A model generated the notes under the pieces. That model saw only the letters and a list, made by a program, of their open reading frames with translations, ran no database searches and was not told the origin of the DNA. This document shows positions 1-64,000 of a DNA stretch of 64,000 nt, one piece after another (positions within the stretch are counted from its first letter, which is position 1; every line of letters begins with the position of its first letter). Location of the stretch: NCBI GenBank assembly GCA_022565795.1, contig JAIUMA010000001.1, forward strand, positions 124,001 through 188,000, read 5' to 3'. The position numbers were made by a program, and so were the translations under genes. The DNA is from Balneolia bacterium. GTDB lineage: Bacteria > Bacteroidota > Rhodothermia > Balneolales > Cyclonatronaceae.

Positions 1-1
1 G

Positions 2-409
2 CATGATACGGCTGCTTATATGCAGTACCTTATGGGGGCGGAACAAAACGACCTTATACAGTCTCATTTTAATGGTACATTTCCTGTATTGAAAAACGAC
101 GAAGGCCTGCTTGAAGCTGCTTTTATGAACCCAAAATTCAGAGGGCAGCGAATTATGCCTGCTGCCATGGCGAGAATTGCCGAGCAGGCTTCCGATCTGG
201 GACTCAGATGGACGATAACATTCGTGGATGTAACAAACATCCCTTCCCTTAAGGGTTGCCACAGAGCAGGATTTTCTCCTTACATCGTCCGACTCGATAA
301 GTGGTTTTTGTTTAAACGTACGGTTAGCTACAAACCTATAGAGAGTACTCTGCTTGTGGAGTACGAGCAAAATATGGGCATCAGCCCAGCTGAAACGGTC
401 TTCGCATGA
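2..409 (+). CDS. GNAT-like acetyltransferase, 3' part only
   Basis: The reading frame is open from the left edge, so the gene begins outside the window and only about 135 C-terminal residues are visible. A first internal ATG lies at 20. The segment Arg-Gly-Gln-Arg-Ile-Met-Pro followed by a helix and a Val-Asp-x-x-Asn-x-x-Ser-Leu pattern ending in Ala-Gly-Phe resembles the acetyl-CoA pyrophosphate loop and the last strands of the GNAT fold. The substrate cannot be read from this fragment. Its stop overlaps the next start as ATGA (406-409), so it is probably translationally coupled to the mannanase-like gene. That suggests, by inference only, a role in acylating a polysaccharide or its precursor. 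Family assignment is moderate because the N-terminal half is missing. Confidence 0.6.
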   Translation, partial: HDTAAYMQYLMGAEQNDLIQSHFNGTFPVLKNDEGLLEAAFMNPKFRGQRIMPAAMARIAEQASDLGLRWTITFVDVTNIPSLKGCHRAGFSPYIVRLDKWFLFKRTVSYKPIESTLLVEYEQNMGISPAETVFA

Positions 410-1716
410 GTCCATCAATTAGTTATTTTAGTAATATGAAGCTATCACCCCTTAAGTCCTTATACATTTTGATACCAGCTCTAATTATTGCCGGATTAAT
501 GTTCAACACACCACTCGTCGGTGAAGATACAGAACAAATACCAACTGTAGTTCATGTTGATGACAACATCGACAGAACTGACTTTGTGCAGACTCAAGGC
601 ACAAATTTTGTTCTAAACGGTGAACGGTTTCAGTTTGTTGGTACAAATGCCTACTACCTCCCCAATTTCCAAAAGCTTAATGAAAATGTGGTAAGACGCG
701 CATTTGATGTTTTTGAAGAGGCAGGTATTACCGTTGTGAGAATGTGGGCTTTTTATGATGGCTACGACTGCGGGTATAGTAGAAATGACCCGAATGAATC
801 TGTGATACAAACAGCACCCGGCGTTTATGATGAGCAGGCTTTGCGCTACCTGGATCAGGTAATCGCTGAAGGTAAAAGACGCGGAATCCGTTTCATTTTG
901 CCTTTTGTTAACTACTGGGATGAACTGGGCGGTATTTGCCAATACAACACATGGGCCGGAGCTGATTCACCGTCCCGAAATATGCAGTTTTTTATCGAAA
1001 ATGAAGAAACGCAAAAGTGGTTTCGTGATTACATAGAAATGTTGTTGAACCGGGTTAATACTGTCACGGGGGTCGCTTATAAAGACGAACCGGCAATTAT
1101 GTCGTGGCAGATTATTAATGAAGGCAGAAATTCCGGACAAGATCCTTCAATCTTAAGAGACTGGTATGCGGAAATGGCGGCTTTCATTAACGAACTTGCC
1201 CCCAAACAACTTTTGGGAACCGGTGAAGAGGGGTTAGATGAAGGTACTCCATCAGTTTATTCTCGCAACCTCTATTCCAATACATACGCCCTTCGCGCAA
1301 ATGAAGGAACTAGCTTTGTTATGAATACTTCGATTCCTGGTATTGACTACGGAAGCGCGCACTGGTATGCCAATGACTTTGGATTTGGTCATGATGCTAA
1401 TGAAGCCAGCATAGTTGCACAAAGCGCGTGGCTAAAAGATCACCAAAGAATTGCAGCTGATGCAGGAAAACCATTTATACTCGGCGAATATGGCTTCCCC
1501 GGTTGGGGCGATGAGCGAGTGATAAGAATGTACGGTGCCTTATGGGCCACCGCTGAAGAGATTGATTTGGACGGTTCACTATTGTGGCAGTTAACAGCAG
1601 ACTATGTGAAATGCTACGAGTATGGCGGTAATATTTGCTGGCCTGGTGCACGGGCTGATCGTGAGCTGTTTGAGATGTTTCGCAATCATCTGGACGTGAT
1701 GCAAAATCCCGAATAA
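406..1716 (+). CDS. GH5 family glycoside hydrolase (mannanase-like), membrane-anchored or exported
   Basis: Glycoside hydrolase family 5, closest in pattern to the GH5_7 beta-mannanases that cut beta-1,4-mannosidic bonds. Residues about 15-33 form one hydrophobic segment (signal peptide or N-terminal anchor) with no lipobox. The TIM barrel follows from about residue 65. The acid/base lies in a Trp-Gln-Ile-Ile-Asn-Glu motif (E239) and the nucleophile in Ile-Leu-Gly-Glu-Tyr-Gly (E361). The Arg-Met-Trp-Ala-Phe and Asn-Tyr-Trp-Asp motifs are also present. The ATG at 406 overlaps the upstream stop; an alternative ATG at 436 would give a more classical signal peptide. The gene at 2228 is a close paralogue through the whole catalytic domain. 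A role in trimming a self-made polysaccharide is as likely as a role in feeding, given the coupling to an acetyltransferase. Confidence 0.85.
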   Translation: MSPSISYFSNMKLSPLKSLYILIPALIIAGLMFNTPLVGEDTEQIPTVVHVDDNIDRTDFVQTQGTNFVLNGERFQFVGTNAYYLPNFQKLNENVVRRAFDVFEEAGITVVRMWAFYDGYDCGYSRNDPNESVIQTAPGVYDEQALRYLDQVIAEGKRRGIRFILPFVNYWDELGGICQYNTWAGADSPSRNMQFFIENEETQKWFRDYIEMLLNRVNTVTGVAYKDEPAIMSWQIINEGRNSGQDPSILRDWYAEMAAFINELAPKQLLGTGEEGLDEGTPSVYSRNLYSNTYALRANEGTSFVMNTSIPGIDYGSAHWYANDFGFGHDANEASIVAQSAWLKDHQRIAADAGKPFILGEYGFPGWGDERVIRMYGALWATAEEIDLDGSLLWQLTADYVKCYEYGGNICWPGARADRELFEMFRNHLDVMQNPE

Positions 1717-1742
1717 CTAAGTATTTATACCTAATTTTTATC

Positions 1743-1774
1743 AAAAACTGCTTTCTCAGGAGGCAGTTTTTTTT
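1743..1774 (+). terminator. Intrinsic terminator after first GH5 gene
   Basis: Inverted arms AAAACTGC and GCAGTTTT enclose a short loop and are followed by a run of T. It lies 26 bases after the stop at 1716, so it should end the GNAT-GH5 transcript. Confidence 0.8.
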
Positions 1775-1955
1775 ATGTACATGTAAAAATATTAAATATT
1801 TTTAATTAAATCTGCGCTTAATTGCTATTAAACAAGGGTATATTGCAAAAGCGACAGGACATATTAAAATATTTTAATTTATTTATTGGGTATAGTCGTA
1901 ACTTTATGGGTAGTAACACAAATTGCAGTAAAACACCCGCTTCTTAAACCTTGCA

Positions 1956-1962
1956 TACTTTG
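1956..1962 (+). promoter_or_regulatory. Candidate Bacteroidota-type -7 box (TACTTTG)
   Basis: TACTTTG resembles the TAnnTTTG element recognised by the primary sigma factor of Bacteroidota, one base short. No clear TTG at the usual upstream distance is seen. It lies 266 bases before the second GH5 start, so it would produce a long leader. Confidence 0.25.
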
Positions 1963-2023
1963 TGCGAAGTAAGTAAGAGCAAGCATTATGAAAAACTCCC
2001 TGTGTAATATAGAAAGTGGTTAG

Positions 2024-2050
2024 CCTGATGAAACTATCTCATCGGTTTTT
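2024..2050 (+). terminator. Candidate terminator or attenuator inside the leader
   Basis: A stem CC(T)GATGA / TCATCGG with one bulged T and a seven-base loop is followed directly by five T. It is located 62 bases after the candidate -7 box and about 180 bases before the start of the second GH5 gene. It could end a short RNA or attenuate the downstream gene. The stem is only 7 base pairs, so this is tentative. Confidence 0.4.
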
Positions 2051-2227
2051 CAAACAAAATCATAATGCTGTAGCCTCAACTGAAATACAAGCTCATCTGT
2101 CGAGTTGATTTCGTTCGTAGCAACGCTGTTGTTCAGATGCTCAACAGTAGTTTAGAATTAAGAGTTAGCGCGAGTCTGCTACTCTTCAATCCTGCAATAT
2201 TTATATGGACCCATAATTCTAATACGT

Positions 2228-3772
2228 ATGAAAAAAAAATTAAAGCTCGGTATTTTAGCTATTATCCTTGTAACAGCGTTGGTTGGTTGCGACTCGATTA
2301 ATCAGCACGGACAAGACAATAGTGATTCCGAGGAACTGATACCGGTTCTCATATCACCTGAAAACGGAGCAGAATATACCGAATCGACACTATTCAAATG
2401 GAAAGGCGTAAAGGGAATTGATACATATCGTTTCCAGCTTTCCGCAAATAATGAATTTGATGAAATAGTAAGAGATACTCTTGTAAATGGGCGAACGTAT
2501 CTTGAAACACGGTTATCTCAAGCTGGTCAGTACCATTGGAGAGTTAAGGCACAAAATACAACTGGTAGTCGTGCCTGGTCGGCAGCGTGGGTGATCTACC
2601 CTCCTACCGACCCCATTGTTGATCCTATAGATGACTTCGTTAGAGTAGAAAACGGAAGATTTACTGTTGGCGGTGAACCTATCAGGTTTGTTGGAACCAA
2701 CGCATATTATCTACCCAACTACCAGAAGCTAAATGAAGGGGTTGTGAACCGCGCGTTTAACTCGTTTGAAGAAGCCGGTATCAATGTAATACGTATGTGG
2801 GCATTCTATGACGGTTATGATTGTGGATACAGCCAAAATGATCCGAATGAAAATGTGATTCAGACATCTCCCGGCGTTTACAGTGAAAGTGCACTTCAGG
2901 ATCTTGACAAAGTTATTGCAAAAGGAAAAGAGCGTAACATGCGATTCATTCTTCCTTTTGTGAATTACTGGGATGAGCTAGGAGGTATTTGCCAGTATAA
3001 TACATGGGCGGGCGCTGATAACCCGCGTCGTAACATGGATTTCTTTATTAATAATGAAGAAACCCAACAGTGGTTCCGCGACTACATTGAAATGCTTTTA
3101 AATCGTGTAAATACCGTTACAGGAATTGCATATAAGGATGAACCTGCAATTATGGCATGGCAGGTAATGAATGAAGGACGAAACAGAAATCAGCCACCTG
3201 AAATACTCAGAGACTGGTATCAGGAAATTGCGCAATTCATTAAATCAATTGATGGCAACCATCTTGTTTCTACTGGTGAAGAGGGTTTCGACGAAGGGAC
3301 TCCATCGGAGTATTCAGTTAGTGAATACAGCAACACCTATGTTCTTCGCGCTCAGGAAGGCACAAGCTATATCATGAATACCGCGATTCCTGAAATCGAT
3401 TTTGGATCTGCACACTGGTATCCACAGGATTTTGGATTTGGACAAACATGGAGCGAAAATGTACGCAGAGCGCAGGAAGCCTGGCTTACGGATCATAAGA
3501 ATATAGCAAACTCTATGGGTAAGCCATTTATACTTGGCGAGTGGGGACATCACAACTGGACAGCCTCTTCGAAAAACGCTATGTACAACCACTTATACCA
3601 GCATGCCGAAGAAATTGGTCTGGATGCCAGCATGATTTGGCAACTTACAGCAGATGGTGAAAAATGCTGGGAATTTGCCGGAAATATTTGTTATCCCGGC
3701 GGGCGTACAGACACGGAGTTATTTAACAACTTCCGTAACCATGCTCAGGCGATTCGCAGCATGGAAGATTAA
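2228..3772 (+). CDS. GH5 mannanase-like lipoprotein with N-terminal Fn3-like domain
   Basis: Predicted outer-surface or periplasmic lipoprotein: a lysine-rich start and hydrophobic stretch end in a Leu-Val-Gly-Cys lipobox (C21). Residues about 38-125 look like a fibronectin-III-like beta domain (Trp-Lys-Gly-Val, then Tyr-His-Trp-Arg-Val-Lys-Ala). The GH5 catalytic barrel follows from about residue 140. The acid/base is E316 (Trp-Gln-Val-Met-Asn-Glu) and the nucleophile E438 (Ile-Leu-Gly-Glu-Trp-Gly). The catalytic domain is a close paralogue of the gene at 406, but the residues after the nucleophile differ (His-His-Asn-Trp versus Phe-Pro-Gly-Trp), which may alter the product site. By family pattern it is an endo-beta-1,4-mannanase; other beta-glucan specificity is possible. 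Confidence 0.87.
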   Translation: MKKKLKLGILAIILVTALVGCDSINQHGQDNSDSEELIPVLISPENGAEYTESTLFKWKGVKGIDTYRFQLSANNEFDEIVRDTLVNGRTYLETRLSQAGQYHWRVKAQNTTGSRAWSAAWVIYPPTDPIVDPIDDFVRVENGRFTVGGEPIRFVGTNAYYLPNYQKLNEGVVNRAFNSFEEAGINVIRMWAFYDGYDCGYSQNDPNENVIQTSPGVYSESALQDLDKVIAKGKERNMRFILPFVNYWDELGGICQYNTWAGADNPRRNMDFFINNEETQQWFRDYIEMLLNRVNTVTGIAYKDEPAIMAWQVMNEGRNRNQPPEILRDWYQEIAQFIKSIDGNHLVSTGEEGFDEGTPSEYSVSEYSNTYVLRAQEGTSYIMNTAIPEIDFGSAHWYPQDFGFGQTWSENVRRAQEAWLTDHKNIANSMGKPFILGEWGHHNWTASSKNAMYNHLYQHAEEIGLDASMIWQLTADGEKCWEFAGNICYPGGRTDTELFNNFRNHAQAIRSMED

Positions 3773-3793
3773 GAATCTTGAAATCACATAAAT

Positions 3794-3820
3794 AAAAAAG
3801 GGGCGTTTAGCCCCTTTTTT
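3794..3820. terminator. Bidirectional terminator between convergent genes
   Basis: Stem of AAAAAAGGGGC against GCCCCTTTTTT with a five-base loop. It has an A run on one side and a T run on the other, so it works in both directions. It separates the plus-strand GH5 gene (stop 3772) from the minus-strand activator gene (stop at 3823). Confidence 0.92.
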
Positions 3821-3822
3821 AT

Positions 3823-4830
3823 TTATACATAGTTGTCTTTAGCATAACGATCCAGCTTGTTATGAAGTGTCTTTCTGGCAAAACCCAGGAGTTTTGCTGC
3901 CTCAGTTTTATTGTTGTCAACGGAATTAAGCGTTTCGTTTATTACTCTGCGCTCTACTTCTTCCAGTGATGTGCCAACAGGGATCTGAATGAAGCCTTTA
4001 GCCGGAGTAGAAATCGCAGGAGTGTATCCGGCCTGAATCTGATTATGAGGCTTAGCACTGATAGCTGCAGGTAGCGAATCAGCCTGGATTTCAGCTTTTT
4101 CATTAAGTACTAAACAGCGCTCTACGGTATTTTTAAGCTCTCTCACGTTACCAGGCCAGTCGTATGCCATCATGAGACCGATGCATTCATCTGAAAAAGT
4201 TACAGGATCAAGCTTGTACTCATTCAGATAGTGGTCTTTATAAAAATCGACAAGTAGGGGAATATCCTCTTTGCGGTGCCTGAGTGGTGGCAAATAAAGC
4301 TCAACTACGTTTAACCGGTAATATAGGTCTTCTCTAAAGCTTCCGGACTTTACCTGATCACAAAGAACCTTATTTGTAGCTGAAATAAGTCTGAGGTTTA
4401 CTTTTATTTCTTCACGGCCGCCAATTCTTCTGAATGCCCCTACCTCAACTGCACGAAGGAGTTTAACTTGTGCACTTAAACTCATTTCACCAATTTCATC
4501 AAGAAAAAGGGTGCTGTGGTTTGCCTGTTCAAAGCAGCCTTTCTTTTGCTCAAAAGCACCGGTGAAAGCGCCTTTTTCATGGCCAAATAGTTCACTTTCT
4601 ACCAGGTCTGAGGGTATAGCTCCGCAGTTTACAGCTACCATAGGCTTCTCCTTTGAAGAACCGTAATAATGTAGCATTCTTGCCATTACCTCTTTACCAG
4701 TTCCATTCTCTCCTGTAATAAGTACCGTTGCGTTTGTCCGGCCTACAAGCTTAGCCTTATGATTTAGCTCGACCATAAGCGGGCTTTGGCTAATCATAAC
4801 AGGTTTGCTATTTAATGATTCGCTCTTCAT
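3823..4830 (-). CDS. Sigma-54-dependent transcriptional activator without receiver domain
   Basis: Bacterial enhancer-binding protein that uses ATP hydrolysis to open sigma-54 promoters. The AAA+ domain starts almost at the N-terminus. Walker A is Gly-Glu-Asn-Gly-Thr-Gly-Lys-Glu (40-47), the sigma-54 contact loop Gly-Ala-Phe-Thr-Gly-Ala is intact (87-92), and Walker B Phe-Leu-Asp-Glu-Ile-Gly-Glu is at about 109-115. The C-terminus carries a Fis-type helix-turn-helix (Glu-Ala-Ala-Lys-Leu-Leu-Gly, about 305-330). No receiver, GAF or PAS domain precedes the AAA+ domain, unlike most NtrC-family members of 440-480 residues. It may therefore be constitutive, or controlled by level or by a partner protein. 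Its targets are unknown; the adjacent mannanase genes are candidates by position only. Confidence 0.93.
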   Translation of the reverse strand: MKSESLNSKPVMISQSPLMVELNHKAKLVGRTNATVLITGENGTGKEVMARMLHYYGSSKEKPMVAVNCGAIPSDLVESELFGHEKGAFTGAFEQKKGCFEQANHSTLFLDEIGEMSLSAQVKLLRAVEVGAFRRIGGREEIKVNLRLISATNKVLCDQVKSGSFREDLYYRLNVVELYLPPLRHRKEDIPLLVDFYKDHYLNEYKLDPVTFSDECIGLMMAYDWPGNVRELKNTVERCLVLNEKAEIQADSLPAAISAKPHNQIQAGYTPAISTPAKGFIQIPVGTSLEEVERRVINETLNSVDNNKTEAAKLLGFARKTLHNKLDRYAKDNYV

Positions 4831-5254
4831 ATAGTAAGTTTTGCTGGGTTTTAAGGTGCGTTAGTGATGATACTGACAGTGGGTTAGTCTGTCTAAAACG
4901 AGTATGTTGAGTATTGAGAGTTAATCTACAGTTTGAATTTTGGCAGAATATTATTTCTGCAGTTATGACTTCATCAAAGTTATGGAGTGGGTTTGGCGCT
5001 TTATATGAAACTAATATGATACATTCGGTTACACATTAAGCATACAACTGACTCTCTCTCTTTTCTCTCCGCGTAATATAACACTCATCAAAAGCCTGTG
5101 AAAGGAATTCAATATTAGAATAACTTTACACTACAGCTGATAAGTTAATAGAATCGCCATTTTGAGACAGTAGCGGCCGATTAACACTCTAAGTATTTAC
5201 ACCTACAAAATTAGATATTTTTTACATTTTGATTATGGGCAGTACCATTTATGC
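4831..5254. other. Gene-free region upstream of the sigma-54 activator
   Basis: No supported coding frame. It should hold the minus-strand promoter of the activator gene. I looked for the GG-N10-GC sigma-54 pattern and found no good match; the nearest, around 4942, has the wrong spacing. An inverted repeat GCAGAA-N6-TTCTGC lies at 4943-4960, and a CT-rich tract lies near 5050-5070. The remainder is unremarkable AT-rich sequence. Confidence 0.5.
4943..4960. promoter_or_regulatory. Inverted repeat, candidate operator
   Basis: GCAGAA and TTCTGC are separated by six AT bases, giving an 18-base dyad about 113 bases upstream of the activator start. The size fits a dimeric repressor or the Fis-type domain of the activator itself; which one cannot be told. 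Confidence 0.3.
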
Positions 5255-5288
5255 AAAACAGCCTGCTATCCTCAGATAGCAGGCTGTT
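5255..5288 (-). terminator. Terminator of icmF
   Basis: Perfect 14-base-pair stem (AACAGCCTGCTATC and its complement) with a four-base loop. On the minus strand the stem runs into a TTTT stretch. It starts 29 bases after the icmF stop at 5317. Confidence 0.9.
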
Positions 5289-5316
5289 AGATAACTCACT
5301 GTAAGCCAGGACAGAA

Positions 5317-8300
5317 TTACATATTTCGTCGGTACTGCCCGCCGACCTCATAAAGCGCTCTCGAGATCTGACCTAAAGAGCAGTGTTTCACTGTTTCCAT
5401 TAGCTCCTCAAACAAATTGCCGTTTTCGCGCGCTTTTTCCTTTAGTCTGTTCAGATATTCATTTGAAGTATCGGAATTTCTCTTTTTAAAGGCCTCAAGT
5501 GAGTTAATTTGCTGCTGCTTTTCTTTTTCTGTTGAACGGATTAGCTCAATTTCCTGCTGCTCTTCTCCTTCCTTCTTATCGAGGAAAGTGTTCACCCCGA
5601 TAATTGGCAATTCGCCGTTATGCTTTAATGTTTCGTAATACAGGCTCTCATCCTGAATCTTGCCGCGCTGATACATAGTCTCCATCGCTCCAAGCACCCC
5701 GCCTCTTTCTGTGATACGGTCGAACTCAGTAAGGATTGCCTCTTCAACAAGATCAGTCAGCTCTTGAATGATGAATGAACCCTGAATCGGATTCTCATTC
5801 TTAGCCAATCCAAGCTCTTTATTTATGATAAGCTGAATTGCCAGCGCTCTGCGAACAGACTCTTCGGTTGGCGTGGTAATGGCTTCATCATACGCATTTG
5901 TGTGAAGAGAATTACAGTTGTCATATATGGCCAAAAGGGCCTGAAGAGTCGTTCTGATATCATTAAACTGAATCTCCTGAGCGTGCAACGAACGACCGCT
6001 TGTCTGAATGTGGTACTTCAGCTTTTGGGAGCGATCATTAGCGGTGTATTTGTTCTTCATGGCAATGGCCCAAATTCTGCGGGCAACGCGGCCGATTACG
6101 GCATACTCCGGATCCAAACCGTTGCTGAAGAAGAACGATAGGTTGTGTGCGAATTCATCTACGCTCAATCCACGCGATAAATAATACTCAACGAAAGTGA
6201 AGCCATTAGCAAGTGTGAAGGCCGCTTGAGTGACAGGGTTCGCTCCCGCCTCAGCAATATGATAACCCGAAATAGAAACTGAATAGTAGTTTCTAACCTG
6301 GTTTGCTGTAAAGTACTTCTGGATGTCACCCATCATCTTAAGGGCGAACTCCGTTGAGAAAATACAGGTGTTTTGCGCCTGATCTTCTTTTAGAATGTCC
6401 GCCTGGACGGTACCGCGTACTACTTTAAGGGTATCAGCTTTAATTTTGTTATAGGTTTCTGCATCAACAAGCTGATCGCCGGTAATGCCGAGCATACCAA
6501 GCCCGAAGCTGTCTGAGTTTTCGGGGATTTGAAGCCCGTATACAGGACGCTCAACGCCTTTACCTTTGAAATAGGCCTCAATCTTCTTGTTAGCTTCTTC
6601 CCATTTCCCGTTTTCTTTGAGCCATGCTTCAACCTGCTGATCAATAGCAGTATTCATGAACATGGCCAAAATCATTGGTGCCGGCCCGTTGATAGTCATC
6701 GATACCGACGTGCTTGGCTCGGTTAGATGAAAACCTGAATAAAGTTTCTTCATATCATCGAGCGTACAGATGCTCACGCCTGAGTTACCAATCTTACCGT
6801 AAATGTCCGGACGCAAATCAGGGTCTTCGCCGTAAAGCGTAACCGAGTCGAAAGCAGTAGAAAGCCTTTTTGCAGGAAGTCCCTCGCTTACGTAGTGAAA
6901 ACGCTTGTTGGTTCTTTCCGGTGTGCCTTCACCTGCAAACATTCGCGCAGGATCTTCACCTTCCCGCTTAAATGGGAATACTCCGCCTGTATATGGAAAA
7001 AAACCAGGCAGGTTTTCCTTGAGCGCAAACTTAAGTCGATCACCCCATCCGCCAAACTGTGGTAAGGCAACCCGAGGTATCTTGAGGCCGCTGAGGGAAA
7101 TACGGTACATTTCATTGCGAATTACGCGATCCCGAACCTTTGTTTCCATCACGTTTTGGCGGTAAAGCTCGGCTGTTTTATCCCAGTTTTCCAGGATATT
7201 AAGGGAAATCGGGTCGAGCTTTGCACGCCAGTAGGCTTTCATTTCATTCAGCCTCTCTGTAATAATTTCTGCGTCTGATGGATTCCAATTTTCAATCTGG
7301 CTGAGGGTTCCTTCAATCTCATTGAGCTTTGCAGCAGCTTCCGCCTGCTTATTTGCCCATTTGTGGTAGTCACGCACTACCTCTGAAATCTCTGATAAGT
7401 AGCGAACACGGCTACCGGGTATGATGGCCTGTTTATGAAGGTCATCAGCCGGTGAGCTGTTATTAAAAATCTTGGTTTTCCAGCTGAGGCCGTAGTGCTC
7501 ATTGATTTTATCAATCATAGCGCTGAAGAGCCTGTTTACGCCTTCATCATTAAACTGTGCGGCAATTGTCGGATAAACGGGTAGTGACAATTCTTCGGCA
7601 TGCCAGAGATTGTGATTGCGTTTGTACTGCTTGCGTATGTCTCTTAGAGCATCCTGAGAGCCTTTTTTCTCGAATTTGTTTAAGACAATCAAATCAGCGA
7701 GATCGAGCATATTGATTTTTTCGAGCTGTGTAGCTGCTCCGTACTCGCTGGTCATTACATACATGCTCAGATCTGTGATATCAACAATTTCGGATTCGTT
7801 CTGTCCAATACCGCTGGTTTCAACTATGATAATATCATATGATGCAGCTTTACAAAGCTCGACCGCGCCAAGGATTGCATCGCTGGTTGCCTTACCCGTA
7901 GACCTGGTGGCCAGACTTCGCATGTAGATACGGTCGTCGTACACAGCGTTCATTCTGATTCTGTCCCCAAGAAGTGCGCCACCGGTCTTTCTCTTTGACG
8001 GATCAATAGAGATGATAGCCATTGTCTTGTCATCGAAATCAGTGAGGAAGCGCCGCACTAGTTCATCGGTTAGAGAGCTTTTACCCGCACCGCCTGTACC
8101 GGTAATTCCAAGGACAGGAATCGTTTTACCATTTTTCGACTGCAGAACTTCCTTGCTATCATTATGCAGCAACATGCCGTCACGGAAAGAAAGAATATCA
8201 TCCTTCTTATTTTCGATGGCGGTAATGAGTCTGGCTAAGACCTTCTTGTCCTTCTTCTTAATATCAGTCGGACTGACTTTTTCGAGAGCAGTTGTCTCAA

Positions 8301-8793
8301 AATCGCATTCTTTCATCATCAGGTTAATCATCCCCTGAAGCCCAATTTTGCGACCGTCTTCCGGGCTGAAAATACGAGCCACACCATAATCGTGAAGCTC
8401 TTTGATTTCACGGTCGACTATAACTCCGCCGCCGCCGCCAAAAACTCTGATGTGCCCTGCTCCTTTTTCTTTGAGTAGGTCAACCATGTATTTAAAATAC
8501 TCAATATGTCCCCCCTGATACGAGCTAATGGCTATACCCTGGGCATCTTCCTGAATAGCGCATTCAACTATTTCACCAACCGAACGGTTGTGTCCCAAAT
8601 GGATAACTTCTGCACCCGTGCTCTGTAAAATGCGGCGCATAATATTGATCGACGCATCATGACCATCGAAAAGGCTGGTTGCCGTTACGAATCTTATTTT
8701 GTGCGCCGGCTTGTACAGTTCAGGTTGTTCAAATACTGCTTGAGAAGCCTGTTTTTGGTCTTCTTTTACTTCTTTAATAGTAGTCGATGACAT
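5317..8793 (-). CDS. icmF: Fused isobutyryl-CoA mutase with its G-protein chaperone (IcmF)
   Basis: Adenosylcobalamin-dependent enzyme interconverting isobutyryl-CoA and n-butyryl-CoA, in one chain with the GTPase that loads and protects the cofactor. The B12-binding domain spans about 30-165 and carries the histidine motif Asp-Gly-His-Asp-Ala-Ser (43-48). The MeaB-like G domain begins at about 225, with Walker A Gly-Thr-Gly-Gly-Ala-Gly-Lys-Ser (232-239). The mutase barrel follows from about 560. Substrate residues match the isobutyryl rather than the methylmalonyl type: Phe606 stands where methylmalonyl-CoA mutase has Tyr, and Gln807 where it has Arg (in Ala-Gln-Asn-Thr). The stretch between these two residues is longer than in stand-alone mutases. 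At 1158 residues it is somewhat longer than the characterised IcmF. It is transcribed alone; I see no cobalamin riboswitch upstream. The role is probably branched-chain or short-chain acyl-CoA metabolism. Confidence 0.95.
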
Positions 8794-8881
8794 AAGGTAG
8801 TCTTAGTCTTTGTCAGGTTGAGTTGATAACAGTCGGTTTGGGTAAACTAAAAGCTTGTCCCGTAAAAATACTCAATAATGA

Positions 8882-8899
8882 CCTAATTTGCGTATTAGG
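8882..8899. promoter_or_regulatory. Inverted repeat upstream of icmF, candidate operator
   Basis: CCTAAT and ATTAGG flank a six-base spacer, about 90-105 bases upstream of the icmF start in the 134-base gap to the next gene. The form suits a TetR-type acyl-CoA regulator site, but this is inference from position only. Confidence 0.3.
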
Positions 8900-8927
8900 A
8901 GTTGTTCGAAATGTAAAAGGATGGTTG

Positions 8928-10673
8928 CTACGGTTCGGGGTCAGGAATGGTCTCGACTTCTGGACTATCGTCCTGTTCTTCAATTTCCACATCGGTTACT
9001 TCAACGGGCTCAAGACCGGTTTCAGGAGCGAAAGGGTATCTGAGCTGGAATTCGCCTTCCATGCGCGAGTGTATCTCAATTCCTCTGTTCACAACGTAAG
9101 GCTCTGCAGCCCTGAACGGCTGTGCATCTCCCCTAAACCAGCTCCCCTCACCATCGTCATCACGAAACGCGATTATTGTATGATGCCCGGGAACCAGATT
9201 ATCAATAAGAAGCTCATCCTCTGTTTGTCCTTCAAACACTACTAAATCATTTCTGTCTTTTACTGAAATGTAGTGAGTAACACCGGGTATTCTCTGTTCT
9301 TCATCTATTGATACCCGAAGTGAACCCATTCTTGAACGCGGAAAAACGGTTGTTGAAATGTTGCTGTATGAGCCGCTTAGTTCATTGAATATCCGGATAG
9401 TATAATCACTGCTTTCTTCCCAAATATCGGCAGGAAAAACATAAAGAAGATTATCCTCGACCTCAATCGGCTCCCAGCTTTCAAAAATGGTTTCATCGCG
9501 AATAACCTCCAGCGAATCTACAGCAGAAGTGCCTGCAATTAACGTAGAAAATTCAAATACGAATGGCTCATCCTGCAGGACACCATCTTCTGTAAGGTGG
9601 CGAATTAATCTTACCCGAGTCGTATCACTTTGGGTCGAGCCGCTGAAAGAGGGTGATGATGATCTTGGAGCATTTCCATGAATATCCGTTATTCCATTCG
9701 TTGAGGTTCTGTAGCGCATGCCTTCATCAGATAGCGGAGTTCTTGAATGAGCAAAAATCACGTTTTGTTGTTCTTTGTCAACATAGAGTGGTATCGCCTC
9801 ACTAACCGTGTTTCCCAGCGAATCCGTGATTGAAACAGAGGCACCCGGCTGTATAGTCATATCGCGGCTGTAGCGAAGGCGAAGTCGCTGTGAAGAAAAC
9901 ATCCCTGTTCCCTGAAGCTGTGGTCGGGTAGTGTCGGGCTCGTTTACATACATCACGCCAAGGTCGGCTGGTCCTGATAGGGTTACATCGACGAACTCTT
10001 TGTAAAATGGTCTTGCGGCTTCATTACTTTGATTCCAGCGATTGTTACGGTTACGGTCATCTACCCAAAGCGCTTTGTAGCGCCCCTTTCTTAAATAGGT
10101 GAAATTGACCGCGCCGCTTGTGTCAGTTTCGGCCACATAATCCGCCTGTGACTCGAGATCAAAAGGCTCTCTGTAGAGAAATACGAAAGCGTCCTGTTTG
10201 CCTCTTCCGGTTCGGGCATCAAGTACTTTGCCCTGTATCTCGCCTTCATCAATGGTATCTCCGGTGGAAAGTGCGAGCACAAATGGTTGCGTAATCCGGT
10301 TTCGGTTCGTATCACTAAACTCTGTACCAATAGTGAAGATTACCGTGGTTGTATCCGGCAGCGGTTCATCAAAACGCACGCGAACCGAACGTCCCCTCCA
10401 GCTTAATTCATAGCGAATACCAACCAGTGGGGATATTCTGAATGCGTTTGCAAACGATTCCCGGTTCACATATTTGTCGAAATGAAAACGGACTTCATCA
10501 CCGCTAAAATTTACAGTACCATTTTGCGGTTCAGTTTCGATGATGCGCGGCGGGGTTTGATCCTGCGGTCCGCCTGTTGGCTGCGTAGGGGTCGCGCAGG
10601 ACATTACCAGCGCGGTTAATGCAAAAACTGCAGCAAGTATGATTGTGGTCTGAGCTGAAAGGAATTGCTTCAT
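8928..10673 (-). CDS. Ig-like (Big_5-type) domain lipoprotein
   Basis: Predicted lipoprotein: the hydrophobic start ends in Leu-Val-Met-Ser-Cys (C26 from the ATG at 10673). After a Pro/Gly-rich linker come Thr-Pro-Pro-Arg-Ile and an Ig-like domain (about 40-130) of the Big_5/SbsA kind, with Phe-Asp-Lys-Tyr-Val and Pro-Asp-Thr-Thr-Thr motifs. A carboxypeptidase-regulatory-like beta segment follows (Gly-Lys-Val-Leu-Asp-Ala-Arg-Thr-Gly). The protein ends in an acidic, proline-rich tail. Proteins of this layout are common in Bacteroidota and have no assigned function. A GTG at 10685 is an alternative start, only two bases after the upstream gene; the ATG gives a cleaner signal peptide. It forms an apparent operon with the next upstream gene. 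Confidence 0.82.
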   Translation of the reverse strand: MKQFLSAQTTIILAAVFALTALVMSCATPTQPTGGPQDQTPPRIIETEPQNGTVNFSGDEVRFHFDKYVNRESFANAFRISPLVGIRYELSWRGRSVRVRFDEPLPDTTTVIFTIGTEFSDTNRNRITQPFVLALSTGDTIDEGEIQGKVLDARTGRGKQDAFVFLYREPFDLESQADYVAETDTSGAVNFTYLRKGRYKALWVDDRNRNNRWNQSNEAARPFYKEFVDVTLSGPADLGVMYVNEPDTTRPQLQGTGMFSSQRLRLRYSRDMTIQPGASVSITDSLGNTVSEAIPLYVDKEQQNVIFAHSRTPLSDEGMRYRTSTNGITDIHGNAPRSSSPSFSGSTQSDTTRVRLIRHLTEDGVLQDEPFVFEFSTLIAGTSAVDSLEVIRDETIFESWEPIEVEDNLLYVFPADIWEESSDYTIRIFNELSGSYSNISTTVFPRSRMGSLRVSIDEEQRIPGVTHYISVKDRNDLVVFEGQTEDELLIDNLVPGHHTIIAFRDDDGEGSWFRGDAQPFRAAEPYVVNRGIEIHSRMEGEFQLRYPFAPETGLEPVEVTDVEIEEQDDSPEVETIPDPEP

Positions 10674-10687
10674 TTGTAACAACACTG

Positions 10688-11293
10688 TTAGCTGCTTCGA
10701 AGATTAAAAAGCAGAAATACGGTTACGCCGGTAGCAGCTACGATTATGGCCGGTTGACCATACGTTCTCCAGCGATTTGTAACCGGTAGTTCCTGTGTAT
10801 TCTGAAATCGAGTCGCCGTCCAATCCCCTTCAAGTTCTTCCCTCAGGATGAACGGTACCTCATCTAAGTAGCTAAAGCGTATGGTCTCAGTTTCAGTAAG
10901 GTTTTGATCGGCATCACTCAGATAAAGCTGGATTTCAGAATCAAGCGTTCGCTCTGCCAGCTGTGAATCCAGTTGTCTGAAGCTGTTTTCGCTATAAATC
11001 ATCAATTGTAAATGCCACGCCGGATTATCACTTTGCAGTCTAACCTGCTTTCCCAGATCCAGTAACTGCTGGAATATTACCATCCTGCTTCGATCGGGCA
11101 TGTTGGAGGTTAGCCGAAACGGCTGATTCAGTCCGGTGATGATAGTGCTCTCGCTCAGAACTTCTTTTATTTCACTGAGGATTATCTCTTCATTATCTTG
11201 GGGCGGCTGTGCATTATCCTGAGCCTGCAGAACGGCCGCGCCTGTCAACAGAATCAGCTTAATGAACAATAATTTTGAAAGTATGTGAAGCAT
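10688..11293 (-). CDS. Unknown envelope protein with signal peptide and C-terminal membrane segment
   Basis: I do not recognise this family. The ATG at 11293 gives a signal peptide ending near Leu-Gln-Ala-Gln; a GTG at 11323 would add ten residues. The mature part is about 150 residues, mixed helix and beta, with no cysteine and many acidic residues. A single hydrophobic segment lies almost at the C-terminus (Ile-Ile-Val-Ala-Ala-Thr-Gly-Val), ending in Leu-Arg-Ser-Ser. This suggests a periplasmic domain held by a C-terminal anchor. The stop is 14 bases before the ATG of the Ig-like lipoprotein, so the two are probably co-transcribed and may work together at the envelope. It is divergent from pncB, with the shared promoter region at about 11324-11396. 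Confidence 0.65.
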   Translation of the reverse strand: MLHILSKLLFIKLILLTGAAVLQAQDNAQPPQDNEEIILSEIKEVLSESTIITGLNQPFRLTSNMPDRSRMVIFQQLLDLGKQVRLQSDNPAWHLQLMIYSENSFRQLDSQLAERTLDSEIQLYLSDADQNLTETETIRFSYLDEVPFILREELEGDWTATRFQNTQELPVTNRWRTYGQPAIIVAATGVTVFLLFNLRSS

Positions 11294-11396
11294 TCGAACG
11301 GAAAGAAATAATGACTGTTTCACTCTAAATAGGTCAGCCTAAAGTACAGAATATAGGCGTGCGGATAAAATAGACAATCAACGGAATTAAGTCTCT

Positions 11397-12737
11397 ATGC
11401 AGTTTAACGGATTATACACCGATTATTATGAGTTATCTATGGCTCAGGCTTTTTTTCTTGAAGGCAGACATCAGGAATCGGCCGTTTTTGACTATTACTT
11501 TCGCAAGGCTCCCTTTGAAGGCTCCTACGCTGTATTTGCTGGTACGCAGACTCTTATTGATGCAATAGAAGCTTTCAATTATGACCAGGAAGCAATCGAT
11601 TATCTGGAAAGTTTGGGTTTTCAAAAGTCCTTTTTGAAATGGCTTTCCGGATTGCGAATCAATATTTCAGTCAATACCCCTCCGGAAGGCACCATTGTAT
11701 TTCCAAATGAACCTATTGCTGAGATTTCCGGTCCTCTCTCCCACTGTCTGCTGCTCGAAACGCTCGTTTTGAACATTCTGAACTTTGAATCACTTATCGC
11801 TACTAAAGCATCACGAATGAAAAGCGTGATGATGCCGAACCAAAAACTCATCGATTTTGGTCTTCGACGGGCTCAGGGCTTTGCTGGCTTTCATGCGTCG
11901 CGTGCGGCCGCAATTGGTGGCTGCGATTCATCGTCGAACGTCATATCCGGAATGATACATGGACACCCGGTTGGTGGAACGCATGCCCACGCGTGGATTC
12001 AAAGCTTCACGAGCGCAATTGATGCTTTTCGTACGTTCGCCAAAACCTACCCCGACTCAACCATTCTCTTAGTCGACACTTACGATACACTCAAAAGCGG
12101 AATCCCAAATGCCATCAAGGTTGGTCTTGAAATGAAAAGGACCGGGCACCAGCTTCAAGGAGTCCGCTTAGACAGCGGTGAGTTTAAAAAGCTGATTCCT
12201 TTAGTAAGAAAACAGCTTGATGAAGCCGGGCTTTCGGATGTCAGCATTGTGATTTCTGATAATATAGATGAGTTCAAAATCGAAGAGCTAAATAAAGCAG
12301 ATGTCAGGCCGGATGTATTCGGTGTGGGTACAAGACTGATAACCGCGTACGGAGGTCCAGCGCTTAACGGTGTCTATAAAATGAGCAGCCTGAAGGGGAA
12401 GCCCGTAATCAAGCGGTCCGACGATTCTTCAAAAATCACTCTTCCGGGGCCAAAACGTGTTTATCGATACGTAAAGAATGGGCAGTTATTATATGATGAG
12501 GTTGTTCGTGATAATAATCATCAACCTGCTGACGGTTCCCTTCTGAGGGCTGTAAATTGGAGGTCCGGTTCAGTGTACCAGAAAGAATCACTGAATACTA
12601 TAGCTTCCCGCCTTAATGAACAAAAGTTGAAACTTGACCCTGCCGTGTTACGTTTGCATAGACCGGAGGCATACGATGTACGTATCAGCCCCGGACTTAA
12701 AAAGCTTCAGCAGGACTTGTTGAATAAGGGCATATAA
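11397..12737 (+). CDS. pncB: Nicotinate phosphoribosyltransferase
   Basis: Converts nicotinate and PRPP to nicotinate mononucleotide, the first step of the Preiss-Handler route to NAD. The start Asn-Gly-Leu-Tyr-Thr-Asp-Tyr-Tyr-Glu is typical of the family. The Asp-Phe-Gly-Leu-Arg-Arg-Ala-Gln-Gly motif (153-161) and Gly-Gly-Thr-His-Ala-His-Ala (193-199), which carries the catalytic His region, are present. A PRPP-site aspartate follows in Val-Arg-Leu-Asp-Ser-Gly. The length of 446 fits the bacterial type. It is followed after 17 bases by pncA, whose product makes the nicotinate, so the pair is a nicotinamide salvage operon. Confidence 0.95.
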   Translation: MQFNGLYTDYYELSMAQAFFLEGRHQESAVFDYYFRKAPFEGSYAVFAGTQTLIDAIEAFNYDQEAIDYLESLGFQKSFLKWLSGLRINISVNTPPEGTIVFPNEPIAEISGPLSHCLLLETLVLNILNFESLIATKASRMKSVMMPNQKLIDFGLRRAQGFAGFHASRAAAIGGCDSSSNVISGMIHGHPVGGTHAHAWIQSFTSAIDAFRTFAKTYPDSTILLVDTYDTLKSGIPNAIKVGLEMKRTGHQLQGVRLDSGEFKKLIPLVRKQLDEAGLSDVSIVISDNIDEFKIEELNKADVRPDVFGVGTRLITAYGGPALNGVYKMSSLKGKPVIKRSDDSSKITLPGPKRVYRYVKNGQLLYDEVVRDNNHQPADGSLLRAVNWRSGSVYQKESLNTIASRLNEQKLKLDPAVLRLHRPEAYDVRISPGLKKLQQDLLNKGI

Positions 12738-12754
12738 CAGAGAGAAAAGGATTT

Positions 12755-13300
12755 ATGAAAGCATTAATAGTTGTGGATGTACAAAATGATTTTTGTCCGG
12801 GAGGCGCATTAGGCGTTAAGGACGGTAACAAAATCGTGCCGATAATAAACGGACTAACTCAGGAATTTGATTTGGTCGTAGCATCAAGAGATTGGCACCC
12901 TGAAGAAACGGTTCATTTTGATAATTGGCCAGTGCACTGTGTTCAGGGAACAGAAGGTGCCGAGTTTCACCCCGAACTCTCCACCCGCAAATTCGATAAG
13001 GTATTCGACAAAGGTACCGGCAATAAAGATGATGGCTACTCTGCCTTTGAAGCCACTAATAAAAACCTGAACGAGTTTCTGAAAGGTAAAGGCGTCGATG
13101 AGGTTTATATTTGCGGGTTGACTACCGAATTCTGCGTTAAGTCTACCGCAATGGATGCGCTGAGTAACGGTTACAAAACTTTTCTTTTCACTGATGCCAT
13201 CGCACCTGTGAATAACGAACCCGGAGACGAGGAAAAAGCGCTGGATGATATGCAGGAAGCAGGAGTCATATTTCTGACTTCTAAAATTGTTCTTCGTTAG
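12755..13300 (+). CDS. pncA: Nicotinamidase
   Basis: Hydrolyses nicotinamide to nicotinate and ammonia. The catalytic triad can be placed at Asp8 (Val-Val-Asp-Val-Gln), Lys86 (Phe-Asp-Lys-Gly) and Cys127 (Thr-Glu-Phe-Cys-Val). Metal ligands fit Asp46 and His48 (Asp-Trp-His-Pro) and His61 (Pro-Val-His-Cys). An AAAAGGA stretch six bases before the ATG is one of the few Shine-Dalgarno-like sites in the window. The gene sits between pncB and an FAD-dependent oxidoreductase whose start is four bases downstream, indicating one transcript. Confidence 0.95.
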   Translation: MKALIVVDVQNDFCPGGALGVKDGNKIVPIINGLTQEFDLVVASRDWHPEETVHFDNWPVHCVQGTEGAEFHPELSTRKFDKVFDKGTGNKDDGYSAFEATNKNLNEFLKGKGVDEVYICGLTTEFCVKSTAMDALSNGYKTFLFTDAIAPVNNEPGDEEKALDDMQEAGVIFLTSKIVLR

Positions 13301-13304
13301 TTTT

Positions 13305-14432
13305 ATGTCGTCTAAAACTCCGAAGTCCGATATCATTATTATTGGCGGTGGTCTGGCCGGCAGCTTTACTGCCTTATCACTTTGTGAAATGGGGCTGAAG
13401 TGTACCCTCATTCATTCGAATTCTGACACCCGAAGCGCCGCGTCGATGGTTCCGCTGGCATTGTACAACCCGGCTGCAGCCTTGAGAGCCCAAAAAGGCT
13501 GGATGGCTGAAGAATGCGCTAAATCACTCCAGGATGTTACAAAGAAACTTGAAGCTTTTGCATCCGGGTCAGCAAATGAATCTTTCTACGCCGATAATGG
13601 AGTCATTCGTCCTGCGCTTGATTCAGAAATGGAAGGTCATTTCAGAAAATCGTTTGAGCAGGAAGAATGGCCCGAAGGCTGGATAAGCTGGATGAATCCG
13701 GACGAGATTTCAAAGAAGTATCCCGAGGTCGAAAACCGCTTTAGCGGACTTCACGTGCATAGCGGCAAAACATATGACACGCCTAAACTGCTTCATATTC
13801 TTCATACTAAACTAGCTGAAGAGTTTGGCTGTCTAATCATAGATGCTGAAGTCAGTGGCCTTCAGCAGGATGACGATTACGGCTGGAGCGTCATCACCAA
13901 TAAAACCACTTACCAATCAAAGAACGTTCTGCTTGCAGCAGGCAGCGGAAGTTTTGGCTTATCAGAACTTAAAGACTTTAAGCTGCATCAGGTCAAAGGT
14001 CAGGCCATTGAGATTGAGAAACCTGTGAGCAAAGGCAATTATCCGTCGGTATCATCTAAAGGGTATATCGCAATTCTGGGAGAGCGGGCTGTAGTCGGCA
14101 GCACCTACGAGCACCATTTCAATGATTTGCAGACGACGGAAAAAGGAGAACAACTCCTTCAAAATAAGGTAACCCGTACGTTTCCGAATCGGGAGATAAA
14201 AGAGGTAAAAGTAAAATCAGCCTGGGCTGGAATCAGAATTACAACACCGGACAGAATGCCGCTAATGGGTCAGATTCCCGGAAAACCAGGTCTTTTCTTA
14301 TCTGTAGGATTTGGATCAAAAGGAATGATGTACGCACCGTACTGCGGCGAACTGCTCGCGAGACATATCGTTAACGGAGCAGAGCTTCCTTTTGAAGTCT
14401 CTCTGAAGCGTCAGTTGCCGCCTTCTGACTGA
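13305..14432 (+). CDS. FAD-dependent oxidoreductase, DAO family
   Basis: D-amino-acid-oxidase-type flavoprotein. The N-terminal dinucleotide fold is Ile-Ile-Ile-Ile-Gly-Gly-Gly-Leu-Ala-Gly (residues 10-19). The C-terminal part has the family's Ala-Trp-Ala-Gly-Ile-Arg and Val-Gly-Phe-Gly-Ser-Lys-Gly patterns, which close over the flavin. It is 375 residues with no signal peptide, so cytosolic. The substrate, presumably an amine or amino acid, is unknown. The start at 13305 was chosen because it leaves four bases after the pncA stop; a frame extension to 13287 would overlap pncA. Membership in a nicotinamide salvage operon is unusual. The last 22 bases overlap the opposite-strand gene ending at 14411. 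Confidence 0.85.
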   Translation: MSSKTPKSDIIIIGGGLAGSFTALSLCEMGLKCTLIHSNSDTRSAASMVPLALYNPAAALRAQKGWMAEECAKSLQDVTKKLEAFASGSANESFYADNGVIRPALDSEMEGHFRKSFEQEEWPEGWISWMNPDEISKKYPEVENRFSGLHVHSGKTYDTPKLLHILHTKLAEEFGCLIIDAEVSGLQQDDDYGWSVITNKTTYQSKNVLLAAGSGSFGLSELKDFKLHQVKGQAIEIEKPVSKGNYPSVSSKGYIAILGERAVVGSTYEHHFNDLQTTEKGEQLLQNKVTRTFPNREIKEVKVKSAWAGIRITTPDRMPLMGQIPGKPGLFLSVGFGSKGMMYAPYCGELLARHIVNGAELPFEVSLKRQLPPSD

Positions 14433-14782
14433 CCTGATTCTGACTCCCGGTTGAACTGCTCCTCAGCCGGACTAAAACCTTCTTCTGGTGGAGCTGTTTC
14501 GGTTCGGCTTCGGTTATCAAAAAACTGAATGCCAGTATCCAAATCGCGAACAATCCGGCCATCCGGTGTTATTCGCTCCCCTTCCCTGGGAGGTCTTTGC
14601 GGGAACGAGTGGATGCTCACGTTTCTGTCGTAATCGTTTGGAACGTAATGATTGTGATCACCATGAGGCACAATGAAATAGCCCGGATCTTCTTTGAAAA
14701 CATTGTTTGAGGCCAGTATCATAAATATGCTGAAAAGAAGTGCGAAACCGATAAAAAATACTTTTCTTTTATTCAAAGCCAT
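14411..14782 (-). CDS. Small membrane-anchored protein with a histidine-triad motif
   Basis: Of 123 residues, about 8-25 form a hydrophobic N-terminal segment that would anchor or export the protein. Directly after it comes Ile-Val-Pro-His-Gly-Asp-His-Asn-His-Tyr-Val-Pro (37-48). This matches the His-x-x-His-x-His zinc motif of streptococcal Pht histidine-triad proteins, including the preceding Val-Pro. The rest is polar, proline-rich and probably disordered, ending Glu-Gly-Gly-Asn. Only one motif is present, against several in Pht proteins. A periplasmic zinc-binding role is inferred. A TACTTTG box lies 62 bases upstream. The C-terminal 22 bases overlap the end of the oxidoreductase gene. 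Confidence 0.7.
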   Translation of the reverse strand: MALNKRKVFFIGFALLFSIFMILASNNVFKEDPGYFIVPHGDHNHYVPNDYDRNVSIHSFPQRPPREGERITPDGRIVRDLDTGIQFFDNRSRTETAPPEEGFSPAEEQFNRESESGQSEGGN

Positions 14783-14843
14783 TGATAATCGTGAATAATA
14801 TGCTGGTTAAAACGGTCTGTTTAATAATCTTGAATGATGACGC

Positions 14844-14850
14844 CAAAGTA
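14844..14850 (-). promoter_or_regulatory. Candidate -7 box (TACTTTG) for the histidine-triad gene
   Basis: TACTTTG on the minus strand, 62 bases before the ATG at 14782, followed by GCG. The same heptamer lies upstream of the second GH5 gene and of the symporter gene. The upstream half-site is not obvious. Confidence 0.3.
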
Positions 14851-14936
14851 AGATCATACGTCCTTACTAAATTACGAATTTTAAGAACGACTGTCATTCA
14901 TCACTTTCTTAAACGCAACACTAAAGATTCTGTTTT

Positions 14937-15995
14937 ATGAAGGCTGAAAAGCAACTTCTTATCTACGGTTCATACGGTTATACAGGCAGGCTGATTGTTG
15001 AGGAATGCCTTAAAAGAAAGCTGAAACCCGTTTTAAGCGGCCGTAATGAGCATAAACTCAGGGAACAAGCCGAAAAGCATAATCTCGAATTCAACTGTTT
15101 TGAGCTGAATGATGTGAAGACAGTGGCTAAACATCTAGAAGAGTTTTCTGCTGTTCTGCATTGCGCCGGCCCTTTCATTAAAACGGCCGAGGTTATGGCT
15201 GAAGCCTGTCTTCGAAGTAAAACCCACTATCTGGATATAACCGGAGAAATTGATGTCTTTGAGATGATGGCCTCAAAAAGCGGAAAAGCGAATGCGGCCG
15301 GAATCACGCTTCTGCCAGGCGTGGGTTTCGACGTTGTGCCCTCTGACTGTCTTGCACGGTATGCCTCAGAACAGATGCCAGATGCTAATTCGCTTAAGCT
15401 TTACATCTCGTTTAAAGGCACATTTTCCGCCGGTTCTGCTTCAACCGCTATAGAGCATTTCTCCGGCGGGGGAAAAGTCAGACGAAACGGAGAGCTGGTT
15501 AGCGTCCCTCCTGCCTTCAAAACGGAACGCGTTGATTTTGGTGATAAAGAGCGGTTGACCGTAACGATTCCCTGGGGTGATGTTTCGACTTCATACCACA
15601 GCACCGGAATTCCGAACGTCGAAGTCTACATGAAGTTTCCTGAGAAGACCATCAGGCGAATGAAGCTGCTGAGAGCATTCAAATCTTTAATGAAGCTCGA
15701 AGCGGTGAAGTCATTTTTACGCAGCCGCGTGCGTAAAATGGGCGACGGCCCCGATGAAAAAGACCGAGCAACAGGCGAAACGCGTATTCTTGCCAGAGTG
15801 AGTGATGATCAGGGAAATCAGCGGTCTTTTCTTCAAATTTCTCCGGAGGCTTACACCCTTACCGCTCAAACTGCCGTAGATTGTGCTATCCGTGTAATGA
15901 ATGGGGAAACCGGAGCCGGATTCACAACACCATCACTGGCATTCGGCAGCAAGTACATTCTGGGATTTAAAGGCGTTATTAGAGAGTCAGTATGA
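14937..15995 (+). CDS. Saccharopine-dehydrogenase-like NAD(P)-binding protein
   Basis: The N-terminal Rossmann fold shows Gly-Ser-Tyr-Gly-Tyr-Thr-Gly (11-17), Ser-Gly-Arg-Asn and His-Cys-Ala-Gly-Pro-Phe, the set typical of the saccharopine dehydrogenase / trans-acting enoyl reductase family. Thr-His-Tyr-Leu-Asp-Ile-Thr-Gly-Glu and Pro-Gly-Val-Gly-Phe-Asp-Val-Val-Pro-Ser-Asp follow as in that family. The 352-residue protein is soluble. The substrate is not known; bacterial members are mostly uncharacterised, and true saccharopine metabolism is unlikely without neighbours for it. It is a single gene with its own promoter region (14783-14936), shared with the divergent histidine-triad gene. Confidence 0.82.
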   Translation: MKAEKQLLIYGSYGYTGRLIVEECLKRKLKPVLSGRNEHKLREQAEKHNLEFNCFELNDVKTVAKHLEEFSAVLHCAGPFIKTAEVMAEACLRSKTHYLDITGEIDVFEMMASKSGKANAAGITLLPGVGFDVVPSDCLARYASEQMPDANSLKLYISFKGTFSAGSASTAIEHFSGGGKVRRNGELVSVPPAFKTERVDFGDKERLTVTIPWGDVSTSYHSTGIPNVEVYMKFPEKTIRRMKLLRAFKSLMKLEAVKSFLRSRVRKMGDGPDEKDRATGETRILARVSDDQGNQRSFLQISPEAYTLTAQTAVDCAIRVMNGETGAGFTTPSLAFGSKYILGFKGVIRESV

Positions 15996-16001
15996 TTCGA
16001 C

Positions 16002-16370
16002 TTATGATGCCATCACCCTTTTAAGAAAACCGAGTGCAGCTTCAGAGTCTTTTGGAATCTCAGAAATAGAAACGATATCAGATTTTTGAAGCGGCCTGTA
16101 CAGATGCGGAAATTCCTCGCCACGACCTGTAAAGTCTTCGAATTTAAGATGAGCTTTATTAGCGGAAGAGATTTGAATAGTAAGCAGCATAAGATTGCTT
16201 TTTCCTGTGTAATACCGCTTGTAAGTACCCGGAACCTGTTCAGCTAACGACAGATGAATGAAACCTTCCGACTCATAGCCTGATGGCACATAAACATCAG
16301 CCTGCGATTTTTCCCAATCCAAAGCTTCAGCTATGTGATAGAGCACATTACTGTCTGCCTTATCCTTCAT
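16002..16370 (-). CDS. DUF952 family protein
   Basis: A 122-residue cytosolic protein with Leu-Tyr-His-Ile-Ala near the start and Ser-Glu-Gly-Phe-Ile-His-Leu-Ser, the hallmark of DUF952, plus Phe-Pro-His-Leu-Tyr-Arg-Pro-Leu near the end. The family is thought to have an ADP-ribosyltransferase-like fold, but no reaction is established. Its ATG shares one base with the stop of the ECF sigma gene, so the two are translationally coupled. It converges on the saccharopine-dehydrogenase-like gene with six bases between the stops. Confidence 0.85.
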   Translation of the reverse strand: MKDKADSNVLYHIAEALDWEKSQADVYVPSGYESEGFIHLSLAEQVPGTYKRYYTGKSNLMLLTIQISSANKAHLKFEDFTGRGEEFPHLYRPLQKSDIVSISEIPKDSEAALGFLKRVMAS

Positions 16371-17002
16371 CAGAAGCTGCCGCGTTTATCTATCAGATAC
16401 TTGTTGAGAAGCTCGCGGGCACGAAAAATGTGGGCCTTAACCGTGCCAAGCGGTAGATCCATTATCTCAGAAATCTCCTGATAGCTTTTGTCATCCATAT
16501 GGCGAAGCTTGATGATTACCGAATATTTTTCGGGCAGTGAGTCTATAGCCTTCAAAATAATGTTTTCACGCTGCTGCTGAATAATCTCCCGATCGGCTTC
16601 GCTGTCATTATCAGGAAGCTCAATCTTCATCTCACCGTCTTTTGCACGAACCGGTTCGTCGATAGAGAGCGTCTGCATCTTTTTCTTACGCAGATAATCG
16701 ATCGAGTGGTTAGTGGCAATCCGGTAGAGCCAGGTCGAAAAAGCGTAGGTGGTGTCGAACGAATGGATATTATCAAACGCCTTGAGAAAAGCCTCCTGAA
16801 CAAGGTCTTCAATCATCTCCTTATCCCGAACAATCTTTGCTATATGAAACTCCAGGGGCACCCGATACTTTTCCATCAGTCGCGTAAAGGCGTGCTGTTC
16901 GTTCAGCTTGGCCTTTTCGACCAGTCTGTAGTCCTCTTCGCGATTTTGCCTTGATCGCTTTTCCTGTTGGGTTTCATTGTTATGTGAGGTAATTCCCGGC
17001 AT
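16370..17002 (-). CDS. ECF-type RNA polymerase sigma factor
   Basis: Sigma-70 family, extracytoplasmic-function type, with regions 2 and 4 only. Region 2 shows Asp-Leu-Val-Gln-Glu-Ala-Phe-Leu-Lys-Ala and Thr-Trp-Leu-Tyr-Arg-Ile-Ala-Thr-Asn. Region 4 shows Ser-Tyr-Gln-Glu-Ile-Ser, then Leu-Gly-Thr-Val-Lys-Ala-His. The ATG at 17002 is preferred; a TTG at 17023 would add seven residues. No anti-sigma factor with a membrane segment is next to it. Instead the downstream coupled gene encodes a DUF952 protein. The basic, Gln/Arg-rich N-terminus (about 25 residues) is longer than usual. Targets are unknown. Confidence 0.93.
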   Translation of the reverse strand: MPGITSHNNETQQEKRSRQNREEDYRLVEKAKLNEQHAFTRLMEKYRVPLEFHIAKIVRDKEMIEDLVQEAFLKAFDNIHSFDTTYAFSTWLYRIATNHSIDYLRKKKMQTLSIDEPVRAKDGEMKIELPDNDSEADREIIQQQRENIILKAIDSLPEKYSVIIKLRHMDDKSYQEISEIMDLPLGTVKAHIFRARELLNKYLIDKRGSF

Positions 17003-17282
17003 CTGAGAATTCAAAGAAATCAATTATTGGATACGGTATGGGCGTCAATTTAAGGAATTCATATAACACTATTAACCAATAATTATTGAGAGTATTAGTT
17101 TCTCCAACAGGCTTACTAAGTAGAACAATTGCGAAGTATGATGGATCTTCTAAAGCTTTTGTCCCGCATCAGCAACAGCTATGTTTCCTCTTTTCGATTT
17201 GTAAAGATTGCTATAAGAACCGACGTTTCTTGCGTATTTTAGGGCACAAATATTTCAACCTTCATTAAACACTACAATAGTT
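17003..17282. promoter_or_regulatory. ettA: Divergent promoter region between sigma factor and ettA
   Basis: This stretch of 280 non-coding bases separates two outward-reading genes and must hold both promoters. It is AT-rich on the sigma-factor side. I could not place confident promoter elements or a hairpin. Confidence 0.4.
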
Positions 17283-18953
17283 TTGAGCGACCAGAAGATT
17301 ATTTTCTCAATGGTTGGTGTGAGCAAAGTTCACAAGCCAAACCGCACTGTTCTTAAAGACATTTATCTATCATTTTTCTACGGAGCAAAAATCGGTGTTC
17401 TCGGCCTCAATGGAGCCGGTAAAAGTACACTGCTCCGAATAATTGCCGGCGAGGACAAAGATTATATCGGTGATATCAGTATCCAAAAAGGAATCACGTT
17501 CGGATATCTTCCTCAGGAACCCGTGCTCGATCCGGAAAAAACCGTGAAGGAAATTGTACAGGAAGGCGCGCAGGAAACCGTTGACCTTCTAAGACAGTAC
17601 GAAGAAGTAAACGCAGCTTTTGCAGATCCGGATGCCGATTTTGATGCGCTTATTGCAAAACAGGCTAAGCTTCAGGAGAGAATCGATCAGACTGAAGCCT
17701 GGGATCTCGACAGTAAGCTTGAGCAAGCCATGGGAGCCCTTAATACACCTCCCGGCGACCAAAAAATTGCCGTGCTATCCGGAGGTGAAAAGCGCCGCGT
17801 TGCCCTTTGCCGACTGTTGTTGAAAAAGCCCGACGTGCTCCTGCTCGATGAGCCTACTAACCACCTTGATGCTGAGTCAGTATCATGGCTGGAGCAGCAC
17901 CTGGCACGCTATGAGGGAACCGTAATTGCCGTAACTCACGATCGTTATTTCCTCGACAATGTCGCTGGATGGATACTCGAACTAGATCGCGGCGAAGGAA
18001 TTCCGTTCAAAGGGAACTACACCTCATGGCTCGAGCAGAAATCAAGTCGTTTAGAGCAGGAAGAGAAATCAGAATCACAGCGCCAGAAAGCTCTTAAGAA
18101 AGAGCTTGAGTGGATCAGGCAAAATCCGAAAGGCCGCAGAAGCAAGAGTAAAGCCCGTATTACATCATACGAAAATATGCTTTCTGAAGAGCAGGAAAAA
18201 CGCCGTGAAGACATGGAAATTTTCATTCCGGCCGGACCTCGCCTTGGTGATAAAGTAATTGTAGCTGAGAAACTGTCTAAAGGATTCGACGACCGTATTC
18301 TGTTCAATGATCTTGACTTCAGCCTGCCTCCGGGTGGTATAGTTGGCGTGATCGGTCCTAACGGCGCCGGTAAATCTACCCTCTTCAAAATGATTGTTGG
18401 TCAGGAAAGTCCCGATGAAGGCAAACTTATACTCGGAGATACGGTAAAGCTCGGCTATATCGATCAGAACAGACCTTTGGATCCGAACAAAACTATTTGG
18501 CAAGAGATCTCTGAAGGAAATGACATACTCAAATTAGGCAACAAAGAAGTGAACTCTCGAGCTTACGTAGCCCGTTTTAATTTTAGCGGAAGCGATCAGC
18601 AGAAGAAAAATACCGAGCTTTCCGGCGGTGAGCGAAACAGGGTTCATCTTGCAAAAATGCTCAAAGAAGGTGCTAACGTACTTCTTCTCGATGAGCCTAC
18701 AAACGACCTTGATGTAAACACACTGCGTGCTCTTGAAGACGCTCTTCTTGAATTTGCTGGCTGTGCGGTTGTAATCTCGCACGACAGATGGTTCCTGGAT
18801 CGTATTGCCACACACATCCTGGCTTTTGAAGGCAACGGTGAAGTGTACTGGTTTGAAGGAAACTTCGAGGAGTATGAGGAAAACAAGCGTCGCAGACTCG
18901 GTATCTCTGAAGATCAGCCTACTCACGTTCACTACAAAAAACTTACGAGATAA
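17283..18953 (+). CDS. ettA: Energy-dependent translational throttle protein EttA (ABC-F)
   Basis: ABC-F ATPase that binds the ribosomal E site and gates entry into elongation according to the ATP/ADP ratio. It has two nucleotide-binding domains with no membrane part. The first Walker A is Gly-Leu-Asn-Gly-Ala-Gly-Lys-Ser (41-48). Both signature motifs are Leu-Ser-Gly-Gly-Glu, and both Walker B regions read Leu-Leu-Leu-Asp-Glu-Pro-Thr-Asn. The arm and inter-domain linker are of EttA type (Lys-Ser-Lys-Ala-Arg-Ile). The start is a TTG at 17283; Met-Ser-Asp-Gln-Lys-Ile-Ile-Phe-Ser-Met matches the normal EttA N-terminus, and the first ATG at 17310 would cut into it. The following gene starts two bases after the stop. 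Confidence 0.96.
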   Translation: MSDQKIIFSMVGVSKVHKPNRTVLKDIYLSFFYGAKIGVLGLNGAGKSTLLRIIAGEDKDYIGDISIQKGITFGYLPQEPVLDPEKTVKEIVQEGAQETVDLLRQYEEVNAAFADPDADFDALIAKQAKLQERIDQTEAWDLDSKLEQAMGALNTPPGDQKIAVLSGGEKRRVALCRLLLKKPDVLLLDEPTNHLDAESVSWLEQHLARYEGTVIAVTHDRYFLDNVAGWILELDRGEGIPFKGNYTSWLEQKSSRLEQEEKSESQRQKALKKELEWIRQNPKGRRSKSKARITSYENMLSEEQEKRREDMEIFIPAGPRLGDKVIVAEKLSKGFDDRILFNDLDFSLPPGGIVGVIGPNGAGKSTLFKMIVGQESPDEGKLILGDTVKLGYIDQNRPLDPNKTIWQEISEGNDILKLGNKEVNSRAYVARFNFSGSDQQKKNTELSGGERNRVHLAKMLKEGANVLLLDEPTNDLDVNTLRALEDALLEFAGCAVVISHDRWFLDRIATHILAFEGNGEVYWFEGNFEEYEENKRRRLGISEDQPTHVHYKKLTR

Positions 18954-18954
18954 A

Positions 18955-19398
18955 ATGGATCTGAGAGCCTTTGCAGAAAACATTAATAAACTGCAGTCTG
19001 ATACTAAGCCAAACTGGGGCAAGATGACCGCCCAGCATATGGTTGAGCACCTCACCTCTACTTTCAGGCTTGCCACAGGTGAGATAAAAATTCCTGTTTA
19101 TACTCCGGAGAATCAGCTGGCCGAAATGCGCAAGTTTCTGATGAGCAACCGTCCGATTCCGCGTGAAATTGTCAGCCCTGCTGTTGGGTCGAATCTGCCT
19201 GAGCTGAAGAATGCTTCCTTCGATGAAGCCGTATCGGAGTTCTGGAATGAGTTCAATACGTTCGTTTCATACTATGAAGATAATCCTGATGTGAAGAACG
19301 TGAACCCGGCTTTCGGGGAACTTACATGGACCGAATGGAAGCAGTTTATGAAGAAACACATGACCCATCATTTTGAGCAATTTGGGCTCTTATCCTAA
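18955..19398 (+). CDS. DUF1569 / DinB-like protein
   Basis: A 147-residue protein with Trp-Gly-Lys-Met-Thr-Ala-Gln-His-Met-Val-Glu-His-Leu near the start and His-Met-Thr-His-His-Phe-Glu-Gln-Phe-Gly near the end. These are the conserved His positions of the four-helix DinB-like DUF1569 family, expected to bind a divalent metal. The reaction is unknown; some DinB relatives are thiol transferases. The frame extends upstream inside ettA, but the ATG at 18955, two bases after the ettA stop, fits the family start. It is probably co-transcribed with ettA. Confidence 0.82.
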   Translation: MDLRAFAENINKLQSDTKPNWGKMTAQHMVEHLTSTFRLATGEIKIPVYTPENQLAEMRKFLMSNRPIPREIVSPAVGSNLPELKNASFDEAVSEFWNEFNTFVSYYEDNPDVKNVNPAFGELTWTEWKQFMKKHMTHHFEQFGLLS

Positions 19399-19434
19399 TC
19401 CAAATCTGCTCTTCAGATAATAAGTAGCGCCATT

Positions 19435-20379
19435 ATGAATAAATCGCAGCTTACGGCAGAAGTCAGGCGGGAAGCCGAACGACTCGGTTTCGAAGGCTGC
19501 GGTTTTTCACAGGCCGGTTTCTTAAAGGATGAGGCCATCCGGCTCGAAGAATGGTTAAAGAGCGGTAAGCATGGGCAAATGAGCTGGATGGAAAATCATT
19601 TTGATAAACGTGTTGATCCAACCAAACTTGTTCCGGGTGCAAAAAGCGTAGTTAGCGTGCTCTGCAGCTATCACCAACCTGATTTAGCTGCCTCACACAT
19701 AGAGGACGAGCAGAATCCGAAGATTTCTAAATATGCACTTGGTGAGGATTACCACTATGTATTGAAGGACAAGCTCTTTCAGCTTTTTGAGTTTACACGG
19801 CAGCTAAACGGAGGACTTGAGGGACGTGTATTTGTAGATTCAGCTCCGGTAATGGACAAAGCCTGGGCCGTAAAATCGGGTCTTGGCTGGATGGGGAAGC
19901 ATACGAATATTATTAACAGGTCACACGGCTCCTGGTTCTTTCTTGGGGAAATGATTGTTGATGCCGAGTTTGAATATGACTCTCCTACTACGGATCACTG
20001 CGGGAGCTGCACGAGATGCATCGACGCCTGCCCCACCGATGCCATCACTGAGCCTTATCAGGTTGATGGCAGCAAGTGTATCTCCTATTTCACTATCGAG
20101 CTACGTGAAGAAATTCCGTCAGAATACCATCAGAAGCTGGGTAACTGGATTTTTGGATGCGATATTTGTCAGGACGTTTGCCCGTGGAACAGAAAAGCAG
20201 GTGCAGGTAGCGAAGAGCGGCTTTTTGCCCGGGAGCCTCTGCTTAGTCAAAATCTTGAGTACTGGGAAGAGCTCGATTTGATGGAGTTCCGAAAACTATT
20301 CAAAAAGAACCCTGTTAAACGCACCAAGTTTGAAGGACTGAAACGAAACGTTGAGGCTGTTAAAGATAACCTCAAATAA
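19435..20379 (+). CDS. queG: Epoxyqueuosine reductase QueG
   Basis: Cobalamin- and iron-sulfur-dependent enzyme that reduces epoxyqueuosine to queuosine in the anticodon wobble position of GUN tRNAs. The catalytic aspartate fits D135 in Val-Asp-Ser-Ala-Pro-Val. Two [4Fe-4S] sites are visible: Cys189/192/195 with Cys199 (Cys-x-x-Cys-x-x-Cys-x-x-x-Cys-Pro), and a second set at Cys242/245/249 (Cys-Asp-Ile-Cys-Gln-Asp-Val-Cys-Pro). At 314 residues it is the short form without C-terminal HEAT repeats. Thus the organism makes queuosine and needs cobalamin for it, as IcmF also does. A candidate queuosine-modifying glycosyltransferase lies at 61831-62952. Confidence 0.96.
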   Translation: MNKSQLTAEVRREAERLGFEGCGFSQAGFLKDEAIRLEEWLKSGKHGQMSWMENHFDKRVDPTKLVPGAKSVVSVLCSYHQPDLAASHIEDEQNPKISKYALGEDYHYVLKDKLFQLFEFTRQLNGGLEGRVFVDSAPVMDKAWAVKSGLGWMGKHTNIINRSHGSWFFLGEMIVDAEFEYDSPTTDHCGSCTRCIDACPTDAITEPYQVDGSKCISYFTIELREEIPSEYHQKLGNWIFGCDICQDVCPWNRKAGAGSEERLFAREPLLSQNLEYWEELDLMEFRKLFKKNPVKRTKFEGLKRNVEAVKDNLK

Positions 20380-20410
20380 AAAGGGGTTGTGCGGACATCA
20401 CACAACCCCT
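20378..20410 (-). terminator. Terminator of the DUF4197 gene
   Basis: Ten-base stem AGGGGTTGTG / CACAACCCCT with a nine-base loop. On the minus strand it runs into TTTTTATTT. On the plus side it has no T run, although it may still slow polymerase leaving queG. Confidence 0.85.
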
Positions 20411-20437
20411 CCAAAAAACATTATTTACTCTTCCCAA

Positions 20438-21166
20438 TCAGGAAGCCACAAGGCTTGAGTGACCAAATACCCTTCTGAGTAAATCGGTTGTACGCTTAAT
20501 CGGATCCTGACGAATCGCTTTTTCTTCTTCCTCAAGCAGTAAAAACAGCCCGTCTGTTGCGTGTGTGGTTGTGTACTGAGCCAAATTTGTTTCTACCGGC
20601 TGTACAAAAGGAATACGATTGTACTGGGTTACAATATCATTCCAGTAGCGCGTGGCGGCGGTATTATCCAGTGCGCGCTCTACAACAGGCCGAAAAAGCT
20701 CATGCAGCTCATCGGTTGTGGTACGGCGGAAATAGTTAGTAGCAGCATTATCTTCACCGCGAAGAATATCAAAACCGTCTTGAATAGTCATCTGGGAAAT
20801 AGCAGAACGGAAAACAGGTGCGGCCTGAGCAGCGGCTTCCTCAGCAGAGCGATTAAGCGTACGTATAAAGTCATCGACAAGACTATTCATGCCAAGGTCT
20901 CTTAAGGTACGCTCAACACGTTGAGCTTCCGGAGGGAATGCAATGAAAAGATTCGGATTATCGAGGAACCCACCGGTAGCCGAAGCATCGGCAGCTGCTC
21001 TCGATGCACCTACCTCAAGGGCTTCTTTTAAGCCGGCAACTACTTCGCTTTCGGTAAGCGGTGTTTCTCCTCCGGCTGACTCAAGAAACTCTGAAAGCTC
21101 GGCACAAGAGACTAAAAGAAAAAGGGAAGCTGCAAACAGTACAACAAACTTGTAAAGGTGTTTCAT
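20438..21166 (-). CDS. DUF4197 family lipoprotein
   Basis: Lipoprotein with signal sequence ending Leu-Val-Ser-Cys (C21 from the ATG at 21166). The mature part is an almost all-helical DUF4197 domain: Val-Val-Ala-Gly-Leu-Lys-Glu-Ala-Leu-Glu-Val-Gly, then Asn-Pro-Asn-Leu-Phe-Ile-Ala-Phe-Pro-Pro. Family members are periplasmic or outer-membrane proteins of unknown function. Extending to a start at 21241 would add 25 residues before the signal peptide, so 21166 is preferred. It lies 84 bases downstream of the HtrA gene on the same strand and has its own terminator. Confidence 0.88.
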   Translation of the reverse strand: MKHLYKFVVLFAASLFLLVSCAELSEFLESAGGETPLTESEVVAGLKEALEVGASRAAADASATGGFLDNPNLFIAFPPEAQRVERTLRDLGMNSLVDDFIRTLNRSAEEAAAQAAPVFRSAISQMTIQDGFDILRGEDNAATNYFRRTTTDELHELFRPVVERALDNTAATRYWNDIVTQYNRIPFVQPVETNLAQYTTTHATDGLFLLLEEEEKAIRQDPIKRTTDLLRRVFGHSSLVAS

Positions 21167-21250
21167 CTTAATTTTCGTGTATTGAATATGAATGAATACG
21201 GCATTTGAATATACCATCAAAAACTTTCCGACACATCCCAATCAGACAAT

Positions 21251-22816
21251 TTAAAAATCGATTGTCAGAATATCTGCATCACGCATCACCATCAAAGAAA
21301 GCTTGTCCCCGTCTTCTGCCCTTTCAATCTCATCCCGCAGCTGATTTAAACCGTCAACGCGTACCCCGTTAACCGAAAGTATGATGTCATTTGCGCGTAG
21401 TCCGGCTCTGCGTGCAGCTGAAAATAGCCTCACGTCCGATACCATGATTTGTAGTCCAAGCTCACGATGTGCTTCGATATCAAGTATTTCTGCTGAGAAT
21501 CCTTTATCAAAGCGAATGCTTGATGGCTCTTCTTCTGCTAGCTCTTCCGCATCAGATTTCTGATTTTCTAATTCAGAATCATCGCCGTTATCTGTATCGG
21601 GAATACGGAATTCGAAATCTCTCATATTGTTAGAAGGCATTTCGCTTAGAGCAGAATTATCGAGGCCCGCGAGCTGAACCTGTTTGGTTATCATTTCACC
21701 CGCGCGCCACAGCGAAACATCTATAAAATCATCCGGTCTGAAAAGGGCAACTTGAGCCTGAAGCTGATTGGGTTCGTTCACTTCCCGATCGTTAATGGAA
21801 AAAATGACATCACCCGCCTGAAGCCCCTGCGACTCAGCGGCTCCTCCGCTTACCAATCCTGCTACTTCTACTCCACGTATGGCTTCCAAACCTAACTCGT
21901 TTGCTCTGCGCTGACCTACTTCAACAATCTGAATACCAAGATAGGCACGCTTCACGGTTCCAAACTCCATCAGATCTCGTCCGATTTTAAAAGCCATATT
22001 AATTGGAATTGCGAAGCCATAGCCCTGATTCATTCCACTTTCCGTGGCAATAGCGGTGTTTATCCCTATAAGCTCGCCGTTAGTATTCACAAGAGCACCG
22101 CCACTATTTCCTTTATTGATAGCGGCGTCAGTCTGAATGAAGTTCTCGATACGCATCTGATCCCGAATAATCTGAACATCACGGCCAAGAGCGCTAACAA
22201 TCCCTGCAGTAATGGTTGATCGCAGCCTTAGCGGGTTTCCCACAGCCATTACCCAGTCTCCTACTTCGAGATAATCCGAATCACCAAGGACAATACTTGG
22301 CAAATCATCACCTTCAATTTTGAGTACAGCTAAATCCGTAGATGGGTCGCGACCTACAATACGCGCATCAAACTGCCTTTTGTCATGTAAAGTAACCCGA
22401 ACGCTTCGTCCTCCGGCAATTACATGATTATTCGTTAGGATGAAACCATCATCCGAGATAATAACTCCGGAACCGACCGCATTGGATCTGCCCCTTGGTG
22501 AAAAACGCTCCCAGAAGTCATCGTCAAAATTGTGATTATCATCGTTAGGGACAGCATTCCGGGCTGAAACAGATGTTTCGATATAAACAACTGTAGGAAC
22601 TACTTCGCGGGCTACATCACGTATGGAGAACACCGGCGAGCCGTTCAATTCAAGTGGTAAGTCGGCCGGAGCAGCGCTACGGCGAACTTCTGTAACCTGT
22701 ACCTCAGTAGGAATAAATGGGGTCATTCCCGACTGAAAAATCATGAAGAATGCTCCTGCCAGCATGCCAACGAGCACAAGCAGAATTCCTGTAAGTATTT
22801 TTTGGTGTAATTTCAT
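21251..22816 (-). CDS. htrA: HtrA/DegP-type periplasmic serine protease with two PDZ domains
   Basis: Envelope quality-control protease and chaperone. An N-terminal membrane segment (about 8-28) anchors or exports it. The trypsin-like domain has His131 (Thr-Asn-Asn-His-Val-Ile), Asp161 (Ser-Thr-Asp-Leu-Ala) and Ser238 (Gly-Asn-Ser-Gly-Gly). Two PDZ domains follow, about 285-370 and 440-515, separated by an acidic Asp/Glu-rich linker. The length of 521 is usual for Bacteroidota Do-family proteases. It lies downstream of recO with 33 bases between, so the two may share a transcript. Confidence 0.95.
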   Translation of the reverse strand: MKLHQKILTGILLVLVGMLAGAFFMIFQSGMTPFIPTEVQVTEVRRSAAPADLPLELNGSPVFSIRDVAREVVPTVVYIETSVSARNAVPNDDNHNFDDDFWERFSPRGRSNAVGSGVIISDDGFILTNNHVIAGGRSVRVTLHDKRQFDARIVGRDPSTDLAVLKIEGDDLPSIVLGDSDYLEVGDWVMAVGNPLRLRSTITAGIVSALGRDVQIIRDQMRIENFIQTDAAINKGNSGGALVNTNGELIGINTAIATESGMNQGYGFAIPINMAFKIGRDLMEFGTVKRAYLGIQIVEVGQRRANELGLEAIRGVEVAGLVSGGAAESQGLQAGDVIFSINDREVNEPNQLQAQVALFRPDDFIDVSLWRAGEMITKQVQLAGLDNSALSEMPSNNMRDFEFRIPDTDNGDDSELENQKSDAEELAEEEPSSIRFDKGFSAEILDIEAHRELGLQIMVSDVRLFSAARRAGLRANDIILSVNGVRVDGLNQLRDEIERAEDGDKLSLMVMRDADILTIDF

Positions 22817-22849
22817 GAAACAAGTCGCCGGTTAAATGCTGAGGTATTT

Positions 22850-23590
22850 CTATAGGATTTGTTCAAAAACAGAGTCCGATTTACGATCCCGAACGCCGTC
22901 AACGTGGTGTTTGAGATAAACATCTAAATGGTAAATAAGCTGTTTTAATTCCTGCGTATCTATGTTCATTTTAGGAATACCTGCAGTTTGTCCCAAAAGT
23001 GCACGTTGTATGTAACGCGTCTGAACAGAAGATAATTTGAACGAAAGACCATCATCAGGAACTTCAGAAACATTTCCTGATAAGATGTTCAGATAAACGA
23101 CCTCTTCAGGTGCTTTATTGGTTAACCACTCATCAGCCTGAATACCTACGCCGAGCAGCTCGGCAAGTCTAATTTGCAAATAAGGGAATAAATTTCGCGG
23201 CGACTCCACCGTATCATTCAGCCATTTGAGAAAGCTTTCGGTGAACTGATACAATTCATCGTTCGGCTCTCCCTCCTGAATAACCTGTGAAATTAGCTCA
23301 AGCAGCGCCATAGCTACTGCGAGTTTGTTGAAATCACTCTGTGTCTTAACCGTGCCGATGCGCATCTCGGCATCTTTTATCGTTTGCACACCACGACTTT
23401 CTTTGTAGTAATAAAAGGCATCTATAACCGAGCCATAGGCCATAATTCCGGCATATCTGCTCTTCTTGCGCTTAAATCCGCGCACCAGCACAGCAACTTT
23501 CCCGTGCTCCCGGCTAAACAGCGTAATAATTTTGCTCGACTCTTTAAAGTCAACGGCTTTAAGTACGATAGCTGGAGACTCTGCGAGCAT
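22850..23590 (-). CDS. recO: DNA repair protein RecO
   Basis: Recombination mediator that helps load RecA on SSB-coated DNA in the RecFOR pathway. The N-terminal OB fold is recognisable: Ala-Ile-Val-Leu-Lys, then Asp-Phe-Lys-Glu-Ser-Ser-Lys-Ile, and Val-Leu-Val-Arg-Gly-Phe-Lys-Arg-Lys-Lys-Ser. The helical C-terminal domain follows. The usual zinc cysteines of some RecO proteins are absent, as is common in Bacteroidota. At 246 residues it has the normal size. A gap of 43 bases separates it from the upstream transporter gene. Confidence 0.93.
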   Translation of the reverse strand: MLAESPAIVLKAVDFKESSKIITLFSREHGKVAVLVRGFKRKKSRYAGIMAYGSVIDAFYYYKESRGVQTIKDAEMRIGTVKTQSDFNKLAVAMALLELISQVIQEGEPNDELYQFTESFLKWLNDTVESPRNLFPYLQIRLAELLGVGIQADEWLTNKAPEEVVYLNILSGNVSEVPDDGLSFKLSSVQTRYIQRALLGQTAGIPKMNIDTQELKQLIYHLDVYLKHHVDGVRDRKSDSVFEQIL

Positions 23591-23633
23591 ATTTTTGCTT
23601 AGATGAACTCGTGTTTAAGTTTATACCGGACTA

Positions 23634-26150
23634 TCAGAAGCGAATCCAGTTTCGGTCTTCAAGCACTTGAACAAGTGCAGGTAGGAAAGTAACCGCAGCG
23701 AGAAGCGTCATCCCGATTCCAATAACGGCCAATAGTCCAATTGAATAAAGGCCCGGATGCAGCGTGAAAAGAAGACCTGCAAAACCAAGCATAGTTGTAA
23801 ATGAACCAATGCTAATGTGCTGACCGGTACTCGAAAGCACGTTCCACATGCTTTTCGCTCCTTCTTCCCTGTACCGGCTAGCCAGGTGAACTCCGTTGTC
23901 ATTTCCGATACCAAGTATAGCCGGGAGAGTAACAAGGTTATAGAAATTGAAGCTGAGATTAAAGATAATCATTATGAAGAACAGCCAGCTTAGCCCCACT
24001 ACAAGCGGGAGCATCGATATAATCGTCCAGCGGAAAGACCGGAAAGATATGTACATCATTATTAAAATCATTATAAAGGTAGCCGTTACCATAATAAAGC
24101 TTTCCTGATGCATCAGATCGAGCATGGTTGCGGCAACAATACTGGTGCTTGCGCTGTAGAAAACTTCGCCTTTTTCAGTTTCGATTCTGCCGATTTCATT
24201 CTTGAAAGCAATGGAGTTTCTTCCGTCTCCGAGACCAACATTTGGATAAATCATCACAAACTGACCGATTTCGCCATCACGCGTAACGAAGCGCTGGGTG
24301 AGGTAATCCGGTAGTCTTTCGAAATCAAGCGGTTCAGTAGCCTGTGAGGCTCGTCTAAGACGATCAAGGTCCTCGCTTTCCTGTTCTGCAAGAAACGGAT
24401 CGTTCAGTAACTCTCGGATTCGCTCAAGACGCTCTAGCTTATGCTGCTCTGCGGTCTCATTGACGGGGAATCGCTCCTGAAGGGCCTCTACATCAAGAAT
24501 CAAACTGTTTTCTGCGTTTCTTTCCTGAATATTTCGAATAGCGTCAAGAATTCGGTCAACTTCTTCGTAGGAGTCTGCTACAACGTATGCAGGGTTTCTC
24601 CGCTCAGATGACGAACCCTCAGCTCCTCTGCTCAAATCCCTGAATTGTTCAAACTCGGCAAATTCCGGCTCCAATACTCCAAAGTCATACTCGAATTCGA
24701 GCTTATCTGTATTAAATAAGACAAATATTATTATGACTGCACCTGCAGCTACAATTGTACGGGCAAAGGGGTAGCGTTTAGGGGCTTTTTTAACAAGAAC
24801 AGGTTCACCGTTATTTTTATTGATCAGAATCCAGCTAAATCTTTCAAACAAAACTACAAAAGCGGGCAGTAGATACATCATACTTAAATAGGCCAGAATG
24901 ATTCCCACCCCCGAAATAAACCCAAACTCGGAAAAGCCACGAAAGTCGGCATAGATAAGAACAAAGAGCGCAATAGCTGTTGTAATGGCGCTTGTCATAA
25001 TAGCACGGCCTGAAGAATCATACGTTTCATCCAGCGACTCATAAACAGGTAAACCCGAAGACCTTTTTTCCAGATAGCGGGCGTAAAAGTGAATGCCGTA
25101 ATCAATACCTAACCCGAACAGAATCACAAAAAGAACGGAGGTCATTGTATTGAGCGTACCCAAAACGAAATAGGTAATCCCGAACGTAATTGAAAGGCTT
25201 ATTACCAGTGGGATGCCGATTAAGAAGACTGGAATTGGGGCTCTTTTAACATGGCTAAAAAATCCTTTCTTCTTCTGTTCTGCCGAACCTCGTTTATAAT
25301 TGATGTACGTTTTCCAGAAGAAATAAAGCATCACCAAAAGTAATACGCTACCAATACCCGTAGAGAAACTGTTAAGGACGTCATCCATAATTGAATCAAT
25401 TTCCATAAGATGGCGCTTAAGACGGCCACCTCCCATCACTACCATCTCCTCATGGAAAGATGCGGGATTCATTTCTTCAATAAGATTGTCGTAATCTCTG
25501 AAGAGACTGCGTAGGAAGGCCAAGTCACTACGGGATCCGGTTGGCGTAAAACGCAGAAGCATAGAGGTGCTGTCGGCGTTGATAGGATAGGTATCCGGTA
25601 TCAGCTCATTATATAAATTTTGGAAGGCCTGTCCCCTGGCCTCATCTTCTTCATCGTCGTCCCAGTCGTCTTCAAAGTCTACAAAGAATGGGTTAGCCTG
25701 AAGCTTAGCATCCTCTATTTCATCTTCCAGAAACAGTTCCAGCTCATCAAGTTCCCGGTCTGTGGCCAGGTAGAGGGCATAGTCTTTTAGGACTTCGGTT
25801 TCCTTCGTGAACTCATAGCGTGAAAAATAGGGCTGTCCGGTGCGTCCATAAATCAGCTCCATGCTTCGTGGTATTATTGCTTCGGCAAATGCACGGTTAG
25901 CCTCAAAACTAGGTGAGCTGATAACAACCTGCATTTCTGTTTCGCCACCTACACGCTCCTGGAGCTGGTTTAGCGCCTGTACGCTTGGATGAGACGGCGG
26001 AAGCAAACTTGCTATATCGGTGTCAATCGCCATTCTTACTGCAAAAAAAGCCGAAACGGTAGCCACTAGCAGTGCTACAAATATCGTTGACTTCGGATGT
26101 CTGTAGTTAAAGCGTAAGACCGGTTTTAAGAATTTGAGAATAAAATCCAT
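23634..26150 (-). CDS. RND/MMPL superfamily transporter
   Basis: An 838-residue inner-membrane transporter with the RND two-repeat plan: one membrane helix (about 22-42), a large periplasmic loop, a block of helices (about 270-450), a second loop, then a final block (about 690-830). Motifs such as Gly-Leu-Gly-Ile-Asp-Tyr-Gly-Ile-His and Gly-Ile-Gly-Asn-Asp-Asn-Gly-Val-His carry the acidic residues of the proton relay. The first loop has a very acidic patch around residue 155-170. The likely cargo is lipid or hydrophobic, as in HpnN/MmpL relatives, but it is not identified. No membrane-fusion protein is adjacent, which fits this branch. Confidence 0.9.
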   Translation of the reverse strand: MDFILKFLKPVLRFNYRHPKSTIFVALLVATVSAFFAVRMAIDTDIASLLPPSHPSVQALNQLQERVGGETEMQVVISSPSFEANRAFAEAIIPRSMELIYGRTGQPYFSRYEFTKETEVLKDYALYLATDRELDELELFLEDEIEDAKLQANPFFVDFEDDWDDDEEDEARGQAFQNLYNELIPDTYPINADSTSMLLRFTPTGSRSDLAFLRSLFRDYDNLIEEMNPASFHEEMVVMGGGRLKRHLMEIDSIMDDVLNSFSTGIGSVLLLVMLYFFWKTYINYKRGSAEQKKKGFFSHVKRAPIPVFLIGIPLVISLSITFGITYFVLGTLNTMTSVLFVILFGLGIDYGIHFYARYLEKRSSGLPVYESLDETYDSSGRAIMTSAITTAIALFVLIYADFRGFSEFGFISGVGIILAYLSMMYLLPAFVVLFERFSWILINKNNGEPVLVKKAPKRYPFARTIVAAGAVIIIFVLFNTDKLEFEYDFGVLEPEFAEFEQFRDLSRGAEGSSSERRNPAYVVADSYEEVDRILDAIRNIQERNAENSLILDVEALQERFPVNETAEQHKLERLERIRELLNDPFLAEQESEDLDRLRRASQATEPLDFERLPDYLTQRFVTRDGEIGQFVMIYPNVGLGDGRNSIAFKNEIGRIETEKGEVFYSASTSIVAATMLDLMHQESFIMVTATFIMILIMMYISFRSFRWTIISMLPLVVGLSWLFFIMIIFNLSFNFYNLVTLPAILGIGNDNGVHLASRYREEGAKSMWNVLSSTGQHISIGSFTTMLGFAGLLFTLHPGLYSIGLLAVIGIGMTLLAAVTFLPALVQVLEDRNWIRF

Positions 26151-26225
26151 TAATGAGCTGAGTTCTGATAACCTGCTGGAATATAAGTTTACCTACAATG
26201 CGAAATTCATGGCTGATTATTTCAA

Positions 26226-26315
26226 ATGAGACGCAAAATAGAGCCAGTCAAAAGTAAGAAAGAATATAGAGAATACCTGCAATTACTTCAGGCTGAACAG
26301 TTTGATATCGGTTAG
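26226..26315 (+). CDS. Possible 29-residue small ORF
   Basis: The ATG at 26226 opens a 29-codon frame in the 197-base gap between two minus-strand genes. The peptide is basic at the start (Met-Arg-Arg-Lys-Ile-Glu-Pro-Val-Lys-Ser) and then forms a heptad-like helix (Glu-Tyr-Leu-Gln-Leu-Leu-Gln-Ala-Glu). It resembles the start of HigA-type antitoxins but stops before any helix-turn-helix, so it may be a decayed remnant. No ribosome site or promoter is evident. It could also be chance. Confidence 0.25.
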   Translation: MRRKIEPVKSKKEYREYLQLLQAEQFDIG

Positions 26316-26347
26316 TCAACGCAGGTGTGTCCGTTTTTGATATACAC

Positions 26348-28336
26348 TCAGGCTTCGTTTTTAATCAGGTCTTCGAGTGAAGGAAACAGTTCGTCTGCGG
26401 AGGTTCGTTCGAGCATCATTTTATCTTTGGTAATTTTCATTAGCTCTGAATAAAGTTGCCGGCGCTGAGCATCATCAGAAGTTTCAATCAGGCGTTTAAT
26501 TTCATCGCTTCTGCGGGTGTAGTACAATCTGGTAATTGCCTTTAAAGCACCTCTTGCCGTAGCAAAAGGATCGGCGTCTCTGGTGATACGCGTTGTTCTG
26601 CGCTCGTTACCCTTCTCGGAAATAGAATGCTGCTCAATAAATATCTCGCCCGTAAGCTCCGGAAACGGCGGGTCTTGTGCCGTGTACTCCGCTATTGAAA
26701 TAGGGAGTTCATCATTATAACGCTGAATAATATCGTTATAGAACATTCTCAGCCCTTCATCCTCGAAATAATCATGGGTTATAATCTGACCAACATAGTA
26801 AATCATTTCATCTCCGTGCTCAATCATAAGACGAATGATTTCCTTTTCAGCTGGTGATTTTTTAGTTCGTGCCAGTCTGCTTGGTGCCGGTTGAACAGAT
26901 TTTTGAGGTTTTGTAGCGTCACCCGGAAACGGAGGTTCTTCATTTCCGTCTGAAGTCTGCTGACTCTCACGGTTTTGCTGCCTGTACTCGCGCTGTCTGC
27001 TTCTTTCGAGCTCACGAGTCTGTTCCTGTATATGCGCGCTTAATTCACCCAAAAGCGACCGTTCGCCGACACCTGATAGTCTCCGAAGATGATCTACAAG
27101 CGTTTCCCGGAGTACAGCGTCCTTGACCCTGGCTATAGATGAAAGGATTCTGGAAACAACGTTTTTGCGGGACATTGGATCTTCCCAATCACCGGACTCC
27201 TCAGCGTGTGCAATCATAAATGAGATGAAGTCTTTGGATTCTTTTTCTGTGTACTCTATAAAAGAATCAGCCCCAAACTGCTGCACGAAGGAGTCGGGGT
27301 CTTCGCCCTCAGGCAGATGCATCAATCGAACGTGCATGTCGGCCTGAAGCGCGACATCAAGACCGCGAATCATTGCATTCTGACCCGCATTATCTGCATC
27401 GTAGACCATCAGCATATTCTGTGAATAGTTCCTGAGCCGTCTCATCTGGTCAGGTGTAACTGAGGTACCGCTTGTGGCCACAACGTTGAGTATACCACTC
27501 TGCCACAGGGAGATAACGTCCATGTATCCTTCCACAAGAATGCTTTGATCATGCTTTCTTATCTCATTGCGAGCCAGATGAATACCATACATCACCTCAC
27601 TTTTATTATAGACCTTAGTCTGCGGTGAGTTCAAATACTTCGGACCTTTTAAACCTTCCATAATGCGGCCGCCAAAGCCTATCACCTTCCCGGAAGGATT
27701 GAAAATGGGAAACATCAGCCGGCCACGAAAGTAGTCATAGGGCTTTTGGCTATTCTCGCTGTACTTAATTAATCCGGCTTCAAAGAGGTAGGTTTCATTT
27801 ATACCCTGCTCAATGGCACTGGTATACAGATGATCCATTCGATCATGAGCAAAGCCGAGCCCCCATTTACGAATGGTTTTTGTTTTCAAGCCTCGCTTCC
27901 CAAGATAATTCCGGGCTTCAGCTGCTTCATCCTCTGCGTTAAGCTGTTCATGATAAAACTGCCCCGCAAACCTTAGCGCATGGTAAATACCTTCGGTAAG
28001 CTGCGTCCGCTCATCAAATTCATCATCCTGCTCTTCTTTTGGCAGTTCGATGTTGTAGCGTTCAGCCACAGTACGCATAGCTTCGACAAATCCGACGCCT
28101 TCCATTTTCATCACGAAGTTGAACACATCTCCCCCCTCACCACAACCGAAGCATTTGAATATACCAAGTCGGGGTGTTACATGGAATGAAGGAGATTTCT
28201 CATTATGAAAAGGACATAAGCCCGTGAACCCTCCACCGGCTTTTTTTAGCTTTACGTAATCGGAAACGACATCAACAATATCTGCTGCATCGCGTATCTC
28301 TTCTTTTTTTGAGTCAGTAATTCTTGAACTTGCCAT
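26348..28336 (-). CDS. dnaG: DNA primase
   Basis: Makes RNA primers at the replication fork. The CHC2 zinc domain is at the N-terminus with ligands Cys41, His44, Cys62 and Cys65 (Cys-Pro-Phe-His, then Cys-Phe-Gly-Cys). The catalytic core follows (Phe-Gly-Gly-Arg-Ile), then the TOPRIM motif with Leu-Val-Glu-Gly-Tyr-Met-Asp-Val and Val-Tyr-Asp-Ala-Asp. A helical C-terminal helicase-binding region completes it, with a Gln/Arg-rich linker before it. The start at 28336 (Met-Ala-Ser-Ser) was chosen over 28369 because the zinc domain begins about 40 residues in, as in the family. There is no rpoD or rpsU next to it. Confidence 0.96.
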   Translation of the reverse strand: MASSRITDSKKEEIRDAADIVDVVSDYVKLKKAGGGFTGLCPFHNEKSPSFHVTPRLGIFKCFGCGEGGDVFNFVMKMEGVGFVEAMRTVAERYNIELPKEEQDDEFDERTQLTEGIYHALRFAGQFYHEQLNAEDEAAEARNYLGKRGLKTKTIRKWGLGFAHDRMDHLYTSAIEQGINETYLFEAGLIKYSENSQKPYDYFRGRLMFPIFNPSGKVIGFGGRIMEGLKGPKYLNSPQTKVYNKSEVMYGIHLARNEIRKHDQSILVEGYMDVISLWQSGILNVVATSGTSVTPDQMRRLRNYSQNMLMVYDADNAGQNAMIRGLDVALQADMHVRLMHLPEGEDPDSFVQQFGADSFIEYTEKESKDFISFMIAHAEESGDWEDPMSRKNVVSRILSSIARVKDAVLRETLVDHLRRLSGVGERSLLGELSAHIQEQTRELERSRQREYRQQNRESQQTSDGNEEPPFPGDATKPQKSVQPAPSRLARTKKSPAEKEIIRLMIEHGDEMIYYVGQIITHDYFEDEGLRMFYNDIIQRYNDELPISIAEYTAQDPPFPELTGEIFIEQHSISEKGNERRTTRITRDADPFATARGALKAITRLYYTRRSDEIKRLIETSDDAQRRQLYSELMKITKDKMMLERTSADELFPSLEDLIKNEA

Positions 28337-28465
28337 AAGGCTTAAAATATCATAAAATCCGATGAGCATTCAATATTTTGAGCATCAATTTTCGGTGACT
28401 GTAACTAGTCAGCCGAACTCCCCCTGATAAACATTCATTCGATCATTAACGCGACTTAAGTTCCT

Positions 28466-29629
28466 GTGCCTTCTTCGACAACAAGTTTTAATCCGGCAGC
28501 CTACCGAGATCTATTCCCGCATACCCAAAATGATGGCGTCTATCTCAATCATGCATCATTATCACCGCTTCCTTCTACAGTAATCGAAGCAGTAGCAAAA
28601 TCTCTCCAAAGAAGGCAGAATGGAGCTGTCGATCATTTTGAGACTGAGTTTCCGCTTATCGAAGAAACCCGCAGGCTCATCAGCAGGCTTATTGGTGCTG
28701 AGGGCGGGCATCAGATAGCATTTACGCCAAACACCAGCTTTGCACTCAACATTATTGCCCAGGGGTTGGAACTTAGGCAGGGTGATGAAATCCTGATTTA
28801 TGAGCGGGAGTTTCCAAGCAACGTCTACCCCTGGCTGCAGCTACGTACAAACGGAGTCGAAGTTAGCTATTTGCCGGATGATAACGGAATCATCACTACC
28901 GAATCAGTTTCCCGTAATCTGAAGCCTGAAACCAAAGTTCTGGCCATAAGTGCCGTGCAGTTTTTAAGCGGATTCCGTGCGGATCTTCAGGAGATTTCGC
29001 GTTTGTGTAAAGCAAACGGCACGTATTTGGTGGTTGACGCAATTCAATCGCTCGGCCACTGCCCTGTTGACGTGTGTGATATAGGTATAGATGCTCTGTG
29101 TGCAGGCGGGCACAAATGGCTGATGTGCCCTCAGGGTATTGGATTTATGTATATGAGTGATGAATTCCGTGACAGGCTGAAAGTCAAAAACAAGGGCTGG
29201 CTTTCTGTAGAGAGCATTTGGGACCTGTTCGATACCAGCCAGCCTGTTAATCCCGAAATGAAGCGATTTGAGCCGGGCACGTTCAACATTCCAGCCATTA
29301 TGGGAATGAGGCAATCCGTTAAGCTTCTTCTAGAGATTGGACCTGCTGCTATCAACAGTCATACCCTCAACCTGAACAGCTACATAATTTCTGAACTAAC
29401 CAATGCAGGTCTTTTGTTGTATGGTACACAAGAAGATAAATTCAGATCTGCCGTTGTCTCTTTTGTGCTGCCGGAACATATTGATTCTAATTTACTGGCA
29501 GAACAATTAAAAGAAGAGAGAATATATGTATCCTCCCGTAGCGGATTAATCAGATTATCACCCTATTTTTATACACTGGAAGACGAGATCAAACGAGCTG
29601 TAGCTGTCATTAAACAATTTATCAAATAG
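28466..29629 (+). CDS. Class V aminotransferase (cysteine-desulfurase-like)
   Basis: PLP enzyme of fold type I. The schiff-base lysine is K217 in Gly-Gly-His-Lys-Trp-Leu, and the ring-binding aspartate D191 in Val-Val-Asp-Ala-Ile-Gln. The Thr-Pro-Asn-Thr-Ser-Phe phosphate loop precedes them. The start is GTG at 28466; no in-frame ATG occurs before conserved sequence. No catalytic Cys loop typical of IscS is seen, so isopenicillin-epimerase-like, kynureninase-like or selenocysteine-lyase-like activities are all possible. The YihY gene follows after 8 bases on the same strand. Confidence 0.88.
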   Translation: MPSSTTSFNPAAYRDLFPHTQNDGVYLNHASLSPLPSTVIEAVAKSLQRRQNGAVDHFETEFPLIEETRRLISRLIGAEGGHQIAFTPNTSFALNIIAQGLELRQGDEILIYEREFPSNVYPWLQLRTNGVEVSYLPDDNGIITTESVSRNLKPETKVLAISAVQFLSGFRADLQEISRLCKANGTYLVVDAIQSLGHCPVDVCDIGIDALCAGGHKWLMCPQGIGFMYMSDEFRDRLKVKNKGWLSVESIWDLFDTSQPVNPEMKRFEPGTFNIPAIMGMRQSVKLLLEIGPAAINSHTLNLNSYIISELTNAGLLLYGTQEDKFRSAVVSFVLPEHIDSNLLAEQLKEERIYVSSRSGLIRLSPYFYTLEDEIKRAVAVIKQFIK

Positions 29630-29637
29630 CAGAGATT

Positions 29638-30546
29638 ATGCATAAAGATTTGCTCAACCTTTTTAATGAAATCAAATTCATCTCCAAGGAAACCATCAAG
29701 CAGTGGCTTGACGATAACATGATGCTTCATGCTGCCGGTCTGGCCTTCTATACAATATTTTCGCTTGCCCCTCTGCTCATCATCATCATAGCTTTTACCG
29801 GATTTTTCTTTGGGGAACAGGCTGCAAGCGGACAAATCAGCATATTCATGGAAGAGTTTGTCGGAGCTGATATGGCCGAATCGGTTGAATCTATTATATC
29901 GGGAGTAGCACAGGGAGGCCAGGGAACTATAGCCACCATTTTGAGCTCATTTATTCTTCTATTTGCTGCAACGACAGTTTTAGCTCAGCTTAAGGAATCC
30001 CTTAACATCGTTTGGAATGTTGACAAGTCTCTGCGCCAGCCGGTGAAGATGTTTTTTGTTAACCGCATGCTCGCGCTAATTCTGATTGTAGCCTTCTCCC
30101 TTGCGCTTATTGCTACATTCATGATTTCAACGGCCGTTTCCTTCGTAGGGCCATTCCTGGAAGACATTATCCCTGGAGAATTCAGGATATATAATTTACT
30201 CAACTCAATCTTCTTCCTCGTTATTTCTACACTTCTTTTCTCCTTCATCTACAAGCTTCTCCCTGATATCAGGGTAAAGTGGACGGACGTTCTGGTTGGT
30301 GCTTTTGTGACTTCTCTACTGTTTTTGCTGGGGCGCTACATTGTTACGTTTTATCTCACGAATGCAGCTACGACATCAACATACGGGGCTGCGGGTTCGT
30401 TTGTGATCCTACTGATCTGGATATATTACAATGTAATGGTAATTTTTGTCGGGGCAGAATTCACTCAAATTTATACCAGGCGTTATGGATCTGAAATAAT
30501 GCCCGGAAGATATTTGAAGAAAAAAGAGCTCAAAAAAGACTCCTGA
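29638..30546 (+). CDS. YihY/BrkB family inner-membrane protein
   Basis: A 302-residue integral membrane protein with about six hydrophobic helices. It carries the family motifs Ala-Ala-Gly-Leu-Ala-Phe-Tyr-Thr-Ile-Phe-Ser-Leu-Ala-Pro near the start and Tyr-Gly-Ala-Ala-Gly-Ser near the end. The family was once annotated as RNase BN in error; the transport or flippase function is still unsettled. It is transcribed with the upstream aminotransferase gene. A hairpin at 30557-30585 follows the stop. Confidence 0.92.
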   Translation: MHKDLLNLFNEIKFISKETIKQWLDDNMMLHAAGLAFYTIFSLAPLLIIIIAFTGFFFGEQAASGQISIFMEEFVGADMAESVESIISGVAQGGQGTIATILSSFILLFAATTVLAQLKESLNIVWNVDKSLRQPVKMFFVNRMLALILIVAFSLALIATFMISTAVSFVGPFLEDIIPGEFRIYNLLNSIFFLVISTLLFSFIYKLLPDIRVKWTDVLVGAFVTSLLFLLGRYIVTFYLTNAATTSTYGAAGSFVILLIWIYYNVMVIFVGAEFTQIYTRRYGSEIMPGRYLKKKELKKDS

Positions 30547-30556
30547 AATGCTAAAA

Positions 30557-30590
30557 AAGGTTCGCTCAAATCCGGAACGAACCTTATTTG
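30557..30590 (+). terminator. Probable terminator after the YihY gene
   Basis: AAGGTTCG and CGAACCTT pair around a 13-base loop, followed only by ATTTG, so the T run is weak. It begins 11 bases after the stop. Confidence 0.6.
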
Positions 30591-30654
30591 TATGGCTGAT
30601 AGCTGAATTGATTAAAAAGGAGGCTTTGAAATAACCAGGAGTCTCGGTCGAATA

Positions 30655-30687
30655 CCACGCCGGAGTAAAATAGAAACTCCGGCGTGG
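30655..30687. repeat. Perfect 12-bp hairpin between convergent genes
   Basis: CCACGCCGGAGT and its exact complement enclose nine AT-rich bases. It lies between the YihY gene and the converging barrel gene and has no T run on either strand. It may act as an RNA stabiliser or a factor-dependent terminator. Confidence 0.6.
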
Positions 30688-30754
30688 TTCATCTATTCGA
30701 GGGCTTCAATTACGACAAGAAAAAGCAGACAAAATGGTGGATTATCAGATTCTT

Positions 30755-33700
30755 CTAAAAATCCAGCCCAATACTGAAATAGTGGACCCTGCTTCCAAAT
30801 CCGTCAAATATCTCATCTGAATAGGGCCATGCAATATCGTATCGAAGCGGAAGTCCGAAAACAATGCTTCGAAGACCAAAACCCATACCATAAAGAATCT
30901 CATTGCGGTCGACGCCATTCCACGTTGTACCCGCATCAGCAAAAGCAACGCCCTGGATATTAAAGAGCGGAAATAGTGGCAGCGGACCTGGTATTACGGC
31001 GGCAAACAGCGGGAACCTGAACTCTACGTTACCAAGGGCAAACTTATCACCAATTCCGGCATTATAATTCCATCCACGCATCGGAAGCGCAGGCTGTGTT
31101 AGAAAAAGACTGGCGATATTATCAACGGTTAATCTTTGATCCTGTCGGAAGTTAATCCAGTTAGAAACGCCACCCAGCAGGTAATTCTGAGGATCAGGGC
31201 CAAATGAGGCGCCGCCAAGAGCTCTCAAAGCTATCGTGTAACGCGGACCAAGGCTGAAGTACTGACGGAAGTCAGCTGATGTGGAAACGAAGCCCAGAAA
31301 TGCATCTGATACCGGCACGCTACCGGAAACTTCCAGGGCCATACGACTGCCTTTTTGCGGTGATAAGAAACCTGGTATCGTAACATCGCGAATGTATCGC
31401 GCAACAGGACGTATAAGCAAATCTCTGTCTACAGAAGTTTGTGCTCCCGGAATGATATTGCTAAGGTCACGACTGATACCGGTAAATGCTCCTGAAAACT
31501 CAATTCGCTCAAATCGGTTCAAAGGGTAAGATATGCCCACATCTCCGGTGTATAGTCTGTATCTGACTACATCACCGTTAATTGTCTGAAATTGAAAAGA
31601 GTTGTGAGTGAAACTCGTGAAATAGTTCGTACGATTTCGCAAATAGGCATACTGCAGGAAATATGTACTGTTTCTCAGGTCGAATACAAGGTTACTGGCA
31701 AATGTAAGTCTATGATCACCCAATACATCACTTACCGTGGCCTGAAGAAATGAAAAGTTTTGATAGCCGTAGGAACCAATTCCGGTCTGCGCTCCACCAG
31801 TAACAATATCAGGTGAGAAATTGAGTCTGTATCGTTTTGGGATGAACCGCCCGTCTTCTGTTCTGTTATCTGCTAATGAAAAACGGTCTTCACGTTCATC
31901 ATCAAGAAACTCTTCCTCTAGCTCCTCAGAGAACTGATAATTTCTGAAATCGATGATGTCACTCCTTCTGTCGTCATCGCGATCTCTGTCGCGAGCTACT
32001 TCTTCAACTACTTCCTCGGCATCATCGCGTGCTAAGTCTGCAACTAGACCGTCATCACGGAATTCGGAAACAAATAAGTCACGAGAAAACTGCATAGCCG
32101 GCACGCGTTGTTCTTCGCGTTCTGCAGCTCTGCGCTGCGCCCACTGGTTTGGTCTTAAATTACCGGACTTCACGCGCTGCAGAGGATTTTGTATGATGAA
32201 CACATCCAGGAACCCACTATTGATGCTGTTAACGGCTAATCTGGAACCGTCAGGCGTAATGGACATCTGCATCACCCCTGTTATCAAGTCGGTTACCGGT
32301 CTGGATACACGCGTCTGCAGATTCATTTTGTACACGTTCATGATACCGTTCTGATCAGACAGATAGATGAGCTCACCATCACGGGTCATCCGCGGGCTTT
32401 GTTCCGACCAGCCTTCCGTACTTGTTAGCCGCTGAGCACGGGTTGATCCGATTTCAACAATGTAAATATCAGTCTGATTCAAATTCGGATTGGCCAACAT
32501 GAAGTAGTTTTCCTGATAAACCCCGAGATTTGTGCGCGGACCACGATCAGAGACAAACAGAACCGACTGGGAATCGTTAGACCATCCCGGATCGGTATCA
32601 CTGAATACATCATTAGTGATATTGATGAAATCACCGTTATTCAGATCGTATACATAGATGTTTACCATGGAGCCTTCTGTACCTTGAAAAGCCAGCTTCG
32701 AGCCATCAGGCGACCACGCTACGGAACGTATAGACCTTAATGAAGGGAACTGGATTTTGCGGACATTTCCTGATTCATAGTCTACAATAGCAATATCGCT
32801 TCGCCCGCGTGTGGTTGTCGAAAGTGCAATCTGGCGCCCGTCCGGAGACCAGCTAAGATTAGGGCGAAGAATATTGAGCTCTTCAAAATCCACATTATCT
32901 TCACCGCGAATAACCGTTTTTATTCGCTCACCCGTATTGGCATCCAGAACCACCACATCAAAAAAACCACGACGGTTGGTAATCATCGCCAGGCGATCGC
33001 CCTGAGGTGAAAGTGCCGGACTTGTGTTGTAGCTGCCTCTGAAGTTAGCTTCGGTAACATTCGTACCAATTGTCCTCAGGTTTTCACGGTCGGCAACCTC
33101 AGGAAAATATTTTTTCTGCAACCAATCTTTCCAGCGTTCAGAAAGCTCAGAAATAGTAAGACCGGTAGACTGGCGCAGGCTGAGCTCGAAATTTCGGTTG
33201 GTTTTCATGCGATCCATGATTTCACCGATTTTCTCTCTTCCGTACTCCTGAACTATAAAATCCCAAACGCCCTGACCGCCTCTGTAGGCAAAGAAGCCAC
33301 CCAAGCCCTGGATCGGAGGTAAATAGCCGTTTACAGTTGCGTCTCTGAGGAACATATCAGTACTGGTATCCCAACCCAAGGCCGTGTATTCGGCAAGCCC
33401 TTCCTCAGCCCATAGCGGGAAGATTCGGCGGCCTTCGGCTAAAAGTGCATTAATATTACCACCATAGAACATATCATTAACCATAGCATGAACGAGTTCA
33501 TGCTGCAAGACCCTACGATAGTCCCCATAATCGGCCATAAAAGGCATGGTGATTCGATTCTTAAATAAATCGGTCACACCACCTATACCCTGCGCATTTA
33601 CTGGGAGTGGCACTACGTTTGTTTGAGAAAAGGCCGCGTGGGAGTCATATACAATTACTCTGATCCTGTCATTTATCTGGTGATTAAAATCACGGGACAG

Positions 33701-33925
33701 CTGCATATAAGCAGCTTCGAGGCTATGTGCTGTAAACTCTGCGAGCAAATAGTTTTCGGAGTCGTAGTAGTAGACATCAAAATGCTCTGACTGTATAATT
33801 CTCCAGTCAAACTTTTCGTATTGAACGCGGTTTTTTCCGAAGAAAAACCCTTGCGCCTGAACAGTCTCGGCGGTTAGGAGTAAGGTAAGAAGCCCTGCAG
33901 TTAGCAGGAGTAGAGTCTTATTCAT
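30755..33925 (-). CDS. Peptidase MA-like / TolB-type propeller / outer-membrane barrel fusion
   Basis: Three parts in one secreted protein of 1056 residues. A signal peptide ends near Val-Gln-Ala-Gln (about 25). A gluzincin-type zinc protease domain follows, with His142-Glu-Leu-Val-His146 and a downstream Trp-Ala-Glu-Glu-Gly-Leu-Ala-Glu (173-180) as third ligand. From about 300 to 590 come repeated Ser-Pro-Asp-Gly-x-x-Ile-Ala blades of a TolB/WD40-like propeller. After an acidic Arg/Asp-rich linker, the last 350 residues look like a BamA/TamA-type beta barrel ending in Leu-Asp-Phe, with a terminal aromatic residue. The start at 33925 gives a good signal peptide. Cleavage or assembly of outer-membrane proteins is a reasonable guess, not shown. 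Confidence 0.8.
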   Translation of the reverse strand: MNKTLLLLTAGLLTLLLTAETVQAQGFFFGKNRVQYEKFDWRIIQSEHFDVYYYDSENYLLAEFTAHSLEAAYMQLSRDFNHQINDRIRVIVYDSHAAFSQTNVVPLPVNAQGIGGVTDLFKNRITMPFMADYGDYRRVLQHELVHAMVNDMFYGGNINALLAEGRRIFPLWAEEGLAEYTALGWDTSTDMFLRDATVNGYLPPIQGLGGFFAYRGGQGVWDFIVQEYGREKIGEIMDRMKTNRNFELSLRQSTGLTISELSERWKDWLQKKYFPEVADRENLRTIGTNVTEANFRGSYNTSPALSPQGDRLAMITNRRGFFDVVVLDANTGERIKTVIRGEDNVDFEELNILRPNLSWSPDGRQIALSTTTRGRSDIAIVDYESGNVRKIQFPSLRSIRSVAWSPDGSKLAFQGTEGSMVNIYVYDLNNGDFINITNDVFSDTDPGWSNDSQSVLFVSDRGPRTNLGVYQENYFMLANPNLNQTDIYIVEIGSTRAQRLTSTEGWSEQSPRMTRDGELIYLSDQNGIMNVYKMNLQTRVSRPVTDLITGVMQMSITPDGSRLAVNSINSGFLDVFIIQNPLQRVKSGNLRPNQWAQRRAAEREEQRVPAMQFSRDLFVSEFRDDGLVADLARDDAEEVVEEVARDRDRDDDRRSDIIDFRNYQFSEELEEEFLDDEREDRFSLADNRTEDGRFIPKRYRLNFSPDIVTGGAQTGIGSYGYQNFSFLQATVSDVLGDHRLTFASNLVFDLRNSTYFLQYAYLRNRTNYFTSFTHNSFQFQTINGDVVRYRLYTGDVGISYPLNRFERIEFSGAFTGISRDLSNIIPGAQTSVDRDLLIRPVARYIRDVTIPGFLSPQKGSRMALEVSGSVPVSDAFLGFVSTSADFRQYFSLGPRYTIALRALGGASFGPDPQNYLLGGVSNWINFRQDQRLTVDNIASLFLTQPALPMRGWNYNAGIGDKFALGNVEFRFPLFAAVIPGPLPLFPLFNIQGVAFADAGTTWNGVDRNEILYGMGFGLRSIVFGLPLRYDIAWPYSDEIFDGFGSRVHYFSIGLDF

Positions 33926-34010
33926 AAAGTCGGTAAACAAACGTAGGAATTATCTGGATAGTCACTAAACGCTAATGATTCTGTTTTCTTACAAAGGCAT
34001 TGGATGGAAA

Positions 34011-36233
34011 TCAGGCAAGAACGAAATCGATCTGTCTTAGTTCAGTATTTGTATTTAAGACACGTACTTTCAACTCATCACCTAGCTTATAAGTTCTCCC
34101 TCTGTTTCTTCCTGTTAAACAGTGGCGTCGCTGGTCGTACACATAGAAATCATCGTTGAGTTCGCTCATGCTTATCATTCCTTCACAATAAATGTCTTTA
34201 AGCAGTATGTAAATGCCTTTGTCAGTTACACCGCTAACAACACCTTCAAACTCCTGACCTATACGCTCGGAAAGATATTCGACCTGTTTTAGTTTGATGG
34301 AGTCGCGCTCAGCAGTAACCGCAGCCCGCTCGCGCTCGCTGCAGTGCTCGCCATACTCAAGAAGCTGCTTGAAGTTATATGATTTCTTGTTATTAGAATA
34401 TTTTTTTAGCAAGCGATGCGTAATCACATCCGGGTAGCGGCGAATCGGGCTTGTAAAATGAGAGTAGTGCTTAAAGCCGAGACCAAAATGCCCAATATTT
34501 TTGGGTGAGTATTCAGCTTTTGCCATAGACCTGAGAAGTAAATCATTGATGGTATATTCAATGTTCTTCCCTTTCACCTGGTTAATCAGATCATTAATTG
34601 CTTTTGCATCTACTTTGCCTTCCCGTACGTCGAATTTAATTCCAGTAACCCGAACGTGCTCTGCAACCTGTTCCAGGCGTTCGGTATTCGGTTCTGCATG
34701 TATTCTGTAGAAAAAAGGATACAAATCCTGATTGATTTTCTTACCTGCATCTTTTCTAAGCTTATCGACATGTTCTGCAACGGTTCTGTTAGCAAGCAGC
34801 ATGCATTCTTCGATCAGTCGGTGTGCTTTGAAACGTTTCTTCAGGATTACTTCAATGGGTTTTCCGTTATCATCGAGAACAAATTTAGGTTCCGGATTAT
34901 CAAAATCGATAGCATTTTCTCTGAAGCGTTTTTCAGTTAGCGTGTCGGTGAGCTTAACAAGATGCCCAATCGGCTCGGAAAGCACATCATGCTGCTTGCC
35001 TTCGATAATCTCCTGAGCCTCTTCGTAGGATAACCTGAACTTCGAGTTAATGGCTGTTTCTTCGATGGAGTAGTCAACGACTTCTCCCTTTGGAGTTACC
35101 TCCATAAAACAACTGTACGACATTTTGTCCTCATTCGGGCGAAGACTGCACACGCCGTTACTTAGCTTTTCGGGAAGCATAGGAATAACGCGATCGACAA
35201 GGTAGACGCTGGTGGCTCTTTCAACAGCGGCTTCGTCGAGCACTGAATTCTGCTTTAGATAATGCGTGACGTCCGCAATGTGTACGCCGAGAAGGTAGTT
35301 CCCATTACCGAGCAGCTGAATGTCGAGTGCATCGTCAAAGTCTTTTGCGTCGTGCGGATCAATAGTGAACACAAGCGCATCGCGGTAGTCTCTTCTTTTG
35401 GCTATATCTTTAGCTGAAGGAAATTCGGGAATCTTGTCACAATAGTCTTCGACCTCCGGGGCAAAAGCACCCATCATATCGTTTTCAGCAAGTATGGAAA
35501 GAATCTCGGCGTTGTTTGTCCCTTTTTTTCCCAATACCTCCTGAATTGAAGCTTCAGGAAGCGAACGCGGGTGTACCCAGTCAACTAATTTAAAAACAAC
35601 TTTATCATCCGGGCTAGCTCCGGCAATTTGGTCCGGCTTGACAAAAAATTTAACATGAGCCGATTTCTCGTCCGGTTGAATTACGAATCCGTGTTTACCT
35701 TCTTTCTTAAGCGTGCCTACATAGACATTTTTGCCCCGCTTGAGGATGTCCAGCACTTTGCCTTCAATACGACCGCGTCCGTTGCCGGTAATTTTGATTT
35801 TAACAGTATCTTTATCGAGGGCTACACCAAGACTTTTACCAGGTATACGAATGTCTTCGTCATAATTTTCCAAAGTAACAAAACCCGTCCCGTGTCGGTT
35901 TATTGAGATCCGACCTACGTCACCAGATTGCGAAGGTGCAGATTCCTTCTTAGACGAGGCCTTTTTACCCGTCTCTTTGTGCTTCTTTTTTCCGGTTTCG
36001 TTTGGCTCTCCTTTACCTACAGTCAGTTTTGTTAAACTGAGCTCCTTTTTGCTATTCTGTGAGACTAAGCCGTTATCCGTGAGATTACGAAGGGCTCTTT
36101 TGAAGGTTTTAACGTCTCCACCGGTGAACTTCACCGTATCCAAAATAAGGCCTTCAGGTACTTCGTATTGTTTATGCTTTTTTAAAAATTGGAGAATAAA
36201 CTGTTCGATTTCCTTAACGTTTTTCTTTCCCAT
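34011..36233 (-). CDS. rnr: Ribonuclease R
   Basis: 3'-5' exoribonuclease that degrades structured RNA, processive and helicase-like. An N-terminal winged-helix domain (about 1-70) is followed by a Lys-rich linker, cold-shock domains, and the RNB catalytic core with the metal-binding aspartates in Asp-Pro-His-Asp-Ala-Lys-Asp-Phe-Asp-Asp-Ala. A C-terminal S1 domain completes it (Phe-Glu-Gly-Val-Val-Ser-Gly-Val). At 740 residues it has the usual size. It sits 56 bases downstream of tamB and upstream of the barrel gene on the same strand. Confidence 0.95.
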   Translation of the reverse strand: MGKKNVKEIEQFILQFLKKHKQYEVPEGLILDTVKFTGGDVKTFKRALRNLTDNGLVSQNSKKELSLTKLTVGKGEPNETGKKKHKETGKKASSKKESAPSQSGDVGRISINRHGTGFVTLENYDEDIRIPGKSLGVALDKDTVKIKITGNGRGRIEGKVLDILKRGKNVYVGTLKKEGKHGFVIQPDEKSAHVKFFVKPDQIAGASPDDKVVFKLVDWVHPRSLPEASIQEVLGKKGTNNAEILSILAENDMMGAFAPEVEDYCDKIPEFPSAKDIAKRRDYRDALVFTIDPHDAKDFDDALDIQLLGNGNYLLGVHIADVTHYLKQNSVLDEAAVERATSVYLVDRVIPMLPEKLSNGVCSLRPNEDKMSYSCFMEVTPKGEVVDYSIEETAINSKFRLSYEEAQEIIEGKQHDVLSEPIGHLVKLTDTLTEKRFRENAIDFDNPEPKFVLDDNGKPIEVILKKRFKAHRLIEECMLLANRTVAEHVDKLRKDAGKKINQDLYPFFYRIHAEPNTERLEQVAEHVRVTGIKFDVREGKVDAKAINDLINQVKGKNIEYTINDLLLRSMAKAEYSPKNIGHFGLGFKHYSHFTSPIRRYPDVITHRLLKKYSNNKKSYNFKQLLEYGEHCSERERAAVTAERDSIKLKQVEYLSERIGQEFEGVVSGVTDKGIYILLKDIYCEGMISMSELNDDFYVYDQRRHCLTGRNRGRTYKLGDELKVRVLNTNTELRQIDFVLA

Positions 36234-36289
36234 TCAGGCTGTTCCGGTAGTAGTTTGTTAGTTATTAGACTGGCTTTATGATTGAAGGA

Positions 36290-39200
36290 TTAACTGCCGG
36301 AAGCCAGATCCGGTTCGTCTTCTTTTTTCTGTTCACTGGTGAAGAGTCTTCTAACTGAACCCCAAATTCGGTCCCGCAATTCACCCCATGTATTAAACTG
36401 TACCCGGGCCTCCACTCCGACTCCGTAAGTTTCGTTAGTCTGAGTCTGGCCAACAGATACAGCAGAAGGTAATAATGATTCCCGGCGCATAAAAGCTTCA
36501 ACGGAAAAATAGCGGTTAATTCGATATGTAACATCGAAATCACCCAAATTGGAGTTTGGACCTGTTACAGTTCCTTCTCTTCGGAGCGTAAGTCTGTCAT
36601 CAAATAGTCTGAGCGCAATACCCAAATCGGCCTCTTCAAAACCGGTCATATTAAGATCGATATCGAGGTTGCTGATGTTGGAGTTAAGAATGTTGCTAAT
36701 TTGTGATGACAGCAGCGTACTTAAACCCTGTGCCCCAAACTGACTTCCAAACAGATCATTTAGCTGTGTGTCGCGTGGTACAAAGTTTCCGGATAGCAGA
36801 ATACTGGTTGCCTGAAGGAGTTTTTCATCCTCATCATTGATGATCGCCAGAATCGTTGCAGATTGAGATATGTCGGTTCCCGTTGGGAATTCAAAGAAAA
36901 AGTCGTTCTCAATACTATCAAGCGTACCGGAAATATCCAGAATCAGATCAACCGGTGTCCGCTGCGGGGTGTCATCAACCTGACCCGGTCTCAGAACATT
37001 GATATTCGGGCGAGCCCGATATACTGCAGAAACATCAATCCTCGCGTTTACGGGATCACCCTCCCAGTTAATTGTACCACCATCACGAATTGAAAATCTT
37101 CTGGTAAAAATATCGCCGCCCACAAAGAGATAGTCACCACCCGCAACATCGAAACGACCAAATACCTGAAACACCTCATCCTGAAGCGCAAGCCGGATTC
37201 GCCCCGTACCTCTGGCTGACAGAATTTCTGAAGTCACCTCATCAAAAATGATACGAACGAGCATGTTATCATCAGCCTGAAACTGCAGATCCAGCTCAAA
37301 CCTTTCCATAAAGGTGAGTTCTTCAGTATCTGTTATCCTTATTCCACCATTTGCAGAACCATTTCTGCCATTACCGTTTCCAAGATTTGCAAGGTCGATT
37401 ATTTGTGAGAAATCATCCACAAACTGAATAAAACGGGTGCCACCTTCAACGCTTTGATCTGTACTTACGGGAATTGAAATTACGGAATTGGAGCTCAGGA
37501 ATACAGGATTCGGAGTCGAAATAAACGGCTGATCATTCGTTCCTGTCAGCCGGACGGTGCCCGTTCCTACACCGCGACCATAAAAAGGCACTTCCGCGCC
37601 TGCACGATTATTTAAAAAGGTAAGACTGTTCATTTCGAGCCCGAGGTCGAAATTGGTTTGTTCTCCAAAAAGACCGAAATCGATATTACCAAAAAGTCTT
37701 CCAGATCCGTTTCCGGTATCTCTAACGTCGATATCATTTAAGATTACGCCGTTTTCGCTGTTTAAATCGAGACTTCCGTTAAGCTTTAGTCGGCTTAGGA
37801 GGAATACCGGGACAACCTCAACATCCATGATGTCGAAGGTTGAGTCGTAGTGAAGTCCGTCTCGGCGCAGTTCAAGTGTACCGCTGCCTTTTGCACGGCC
37901 TTCAACCTCTTCAAAAACGTTATTCACGATGAGAGGAAGAACCCATAAATCAATTTCATTTAGCAAAACATCAAATGAGGCGATCAAAGCATCTTCAGCA
38001 TCACCGGTGTTCGCCAGCGTATTGAAGAATCCGTCGATTATTATATCCTGACCTATATCCTCATTGTCAGCCAGATAGCGTGCATATCGCTCCTGATCCG
38101 TTTTGATGGTAAGTCTGGTATCAATCTGATCACGTTCCGTATCGTAGCGGCTTCGCAGCCCAACATCACCAACAAGACGTTCATCTAAACGCAGCGTCTC
38201 CACGCGAATATCCCCCATAAAGTTGGGATCTGTTCGCAGCGTCCTTGTGAAAAACGTGCCGTCAAGAATTCCTGAAAAGCTTACGCGTCCGTTAATCAGG
38301 CTTGAGATTCGGTCTAATTCTATCCCGCTAAAGAGATACGAAACCGAGTCTTCAGGACTTTCGCTAAAAGTGCCATCAATAATAATTCGCTCCTGAAGAT
38401 TTCCGAATTCAAGCCGGTTTACGTGAACTCTTCCGGAGTTATCAATTCGAATCGGAGTCTGATCAATATTTTGCCAGGTATATTCTTCATCGCCTACAAA
38501 GAAATCCATGATGCGAATATCAACATCACGATCGGAGAATACGGCTGTAAGCATCGCTCCGAGCTCTACATCATCACCAATTATAGTTTTGAAGCGCTGC
38601 AAAACAAAGGCTTCATCATAAGCGTCGATATAGATATCGGCATTACGGAGCTGCTGCCCTCCTGCTTCCAAACTTGCAAATGCCACTTCAAATCCGCCTT
38701 CAAAGAAATCGGTTCGACGGCCACGGTTATAGCTCGTGTTTGTCCGAACTACAAGGCTATCCAGCTGAAGGGCGTCCATTTCGATAAAATCGGAATAGAG
38801 CTGAGTATCTATGCTAAAGGTCTCAACACCCGTTTTAATTGTAGCATCTAAGTTTGAAATAGACGTGATTTCCGGAAAGCCCGGGAATATTTTATTAAGA
38901 AGTGATAAGTCGTCAATCCGAGCACGAATGGTAATTTCATTATGCAACAGATCTTCGTTCACGTTAGTTGGCGGTAGCAGCTGAGAATCGGCCAGGGTGT
39001 ACACGGAAGTTTCACTTATTCTCTGGGAGATTTCAGATATCCAGTATCTGGTCGTTTCAACCAGCCTTGAAGGGATGAGAGAGCCAGTAATATCAGCTTC
39101 AAGCATGGTACCGCCAATTCTGAGCGTGCGGCCGTTTTCATCCGGTTTGTCGAGGAATGCAAAAAACTCATGCTCCTCGATGTATTCATCACCGTAATCC

Positions 39201-40960
39201 GAATCGTAGATATTAAGAAAGACTTCTCCGGCATAGTTATCCAGCTCCGAGCCGGTGGCAGTAAGCGTAAAGGTGGTGTTAAGCCTGCCCTCTTTTACAC
39301 TTCCGTCTGAAACAACCATGGCAGGATTAAACTCCGTTGTGCTTCCTTCCAGGTTGATTGACGGTTCTTCCTGCATGAAGTCGATCCAGCCGTATGCGCG
39401 GAGACGCGCGTCATCAGACTGGCGAATCGTAAGGTCTGGCTCAAGAAAACCGTCGTCGATTCTGGCATCCAGATCTAGCTCGGTAAGGTCGAAATTATTT
39501 ATGCGACTATCTCTTATTCTCAGAACTAATTCGCCCGTAGCGTTTTCAATCTCGGTGCCTTCACCCTCGAACCGGATAGAACTGTTTAGCCTTGAATCGC
39601 CCATTCCCAGTCCCGGCATTTCAGCAAACTGAAGATTTTCAATTTCACCCTCAACCAGATACATAAATGTATCAGCCCAGTTTAAATCGCCATCGAGCGT
39701 AATTCTACCAACATCAGAGCTCAGATTTAAAGTAGTGCGGAGTGAGTTAATGTTCCCGTGCGCATCACCCCTCAACGTAAATAATCCCATTTCCGGAAAG
39801 CCGTAGCCCTGATCCGGGAACAATGTGGTTATGTCGTCGTGGTGCAGGTTTACGAAATCTATGACCGCATCGAAATTCAGATCGCCGAATAGATCTGTCG
39901 CCTCGCCGTATACGATTATGCTGCTTTCACCATAGCGCAGATCGAACCGGGAAAGCTCAACAAGCTCCTCATTAATCACTGAGCGCAAATCAAGCTGAAC
40001 AGGATTACCAGTAGGCCTGAGGTATGGAAAGATATCTGTGAACTCATCTGTAAGTATAGCACTATCGTCTACCCGGAAGTTGAGCGTCGATCTCTTTAAC
40101 TGATCTTTAATATCATCTTTTGCTATATCTACACCTTCAAATGCAGCTGTGAAGCGCAGGTTCGACTGAGCTGTACGAAACGTAATTCTATTGAATTCTA
40201 GAAACTGGTCGTCTGCATAGACCTGACCTCTGAAAATAAACTCCTGAAACCCAAAAGACTCGGTGACCCCGCTAAATTCACGGAAGTTCAGGAACTGTTC
40301 TTCAGCAGATATTTCAAAGCTTAGTCTCAGGGTGATGTCATCGAGAGAGAACGTTTCCGGAAGCTGAAGGTTCGGATTACCGTTTGTGAACGTATGAAGA
40401 TTGTTGCCAACAAGGATACCATTATTCACCGATAGTGTCTGAAGGTCGAGGTTTGGCAGCTGATTTGTATCGAAACCGCCTCCGGTTGTCTCGCGGACGG
40501 TTTGTTCAAGTGGAAACCGGCGCTCAAAAGCTTTACTTATTGTTAAACTACTGCCATCTCCTGTGCGGTTCAGATAAACCAGGGGGCTGTCGATTGAAGC
40601 ATCAGAAATCGTGAACCGATTGAAAATTGTTTGTCTAAGGTCAAGTCGAAGATAGATGTTTTCCGCAGCAAGAACTGTATCTGAAAGGATGATTTGATCA
40701 TCGTCGTCGCGTTCATTAAAGACTATCGCAACATCTTTAAGCTGAAGATCTAAAGGAAGCGTGCCCCTAATCTCTCCAAACGTGATCTCTCCAAGATACT
40801 GTTCATCAAAACCACTCTTGAGATGATTAGCAAGCCGGTTTTGTACCGTTTCGGTTTGAAGCAGCAAGAGCGTTACACCAAGGAGAAAAGACAACAGCAT
40901 GAGTACGCTGAACACAGTAATCCAGAAGTATCTCCATAAGTTGTAAATCCATTTAAGCAT
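36290..40960 (-). CDS. tamB: TamB/DUF490-type translocation and assembly protein
   Basis: Very long periplasm-spanning protein of the TamB/AsmA-like family, 1556 residues. One N-terminal inner-membrane helix (about 12-34) precedes a long run of beta-rich repeats that would form a lipid-carrying groove between the two membranes. The conserved TamB domain occupies roughly the last 450 residues, with Ala-Gly-Gly-Asp-Tyr-Leu-Phe-Val-Gly-Gly-Asp and Leu-Phe-Gly-Ser-Gln-Phe-Gly near the end. Family members assist outer-membrane protein insertion and phospholipid transport. No TamA is directly adjacent, although the barrel gene at 30755 is two genes downstream. It is 28 bases after aroB, so probably in one transcript. 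Confidence 0.93.
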   Translation of the reverse strand: MLKWIYNLWRYFWITVFSVLMLLSFLLGVTLLLLQTETVQNRLANHLKSGFDEQYLGEITFGEIRGTLPLDLQLKDVAIVFNERDDDDQIILSDTVLAAENIYLRLDLRQTIFNRFTISDASIDSPLVYLNRTGDGSSLTISKAFERRFPLEQTVRETTGGGFDTNQLPNLDLQTLSVNNGILVGNNLHTFTNGNPNLQLPETFSLDDITLRLSFEISAEEQFLNFREFSGVTESFGFQEFIFRGQVYADDQFLEFNRITFRTAQSNLRFTAAFEGVDIAKDDIKDQLKRSTLNFRVDDSAILTDEFTDIFPYLRPTGNPVQLDLRSVINEELVELSRFDLRYGESSIIVYGEATDLFGDLNFDAVIDFVNLHHDDITTLFPDQGYGFPEMGLFTLRGDAHGNINSLRTTLNLSSDVGRITLDGDLNWADTFMYLVEGEIENLQFAEMPGLGMGDSRLNSSIRFEGEGTEIENATGELVLRIRDSRINNFDLTELDLDARIDDGFLEPDLTIRQSDDARLRAYGWIDFMQEEPSINLEGSTTEFNPAMVVSDGSVKEGRLNTTFTLTATGSELDNYAGEVFLNIYDSDYGDEYIEEHEFFAFLDKPDENGRTLRIGGTMLEADITGSLIPSRLVETTRYWISEISQRISETSVYTLADSQLLPPTNVNEDLLHNEITIRARIDDLSLLNKIFPGFPEITSISNLDATIKTGVETFSIDTQLYSDFIEMDALQLDSLVVRTNTSYNRGRRTDFFEGGFEVAFASLEAGGQQLRNADIYIDAYDEAFVLQRFKTIIGDDVELGAMLTAVFSDRDVDIRIMDFFVGDEEYTWQNIDQTPIRIDNSGRVHVNRLEFGNLQERIIIDGTFSESPEDSVSYLFSGIELDRISSLINGRVSFSGILDGTFFTRTLRTDPNFMGDIRVETLRLDERLVGDVGLRSRYDTERDQIDTRLTIKTDQERYARYLADNEDIGQDIIIDGFFNTLANTGDAEDALIASFDVLLNEIDLWVLPLIVNNVFEEVEGRAKGSGTLELRRDGLHYDSTFDIMDVEVVPVFLLSRLKLNGSLDLNSENGVILNDIDVRDTGNGSGRLFGNIDFGLFGEQTNFDLGLEMNSLTFLNNRAGAEVPFYGRGVGTGTVRLTGTNDQPFISTPNPVFLSSNSVISIPVSTDQSVEGGTRFIQFVDDFSQIIDLANLGNGNGRNGSANGGIRITDTEELTFMERFELDLQFQADDNMLVRIIFDEVTSEILSARGTGRIRLALQDEVFQVFGRFDVAGGDYLFVGGDIFTRRFSIRDGGTINWEGDPVNARIDVSAVYRARPNINVLRPGQVDDTPQRTPVDLILDISGTLDSIENDFFFEFPTGTDISQSATILAIINDEDEKLLQATSILLSGNFVPRDTQLNDLFGSQFGAQGLSTLLSSQISNILNSNISNLDIDLNMTGFEEADLGIALRLFDDRLTLRREGTVTGPNSNLGDFDVTYRINRYFSVEAFMRRESLLPSAVSVGQTQTNETYGVGVEARVQFNTWGELRDRIWGSVRRLFTSEQKKEDEPDLASGS

Positions 40961-40988
40961 TATATACTGCGCTGTTGCCTCAAATTAA

Positions 40989-42098
40989 TCAAACTGGTTG
41001 CATTTTAAGCTCTTCAATTCTGGTTAATGTGGATGACCAAACCTGCTCAATAAGTGCGGTATCGTCTATCTGTTCAACATATGGGCGACCGTACTGTTTC
41101 AAAACCACAAAACGAAGTCCGGTAGAGGAGCGCTTTTTATCGGACTGCATTGCATTCAGAAGCTGATCCGGGGTAATGTCAATTTCAATATCGCTGATCA
41201 TCATGCTTCCAAAATGCTGTTCGATTAGCTCTTCTTTTATTGTTGCCCCGAGTTCTTTCGAAAGTATTCCGGCGGCAATCATCCCTATATAAACGGCCTG
41301 ACCATGGGAAATCTTGCCATAACCCATTTGTTTTTCAATAGCGTGTGCAAACGTATGGCCATAGTTGAGAATCATCCTCAAATTACTTTCCTGCGTATCA
41401 CGAATCACAACGTCGGTTTTAACTTTTATGCTTCGCTGAACTATTGAACCTAAAAGCGAAACATTCTCCCGAAGTTCAGAAAGATCCTTTGTAGAAAGAA
41501 TGGTGAGAATATCCGGGTCTGCTATTGCACCATACTTCAGGATCTCACCGAAGCCACAAATAAACTCCTGGTCACTGAGCGTCTGCAGCGCTTTCAGAGG
41601 AGCAATTACAGCTTTTGGCTGATAAAATGAACCAACCAGATTTTTACCAGCCTCATGGTTGATGCCAGTTTTCCCTCCTATTGAGCTGTCTACGATAGCC
41701 AATAAAGTAGTTGGGATATGAATAAGCGGTAACCCCCGTAGCACTGTCGACGCAACGAAACCGGCTAAGTCTCCGGTAACGCCGCCACCTATTGCAAAAA
41801 CAGGCACATTTCTGTGAGGATGATGCGACAGGCAAAAACTCACCATCTCAGACCATTGCTCAACCGATTTGGAAGCCTCACCAGCCGGAACTTTATAAAC
41901 CAAAGGCTCTTCGTACAGCGCAGTAATTTGGTCAACCAGTTTAGCCTGTAGCTTCATTACGTTGCTATCCACAAAGAAAAAGGCTTTGGGTCCGGGGTAT
42001 ACGGCAACCACTTTCTGAATCTCACTTGAGGGGTCTTCCCCTACGGCAATAATATATTCATCGCTTTGCTGCGTTCTTACCTGTTGTTTATCGAGCAT
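40989..42098 (-). CDS. aroB: 3-dehydroquinate synthase
   Basis: Second step of the shikimate pathway: DAHP to 3-dehydroquinate, NAD- and metal-dependent. Conserved parts include Gly-Gly-Gly-Val-Thr-Gly-Asp-Leu-Ala-Gly-Phe (NAD site), Pro-Thr-Thr-Leu-Leu-Ala-Ile-Val-Asp-Ser-Ser-Ile-Gly-Gly-Lys-Thr-Gly-Ile-Asn, and the zinc-binding His in Asn-Tyr-Gly-His-Thr-Phe-Ala-His. At 369 residues it has normal length. The start overlaps the end of aroK by 11 bases. Confidence 0.96.
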   Translation of the reverse strand: MLDKQQVRTQQSDEYIIAVGEDPSSEIQKVVAVYPGPKAFFFVDSNVMKLQAKLVDQITALYEEPLVYKVPAGEASKSVEQWSEMVSFCLSHHPHRNVPVFAIGGGVTGDLAGFVASTVLRGLPLIHIPTTLLAIVDSSIGGKTGINHEAGKNLVGSFYQPKAVIAPLKALQTLSDQEFICGFGEILKYGAIADPDILTILSTKDLSELRENVSLLGSIVQRSIKVKTDVVIRDTQESNLRMILNYGHTFAHAIEKQMGYGKISHGQAVYIGMIAAGILSKELGATIKEELIEQHFGSMMISDIEIDITPDQLLNAMQSDKKRSSTGLRFVVLKQYGRPYVEQIDDTALIEQVWSSTLTRIEELKMQPV

Positions 42099-42642
42099 AT
42101 TCTGTAATCAGTTTATAAAGGATGCGGGCAGACTCTCCCACGGACAATCCTTCAGCAGGTCTATAGTGAATATCGGCTTTCTGATACAAATGCAGCCGTT
42201 TTTCGAATAACTTAGAAATGATGGCTGCTATTTCATTTTCTGACTTTAACTCACCGCTATTGTTTAATAAAAGCGGTCGTTTTTTATTTCTTTGAATACG
42301 TCTTAAAATAACATCAAAAGAAGCGTCAATAAAGCATAAAGTGCTTTTATTTTTAATTTTGTCTACTGCTTGATCATTATGAAGCGCACCACCTCCAAGC
42401 GCGATTATCTGAGATTCGCTATCAAGCAGCTTTTCGAGCACTAATGCTTCAATTCTACGGAATTCTGTTTCTCCGTACAGTTTGAATATTTCAGGTATTT
42501 CGCGACCGGAATAGCTCTTAATTGCTGCATCCAAATCCGTAAACGGGAGTCCGGTCAAACTGGATAATTCCCGCCCGTGAGCAGACTTTCCGACTCCCAT
42601 CATACCACATAGAGTTATATGCATATCTGAAATCTTGACCAT
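42088..42642 (-). CDS. aroK: Shikimate kinase
   Basis: Phosphorylates shikimate at O3. The P-loop is Gly-Met-Met-Gly-Val-Gly-Lys-Ser (13-20). The shikimate-binding Asp-Leu-Asp, Phe-Arg-x-x-Glu and Gly-Gly-Gly-Ala motifs follow, and the lid arginine is in Lys-Arg-Pro-Leu-Leu. The ATG at 42642 shares one base with the stop of the upstream NFACT gene; an ATG at 42624 is an alternative. It overlaps aroB, so the two shikimate genes are tightly coupled. Confidence 0.95.
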   Translation of the reverse strand: MVKISDMHITLCGMMGVGKSAHGRELSSLTGLPFTDLDAAIKSYSGREIPEIFKLYGETEFRRIEALVLEKLLDSESQIIALGGGALHNDQAVDKIKNKSTLCFIDASFDVILRRIQRNKKRPLLLNNSGELKSENEIAAIISKLFEKRLHLYQKADIHYRPAEGLSVGESARILYKLITEYAR

Positions 42643-44237
42643 TACTTATAATCTTGTTTAGGAGGTTCCTGAGGCTCCACAAGTATAACGTTTTCTTTAT
42701 CAACCAGAGCTGCGCCCGGAGCCGCACCTTTGGGCTTTCTCACAAACTTTCTTCGGGTCCATTTAACCGGGCATACCGCGGTTCCTTTTCCTTTAGACAT
42801 CCAGGCCGCCCAAGATGCGACTGTCTCCAAAAGCGACATATCCGGATCTGTTTGAGCTTTATTCATTCGAATCACAACATGCGAACCCGATACACCGCTG
42901 GCGTGAAGCCAGATGTCATCCTTATGAGCGTCACGGAGCACGGCATCATTACTTTTGGCATTTTTACCTACCCAGATATCATACTTGCCCAGCTTTATGA
43001 CTTTATATGGCCTGACGGACGTATTATCGGCTTTATTCTTCTCCGTGAATAAGTCATTGTCCGGATATTCTTTCGATACTTCCTCAATTTCTCTGAGATG
43101 GCTCACCTGCTGAATCTTTTCTACAATTGTCTCCAGCTCAGCTTTACGTTCTAATATTCGATCTCTGTACTCCAGTGCAGACTCAAACGAGCGCTCAGAT
43201 TTTTTCTTTTTCTCGAAATAGATCTGTGCATTAGCAGCAATATCAAGCGAGGGATCTATGGGAATCTCCACAGAATCATTGTTATTGTAAAAGTCCGGCA
43301 GGGTGATGTGCTCCTCGCCCTCATGTTTCATATGGGCATGAGCAACCAATATGTTGCCCAACTGCTCGTAACGCTCTGCACGATCAAGGCTTTTTGATGC
43401 CTCTTCCCCGGCCTTAATAACGGCATCGTATTTCTTAAGCAGTTTTTCAGCTCTGCGAAAAAGCTCCTTGGTGTACTTTTCAAACCGATTTTCACGGGAC
43501 TCGGTATAGAATGCGATTCTTACTGCATCATTCACTCTTCCGAAGGTTTCAGCACCATCCCGATCAATAAACTCAGATGAGAAAATAGTAAAGCGTCCAT
43601 CACTTAAAATCGCTGGCTCTGGATTGGTTGCAAGCTGATGAGATGCGTTTTTGAGCCACAGATTAATTTTTTCATCGTCTAAAGACTCCAGCTCACCATG
43701 CTCTATCAGGTCTTTGATGAAATTGCGGGGCAGCAGAGGAAAGGATTGCTGTATTCGTCTTTTTAGCTTTCCGGATGTTTCCGTAAATGTAGTGTTTCTC
43801 GGCTTCAGGGGCTCAGGAGCACGAGCTTCTTCATAACGGCCCGGATTTTTGAAAGCTTCTGAAATAACGCCATCACCAATTAAAAAAGCATTGGGTTCGT
43901 TACTGAACAGCTTGAACTGCAGGAAGTATTCACTATCTGAAAAACGAATAGACAGAAAACGATCATTTTCAGTTAGCTCAATGCACTCAACCTGCTTTCC
44001 TTTTAGCTTTTCAAAAAAAGAGGCACTGTTGGACTTGCGGCTGGAAACACGGGGATCCGTGAAAAGGGCCGTTCTTACGGAATCGGCTGAAAAAGACAGC
44101 TTGATTTGCTCAGTTTCAGATTCAAAAAACAGATCGAGCATGTTTTTCTTATAGGTAACCGCCTGAATAAATATTGCATTAGACAGAATTGCATTTAACT
44201 CTTTGGCTAAATATATTAAAGTGAAATAGTTATTCAT
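42642..44237 (-). CDS. rqcH: NFACT family protein, RqcH-like ribosome quality-control factor
   Basis: Relative of bacterial RqcH, eukaryotic NEMF/Rqc2 and FbpA, which binds stalled 50S-peptidyl-tRNA and adds alanine tails. The NFACT-N domain comes first (about 1-190), followed by helix-hairpin-helix and coiled-coil segments (Lys/Glu-rich, about 250-400). The C-terminal NFACT-R domain has Trp-Leu-His-Ala-Ser-Gly-Val-Ser-Gly-Ser-His-Val-Val-Ile and ends with the Val-Arg-Lys-Pro-Lys-Gly region. The length of 531 is a little short of the Bacillus protein. Whether it tails nascent chains here needs the tRNA-binding residues checked by alignment. It starts the rqcH-aroK-aroB-tamB run. Confidence 0.88.
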   Translation of the reverse strand: MNNYFTLIYLAKELNAILSNAIFIQAVTYKKNMLDLFFESETEQIKLSFSADSVRTALFTDPRVSSRKSNSASFFEKLKGKQVECIELTENDRFLSIRFSDSEYFLQFKLFSNEPNAFLIGDGVISEAFKNPGRYEEARAPEPLKPRNTTFTETSGKLKRRIQQSFPLLPRNFIKDLIEHGELESLDDEKINLWLKNASHQLATNPEPAILSDGRFTIFSSEFIDRDGAETFGRVNDAVRIAFYTESRENRFEKYTKELFRRAEKLLKKYDAVIKAGEEASKSLDRAERYEQLGNILVAHAHMKHEGEEHITLPDFYNNNDSVEIPIDPSLDIAANAQIYFEKKKKSERSFESALEYRDRILERKAELETIVEKIQQVSHLREIEEVSKEYPDNDLFTEKNKADNTSVRPYKVIKLGKYDIWVGKNAKSNDAVLRDAHKDDIWLHASGVSGSHVVIRMNKAQTDPDMSLLETVASWAAWMSKGKGTAVCPVKWTRRKFVRKPKGAAPGAALVDKENVILVEPQEPPKQDYK

Positions 44238-44305
44238 TGCAGATTAGTTAGTCTTGAAAGCCTTTCCGGAATAAAAACATTAATCTAATATCATGCAGGC
44301 ACCGT

Positions 44306-44953
44306 ATGAAATACCCTATTTTTGATTCCATCATCAAGAATATAGAAAACGAAATCACAAAGAGAGGAATCGTTCCTTCCAAATTTAAGGTTTGGAAAGA
44401 GTCTACAATACAGGCAACCGGGCTTGAACTTACGCTGGACATTCAGGGGCACTCATCAGGAGTAAAAGAAATCACCATAAATTTCGATTGGGATTCTTTC
44501 CGAGAAGCAAAATTGGCCCACCAAATGAAAGGTATGAAGAAGCATCCGCTTGTGAAGAGGAAGGATTTGATCGACAGCAAAGTTGCTCTAACGCTGGATA
44601 TTGAAACGGCATGGCATTTCGATGAAGAGCAGATTACCAGGCTGGAAACAGCAGGAGATGCTGACGCGCGGATTAGGTATGCAAGCGAGTGGATGAAAGC
44701 GTTGAACAATGAAATCTCTTTACTAACTCCTCTGGAGAAATCTATTAATCGCTGGCATATTGAAGTAGATGGAGACAAACACGGTAAGTTTTTATCAGCC
44801 ATGAGTTTACTCACCTATCAGCAGTATGCTCTGCATGATATCACCGAGTTAGGTGAAATACATGCCAAAGTGACCGGCAAACTTCAGGCCATATTATCGA
44901 GGAGTCTCAGAATTCTTGAACTTGCCGGAAGAACCAGGCCTGAAGCAGCCTGA
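44306..44953 (+). CDS. Unknown cytosolic protein
   Basis: I do not recognise this 215-residue protein. It has no signal peptide or membrane segment. The first half is beta-rich (Leu-Thr-Leu-Asp-Ile-Gln-Gly, then Glu-Ile-Thr-Ile-Asn-Phe-Asp-Trp-Asp). The second half is mainly helical, with Ala-Trp-His-Phe-Asp-Glu-Glu and a Leu/Arg-rich C-terminus. It is a single gene, divergent from rqcH. Coding character is sound: uninterrupted and with a clear ATG. A function cannot be assigned. Confidence 0.75.
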   Translation: MKYPIFDSIIKNIENEITKRGIVPSKFKVWKESTIQATGLELTLDIQGHSSGVKEITINFDWDSFREAKLAHQMKGMKKHPLVKRKDLIDSKVALTLDIETAWHFDEEQITRLETAGDADARIRYASEWMKALNNEISLLTPLEKSINRWHIEVDGDKHGKFLSAMSLLTYQQYALHDITELGEIHAKVTGKLQAILSRSLRILELAGRTRPEAA

Positions 44954-45003
44954 TTCAATTCTAATTTCCGGTCGTGGGCGTTTTTTTAAGTACGCCTAAA
45001 AAA

Positions 45004-45031
45004 AGTAAATGCCTTAACAAAGGCATTTACT
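45004..45031 (-). terminator. Terminator of the hup-TPR-bS22 unit, overlapping a stop codon
   Basis: Twelve-base stem AGTAAATGCCTT / AAGGCATTTACT with a four-base loop; on the minus strand it runs into seven T. The TAA stop of the bS22 gene (45027-45029) lies inside the first arm. Confidence 0.92.
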
Positions 45032-45116
45032 TCTTCTTATGACGATTCTTGCGAAGACGTTTTTTACGCTTGTGCTTAGCAATTTTTGCTCTTTTTCTTT
45101 TCTTTCCGCTGGGCAT
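45027..45116 (-). CDS. Small ribosomal protein bS22-like (AURKAIP1/COX24 domain)
   Basis: A 29-codon gene: Met-Pro-Ser-Gly-Lys-Lys-Arg-Lys-Arg, then Ile-Ala-Lys-His-Lys-Arg-Lys-Lys-Arg-Leu-Arg-Lys-Asn-Arg-His, ending in three lysines. This is the short, extremely basic AURKAIP1/COX24-domain protein found throughout Bacteroidota, related to mitochondrial mS38 and mycobacterial bS22 of the small ribosomal subunit. It would sit in rRNA near the decoding region. It is too short for normal gene calling. It is 18 bases downstream of the TPR gene, and its stop codon is within the terminator stem. Confidence 0.88.
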   Translation of the reverse strand: MPSGKKRKRAKIAKHKRKKRLRKNRHKKK

Positions 45117-45134
45117 TATAAAATTCTTTAAGTT

Positions 45135-45887
45135 TTATATTTCAATTGATGTACCGGCTATCAGCGTGTGAATCATTTCTAATTCGTCTTCTGAATCAGC
45201 CTTTTCAATAGAGCGTCTAATATAAGCAATACTTTCGTCTTTTTTATCACTTTCATATAAAATCATACCTGCATATAAAAAAGCCCGAAAGTACTCCGGG
45301 TCACTGGCTATTGCGCTTTCGAGCAACTCCATAGCTCGTTCCTCGTTTCCATAGGCCGCAAGCGCTATAGAGAAGTCAGTATATAATGATGGGTTTTGGG
45401 TTAGGGCTACTGCTTCATCGTACGCTTCTATGGATTTCAACAGAAAAAAATCTCTTCCCTCCTGATCTGTAAGACGCTGAGCCCACTGATGATTCAACAG
45501 TCCGGCTTTCCACCAATCATCGGGGTCGTTAGTAATCAATCCAATATGCCGGCTTGCTTCTGCGGCACCATCCTGTCTTCCGAGCTGCTGGTACAGTAGC
45601 ATGAGTTCGCCATAAAATGGTATTGCGGCTCTTGACTGAGCATCCATGCCGGATAGGCGTTCTTCAATTTCACTTATTCTGCCCCTTATACTCTCCGGTG
45701 AACTGACATCAACGTCTCCGTGAAAATCAAAGTACGTTTCAGATGTTTGCCCAAAAGTCTCATGATGCTGAGAGGAAGGTGTTTGTTGCGTTTCCGCTGT
45801 TTGCATATCCGGTCTGGAGTCATAATAAATTACGAGAGCCAGACCAGCGATAGCAACAACGAAGAAAACTAAAAACCAGCGATTCAT
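45135..45887 (-). CDS. Tetratricopeptide-repeat protein with N-terminal membrane anchor
   Basis: The N-terminal hydrophobic helix (about 4-22) is followed by a Gln/Thr/His-rich linker. Residues about 70-240 form helical repeats of TPR type (Ala-Ile-Ala-Ser-Asp-Pro-Glu-Tyr-Phe-Arg-Ala-Phe-Leu-Tyr-Ala-Gly). It is probably a periplasmic scaffold. It lies between the HU and bS22 genes, an order that suggests co-transcription with both. The partner is unknown. Confidence 0.85.
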   Translation of the reverse strand: MNRWFLVFFVVAIAGLALVIYYDSRPDMQTAETQQTPSSQHHETFGQTSETYFDFHGDVDVSSPESIRGRISEIEERLSGMDAQSRAAIPFYGELMLLYQQLGRQDGAAEASRHIGLITNDPDDWWKAGLLNHQWAQRLTDQEGRDFFLLKSIEAYDEAVALTQNPSLYTDFSIALAAYGNEERAMELLESAIASDPEYFRAFLYAGMILYESDKKDESIAYIRRSIEKADSEDELEMIHTLIAGTSIEI

Positions 45888-45965
45888 ATAGTCTTAAAAT
45901 TTTAGCTGTGAGATAATCTAATCTCAAAATTTACAGACTATAGATGAATAAAGGATGAATCTGTT

Positions 45966-46259
45966 TTAATGGGGCACTTTCATGTTATCGCTAACTGCTT
46001 TCTTAAAATCCTTTGAAATTTTAAGAACAGGAACATATTGTTCAGGAACAATTACTTCCTCATTCGTTTTGGGGTTACGGGCAACACGTTGTGCTCTCTT
46101 TACAACCTTGAAGCTTCCGAATCCACGCAATTCGATGTTTTTCCCTTCCTTTAGCGACTCAATGACCGTATCCAGGAATCCGTTTACCACAGCTTCGGTC
46201 TCGGTCTTCGATATGCCTGTTGAAAGAGTTATGATATCAACAATGTCGGCTTTAGTCAT
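45966..46259 (-). CDS. HU family DNA-binding protein
   Basis: Nucleoid-associated histone-like protein of 97 residues. It shows the family pattern Gly-Phe-Gly-Ser-Phe-Lys-Val and the arm segment Arg-Val-Ala-Arg-Asn-Pro-Lys-Thr-Asn-Glu, whose proline inserts into the DNA minor groove. It ends with Phe-Lys-Lys-Ala-Val. It functions as a homodimer bending DNA. It heads a minus-strand unit with the TPR and bS22 genes. A dyad TGCGT-A-ACGCA lies upstream at 46306-46316. Confidence 0.95.
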   Translation of the reverse strand: MTKADIVDIITLSTGISKTETEAVVNGFLDTVIESLKEGKNIELRGFGSFKVVKRAQRVARNPKTNEEVIVPEQYVPVLKISKDFKKAVSDNMKVPH

Positions 46260-46305
46260 GACAATATAGTTAGTAGGCTTAGAATTACTTGTTAGAAACA
46301 GCTAT

Positions 46306-46316
46306 TGCGTAACGCA
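46306..46316. promoter_or_regulatory. Short dyad upstream of HU gene
   Basis: TGCGT and ACGCA separated by one base, 47 bases before the HU start and in the region shared with the divergent symporter gene. It could be an operator or chance. Confidence 0.2.
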
Positions 46317-46438
46317 GTAAGCTATTATGGGTGAGATAACCACAATATTTGCGATATAGTTCTCTAAATACAAATCAAGCAGATAGCGTTCCGGATAATT
46401 TTGCATTTCAAGGATTTAAGTTTTGAAAAAATACCTTA

Positions 46439-46445
46439 TACTTTG
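46439..46445 (+). promoter_or_regulatory. Candidate -7 box (TACTTTG) for the AGCS symporter gene
   Basis: TACTTTG, 43 bases before the ATG at 46489, followed by CGAA. The spacing to the start suits a short leader. The same heptamer occurs upstream of two other genes in the window. Confidence 0.35.
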
Positions 46446-46488
46446 CGAATGTGAATAACCGGTCAAACTTTAGTCAAAAACTGATTAC

Positions 46489-48162
46489 ATGGAAAAGTTC
46501 GAAGAATTTGTAGGTATCCTTGAGAGTTATGTGTGGGGTTTCCCAGCCAATGTTTTAGACGGAAATGCTCTTCCTTTAATTGTAATGGTGATATTGGGCT
46601 TTGGTATCTTCATCACCCTTCGCCTTGGCTTCATCCAAATCACACAGTTTAAGCATGCGTTTCAGGTACTGACCGGTAAATATGATAATCCTGATGATGA
46701 CGGAGACATCAACCATTTTCAGGCGTTAAGCACGGCTCTTTCTGCCACAGTTGGGGTTGGTAATATTGCAGGTGTTGCTTTGGCCATTCACATTGGGGGT
46801 CCCGGTGCACTTTTCTGGATGTGGATTACGGCAATCTTTGGCATGGCTATTAAGTTCACCGAGTGTACGCTTGGCGCTCACTTTCGTGTAAAGAATGAAG
46901 ATGGCACCGTTTCCGGTGGTCCGATGTACTACATAGAAAGGGGGCTCGGCCCAAATTGGAAATGGCTTGCCGTATTATTCGCTGTTGCAGCCTCAATTTG
47001 TGCGCTGCTAACCGGTAATGCGATTCAGGCTAACACCCTTGCGGATGTTATGAATACCGATTTCAATATCCCGTTTTGGGTAACGGGACTGATTTCAGCT
47101 ACGCTCGTGGGAGCCGTAATTCTGGGTGGAATCAAGCGTATTGGTTATGTTACAGCCCGACTTGTCCCACTAATGGCTATTCTCTACGTTTTAGGCGGAT
47201 TAATTATTCTCCTGCTGAACTACGATCAGATTATTCCAGGATTTGTAACGATTTTCACTAATGCTTTTAATCCGCAGGCCGGAGCTCTTGGTGTTGGATC
47301 CGGAGCTTTGATTCTCACACTTAGCTATGGAGTGCAGCGTGGTCTGTTCTCTAACGAAGCAGGACAGGGTTCATCCCCTATCGCTATGGCAGCAAGTAAA
47401 ACAGGTCAGCCTGTACACTCAGGCCTTGTTGGTCTGCTTGGTCCGTTCATCGATACTATAATTGTTTGCTCTATTACAGGTCTGGTTATTATTACGACCG
47501 GCGCCTGGGACAGCTATCACAAAGTTACTGTATCGCCCGCCGGGCCAAATATCTCCTACATGCTGAACGAGGATTTGGCAGCAGATGCCGACGCTCCTTC
47601 AATCATCACGTTCGAACAGGGCGTGCCAATAGACGGACAAATGCTGCGCTTCCGCATCCCGGTTGATACGATGTTTGTAGATGAAGGCTTTAGCATTCCT
47701 TTTGAAGGAACTATCGACTTTACTCAACGAGCTGCTATTGCTCTCTCAGCTGATGGCGAGCCTTTAAGCCGACTTTATGGGGGCGTGGTGGAAAACGTAG
47801 CTTCCCTTACCTCAACAGCGTTCTCCATTGGTCTTAGCCCAATCTTTCCGTACGGTGAATGGTTGGTTACCCTTGCAGTTTTCTTCTTTGTGATATCCAC
47901 CTCAATTAGCTGGAGCTATTACGGTGAAAGGTCAATTAACTATCTCTTAGGCAAGAAATCGGTATTTCCTTACCGTATATTATTTGTGATTGCCCACTTC
48001 CTTGGTGCACTCGGCTCGGTGACTGTAGTTTGGTCATTCGGAGATGTTATGCTGGGAATAATGGCATTTGTAAATATCACCGGTCTGATTATGCTTAGCC
48101 CGGTTATCTACAAAATTACAAAGAAATATACATCAGGTATTAAAGATGCCTACGAGGATTAA
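46489..48162 (+). CDS. Alanine or glycine:cation symporter family protein (AGCS)
   Basis: Sodium-coupled amino-acid carrier with about 11 membrane helices. The family motifs Gly-Phe-Gly-Ile-Phe-Ile-Thr-Leu-Arg-Leu-Gly-Phe and Ala-Thr-Val-Gly-Val-Gly-Asn-Ile-Ala-Gly-Val-Ala are present, as is Gly-Leu-Phe-Ser-Asn-Glu-Ala-Gly-Gln-Gly-Ser. A polar segment at about residues 341-440 (Asp/Glu-rich, with Phe-Arg-Ile-Pro-Val) interrupts the late helices; ordinary members are about 100 residues shorter here. upp follows eight bases after the stop. Confidence 0.93.
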   Translation: MEKFEEFVGILESYVWGFPANVLDGNALPLIVMVILGFGIFITLRLGFIQITQFKHAFQVLTGKYDNPDDDGDINHFQALSTALSATVGVGNIAGVALAIHIGGPGALFWMWITAIFGMAIKFTECTLGAHFRVKNEDGTVSGGPMYYIERGLGPNWKWLAVLFAVAASICALLTGNAIQANTLADVMNTDFNIPFWVTGLISATLVGAVILGGIKRIGYVTARLVPLMAILYVLGGLIILLLNYDQIIPGFVTIFTNAFNPQAGALGVGSGALILTLSYGVQRGLFSNEAGQGSSPIAMAASKTGQPVHSGLVGLLGPFIDTIIVCSITGLVIITTGAWDSYHKVTVSPAGPNISYMLNEDLAADADAPSIITFEQGVPIDGQMLRFRIPVDTMFVDEGFSIPFEGTIDFTQRAAIALSADGEPLSRLYGGVVENVASLTSTAFSIGLSPIFPYGEWLVTLAVFFFVISTSISWSYYGERSINYLLGKKSVFPYRILFVIAHFLGALGSVTVVWSFGDVMLGIMAFVNITGLIMLSPVIYKITKKYTSGIKDAYED

Positions 48163-48170
48163 ACCCGCTT

Positions 48171-48815
48171 ATGTTTAACAAGGAAACCGTTTTAGAGATT
48201 AATCACCCGGTTATCGCCAGGGACCTTACAATACTCCGGGACAAGAAAACCGACACGGCTAACTTCAGGCTTGCGCTTGGCAGAATATCAACTATCCTTG
48301 CCTATAATGCGCTGATGAACATTAAGCTGAAAACGAAACCGGTTCAAACTCCGATTCAGGAAACAACAGGATACGAAATCGACCCTGAAATCGTAGTGGT
48401 ACCAATACTCCGTGCAGGTCTTGGCCTGGTAGATGCCATCACAACGTTTGTTCCGGATGCCCGGGTTGGTCATCTTGGTATGTACAGAGATGAGGTCACC
48501 AAAAAACCGGTGGATTATTACGTAAATATTCCGAATGGTATCGAAAATGCACTGGTCCTGGTTGTAGACCCCATGCTTGCAACCGGTGGAAGTGCATGTG
48601 ATGCCATAGCTTTTCTGAAGTCTAAAGGAGCCCGGGAAATACGTTTTATCTGCCTGATTTCTGCCCCTGAGGGAATTCAAAAAGTTCAGCAGGATCATCC
48701 GGATGTATCGATAATCACAGCAGCAGTAGATGAAAAGCTAAATGAAGACAAATTCATCGTACCGGGACTCGGGGATGCCGGCGACCGTATCTTCGGAACG
48801 AGCCGCAACTCCTGA
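48171..48815 (+). CDS. upp: Uracil phosphoribosyltransferase
   Basis: Pyrimidine salvage: uracil plus PRPP gives UMP. The PRPP-binding motif is Val-Val-Asp-Pro-Met-Leu-Ala-Thr-Gly-Gly-Ser. The uracil-binding C-terminal Pro-Gly-Leu-Gly-Asp-Ala-Gly-Asp-Arg-Ile-Phe-Gly-Thr is complete, so the full 214-residue protein is intact. The ATG lies eight bases after the symporter stop, suggesting a joint transcript. Confidence 0.95.
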   Translation: MFNKETVLEINHPVIARDLTILRDKKTDTANFRLALGRISTILAYNALMNIKLKTKPVQTPIQETTGYEIDPEIVVVPILRAGLGLVDAITTFVPDARVGHLGMYRDEVTKKPVDYYVNIPNGIENALVLVVDPMLATGGSACDAIAFLKSKGAREIRFICLISAPEGIQKVQQDHPDVSIITAAVDEKLNEDKFIVPGLGDAGDRIFGTSRNS

Positions 48816-48834
48816 CTCAGCCAATGTCTCCGCT

Positions 48835-49395
48835 TTGAGAAAAAGCGGAGCTATCTGGCTTTTCTGCTGTGCCCTTCTAATTTTGGGTGTCGCCTGCGGA
48901 GATCTCAGTGAGGAAGACCGCAGAAGCACATCCAATACCATGGCCGACACGCTTCTCGGTATGACTGAAAGCCGAGACGCCGTAATTGAAATATTTGTTG
49001 ATGGACGAACCCGGATAAGAGCTACAGCTCCCCGGAGCGTAACCAGAGAAGCCCAGGGATTAAACCAAACTGATTTATATGGCCCGCCTGTGGAAATCGC
49101 CGTATTCGATTCACTTGGTGGAATTGAAACTTTCATTACCTGTGACCATGCGACCTATAAACCACGACAGCATCAGTTTGAATTCTTTGGGAATGTGGTC
49201 GTGGAAACGGGTTCTGAACGCGTATTGCGCACAGAACAGCTCTTATGGGACGAAATCGGTAGTCGATTTAACACAAGCCGTTTTGTCACCATAACTACAC
49301 CGCAGGATAGCATTACCGGATATGGGTTTAGCGGTGATCAGGATTTGATCCGTTACAATCTGAGCACCGTAACCGGACAGTTTTCCATAGATTAA
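48835..49395 (+). CDS. lptC: LptC-related lipoprotein, LPS export
   Basis: The predicted mature lipoprotein resembles LptC-type LPS-assembly proteins: a beta-jellyroll with Val-Glu-Ile-Ala-Val-Phe-Asp-Ser and Phe-Glu-Phe-Phe-Gly-Asn-Val-Val-Val-Glu-Thr. The lipobox is Leu-Gly-Val-Ala-Cys. In-frame ATGs at 48742 and 48775 lie inside upp. The TTG at 48835, just beyond the upp stop, gives the ideal short basic start (Met-Arg-Lys-Ser) before the hydrophobic helix and is preferred. The next gene is OstA-like and starts 12 bases after the stop. Together they look like periplasmic parts of the Lpt bridge. Confidence 0.75.
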   Translation: MRKSGAIWLFCCALLILGVACGDLSEEDRRSTSNTMADTLLGMTESRDAVIEIFVDGRTRIRATAPRSVTREAQGLNQTDLYGPPVEIAVFDSLGGIETFITCDHATYKPRQHQFEFFGNVVVETGSERVLRTEQLLWDEIGSRFNTSRFVTITTPQDSITGYGFSGDQDLIRYNLSTVTGQFSID

Positions 49396-49407
49396 TCTAT
49401 AATCAAA

Positions 49408-50871
49408 TTGAAGAGAATTCCATTAATCCTGATTTCGTCATTTTTATTTTTGATGATGCCGCTTCTCAACTTCAGCTCTATGAAAGCTGAAGGCCAGACG
49501 CAGGTACGTATTCTTCAGGCAGATCGCCTTGCCGGGGAAACCACAGAAATGGGCCGTGTTAGGAAGCTACTCAACAATGTAGTAATGGAAACAGATGACC
49601 TTCATATTATAGCTGACAGCGTTTACCAATATCTGGACCTTGATCTTGTAGACGCTTTTGGGAACATCCAAATTGAGACCGATAATCAAATTATTTGGTC
49701 TGACAGCCTTCGTTATAATACTTCAACTGATGTCAGCACTTTTAACGGGAGAGTTGTCATTCAGGGTGAAAATGCAGTGATGTTCAGCGATGAAATGATC
49801 TACAATTTCTTTTTCGAAATAGCTGAATTCCCCGGAAGAATTCGTCTCGAAGATGCTGACGGTGTTCTTGAAGCAGATCGTGGTTTTTACTTCAGTATTC
49901 CGGATAGTGCGGTATTTTATGGAAATGTGCAGGTAACTGACCAAACTCAATACGCAGAAGCAGATACGTTATATGCCATCAGAAACGCACAGTTTTATGA
50001 GCTTCACGGAAATGTATATCTCGAAGATTTTGAAAACAGATCCCGAATGCGGGGCGACTTTAGCAGCAGTGACTCCACCGGCTATCGCGAATTAAGGCGT
50101 AATGCTCGGCTTCAGCGAATTAACGAGGCTGAAACAGACACCACTTTCCTTCAGGCTGAATGGATAGAACTTACTGACAGAGATACCACAAGCATCGTTG
50201 ATGCATACGAAAATGTTCGAATTTGGTCGGAGCGCTATGCCTCCATATCCGACAGCGCACGATACGATGACCTTGCTGAACTGTTCATTCTCGGTGGCGA
50301 CGCCCGGCTTTGGCGCGAAGATCTTCAGCTGTCCGCCGAATTAATTGAGATTCAGCTTCAGGATGATGAAATTGAGAGGCTACTTGCTACCCCAAGAGCA
50401 ATCGCTGTTACACCGGATAGCGTAACCGGCAGATTTAACCAAATTACGGGCGACTCTCTTTGGATTTTCTTTGAGGAGAGCGAACTTCAGCTTATCGAGG
50501 TGCATCCTAATGCCGAGATGATTATCCATGAAAAGGATGAAAATGACGACCCGGAATTTGCTATTCAGGTGGCATCAGCTGAGCTCTTCATGTATTTTTC
50601 GGGCAGCGATATAGACAGCCTGAAGTACTACCGAAACGTAGACGGACGCTACATACCGGAAGCTCAGGATCCCGGCTCTGTACGTCTCCAAGGCTTTCAG
50701 TACAATCCAGACTTAAGACCCGAAAGACCCTCTGAATGGCTCATTCCCAGTTTGCCACCTGTAAGCGGAGAGCCCATGTTTGCTCTGCCCAGAAGATATC
50801 TGGAGTATCTGAGACAAAGAGAGCAGAGTAGTGTAACAGAATCAGCTGATAGAGCCGGAACTACCGACTAA
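49408..50871 (+). CDS. OstA/LptA-like LPS transport protein
   Basis: The start is TTG at 49408, giving Met-Lys-Arg-Ile-Pro-Leu-Ile-Leu-Ile and a signal peptide to about residue 29. The mature part is built of repeated beta segments, as in the LptA/OstA-like fold (Asp-Ala-Phe-Gly-Asn-Ile-Gln-Ile-Glu-Thr; Phe-Tyr-Gly-Asn-Val-Gln-Val; Glu-Leu-His-Gly-Asn-Val-Tyr-Leu). At 487 residues it is longer than LptA and resembles the OstA-like proteins of Bacteroidota. Together with the LptC-like neighbour it would carry LPS across the periplasm. It converges with the next gene with no base between the stops. Confidence 0.87.
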   Translation: MKRIPLILISSFLFLMMPLLNFSSMKAEGQTQVRILQADRLAGETTEMGRVRKLLNNVVMETDDLHIIADSVYQYLDLDLVDAFGNIQIETDNQIIWSDSLRYNTSTDVSTFNGRVVIQGENAVMFSDEMIYNFFFEIAEFPGRIRLEDADGVLEADRGFYFSIPDSAVFYGNVQVTDQTQYAEADTLYAIRNAQFYELHGNVYLEDFENRSRMRGDFSSSDSTGYRELRRNARLQRINEAETDTTFLQAEWIELTDRDTTSIVDAYENVRIWSERYASISDSARYDDLAELFILGGDARLWREDLQLSAELIEIQLQDDEIERLLATPRAIAVTPDSVTGRFNQITGDSLWIFFEESELQLIEVHPNAEMIIHEKDENDDPEFAIQVASAELFMYFSGSDIDSLKYYRNVDGRYIPEAQDPGSVRLQGFQYNPDLRPERPSEWLIPSLPPVSGEPMFALPRRYLEYLRQREQSSVTESADRAGTTD

Positions 50872-51501
50872 CTACTCAGAATCATAACCCCATGGTGCGG
50901 GCGGCGCCTCGACCTCTTCGGTCGTATCAAACTCTATGCGTATGGAATGGCCCTGCTTCGGCCAGTGAACGCCATAAGCCAGTGTGCTTTCATCCATTAT
51001 ATCGAGAAACCAAAAGTTGTCGAAGCGTAAGGGCAGAATGTTAGCCGTATGCTCATCAGCATGAAATATTTGACGATGAGCTAACCCAGGCTGAGGCGCA
51101 TCACCACCGTATTGTGTGATATCCTCTTCCCTTCCGTCTTCGTATCTGTGGTCATGCTTCAGGCGAAGTGTACCTTCTGATTGAGTGAGCAACAGATTTC
51201 TTGATCGATTATCACTTATATGAAGAGCCAGATGCGTGAGATCCTCTTCGCAGTTAAATACGTGTAGAATCACGTTGGAGTCATCAAACGGCAGATAGTA
51301 CTCTGTCGCATCACCGAGGATTCCCTGGTAGGCCTTTCCGCAGTGTTCCCTGATGTTATCCCAGAATGCCAGCTGTTCAGAGCTCAGAGACACGGTTCCT
51401 GTAGTGCTTCGTTCTCCTCCATCAGTTGAGTCCAGCTCTTGCTGCTCACAAGAAATTATCAAAAGAGATGAAATAAAGAAGGCAAATAAAGGGCGTACCA
51501 T
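50872..51501 (-). CDS. Unknown lipoprotein
   Basis: Lipoprotein by its Leu-Ile-Ile-Ser-Cys lipobox (C18). The mature part, about 190 residues, contains Cys in Glu-His-Cys-Gly-Lys-Ala-Tyr and in Val-Phe-Asn-Cys-Glu-Glu-Asp, which could form a disulfide. Histidine clusters (His-Asp-His-Arg) and the segment Leu-Arg-Phe-Asp-Asn-Phe-Trp-Phe-Leu-Asp-Ile are noticeable. I know no family for it. Its stop directly abuts the stop of the opposite OstA-like gene. Confidence 0.75.
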   Translation of the reverse strand: MVRPLFAFFISSLLIISCEQQELDSTDGGERSTTGTVSLSSEQLAFWDNIREHCGKAYQGILGDATEYYLPFDDSNVILHVFNCEEDLTHLALHISDNRSRNLLLTQSEGTLRLKHDHRYEDGREEDITQYGGDAPQPGLAHRQIFHADEHTANILPLRFDNFWFLDIMDESTLAYGVHWPKQGHSIRIEFDTTEEVEAPPAPWGYDSE

Positions 51502-51592
51502 ACCGAGAACTTTTGGTTTAATAATTTTGCATAAGGTTTGATAACTGAACTAATAAAGCAAATTCAAACGAAGTATCAAACTCTGTGAATAA

Positions 51593-52096
51593 TCAGAATG
51601 CAGTGTACTCTTTATAGAGTGATTTGAGACGCTCGAGGCTTGGAAAGTTTGTGGCGAAGACAATTAACATCCAGATAAATGGAACGGCGTTCAGCCAAAT
51701 CATCATATTCTCCTGAACCTGGTCTCCAACTGCAGCCAGAAGAATAAATACCAATCCCAAAAGTGCTACCCCTTCCAGAAGGGCAAATCGAACTACATAT
51801 GCCGTTCGTAGCTGGACCAAAGGCATGGGAGTATCTTTAAGCTGTTTTAGGTTATTCACAAAAAGCATATTAGATACCGGCACTGCTGTAATCGTAGCAA
51901 ACAGAGTAATAGCTGTTAAAATCGTGAAATTAATCCCGCCTTCTCCGCTTTCTGGGTGCTGAACCACACCGGGTATTGTGAAAACAATTACAATAATCGC
52001 AAAAAATACCGCGGAGACAACAAGCCCGGCGACAAGAATCTGAATGGCTAAAACCTGAGTTTTATCGTTAAACTCCTCGGGGTATCCGTCACTCAT
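51593..52096 (-). CDS. Unknown four-helix membrane protein
   Basis: Four predicted membrane helices at about 17-40, 56-78, 103-126 and 134-152, and a short basic/acidic C-terminus. The N-terminus (Met-Ser-Asp-Gly-Tyr-Pro) should lie in the cytosol. I recognise no motif. It lies 20 bases downstream of another small membrane protein gene, so the two probably form an operon and perhaps a complex. Confidence 0.7.
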   Translation of the reverse strand: MSDGYPEEFNDKTQVLAIQILVAGLVVSAVFFAIIVIVFTIPGVVQHPESGEGGINFTILTAITLFATITAVPVSNMLFVNNLKQLKDTPMPLVQLRTAYVVRFALLEGVALLGLVFILLAAVGDQVQENMMIWLNAVPFIWMLIVFATNFPSLERLKSLYKEYTAF

Positions 52097-52116
52097 CTTT
52101 TAAGCTTTAATGTAAA

Positions 52117-52677
52117 TTAATCATTAAACCAGTTGTCCAGGAATCCCCAAAAATATCTTTCTGAAGGAGTTTCAAGCTTTTCCTGTATCTGATTTGCGTT
52201 GGTAACCACATGTCTTGGGCTATTTGTACGATTATAAACCGAGAAGCTCCCATCATACCGGATTTGATCCTGACATTTATGTAGTACCGCTACATGCCGC
52301 TGCGCCCCTCCTGCCATTCTGTGTTGTCCGGCCGTAGTAACCGGATTAGAAAGTTCAGTGCACTGTATATTCTCATAATCTAATGCAACACGCACAAATT
52401 CCTGTACCTGCACTCTTGCTGAAGGCTCCCCCTCGGGTACATGTACTTCCAGATTTATGAACCCGATGAACAAGAGAGCTATTGTTGCGAACACGTAGTT
52501 AAATCTGCTAAAAAAATGGATACGCTCATTTAGCCAGTAATAAGCAAAAAGCACCACGCTGGTTATTGTAATACTCAGCGGTATTGAAATAAGATAACCT
52601 GTCCCTGAATAGGGAAACAACGTAATGAGCATCAGCTGTATAGAAACAAACAGTAGAAATGTTAAAACTACCAGCAT
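52117..52677 (-). CDS. Unknown three-helix membrane protein with soluble C-terminal domain
   Basis: Three hydrophobic helices (about 1-21, 26-47, 57-76) precede a polar domain of about 105 residues. This has two cysteines (Ile-Gln-Cys-Thr-Glu and Leu-His-Lys-Cys-Gln) and a run of histidines (Gly-Gln-His-Arg-Met and Gln-Arg-His-Val). The cysteines suggest a periplasmic disulfide if the domain faces outward. The family is unknown. It is upstream of the four-helix protein, with 20 bases between, and reads from the 217-base gap after the tricorn gene. Confidence 0.7.
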   Translation of the reverse strand: MLVVLTFLLFVSIQLMLITLFPYSGTGYLISIPLSITITSVVLFAYYWLNERIHFFSRFNYVFATIALLFIGFINLEVHVPEGEPSARVQVQEFVRVALDYENIQCTELSNPVTTAGQHRMAGGAQRHVAVLHKCQDQIRYDGSFSVYNRTNSPRHVVTNANQIQEKLETPSERYFWGFLDNWFND

Positions 52678-52844
52678 ATCAGAAGATGAATTGAAATTTG
52701 AATAAAAGACTGTTCAGGTAGCACAAACCTGTCGCTAGAAGAAAATAATCGTAGATGTTACAAAATGTAATATACAGTTTCTTAGCTCAATATTAAGTGC
52801 CTTTTTGAAATACTAATAGATGAATTTTAATCAAAAGAGGGTAC

Positions 52845-52886
52845 AAAAATATTGACAGCCCTAATTGTGAATTAAGTGCTGTCAAT
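52845..52886 (-). terminator. Terminator of the tricorn-like gene
   Basis: ATTGACAGC and GCTGTCAAT, with an inner TAATT-GTG-AATTA pair. On the minus strand it is followed by ATTTTTG. It begins eight bases after the stop at 52895. Confidence 0.8.
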
Positions 52887-52894
52887 TCATTGTT

Positions 52895-55800
52895 TTAAGG
52901 TCTGTCAGGTCTTGCCCAGCGAACAGGGGGCTCCGGCTCCTGGTGTAGCTCTACCGGATTATCACGCAGCAGCCTCAACGCCTCTCTAACCGAAGCTTCA
53001 AGCTGCGGATCAAGCCCTCGCATGACTTCAGCCGGATGCTGGAAAACTTCAATGTCAGGAGCGACCCCCTCTCCTTCAACAGCCCATTCGCCATCGGTGT
53101 TAAAAAAACCACCGCGAGGCGCAATCATACCGCCCCCGTCTATAAATCGAGGCGTGTCCCAGGTCCCCACCAAACCACCCCAGGTGCGGGTTCCAATAAG
53201 AGGGCCAATTTCCATCTTGCGAAACATGTAGGGTAGCAGATCCCCGCCAGATCCGGCGTTTTCATTGATAATCATTACTTTTGGACCCCATATTCCGGCC
53301 ATAGGTGTCGTAAAAGGTTTGCGGTCATTAGCGCGGCTGTTAAAATATCCATGAAGCTGTCTGGACATGATATCGACCATATAGTCAGCTGCTGAGCCCC
53401 CGCCATTGTTTCGCTCGTCTATTACAGCGCCGGCTTTGTCCTGCTGGCTAAAGTAATAGCGATTGAAATACTCATAGCCTACAGCACCGGTGTTTGGTAC
53501 GTATACATAAGCCAGCTGTCCATCTGAAAGATGATCTACCATCCTCCGGTTAGACTCAATCCAATGACGCATTCTAAGACCATTCTCATTATTGATTGGC
53601 ACAACGGTTTCAACCCTGGATCCATCAAAACCGGGTCGGTTATTTACCCTGATTTTTGTCTGTCGTCCGGAAGTTGCTTCAAATAATTCATACAGGTTCA
53701 TGTCTGCAGTGAGGGCGCGTCCATTTACCTCCAGCAGGTAATCGCCTTCATTCACACTGATGCCCGGCCCTGACAACGGTGAGGTTAATCCGGGATTCCA
53801 GTTTTCACCTGTGTAGATTCGTGATATCCTGAAGTATCCGTCACTAATCTCGTAATCTGCTCCGAGTAATCCGCCAGGAACAGATTCAACGTCCGGGAAG
53901 TCACCGCCAAAGAAATAAGAGTGACCTACGGCTACCTCACCCCCCATTATACCGATGATGTAGTTGAGGTCAGATCTGTGGCGTACGTGTTCTACCCAAG
54001 GGCTGTACCACTCATAGATTTCATCCCACGGCGCCCCGTGTACGTTATCTACATAGAGGAAGTCACGCTGAAATCTCCAGCCCTCCTTCAGTATCTGATG
54101 ATATTCCTCGCGTGGATTTACCTGAATACGAATTCCGTCTGTGGAGATTCTGCCGTCACCGGAACTAACCGGCTGGCCTGCTGCCGGCACTATTCCCCAG
54201 GTACTGCCTGAGCGATACAGTAGCTGCTTCCGGTCGTGGCTGGTTATGGCGTAATTCACACCGCTGAGGAACTCTATAGATTTCCGATCTTCCAGGCTGT
54301 ATCGGTGCAGTACATCCGGCATGTTTTCCCGAACCTCGGTAAAGAAAACATGACCTTCTGGACCTGTAACCGTACCCGAATAATTCCGAACAGGTACATC
54401 AATGGCAATGATGCGCTGATCGATGTTCTCAAGATCAATGCGGACAGTATTGTCGTTATTATCGCTATCGGACGAATCTTCGCTGCCCGCTTCATCATCG
54501 CTTAAAGGAAGGAAAGGTGATGGTTCATCGGCCGAAAGAACAATCATATACAATCCGCGGGTTACAGGCATATTATAACTGCTCATATCCAGCCATCCGG
54601 TATTCAGACCGAAATCTGTGCTGGCCAGGAAGTAGAGATATTTCCCGCTTTCATCCCACTGTGGATCGATAACGTCAGCGAGTCCGTCCGTTAACATATG
54701 ATTCTCACCTGTACTGACCTGATGCACAAAAAGAGACTTGAACTGATTATCCAGCAGCCTAACGTAGGTAATCCACTCACCATCCGGCGACCATACAGGA
54801 TTCATGGTGCGATTTGGATGCGCAAAGCGGTCGGTATCTACAAGCGTTAAATCCCCGGATTCAAGGTTTATATACCACAAGTTGTAATCGGTATCAGTAA
54901 ACGCGATATGAGAACCGTCTGGTGACCAGTCCGGAAGGTAATAGAACTTATTATTCAGCTCGTAAACACGGGGGTCCTCCATGCCAAACTGATCACTCAC
55001 GTGAAGCTGATACTCCCCTGAAGCATCCGAAAACCAGGCTATTTGTGAGCCATCCGGTGACCAAACCGGAGCACGCTCAGCGGCATAGGATGTCTGGGTG
55101 AGGTTGCGCCAGTCTCCGTGTTCTTTAGGAATTGTAAGTATTTCACCGCGGTATTCAAATACAGCGCGCTGACCGGTTGGCGATAGTCTTGCGTTGCTTA
55201 GTTGAGATGAAGGGACATTCGTAAACCTGCTGCGAGCCCAGTTCAAGTCGCCACGAACATAAATCTCGAGCTGGGTACTTTCACCTGTTTCAGGATCTAA
55301 AGAATGCAGATATCCGCCCTGCTCATAAACAATGATATCAGATGCAGCAGAAATATTCTTTACGTCAAACTGTGTATGGAAAGTAATCTGGCGCTCCTCT
55401 TTCGTCTGGGTATTATAGGACCATATATTGTTCGCCATATCGCGTTCTGAGAGATAATAGATGGTTTCACCCATCCATACCGGCGCAGTATGACGCTCGC
55501 CATCGGTTCTCGGCGTCTGGAAAAAGTCATGTGTCTCCATATTAAAGACCCAGATAGGCTGAGCCTGCCCCCCTCTGTAGTTGCGCCATTCAGGATCCCA
55601 AAAGCGATAAGGCTGATAGGCCATTGTTGATCCGTCAGGTGAAATTGCACCCGCAAAGCCGAAAGGAATTTCCAGCTGAACAGGTGTACCACCAGAAACC
55701 GGAACTTTAAAAAAGGTCGTGTTGGCAGTTGGATAGCCGCTACGTCCAGACATAAATATTACGTGCTCACCGTCTGGCGTCCAGTCCTGAACAATATCTG

Positions 55801-56119
55801 CCCCGGGGTGCCATGTAAGTCTGACCGGCTCTCCTCCTTCAGCAGGAATCACGTAAACATCGGTATTACCGTCATATTCTCCGGTGAAAGCAACCATAGA
55901 GCCATCCGGGGAAAACCTCGGGTTGATTTCAGCTCCTATTGCGGTTGTTAACCTGCGTGCATCCCCGCCATCACGCTCAACAATCCAGAGGTCGTTGGCA
56001 TGACCAAAAACGATTTGCGTATCGCTTACGGTGGGCTCTCTGAGGAGCATTGTTCCTTGTGCAAAAAGCGGTGATGTGAGCCATAGTAATACGGCTACGA
56101 ATGATATCAGTCGTTTCAT
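52895..56119 (-). CDS. Tricorn-like S41 protease, secreted
   Basis: Large peptidase of the tricorn core family. A signal peptide ends near Ser-Pro-Leu-Phe-Ala-Gln (the ATG at 56119 was chosen over 56137). Two beta-propellers follow, with repeated Phe-Ser-Pro-Asp-Gly-Ser and Trp-Ser-Pro-Asp-Gly blades to about residue 660. A PDZ domain (about 750-830) and the S41 protease core complete it. The nucleophile Ser957 is in Asn-Ala-Gly-Ser-Gly-Gly-Asp, and Glu-Arg-Asn-Asn-Gly-Gly-Gly-Ser precedes it. In archaea tricorn finishes proteasome products inside the cell; here the signal peptide places it in the periplasm or outside. It is a single gene with its own terminator. Confidence 0.93.
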   Translation of the reverse strand: MKRLISFVAVLLWLTSPLFAQGTMLLREPTVSDTQIVFGHANDLWIVERDGGDARRLTTAIGAEINPRFSPDGSMVAFTGEYDGNTDVYVIPAEGGEPVRLTWHPGADIVQDWTPDGEHVIFMSGRSGYPTANTTFFKVPVSGGTPVQLEIPFGFAGAISPDGSTMAYQPYRFWDPEWRNYRGGQAQPIWVFNMETHDFFQTPRTDGERHTAPVWMGETIYYLSERDMANNIWSYNTQTKEERQITFHTQFDVKNISAASDIIVYEQGGYLHSLDPETGESTQLEIYVRGDLNWARSRFTNVPSSQLSNARLSPTGQRAVFEYRGEILTIPKEHGDWRNLTQTSYAAERAPVWSPDGSQIAWFSDASGEYQLHVSDQFGMEDPRVYELNNKFYYLPDWSPDGSHIAFTDTDYNLWYINLESGDLTLVDTDRFAHPNRTMNPVWSPDGEWITYVRLLDNQFKSLFVHQVSTGENHMLTDGLADVIDPQWDESGKYLYFLASTDFGLNTGWLDMSSYNMPVTRGLYMIVLSADEPSPFLPLSDDEAGSEDSSDSDNNDNTVRIDLENIDQRIIAIDVPVRNYSGTVTGPEGHVFFTEVRENMPDVLHRYSLEDRKSIEFLSGVNYAITSHDRKQLLYRSGSTWGIVPAAGQPVSSGDGRISTDGIRIQVNPREEYHQILKEGWRFQRDFLYVDNVHGAPWDEIYEWYSPWVEHVRHRSDLNYIIGIMGGEVAVGHSYFFGGDFPDVESVPGGLLGADYEISDGYFRISRIYTGENWNPGLTSPLSGPGISVNEGDYLLEVNGRALTADMNLYELFEATSGRQTKIRVNNRPGFDGSRVETVVPINNENGLRMRHWIESNRRMVDHLSDGQLAYVYVPNTGAVGYEYFNRYYFSQQDKAGAVIDERNNGGGSAADYMVDIMSRQLHGYFNSRANDRKPFTTPMAGIWGPKVMIINENAGSGGDLLPYMFRKMEIGPLIGTRTWGGLVGTWDTPRFIDGGGMIAPRGGFFNTDGEWAVEGEGVAPDIEVFQHPAEVMRGLDPQLEASVREALRLLRDNPVELHQEPEPPVRWARPDRP

Positions 56120-56205
56120 AAGACGCGAGGATTCCAATTGTTTGGGTGATATTATGATGCGTCAATATAATAAACTGACGCATATACTGTGGTACGATAT
56201 GCGCT

Positions 56206-56952
56206 TCAGAGCGCGAATTTAAACAGTCCAGCTATCTGGACGGCAGCCGTTTCGGCCCTCAGGCGCTGTTCACCAAGCCAGAGCGGAAATGAATTACTCA
56301 TTGAAAGTATACGGGAAACTTCATCGTCGGAAAAGCCGCCTTCCGGACCAACGAATAGAACCAGTCGTTTATACCCTGCAGACGATAGTTCATCCTTCAG
56401 TTCAGCAAAGCTAAAACTATCTTTATCAGTATTTCCGCCAGATACCAGTTTCTCATGAGCTATGATATAAGCAGTATTGCTTGAGTCACCTACTGTATCA
56501 AGAAATGAACCGAGATTCTCGTGTGACAGCTCCGGAAGCCAGAACGAAAGGCTCTGTTTTGCAGCGTTCATGAGAATACCTTCCAAACGGTCGATTCTGA
56601 ACTTGGACCGCTCGGTTCGTTCTGTGTCGAGAAGTTTGATGTCATCAACGCCGGTTTCCGTTAACTTTTCGCAGGCCCACTCAAGTCTTGTTCTGTTTTT
56701 AATCAGTCCCAGACATAGTGAAATGCGGGGAGAGGCCTTCTCTTTCGAAACAGTCTCAAGAATCTCGGCCCGGGCTTTACGTTTACCTTCCGGAATAAGA
56801 TTTGCCCGGGCTTTTAAACCTCTGCCGTTAAAGAGCCAGATTTCATCACCTGCTTTAAGTCGCAGAACCTGAAGCGCATGATGCGCCTCTTCTTTGCTTA
56901 AATCTGCAAAAACTGAGCTCTGTACTAAATCACTGGCGAAAAAAGTATGCAA
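56206..56952 (-). CDS. rsmE: 16S rRNA m3U1498 methyltransferase RsmE
   Basis: SPOUT methyltransferase that N3-methylates U1498 of 16S rRNA. The N-terminal PUA-like domain includes His-His-Ala-Leu-Gln-Val-Leu-Arg-Leu-Lys-Ala-Gly-Asp. The knotted SAM site shows Val-Gly-Pro-Glu-Gly-Gly-Phe-Ser and Leu-Gly-Glu-Gln-Arg-Leu-Arg-Ala-Glu-Thr-Ala near the C-terminus. The start is TTG at 56952 (Met-His-Thr-Phe-Phe), which matches the family N-terminus; no ATG lies upstream. It is 14 bases after the BFD-like gene and probably co-transcribed with it. Confidence 0.95.
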   Translation of the reverse strand: MHTFFASDLVQSSVFADLSKEEAHHALQVLRLKAGDEIWLFNGRGLKARANLIPEGKRKARAEILETVSKEKASPRISLCLGLIKNRTRLEWACEKLTETGVDDIKLLDTERTERSKFRIDRLEGILMNAAKQSLSFWLPELSHENLGSFLDTVGDSSNTAYIIAHEKLVSGGNTDKDSFSFAELKDELSSAGYKRLVLFVGPEGGFSDDEVSRILSMSNSFPLWLGEQRLRAETAAVQIAGLFKFAL

Positions 56953-56966
56953 TGTCAGCGTTTATG

Positions 56967-57194
56967 TCAGGATTCGGAGTTAATGTAGACATCACCTGGA
57001 ATAAAGCGTGTTTCCCCGGTAACCAGCATCTTTTGAACATACGGGTGGCACATGCCGCAACCTTTGCATGCTATATCCTTTGCCTGTATATCCTCAATCG
57101 TCTTACAGCCGGATTCCCTTGCCAGCTCAAGAATCAAATCAAATTTTTTGCGATGGCATACGCACATCTTTACCGTTCGTCTGTCATAAGCCAT
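56967..57194 (-). CDS. Small [2Fe-2S] BFD-like protein
   Basis: A 75-residue protein with Cys11-x-Cys13-His and Cys43-x-x-Cys46-x-x-Cys49, similar to the bacterioferritin-associated ferredoxin/NifU-like [2Fe-2S] domain. That domain uses a Cys-x-Cys and Cys-x-x-Cys set on a helix-turn-helix fold. No bacterioferritin gene is in the window. The fifth cysteine may be a spare or redox-active. It lies between dcd (31 bases) and rsmE (14 bases), so it is likely co-transcribed; an electron-transfer or iron role is inferred. Confidence 0.75.
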   Translation of the reverse strand: MAYDRRTVKMCVCHRKKFDLILELARESGCKTIEDIQAKDIACKGCGMCHPYVQKMLVTGETRFIPGDVYINSES

Positions 57195-57225
57195 TATGGT
57201 AGGAATTATATCAGCGTCTGATAGA

Positions 57226-58410
57226 TTAATTGTCTGTTTTAAAGTGTTTGCTCAGCTTAAGGTCCTGGCCCTGATAGTTACTGTTGATGTCGAATCCATA
57301 AGTGAATTCAGGTATGGACGTGTTAGCTTCAAACAGCATACTGAAAAAGGTCTGACCGTCTTCAATAAGGAACGGCACATCATGAGACCGGACTTCAAGT
57401 ACAGCTCTTGCACCACCTTTGGCATCACCGAAACCGCTGTCGAAGAAGCCTGCGTAGTGAGTCCTCAGCTCACCAGAGCCCGTATCATAGGGTACCATTT
57501 CACCGGCAAGATAGTCGGGAATACGGCATCGTTCTTTAGAGGCGAAAATGTAGAATGCCTCGGGTTCAAGAATCATATACTCCTCTTTACCGGCATAAAT
57601 CGGTTCCCAGAAGTCAAATCGGGAGTAGTGGTTAATTTTGTTGAGATCGATAACTGCCCGGTTTTTCCTCGCCCTGTAGCCTATGATGCCTTCACCATTT
57701 CCTTTCAGATCAACGCTCATAAAAAGACCGTTGTCTACTTTTAGATCGTTTTCTGAAATCGGATTATTATGCTCGTCGAAAAGAAGCGGTGACAGCACAT
57801 GCGCGCGCAAAATTTCGTTATCCGAGAGTCTGCTGTTGCCATGGCGAAGGCGAATCTGATTCAGACGCTGACCAGTCTGAACACGAACCGGAAAAGACTT
57901 AGGCACTACCTCGAGATACAGCGGGCCTTTGTAGCCTGGAGCTATCTCTTCAAAACGATGGGAGTAGTCCGTTACGAGGCGGGTAAAAATATCGAGCCGT
58001 CCTGTTGTGCTTTTCGGATTTGTCCGTGCACTGATTCGGCTTTCTGTTTCAAGTACAAGCACATCATCAAGACCTTCAACAGAATACGATTCCTGTATAT
58101 TAGTTGGCAGGTTGAGGTTTTCGAGAAGCGGAATAATGTATGTACAGTTTGGCTCGAGTACACTGCCGTCTTCAAGTGAAAACTGATGCTGACAAAGCTT
58201 GTCGATTTTGCTCTCGACGGTATCATTCTCAGGCAGAAAGCCACAGCGTACACGATAGGCAACCTTTCCAAGCCTCAAGTCTATAGAGTTGGGCTGGAAC
58301 TGGTTATCCTCAATCGGATAGTCCTTGTCGCTTTGAATAACACCATACCTGACCAGCTCTTTGAGCTTTTGAACCGGCAGTATCCCCTTTTTTCGAATTG
58401 TTAATTTCAT
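57226..58410 (-). CDS. dcd: dCTP deaminase, tandem-domain type
   Basis: 2'-deoxycytidine 5'-triphosphate deaminase, producing dUTP for thymidylate synthesis. At 394 residues it is about twice the usual dcd, consistent with two fused dUTPase-fold domains, as in the DCD_N/DCD_C families. The first has Pro-Asn-Ser-Ile-Asp-Leu-Arg-Leu-Gly and Ser-Arg-Ile-Ser-Ala-Arg-Thr-Asn-Pro-Lys-Ser-Thr-Thr-Gly-Arg. The second has Ser-Gly-Glu-Leu-Arg-Thr-His-Tyr-Ala-Gly-Phe-Phe-Asp-Ser-Gly-Phe. A catalytic Glu pair could be placed only by alignment. Confidence 0.93.
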   Translation of the reverse strand: MKLTIRKKGILPVQKLKELVRYGVIQSDKDYPIEDNQFQPNSIDLRLGKVAYRVRCGFLPENDTVESKIDKLCQHQFSLEDGSVLEPNCTYIIPLLENLNLPTNIQESYSVEGLDDVLVLETESRISARTNPKSTTGRLDIFTRLVTDYSHRFEEIAPGYKGPLYLEVVPKSFPVRVQTGQRLNQIRLRHGNSRLSDNEILRAHVLSPLLFDEHNNPISENDLKVDNGLFMSVDLKGNGEGIIGYRARKNRAVIDLNKINHYSRFDFWEPIYAGKEEYMILEPEAFYIFASKERCRIPDYLAGEMVPYDTGSGELRTHYAGFFDSGFGDAKGGARAVLEVRSHDVPFLIEDGQTFFSMLFEANTSIPEFTYGFDINSNYQGQDLKLSKHFKTDN

Positions 58411-58571
58411 GGTAATAAATATATCATATGGACGGGCATATCGAAAGTTTTAATTGATGCCATTTTGCTCTGTATCCAATGATTCTAAAACTTCTTTTTC
58501 CGGAAATCTTCCATTAATTCTATTCAAATATTTTCATCAGATTTATAACTCCTTTTTTTAATTATTGGACA

Positions 58572-58602
58572 TAAAAAAAGCCCGCATCAGCGATGCGGGC
58601 TT
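58572..58602 (-). terminator. Terminator of the phospholipase-D-like gene
   Basis: Perfect 11-base stem AAGCCCGCATC / GATGCGGGCTT with a three-base loop. On the minus strand seven T follow. It is 24 bases after the stop at 58626. Confidence 0.93.
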
Positions 58603-58625
58603 CTCAAGTAGTCTCAAGCAGATAT

Positions 58626-61600
58626 TTACTTGATGAGCGTCATCTTTCTTGTGAAAGACTCTCCGTTCTCAAGCTGCATGCGGTACATGTAAATACCACT
58701 TGCCAATCTCGATGCATCGAAACTGATGGTGTGCGTACCTGCATTCATCCGCTGGTTTGTAGCCAGTGTGGCTACAACTCGTCCAGTGATGTCATATACA
58801 TTGAGCGTAACCTGCTGCTCGGCCGGCAGCTCAAACTGTATGTTAGTAATCGGGTTGAACGGATTCGGGTAGTTCTGTGCCAATCCTGCTCTCCTTGGCA
58901 GCTCATTACCAGGCTCATCAATGCTTACAGGAGGCACGTTAAAAGTATCCTGTCCACCGGCCTGCCAGTAGCGTGCGCCGTATTCCTGGAAATACTCATT
59001 TGCAACCCGTGCATTTCTAATAATTAGCGTATTTTCATCATTTCTGAAATTAGCATTGGCCGACCAGTTGTGTGATCCGGTAATTACGGTAGCATTTTCA
59101 CCGGCGAGCTCTCCATCTACAATGGCAAGTTTATGGTGAAGCAGTCCGAATTCACCCTGAGGCAGGTGGTGTACATCTGCCCATCCACTGAGGTAATCAA
59201 ACTCGTTGCCCTGCCCTGTTACCTGACCAAACACACCGCGTACTTTTACACCGCTGTTAAAACGGCTGAGCATGGTGTTCGAAATCGCACGACGGGTATG
59301 AATGTTAAGATTCAAATCGATGGTCTCCTGGGCGCTGGCAAGAGTTCTGTTGATTTGTGCTTCGGTATTGGCCTGCGGACTAAAGTAGAGCTGCACATAG
59401 GTCTCGTCATCACCAATCCAGAACGCAGACGCATTCACTATTTCTTTATTTTCGCTGAAGCGAGCCGCTGAGGAATTGAAAGGTCCGGATTCACCTCCCC
59501 ACATCTGGTTAAACTCTCTCCAGTACGCACGGGCCAAAGCAACATCCTGAATATTCAGCATGTTCTGAAACTGTTGGAACGTACCGGAATCGGTAGCATT
59601 CCAGGAACTTGTAATAACCCATGAGCGCGACGGATCCTGATGGTGTGCATCAATCACAGCAAACTTGTTATGCATTTGCTCCTGACCCAGACTCTGAACG
59701 GCGGGCACGCCAGCCGATGAGAGTGCTGAGATAACCGGGTTGGTATTTCCTGTATGACCCGAACCAATCACGCGTACTTCAACGCCGCGGTTATGCGCAT
59801 TAATAATAGCATCGCGAATGGCCTCACCCACAGTACCGCTGATTGAGTAGAATGCGAACTCAGCCGTTTCTTCTGCCATATCGATATATGAAATAAGCTG
59901 CTGACTGAAATCGATGTTTTGATCTGCTTCCCTGAAAACAGCAAGTTCATGTGCTACATCTTTGTTGAAGTAGCTAAGAATCTGACCGGTAGAGCCTTGT
60001 GGCGAAGCCGTTGAAGTGATGTAAACAGAAGTTGCGCTGGTATCTGCATCAATGGCAGAGCGCAATTGCACTTTGTAGGTGCTTGCAGCATCGAGACCGG
60101 AAATCGTAACGCTGTGATTCGTCTTTGGGGTTTCATCAACGATAGCTCCAAGCTCAAAAGATGATGTTGTTCCGAAACGAATTTCGGTATGACCCGGCTG
60201 CTGTGTTTCCCACTCGAACGTAATACTGTCCTCAGTTGACGAGGTCTCGTATGGCGGCGCAGAAACGATTACCGGACCGCTTGTAATTACGATATCAGAA
60301 CGGAAACGAGGCAGAATCTGGCGGGTATTCATAAAGCGTCCCGCAACACCGGTTACTTCTGATGTACTATTCGGGATATTGGCACCCGGGATATTAGTGA
60401 AGTTATCAACGCGAAGCTGTCCTTCACCAGACTGATCAAAGATATCGTAGTTTGTGCCTCCGGAGAATATACCGGATGCTTCAAATTCCAAATCATTAAT
60501 GCGAATCAATTGCGACTCGAAGTTTCCGGAGTTGAGATCATCAAGCGTAATATCAAGTGGTTCCTGCGGATTGTTTCCTTCAGGGAATATTTCATAAGAA
60601 GTGTAGTTAACCACCTGGAGCAAGTTGTTGAAATTGCCTAATTCGCCGGTCACAACAAGTGAATCGCCAATTATGGCATCAACCTGCCAGTTATTTCTCA
60701 TAATTTCATTGTCGTACCATGCCATACCTCCGGTTTCATCCTGGAAGTAAATCGGACCTGCAAACTGATCGGTAACGGTAATCCATCCGGCTACAGTTAC
60801 AGTCGTTCCCTGCGGAAGCTGACGCGCTTCTGCAATAGAAATTGGAGTACTGGTGTCAAGTGTTTCAGCCTCAAGATTCAGTGTATACGATTCGTTATCG
60901 GGATCGTTTGTGATAAGGGTGATAGAGCCTGTGTCGAAGCCAGGAGACTGTGCTTCATAAACAAGCGTTACGTTCTGCGCTTCGAGAGATTCAAGCGTCA
61001 TTTCAAGATTTCCCTCAACAGAGAAATTCGGACCGCTGATTTGTGCTCCGGTAATCTCTAATGGCTCAAGACCATCATTGCGAATTCTCATCGTTGCGGT
61101 TGCAGATCCGGTAGTCGTTCCAAAATTGAAGGTTTCGCCATTTGCGTAAGGCACATCATTCACACGAACAAAGATTGACGGATCTTCCGGCGAATCGATA
61201 AACGGCTCAATAAGTACATCATCAATACTGATTCTGTTTCCGGCCGTGCGCTCAAGACGAATGCGGACGTTACCGGCGATATTTTCATTAAGTGTATACT
61301 GCTCAAGCGTGCTTCCGAGAACAATAGGCTCTCCAAGATCAGACCATGAAGAACCGCCGTCGGTTGAGTATTTGGCCTGAACGATTCCGCCATTGTCGCC
61401 ACTAAATCCTGAGTTAGCAGCATAGAAGGATAGTTCACTTAAACCATCCGGAAAGTCGAATTCCATCTGGATATAACCGGCACGAACCCGGGCAGACTGG
61501 GTGCCGTTTCTGAGGTCGCCCTCTGCGTTTCCCAGCAATGCATCGTTAAAGAACCAAACGCCTGTGCCAAGAGTGACGTTGGCCGGCGCGTAACCACCTT

Positions 61601-61697
61601 TAGTTCCATCTTCAAAATTTTCAAATAGCTGAGCGTGAAGGGATACAGGTAAGATTAGAGTAAATAAAAGAACTGATAGTTGTAGTAGGTATTTCAT
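58626..61697 (-). CDS. Secreted phospholipase-D-like protein with T9SS sorting domain
   Basis: A 1023-residue secreted protein. A signal peptide ends near Ser-Leu-His-Ala-Gln (about 23). A beta-sandwich at about 25-165 has jellyroll character. A choice-of-anchor-like segment and an OB-like domain (about 280-470, with Thr-Val-Ala-Gly-Trp-Ile-Thr-Val) follow, then an Fn3 domain (about 475-570). Two PLD catalytic motifs are present: His676-x-Lys678 with Asp683 and His854-x-Lys856 with Asp861, each with a downstream Ser-Ser-Trp-Asn or Gly-Ser-His-Asn. The last 80 residues are a type IX secretion type A sorting domain (Asn-Tyr-Pro-Asn-Pro-Phe-Asn-Pro). The substrate may be phospholipid or nucleic acid. 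It is exported to the cell surface or medium. Confidence 0.92.
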   Translation of the reverse strand: MKYLLQLSVLLFTLILPVSLHAQLFENFEDGTKGGYAPANVTLGTGVWFFNDALLGNAEGDLRNGTQSARVRAGYIQMEFDFPDGLSELSFYAANSGFSGDNGGIVQAKYSTDGGSSWSDLGEPIVLGSTLEQYTLNENIAGNVRIRLERTAGNRISIDDVLIEPFIDSPEDPSIFVRVNDVPYANGETFNFGTTTGSATATMRIRNDGLEPLEITGAQISGPNFSVEGNLEMTLESLEAQNVTLVYEAQSPGFDTGSITLITNDPDNESYTLNLEAETLDTSTPISIAEARQLPQGTTVTVAGWITVTDQFAGPIYFQDETGGMAWYDNEIMRNNWQVDAIIGDSLVVTGELGNFNNLLQVVNYTSYEIFPEGNNPQEPLDITLDDLNSGNFESQLIRINDLEFEASGIFSGGTNYDIFDQSGEGQLRVDNFTNIPGANIPNSTSEVTGVAGRFMNTRQILPRFRSDIVITSGPVIVSAPPYETSSTEDSITFEWETQQPGHTEIRFGTTSSFELGAIVDETPKTNHSVTISGLDAASTYKVQLRSAIDADTSATSVYITSTASPQGSTGQILSYFNKDVAHELAVFREADQNIDFSQQLISYIDMAEETAEFAFYSISGTVGEAIRDAIINAHNRGVEVRVIGSGHTGNTNPVISALSSAGVPAVQSLGQEQMHNKFAVIDAHHQDPSRSWVITSSWNATDSGTFQQFQNMLNIQDVALARAYWREFNQMWGGESGPFNSSAARFSENKEIVNASAFWIGDDETYVQLYFSPQANTEAQINRTLASAQETIDLNLNIHTRRAISNTMLSRFNSGVKVRGVFGQVTGQGNEFDYLSGWADVHHLPQGEFGLLHHKLAIVDGELAGENATVITGSHNWSANANFRNDENTLIIRNARVANEYFQEYGARYWQAGGQDTFNVPPVSIDEPGNELPRRAGLAQNYPNPFNPITNIQFELPAEQQVTLNVYDITGRVVATLATNQRMNAGTHTISFDASRLASGIYMYRMQLENGESFTRKMTLIK

Positions 61698-61719
61698 TTA
61701 TTGCGTTTTAGAATAAAGC

Positions 61720-61738
61720 CTTCGGATAAGTCCCGAAG
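61720..61738 (-). promoter_or_regulatory. Hairpin in the leader of the phospholipase-D-like gene
   Basis: CTTCGG and CCGAAG enclose a seven-base loop, about 23-41 bases upstream of the start at 61697. Its position in the 5' leader would let it affect translation or RNA stability; that is not established. Confidence 0.3.
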
Positions 61739-61830
61739 ACAGATACAGTCAGTCCCAAAGGATAAGCTTTTTTTATGTAAAAACGCAGTCTCAGTTGTTA
61801 CCCGAAGGTTAACCCTTCTACCGCAATCAC

Positions 61831-62952
61831 CTACTTTTTTGAAACCTTTTTCACTCTCTCCAGCTCCCGGTCAATTGTCATAATGTGCGTACGCCAGTCC
61901 AGGTGGGCGTTTATACTTCTGAGCGTATTTTTGGGCAATGGCTTCACTTTCCCCTGAAGAAGTCGCCGCATTTTTTTGAAAAGATCATCTTCGTCTTCAT
62001 AAAATACAGGAGCGTGAAGCAGCGGCTGGTGCAGCGATTTTGGAATCAGTTCCGGATACGTTAAGTCGTTAGGTACCATTGGATGACACCCGCAGTAAAC
62101 CGCCTCCATTAGCGCCGTACAGAAAAACTCGTAGCGTGAAGTTGACAGCACAACGTCACCGGAGTGAAGCAGTTCGGCATATTTCTGTGTATCCGACACA
62201 AATCCGTAATGGAGAATTCGGTCGCCGTACCTGTCGCGCATCTGCCGCAGCTCCGGACTCTCCGTCTGAAGCTGATCGCCGGCCAGTATAAGATCGAAGT
62301 CGGTATCTGCATCATCCAGTCTGTTTATGATGCGATTAAACATCTGCGGATTCCGGTCGTACTCCCAGCGCTGATTCCACACAACAACCGGTGCTCGCTT
62401 CGATAATGAAGCTTCTGTTTTGATGTTTAACTTGTTGAGCTCAATTCCGGGATAAACCACTTTGCTTTTAGCCTGAAGCTGCTCATTCAACCCTAAATAT
62501 CTGCGCTCGGAGTATTTTTTCAGAAAAACGGGAAGCGCGTTGAAGAACTCATCATAATGAAACTGTGAGGAAAACCAGAGCTCATCGGCAACCAGAGCGC
62601 TCAAATAGTTTATATAGCAATAGGTCTCATCACGATCCTCGCCCAGCGGTAACGGCATGGTGAGCTGGTTTTCATGCATGTACATAATGCAGGGCGTATG
62701 CGCGAATCTGGGATTAGTGAGCGCGATGAAAGCGGGCAAGTTGGTCATCGAGCTGGCAAATATCACATCGATATCTTCTTTTACCTCTTTTGTCTCATCA
62801 GCCAGTGTTACCGCTCCCCCGCTCATTCGCCATTTCCATGAGATATCACTCAGGCTCACGGGAAAAACCGTGTGAGCAGAGTGCTTGCAAAATCCATCCA
62901 TGAAGGCTTTGTGGGATCCGCCGGAGTAAGGCTCGAGGTAGAGAATATTCAT
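61831..62952 (-). CDS. GTDC1/QTMAN-like glycosyltransferase (DUF3524), candidate tRNA-queuosine mannosyltransferase
   Basis: A 373-residue cytosolic GT-B glycosyltransferase. The N-terminal half matches the DUF3524 domain of animal GTDC1: Ser-Gly-Gly-Ser-His-Lys, Trp-Lys-Trp-Arg-Met-Ser, Phe-Ala-Ser-Ser-Met-Thr-Asn-Leu and Tyr-Met-His-Glu-Asn-Gln-Leu. The C-terminal half has Asn-Gln-Arg-Trp-Glu-Tyr-Asp-Arg-Asn-Pro, Leu-Ser-Thr-Ser-Arg-Tyr-Glu-Phe-Phe and Met-Glu-Ala-Val-Tyr-Cys-Gly-Cys-His-Pro, a donor-site block very close to GTDC1. That enzyme (QTMAN) mannosylates queuosine in tRNA-Asp. Since queG is also present, the same reaction is plausible here, but other glycosyl acceptors cannot be excluded from sequence. 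It is a single gene. Confidence 0.85.
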   Translation of the reverse strand: MNILYLEPYSGGSHKAFMDGFCKHSAHTVFPVSLSDISWKWRMSGGAVTLADETKEVKEDIDVIFASSMTNLPAFIALTNPRFAHTPCIMYMHENQLTMPLPLGEDRDETYCYINYLSALVADELWFSSQFHYDEFFNALPVFLKKYSERRYLGLNEQLQAKSKVVYPGIELNKLNIKTEASLSKRAPVVVWNQRWEYDRNPQMFNRIINRLDDADTDFDLILAGDQLQTESPELRQMRDRYGDRILHYGFVSDTQKYAELLHSGDVVLSTSRYEFFCTALMEAVYCGCHPMVPNDLTYPELIPKSLHQPLLHAPVFYEDEDDLFKKMRRLLQGKVKPLPKNTLRSINAHLDWRTHIMTIDRELERVKKVSKK

Positions 62953-63062
62953 TGTGAATTATTCAGTTGGTAATTGAATCGCTGCACATAATTTACAAAA
63001 TACCAAATCGTGTATCAGTATGAATAGAGTCATTAGGAAAAATAACTCCCGGTCTTCTAACG

Positions 63063-63090
63063 AAAAAGGCCGCGTGGTAGCGGCCTTTTT
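63063..63090. terminator. Terminator after the peroxiredoxin gene
   Basis: AAAAAGGCCGC and GCGGCCTTTTT pair around a six-base loop, with A and T runs usable on both strands. It lies just after the stop at 63099 on the minus strand. Confidence 0.92.
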
Positions 63091-63098
63091 AAAGATCA

Positions 63099-63560
63099 TC
63101 AGGCTAAAGCTGCCTGAACCTTATCGAAGTCGGGTATTTCAGAAGCTTTTTCGAGAACTTCTGCATATTTAATGATGCCGTCCTTGCCCACAACAAAAGC
63201 AGACCTCTTGGATACGCCCACCATTCCGTAGAAGTCGTCGTACAAAGCACCGTAAGCTTCAGAAACGTTTTTGTTGAAGTCACTGAGCAAATGGAAATTC
63301 AGATTCTGCTCTTTTTTGAACGCTTTGAGCGCGAAGAAGCTGTCAACGCTGATGCCAAGAATTTCAGCATCTAAAGATTCATACTTTTTGATGTTATCGC
63401 GCACGTGGCAGAGCTCATCGGTACATACTGAGCTAAATGCCAGCGGAAAGAATAGAAGCACCACATTTTTTTTGCCAATAAAGTCTTCAAGACGAACATC
63501 TTCGCCATCGCTGTTTTTGAGGGAAAACAACGGCGCTTTGTCACCTGTTTTCAGGGTCAT
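63099..63560 (-). CDS. Peroxiredoxin, AhpE/Tpx-like thioredoxin fold
   Basis: Thiol peroxidase that reduces hydroperoxides. The catalytic motif Pro39-x-x-x-Ser43-x-x-Cys46 is present; the usual Thr is Ser, a known variant. A second cysteine at 51 sits five residues on, which is the spacing of BCP/PrxQ-type enzymes. The core includes Gly-Asp-Lys-Ala-Pro-Leu-Phe-Ser-Leu and Gly-Ile-Ser-Val-Asp-Ser. The ATG at 63560 is preferred; the frame runs on to 63629 and would overlap the upstream gene. At 154 residues it is full-length. Confidence 0.92.
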   Translation of the reverse strand: MTLKTGDKAPLFSLKNSDGEDVRLEDFIGKKNVVLLFFPLAFSSVCTDELCHVRDNIKKYESLDAEILGISVDSFFALKAFKKEQNLNFHLLSDFNKNVSEAYGALYDDFYGMVGVSKRSAFVVGKDGIIKYAEVLEKASEIPDFDKVQAALA

Positions 63561-63597
63561 AAATGTATGAGTTAAGTTGTTGAGTGAATTTAAAATA

Positions 63598-64000
63598 CTA
63601 CGGCTCAACAGCTGCGGGCTGCTGGTCATTCCCTGACCCCGCCTCAGCAGCTACAAATATTGCATACCCGTATACAAATGTTCCTACACCTGATGCCAGG
63701 ATAAGTTTCCATATCCAGGAGTTTGTGGTTACCACTTCACCGGGAAACCAATAGACGATAAAACCGAGCAGGAGAATGGAAAGTCCTGCAACTACGACGA
63801 GATACTTTCCGTCTTTACTGAGGAAAAATCCGAATAGAAGCATGGCTACAAGTATGGCTCCGCCTTCATATATACCCAGAATGATTTCATTAAGGTAGGT
63901 CGTTTCGAAAATGAAAATAAACGACACAATGAGTAATATCGGTATCAGTGTAAATATGAATGGAAACCTGAGCAGCTGAGGCCTGTCAAGCCAGTTTTCT
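63598..64000 (-). CDS. Unknown membrane protein, 5' end outside the window
   Basis: The frame stays open to the right edge (134 visible residues) with no stop, so the true start is beyond position 64000. A GTG at 63927 is an in-frame possible start but lies within what looks like a continuous membrane helix, so it is unlikely. At least four hydrophobic segments are visible, and the C-terminus is polar (Gly-Ser-Gly-Asn-Asp-Gln-Gln-Pro). The stop is 37 bases before the peroxiredoxin ATG. I know no family. Confidence 0.6.
   Translation of the reverse strand, partial: ENWLDRPQLLRFPFIFTLIPILLIVSFIFIFETTYLNEIILGIYEGGAILVAMLLFGFFLSKDGKYLVVVAGLSILLLGFIVYWFPGEVVTTNSWIWKLILASGVGTFVYGYAIFVAAEAGSGNDQQPAAVEP

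What the first reader, a model, noticed from the sequence alone, without database searches (positions are those of the whole stretch)
61831..62952. Bacterial homologue of the queuosine mannosyltransferase in a queG-bearing chromosome
The protein resembles animal GTDC1/QTMAN along its whole length, including both the DUF3524 part and the GT-B donor block. QTMAN makes mannosyl-queuosine in tRNA-Asp. queG at 19435-20379 shows that queuosine is made in this organism, so the acceptor exists. Mannosylated queuosine would be a little-explored bacterial tRNA modification. The homology is recalled by motif, the activity is inferred.
Basis: partly seen in the sequence, partly recalled or inferred. Interest (0 to 1): 0.78.

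Follow-up and report, generated by a model that had tools for sequence, protein, structure and literature searches.

The report
Bacterial relative of tRNA-queuosine mannosyltransferase
A Balneolota bacterium carries an intact relative of the animal enzyme that puts mannose on the modified tRNA base queuosine, but related bacteria keep the same gene after losing queuosine altogether, so its real target is still open.

Summary
The ORF at 61831-62952 (-) is a complete 373-aa protein. It matches the whole QTMAN_N profile (171.7 bits) plus a GT4-type C-terminal domain, and is about 35% identical over its length to human GTDC1 (a sequence recalled from memory). The AlphaFold model (pLDDT 88) is a GT-B fold close to retaining GT4/GT5 enzymes. 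The host genome has Tgt, QueA and QueG, so it can finish queuosine on tRNA, but no clear QueC, so the precursor is probably salvaged.
In favour: 59 of 60 gene-bearing genomes sampled have Tgt, and in Chloroflexota none of 37 Tgt-less genomes has the gene (p = 0.014). Against: a complete Salinibacter-like genome lacks Tgt, QueG and QueC and has a damaged QueA motif, yet keeps this gene with every conserved residue. Its sister genome also lacks Tgt and QueG; dN/dS between the two copies is 0.12, so selection is not relaxed. Twelve of 19 genomes in the sister family carry a second, divergent copy. Glycosylation of queuosine-tRNA remains the best single guess (about 0.5). A queuosine-independent acceptor in this clade is a serious rival. 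Bacterial family membership is already reflected in Pfam; activity is untested in the papers I could search.

The parts
61831..62952 (-). QTMAN-family GT-B glycosyltransferase gene, 373 aa
62443..62949 (-). QTMAN_N domain (PF12038), residues 2-170, the putative acceptor lobe
   Evidence: full profile 1-168/168, 171.7 bits
61954..62409 (-). GT4-type donor domain (Glycos_transf_1 / Glyco_trans_1_4), residues 182-333
   Evidence: 39.6 and 40.9 bits
62104..62130 (-). E-x7-E motif (E275...E283), catalytic signature of retaining GT4 enzymes; E275 is kept in GTDC1, 18 of 19 Chloroflexota and 113 of 114 Rhodothermia-type copies, and is Asp in the second copy of Balneolaceae
62665..62676 (-). HENQ motif (H93-Q96) of the N-terminal domain, shared with GTDC1
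62356..62370 (-). RWEYD motif (R195-D199) at the start of the donor domain; R195, W196 and D199 near-invariant, shared with GTDC1
19435..20379 (+). queG, epoxyqueuosine reductase, evidence for the final step of queuosine formation
   Evidence: (TIGR00276, 355.5 bits)

Best explanation
The protein is a cytosolic, retaining GT-B (GT4-type) glycosyltransferase of the QTMAN/GTDC1 family. It most likely transfers a hexose, probably mannose from GDP-mannose, onto a hydroxyl of the cyclopentene-diol of queuosine at position 34 of a Q-bearing tRNA, giving a glycosyl-queuosine. Shown: full-length family membership by sequence, a confident GT-B model, conservation of the family motifs, a host genome with Tgt, QueA and QueG, and a mannose-1-phosphate guanylyltransferase-like gene. 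Inferred: the acceptor (Q34), the sugar (mannose), which tRNA is used, the cytosolic location, and any effect on decoding.
For: QTMAN_N over the full profile. About 35% identity over both lobes to recalled GTDC1. Motifs shared with GTDC1 (GGSHK, WxWR, HENQLxxP, RWExDxxP, EFFxxxxxEAVYCGC) are largely conserved across about 150 bacterial copies. GT-B model at pLDDT 87.8, pTM 0.86, whose best PDB matches are retaining GT4/GT5 enzymes, E 3.6e-13, and include PimA with GDP-mannose. Tgt, QueA and QueG are in the host. In Bacteroidota 39 of 40 gene-bearing genomes have Tgt and QueG and 40 of 40 have QueA. In Chloroflexota 20 of 20 gene-bearing genomes have Tgt against 144 of 181 others, Fisher p = 0.0136. 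GDP-mannose pyrophosphorylase-like genes in 12 of 12 genomes tested. The neighbours are not a polysaccharide cluster. The animal enzyme attaches alpha-mannose to the allylic 3-OH of Q in tRNA-Asp (PMC12518689, PMC8654956).
Against: A complete Salinibacter-like genome (G143) has the gene but no Tgt by two models, no QueG and no strong QueC, and its QueA has lost the AAPTAGLHF and GTFR motifs kept in its relatives. Its QTMAN copy keeps all 62 positions invariant in the family alignment, and dN/dS against a sister copy whose genome also lacks Tgt and QueG is 0.12, the same as for a pair from Tgt-bearing genomes. No Tgt, QueA or QueG relative lies near any fetched QTMAN copy. Within Bacteroidota the co-occurrence says little, because 20 of 20 gene-less genomes tested also have Tgt. 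The Chloroflexota test is weak and not corrected for phylogeny. The tree does not place GTDC1 with this clade rather than with other bacterial copies.
Confidence: 0.5

Rival explanations
1. In Rhodothermia the protein glycosylates an acceptor that does not require queuosine (another tRNA or RNA nucleoside, a nucleotide-like metabolite, or a protein), either instead of or besides Q-tRNA; the animal Q activity is one specialisation of a broader family.
For: The gene is kept intact and under purifying selection in a lineage without Tgt, QueG or clear QueC and with a damaged QueA. It is present in 37 of 37 sampled Rhodothermia genomes against 3 of 111 other Bacteroidota, although the gene-less Bacteroidota tested mostly have the queuosine genes. 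Several acceptor-lobe positions vary by lineage (HDNQFTRP in Balneolaceae, HENALTYP in Rhodothermus-like copies).
Against: Motifs shared with GTDC1 across the full length imply a similar substrate. In Chloroflexota no Tgt-less genome among 37 has the gene. Loss of Tgt in one lineage could be recent or compensated by an enzyme too divergent to detect.
Confidence: 0.33
2. An ordinary GT4 glycosyltransferase of envelope polysaccharide, glycolipid or thiol metabolism that happens to carry a QTMAN_N-like lobe.
For: The donor domain is a standard GT4 domain, and the nearest solved folds are MshA, BshA, HepE and glycogen synthase.
Against: The N-terminal lobe matches a dedicated family at 171.7 bits. 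Neighbours are varied (for example MutL, DnaB, isocitrate dehydrogenase, peroxiredoxin), not envelope clusters. The sequence starts directly with the QTMAN_N domain, without room for a signal peptide. Presence in every sampled genome of the class is unusual for envelope enzymes.
Confidence: 0.12
3. A drifting relic with no current function in this lineage.
For: Some Balneolaceae copies have changed motifs (E94D, E198Q), and that family often has a second copy.
Against: The window copy keeps HENQ, RWEYD and E-x7-E, and dN/dS to its nearest relative is 0.04.
Confidence: 0.03

Closest known systems
QTMAN / GTDC1, animal tRNA-queuosine alpha-mannosyltransferase (Zhao et al. 2023, as cited in PMC11705514, PMC12313893 and PMC12518689)
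   Same: Both domains, motif order, E-x7-E, about 35% identity over 345 residues
   Different: Lacks the roughly 100-residue insert between the lobes; bacterial host with its own queuosine-finishing enzymes; activity untested; Salinibacter-like relatives keep it without Tgt
Second QTMAN_N copy of Balneolaceae ('A-type', L082-L087, L089-L092, L101, L102) and its kin in other Bacteroidota (L109-L111)
   Same: Same two domains, 35-40% identical to the window protein
   Different: Separate clade (96/94 with the other Bacteroidota copies), Asp at E275, V at S270, H at Q194; absent from the four sampled genomes of the window's genus
GT4/GT5 retaining enzymes MshA (3c4q), HepE (4xsu), PimA with GDP-mannose (2gej)
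   Same: GT-B fold, retaining GT4-type donor domain
   Different: 12-16% sequence identity; small-molecule, polysaccharide or lipid acceptors (from established knowledge)

Membership tests
QTMAN family (PF12038 QTMAN_N plus GT4 domain) | QTMAN_N domain above Pfam's cut-off (25 bits), full length | tested here: met
   171.7 bits, profile 1-168/168
QTMAN family (PF12038 QTMAN_N plus GT4 domain) | C-terminal GT4 donor domain with E-x7-E | tested here: met
   PF13692 and PF00534 matches; E275/E283 kept; GT-B model
QTMAN family (PF12038 QTMAN_N plus GT4 domain) | Similarity to the characterised animal enzyme along both domains | tested here: met
   34.8% over 345 residues against a GTDC1 sequence recalled from memory; not verified against a database
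tRNA-queuosine mannosyltransferase (function) | Acceptor present: queuosine on tRNA | tested here: inconclusive
   Tgt, QueA and QueG in the host, but no clear QueC and no nucleoside data
tRNA-queuosine mannosyltransferase (function) | Gene found only where Q-tRNA can be made | tested here: not met
   59 of 60 sampled gene-bearing genomes have Tgt, but G143 and its sister G353 have the gene without Tgt or QueG
tRNA-queuosine mannosyltransferase (function) | Donor available: GDP-mannose | tested here: inconclusive
   Mannose-1-phosphate guanylyltransferase-like gene at 349.6 bits to TIGR01479, below that model's cut-off for the two-domain protein
tRNA-queuosine mannosyltransferase (function) | Orthology to GTDC1 rather than to another bacterial branch | tested here: inconclusive
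   Tree unresolved; AU p = 0.318 for GTDC1 joined to this clade
tRNA-queuosine mannosyltransferase (function) | Transfer of alpha-mannose to the allylic hydroxyl of Q in tRNA-Asp | not testable with these tools
   needs enzyme assay or LC-MS

The most novel reading that the evidence does not exclude
The Rhodothermia branch of the QTMAN family acts on an acceptor that is not queuosine, which would explain why it is near-universal in the class and survives loss of Tgt, QueG and QueC in the Salinibacter lineage; manQ formation in animals would then be a specialisation of an older RNA or small-molecule glycosyltransferase.
Probability: 0.33. Interest if true: 0.7.

Novelty: new member of a known kind. 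Interest (0 to 1): 0.45.

Why it matters
If bacteria make glycosylated queuosine, a modification described in the papers read here for animals would have a wider distribution, and gene knockouts in bacteria would let its role in decoding be tested. The Salinibacter exception is at least as useful: a lineage without a detectable queuosine pathway that keeps this enzyme is a natural test of whether the family's substrate is really queuosine.

Tried and rejected
Horizontal or phage origin: no match in phages or plasmids by tblastn, and the window copy sits in a clade made only of Rhodothermia-type copies. Queuosine operon: no Tgt, QueA or QueG relative in any flank of a QTMAN locus. Solved relative by sequence: none, only chance-level hits. 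Position of GTDC1 in the tree: unresolved because of its long branch, even with the insert removed. Literature on bacterial glycosyl-queuosine: nothing found in the held open-access library; the founding paper (Cell 2023) is not held, so a published bacterial test could have been missed. Motif drift in some Rhodothermia copies was checked as a sign of Tgt loss and does not follow it: sampled genomes with HDNQF, HENALTYP or HKNPL-type motifs mostly have Tgt.

Full report
What is there. The ORF at 61831-62952 on the minus strand is complete (373 aa, ATG). Pfam finds QTMAN_N over its whole profile (171.7 bits) followed by a GT4 donor domain. QTMAN_N is the current name of DUF3524 (from knowledge). 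The AlphaFold model has mean pLDDT 87.8 and pTM 0.86. Its best matches among solved structures are GT4/GT5 retaining enzymes (glycogen synthase, MshA, HepE, BshA, and PimA with GDP-mannose), at 10-17% identity. The calculated pI is 6.1. Sequence search against the PDB finds no real relative.

Whose genome. The closest records are Balneolia/Balneolales MAGs, 91% to about 55% identical. The gene is found in all 37 Rhodothermia-class genomes sampled (no same-class genome appears among the listed negatives), and 3 of the 111 other Bacteroidota have it. It also occurs in 20 of 201 Chloroflexota. Trees put the window copy in a clade that holds all 21 Rhodothermia-type copies sampled, support 100/100. 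Twelve of 19 genomes of the sister family carry a second copy that groups with copies of other Bacteroidota. That second copy has Asp where the window copy, nearly all Chloroflexota copies and GTDC1 have Glu at the first position of the E-x7-E motif. Where GTDC1 attaches cannot be resolved.

Is queuosine available. The host has Tgt, two QueA copies and QueG. Only weak partial QueC hits are found in it and in G054, while G003, G030, G351 and G352 give about 212-218 bits. By the scheme in PMC11130926 this pattern fits salvage of preQ0 or preQ1, though QueD, QueE, QueF and transporters were not tested. A mannose-1-phosphate guanylyltransferase-like gene is present.

Does the gene follow queuosine. 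In Bacteroidota 39 of 40 gene-bearing genomes have Tgt and QueG, but so do nearly all gene-less ones tested, so this is uninformative. In Chloroflexota all 20 gene-bearing genomes have Tgt against 144 of 181 without the gene, p = 0.0136, not corrected for phylogeny.

The exception. G143 (two contigs, 99% complete; the 3,551,823-base chromosome matches, from memory, Salinibacter ruber DSM 13855) has no Tgt by TIGR00430 or PF01702 even at E = 1, no QueG and only a weak QueC-like fragment. Its QueA still matches the Pfam family at 403.5 bits, but reads AAPKSTLHFT and GRGKSKPV where its Tgt-bearing Rhodothermales relatives read AAPTAGLHFT and GLGTFR or close variants. Its QTMAN copy keeps all 62 invariant positions of alignment A1. 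The sister copy L073, 86% identical, lies in a genome that also lacks Tgt and QueG (2.6 Mb, a MAG, so weaker evidence). dN/dS between the two is 0.12, the same as between L051 and L074, whose genomes have Tgt; it is 0.03-0.06 in several other pairs. The next relative L065 lies in a genome with Tgt, QueG and QueC. So queuosine appears to have been lost in this lineage while the glycosyltransferase was kept.

Surroundings. In the window the upstream gene is a peroxiredoxin and the downstream gene a T9SS-sorted PLD protein. Elsewhere the common neighbours are MutL, a ComF-like phosphoribosyltransferase, isocitrate dehydrogenase, DnaB and others, which I named from their sequences without a family search. 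No Tgt, QueA or QueG relative was found in the flanks, and no polysaccharide cluster was apparent.

Verdict. The homology claim is confirmed and family membership is met by every sequence test. The functional claim is plausible but unproven. I put glycosylation of queuosine-tRNA at 0.5, a queuosine-independent acceptor in this clade at 0.33, and an ordinary envelope or metabolite enzyme at 0.12. Mannose in particular rests only on the animal enzyme (alpha-mannose on the allylic 3-OH, PMC12518689, PMC8654956).

Noticed in passing
L100, L141 (genome G143) and L073 (genome G353): Salinibacter-like genomes lack Tgt and QueG, and G143 has a QueA with altered motifs, yet both keep an intact QTMAN homologue.
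   Followed up: partly
L139:1975-3018 and L140:2754-3740 (genome G000): The host and all sampled Balneolales have two QueA-family genes; one (L139) reads PTATMHF and GWGTFR instead of PTAGLHF and GLGTF, so it may have a different role.
   Followed up: partly
L082-L087, L089-L092, L101, L102: A second, divergent QTMAN_N protein in 12 of 19 genomes of the sister Balneolaceae-like family, with Asp replacing the first Glu of E-x7-E.
   Followed up: partly
L116, L117, L119, L121-L125, L128-L130, L132, L134 (sister-family copies): Window-type copies of that family often carry HDNQFTRP or HENQFTRP and RWQFD in place of HENQLTxP and RWEYD, in genomes with and without the second copy.
   Followed up: partly
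genome G000: No clear QueC although Tgt, QueA and QueG are present; suggests queuosine precursor salvage.
   Followed up: no
window 58626-61697 (-): 1023-aa protein with PLD-like domains, DUF5689 and a T9SS sorting tail, a likely secreted nuclease or phospholipase, directly downstream of the glycosyltransferase.
   Followed up: no
window 57226-58410 (-): Two-domain dCTP deaminase (DCD_N plus DCD_C).
   Followed up: no
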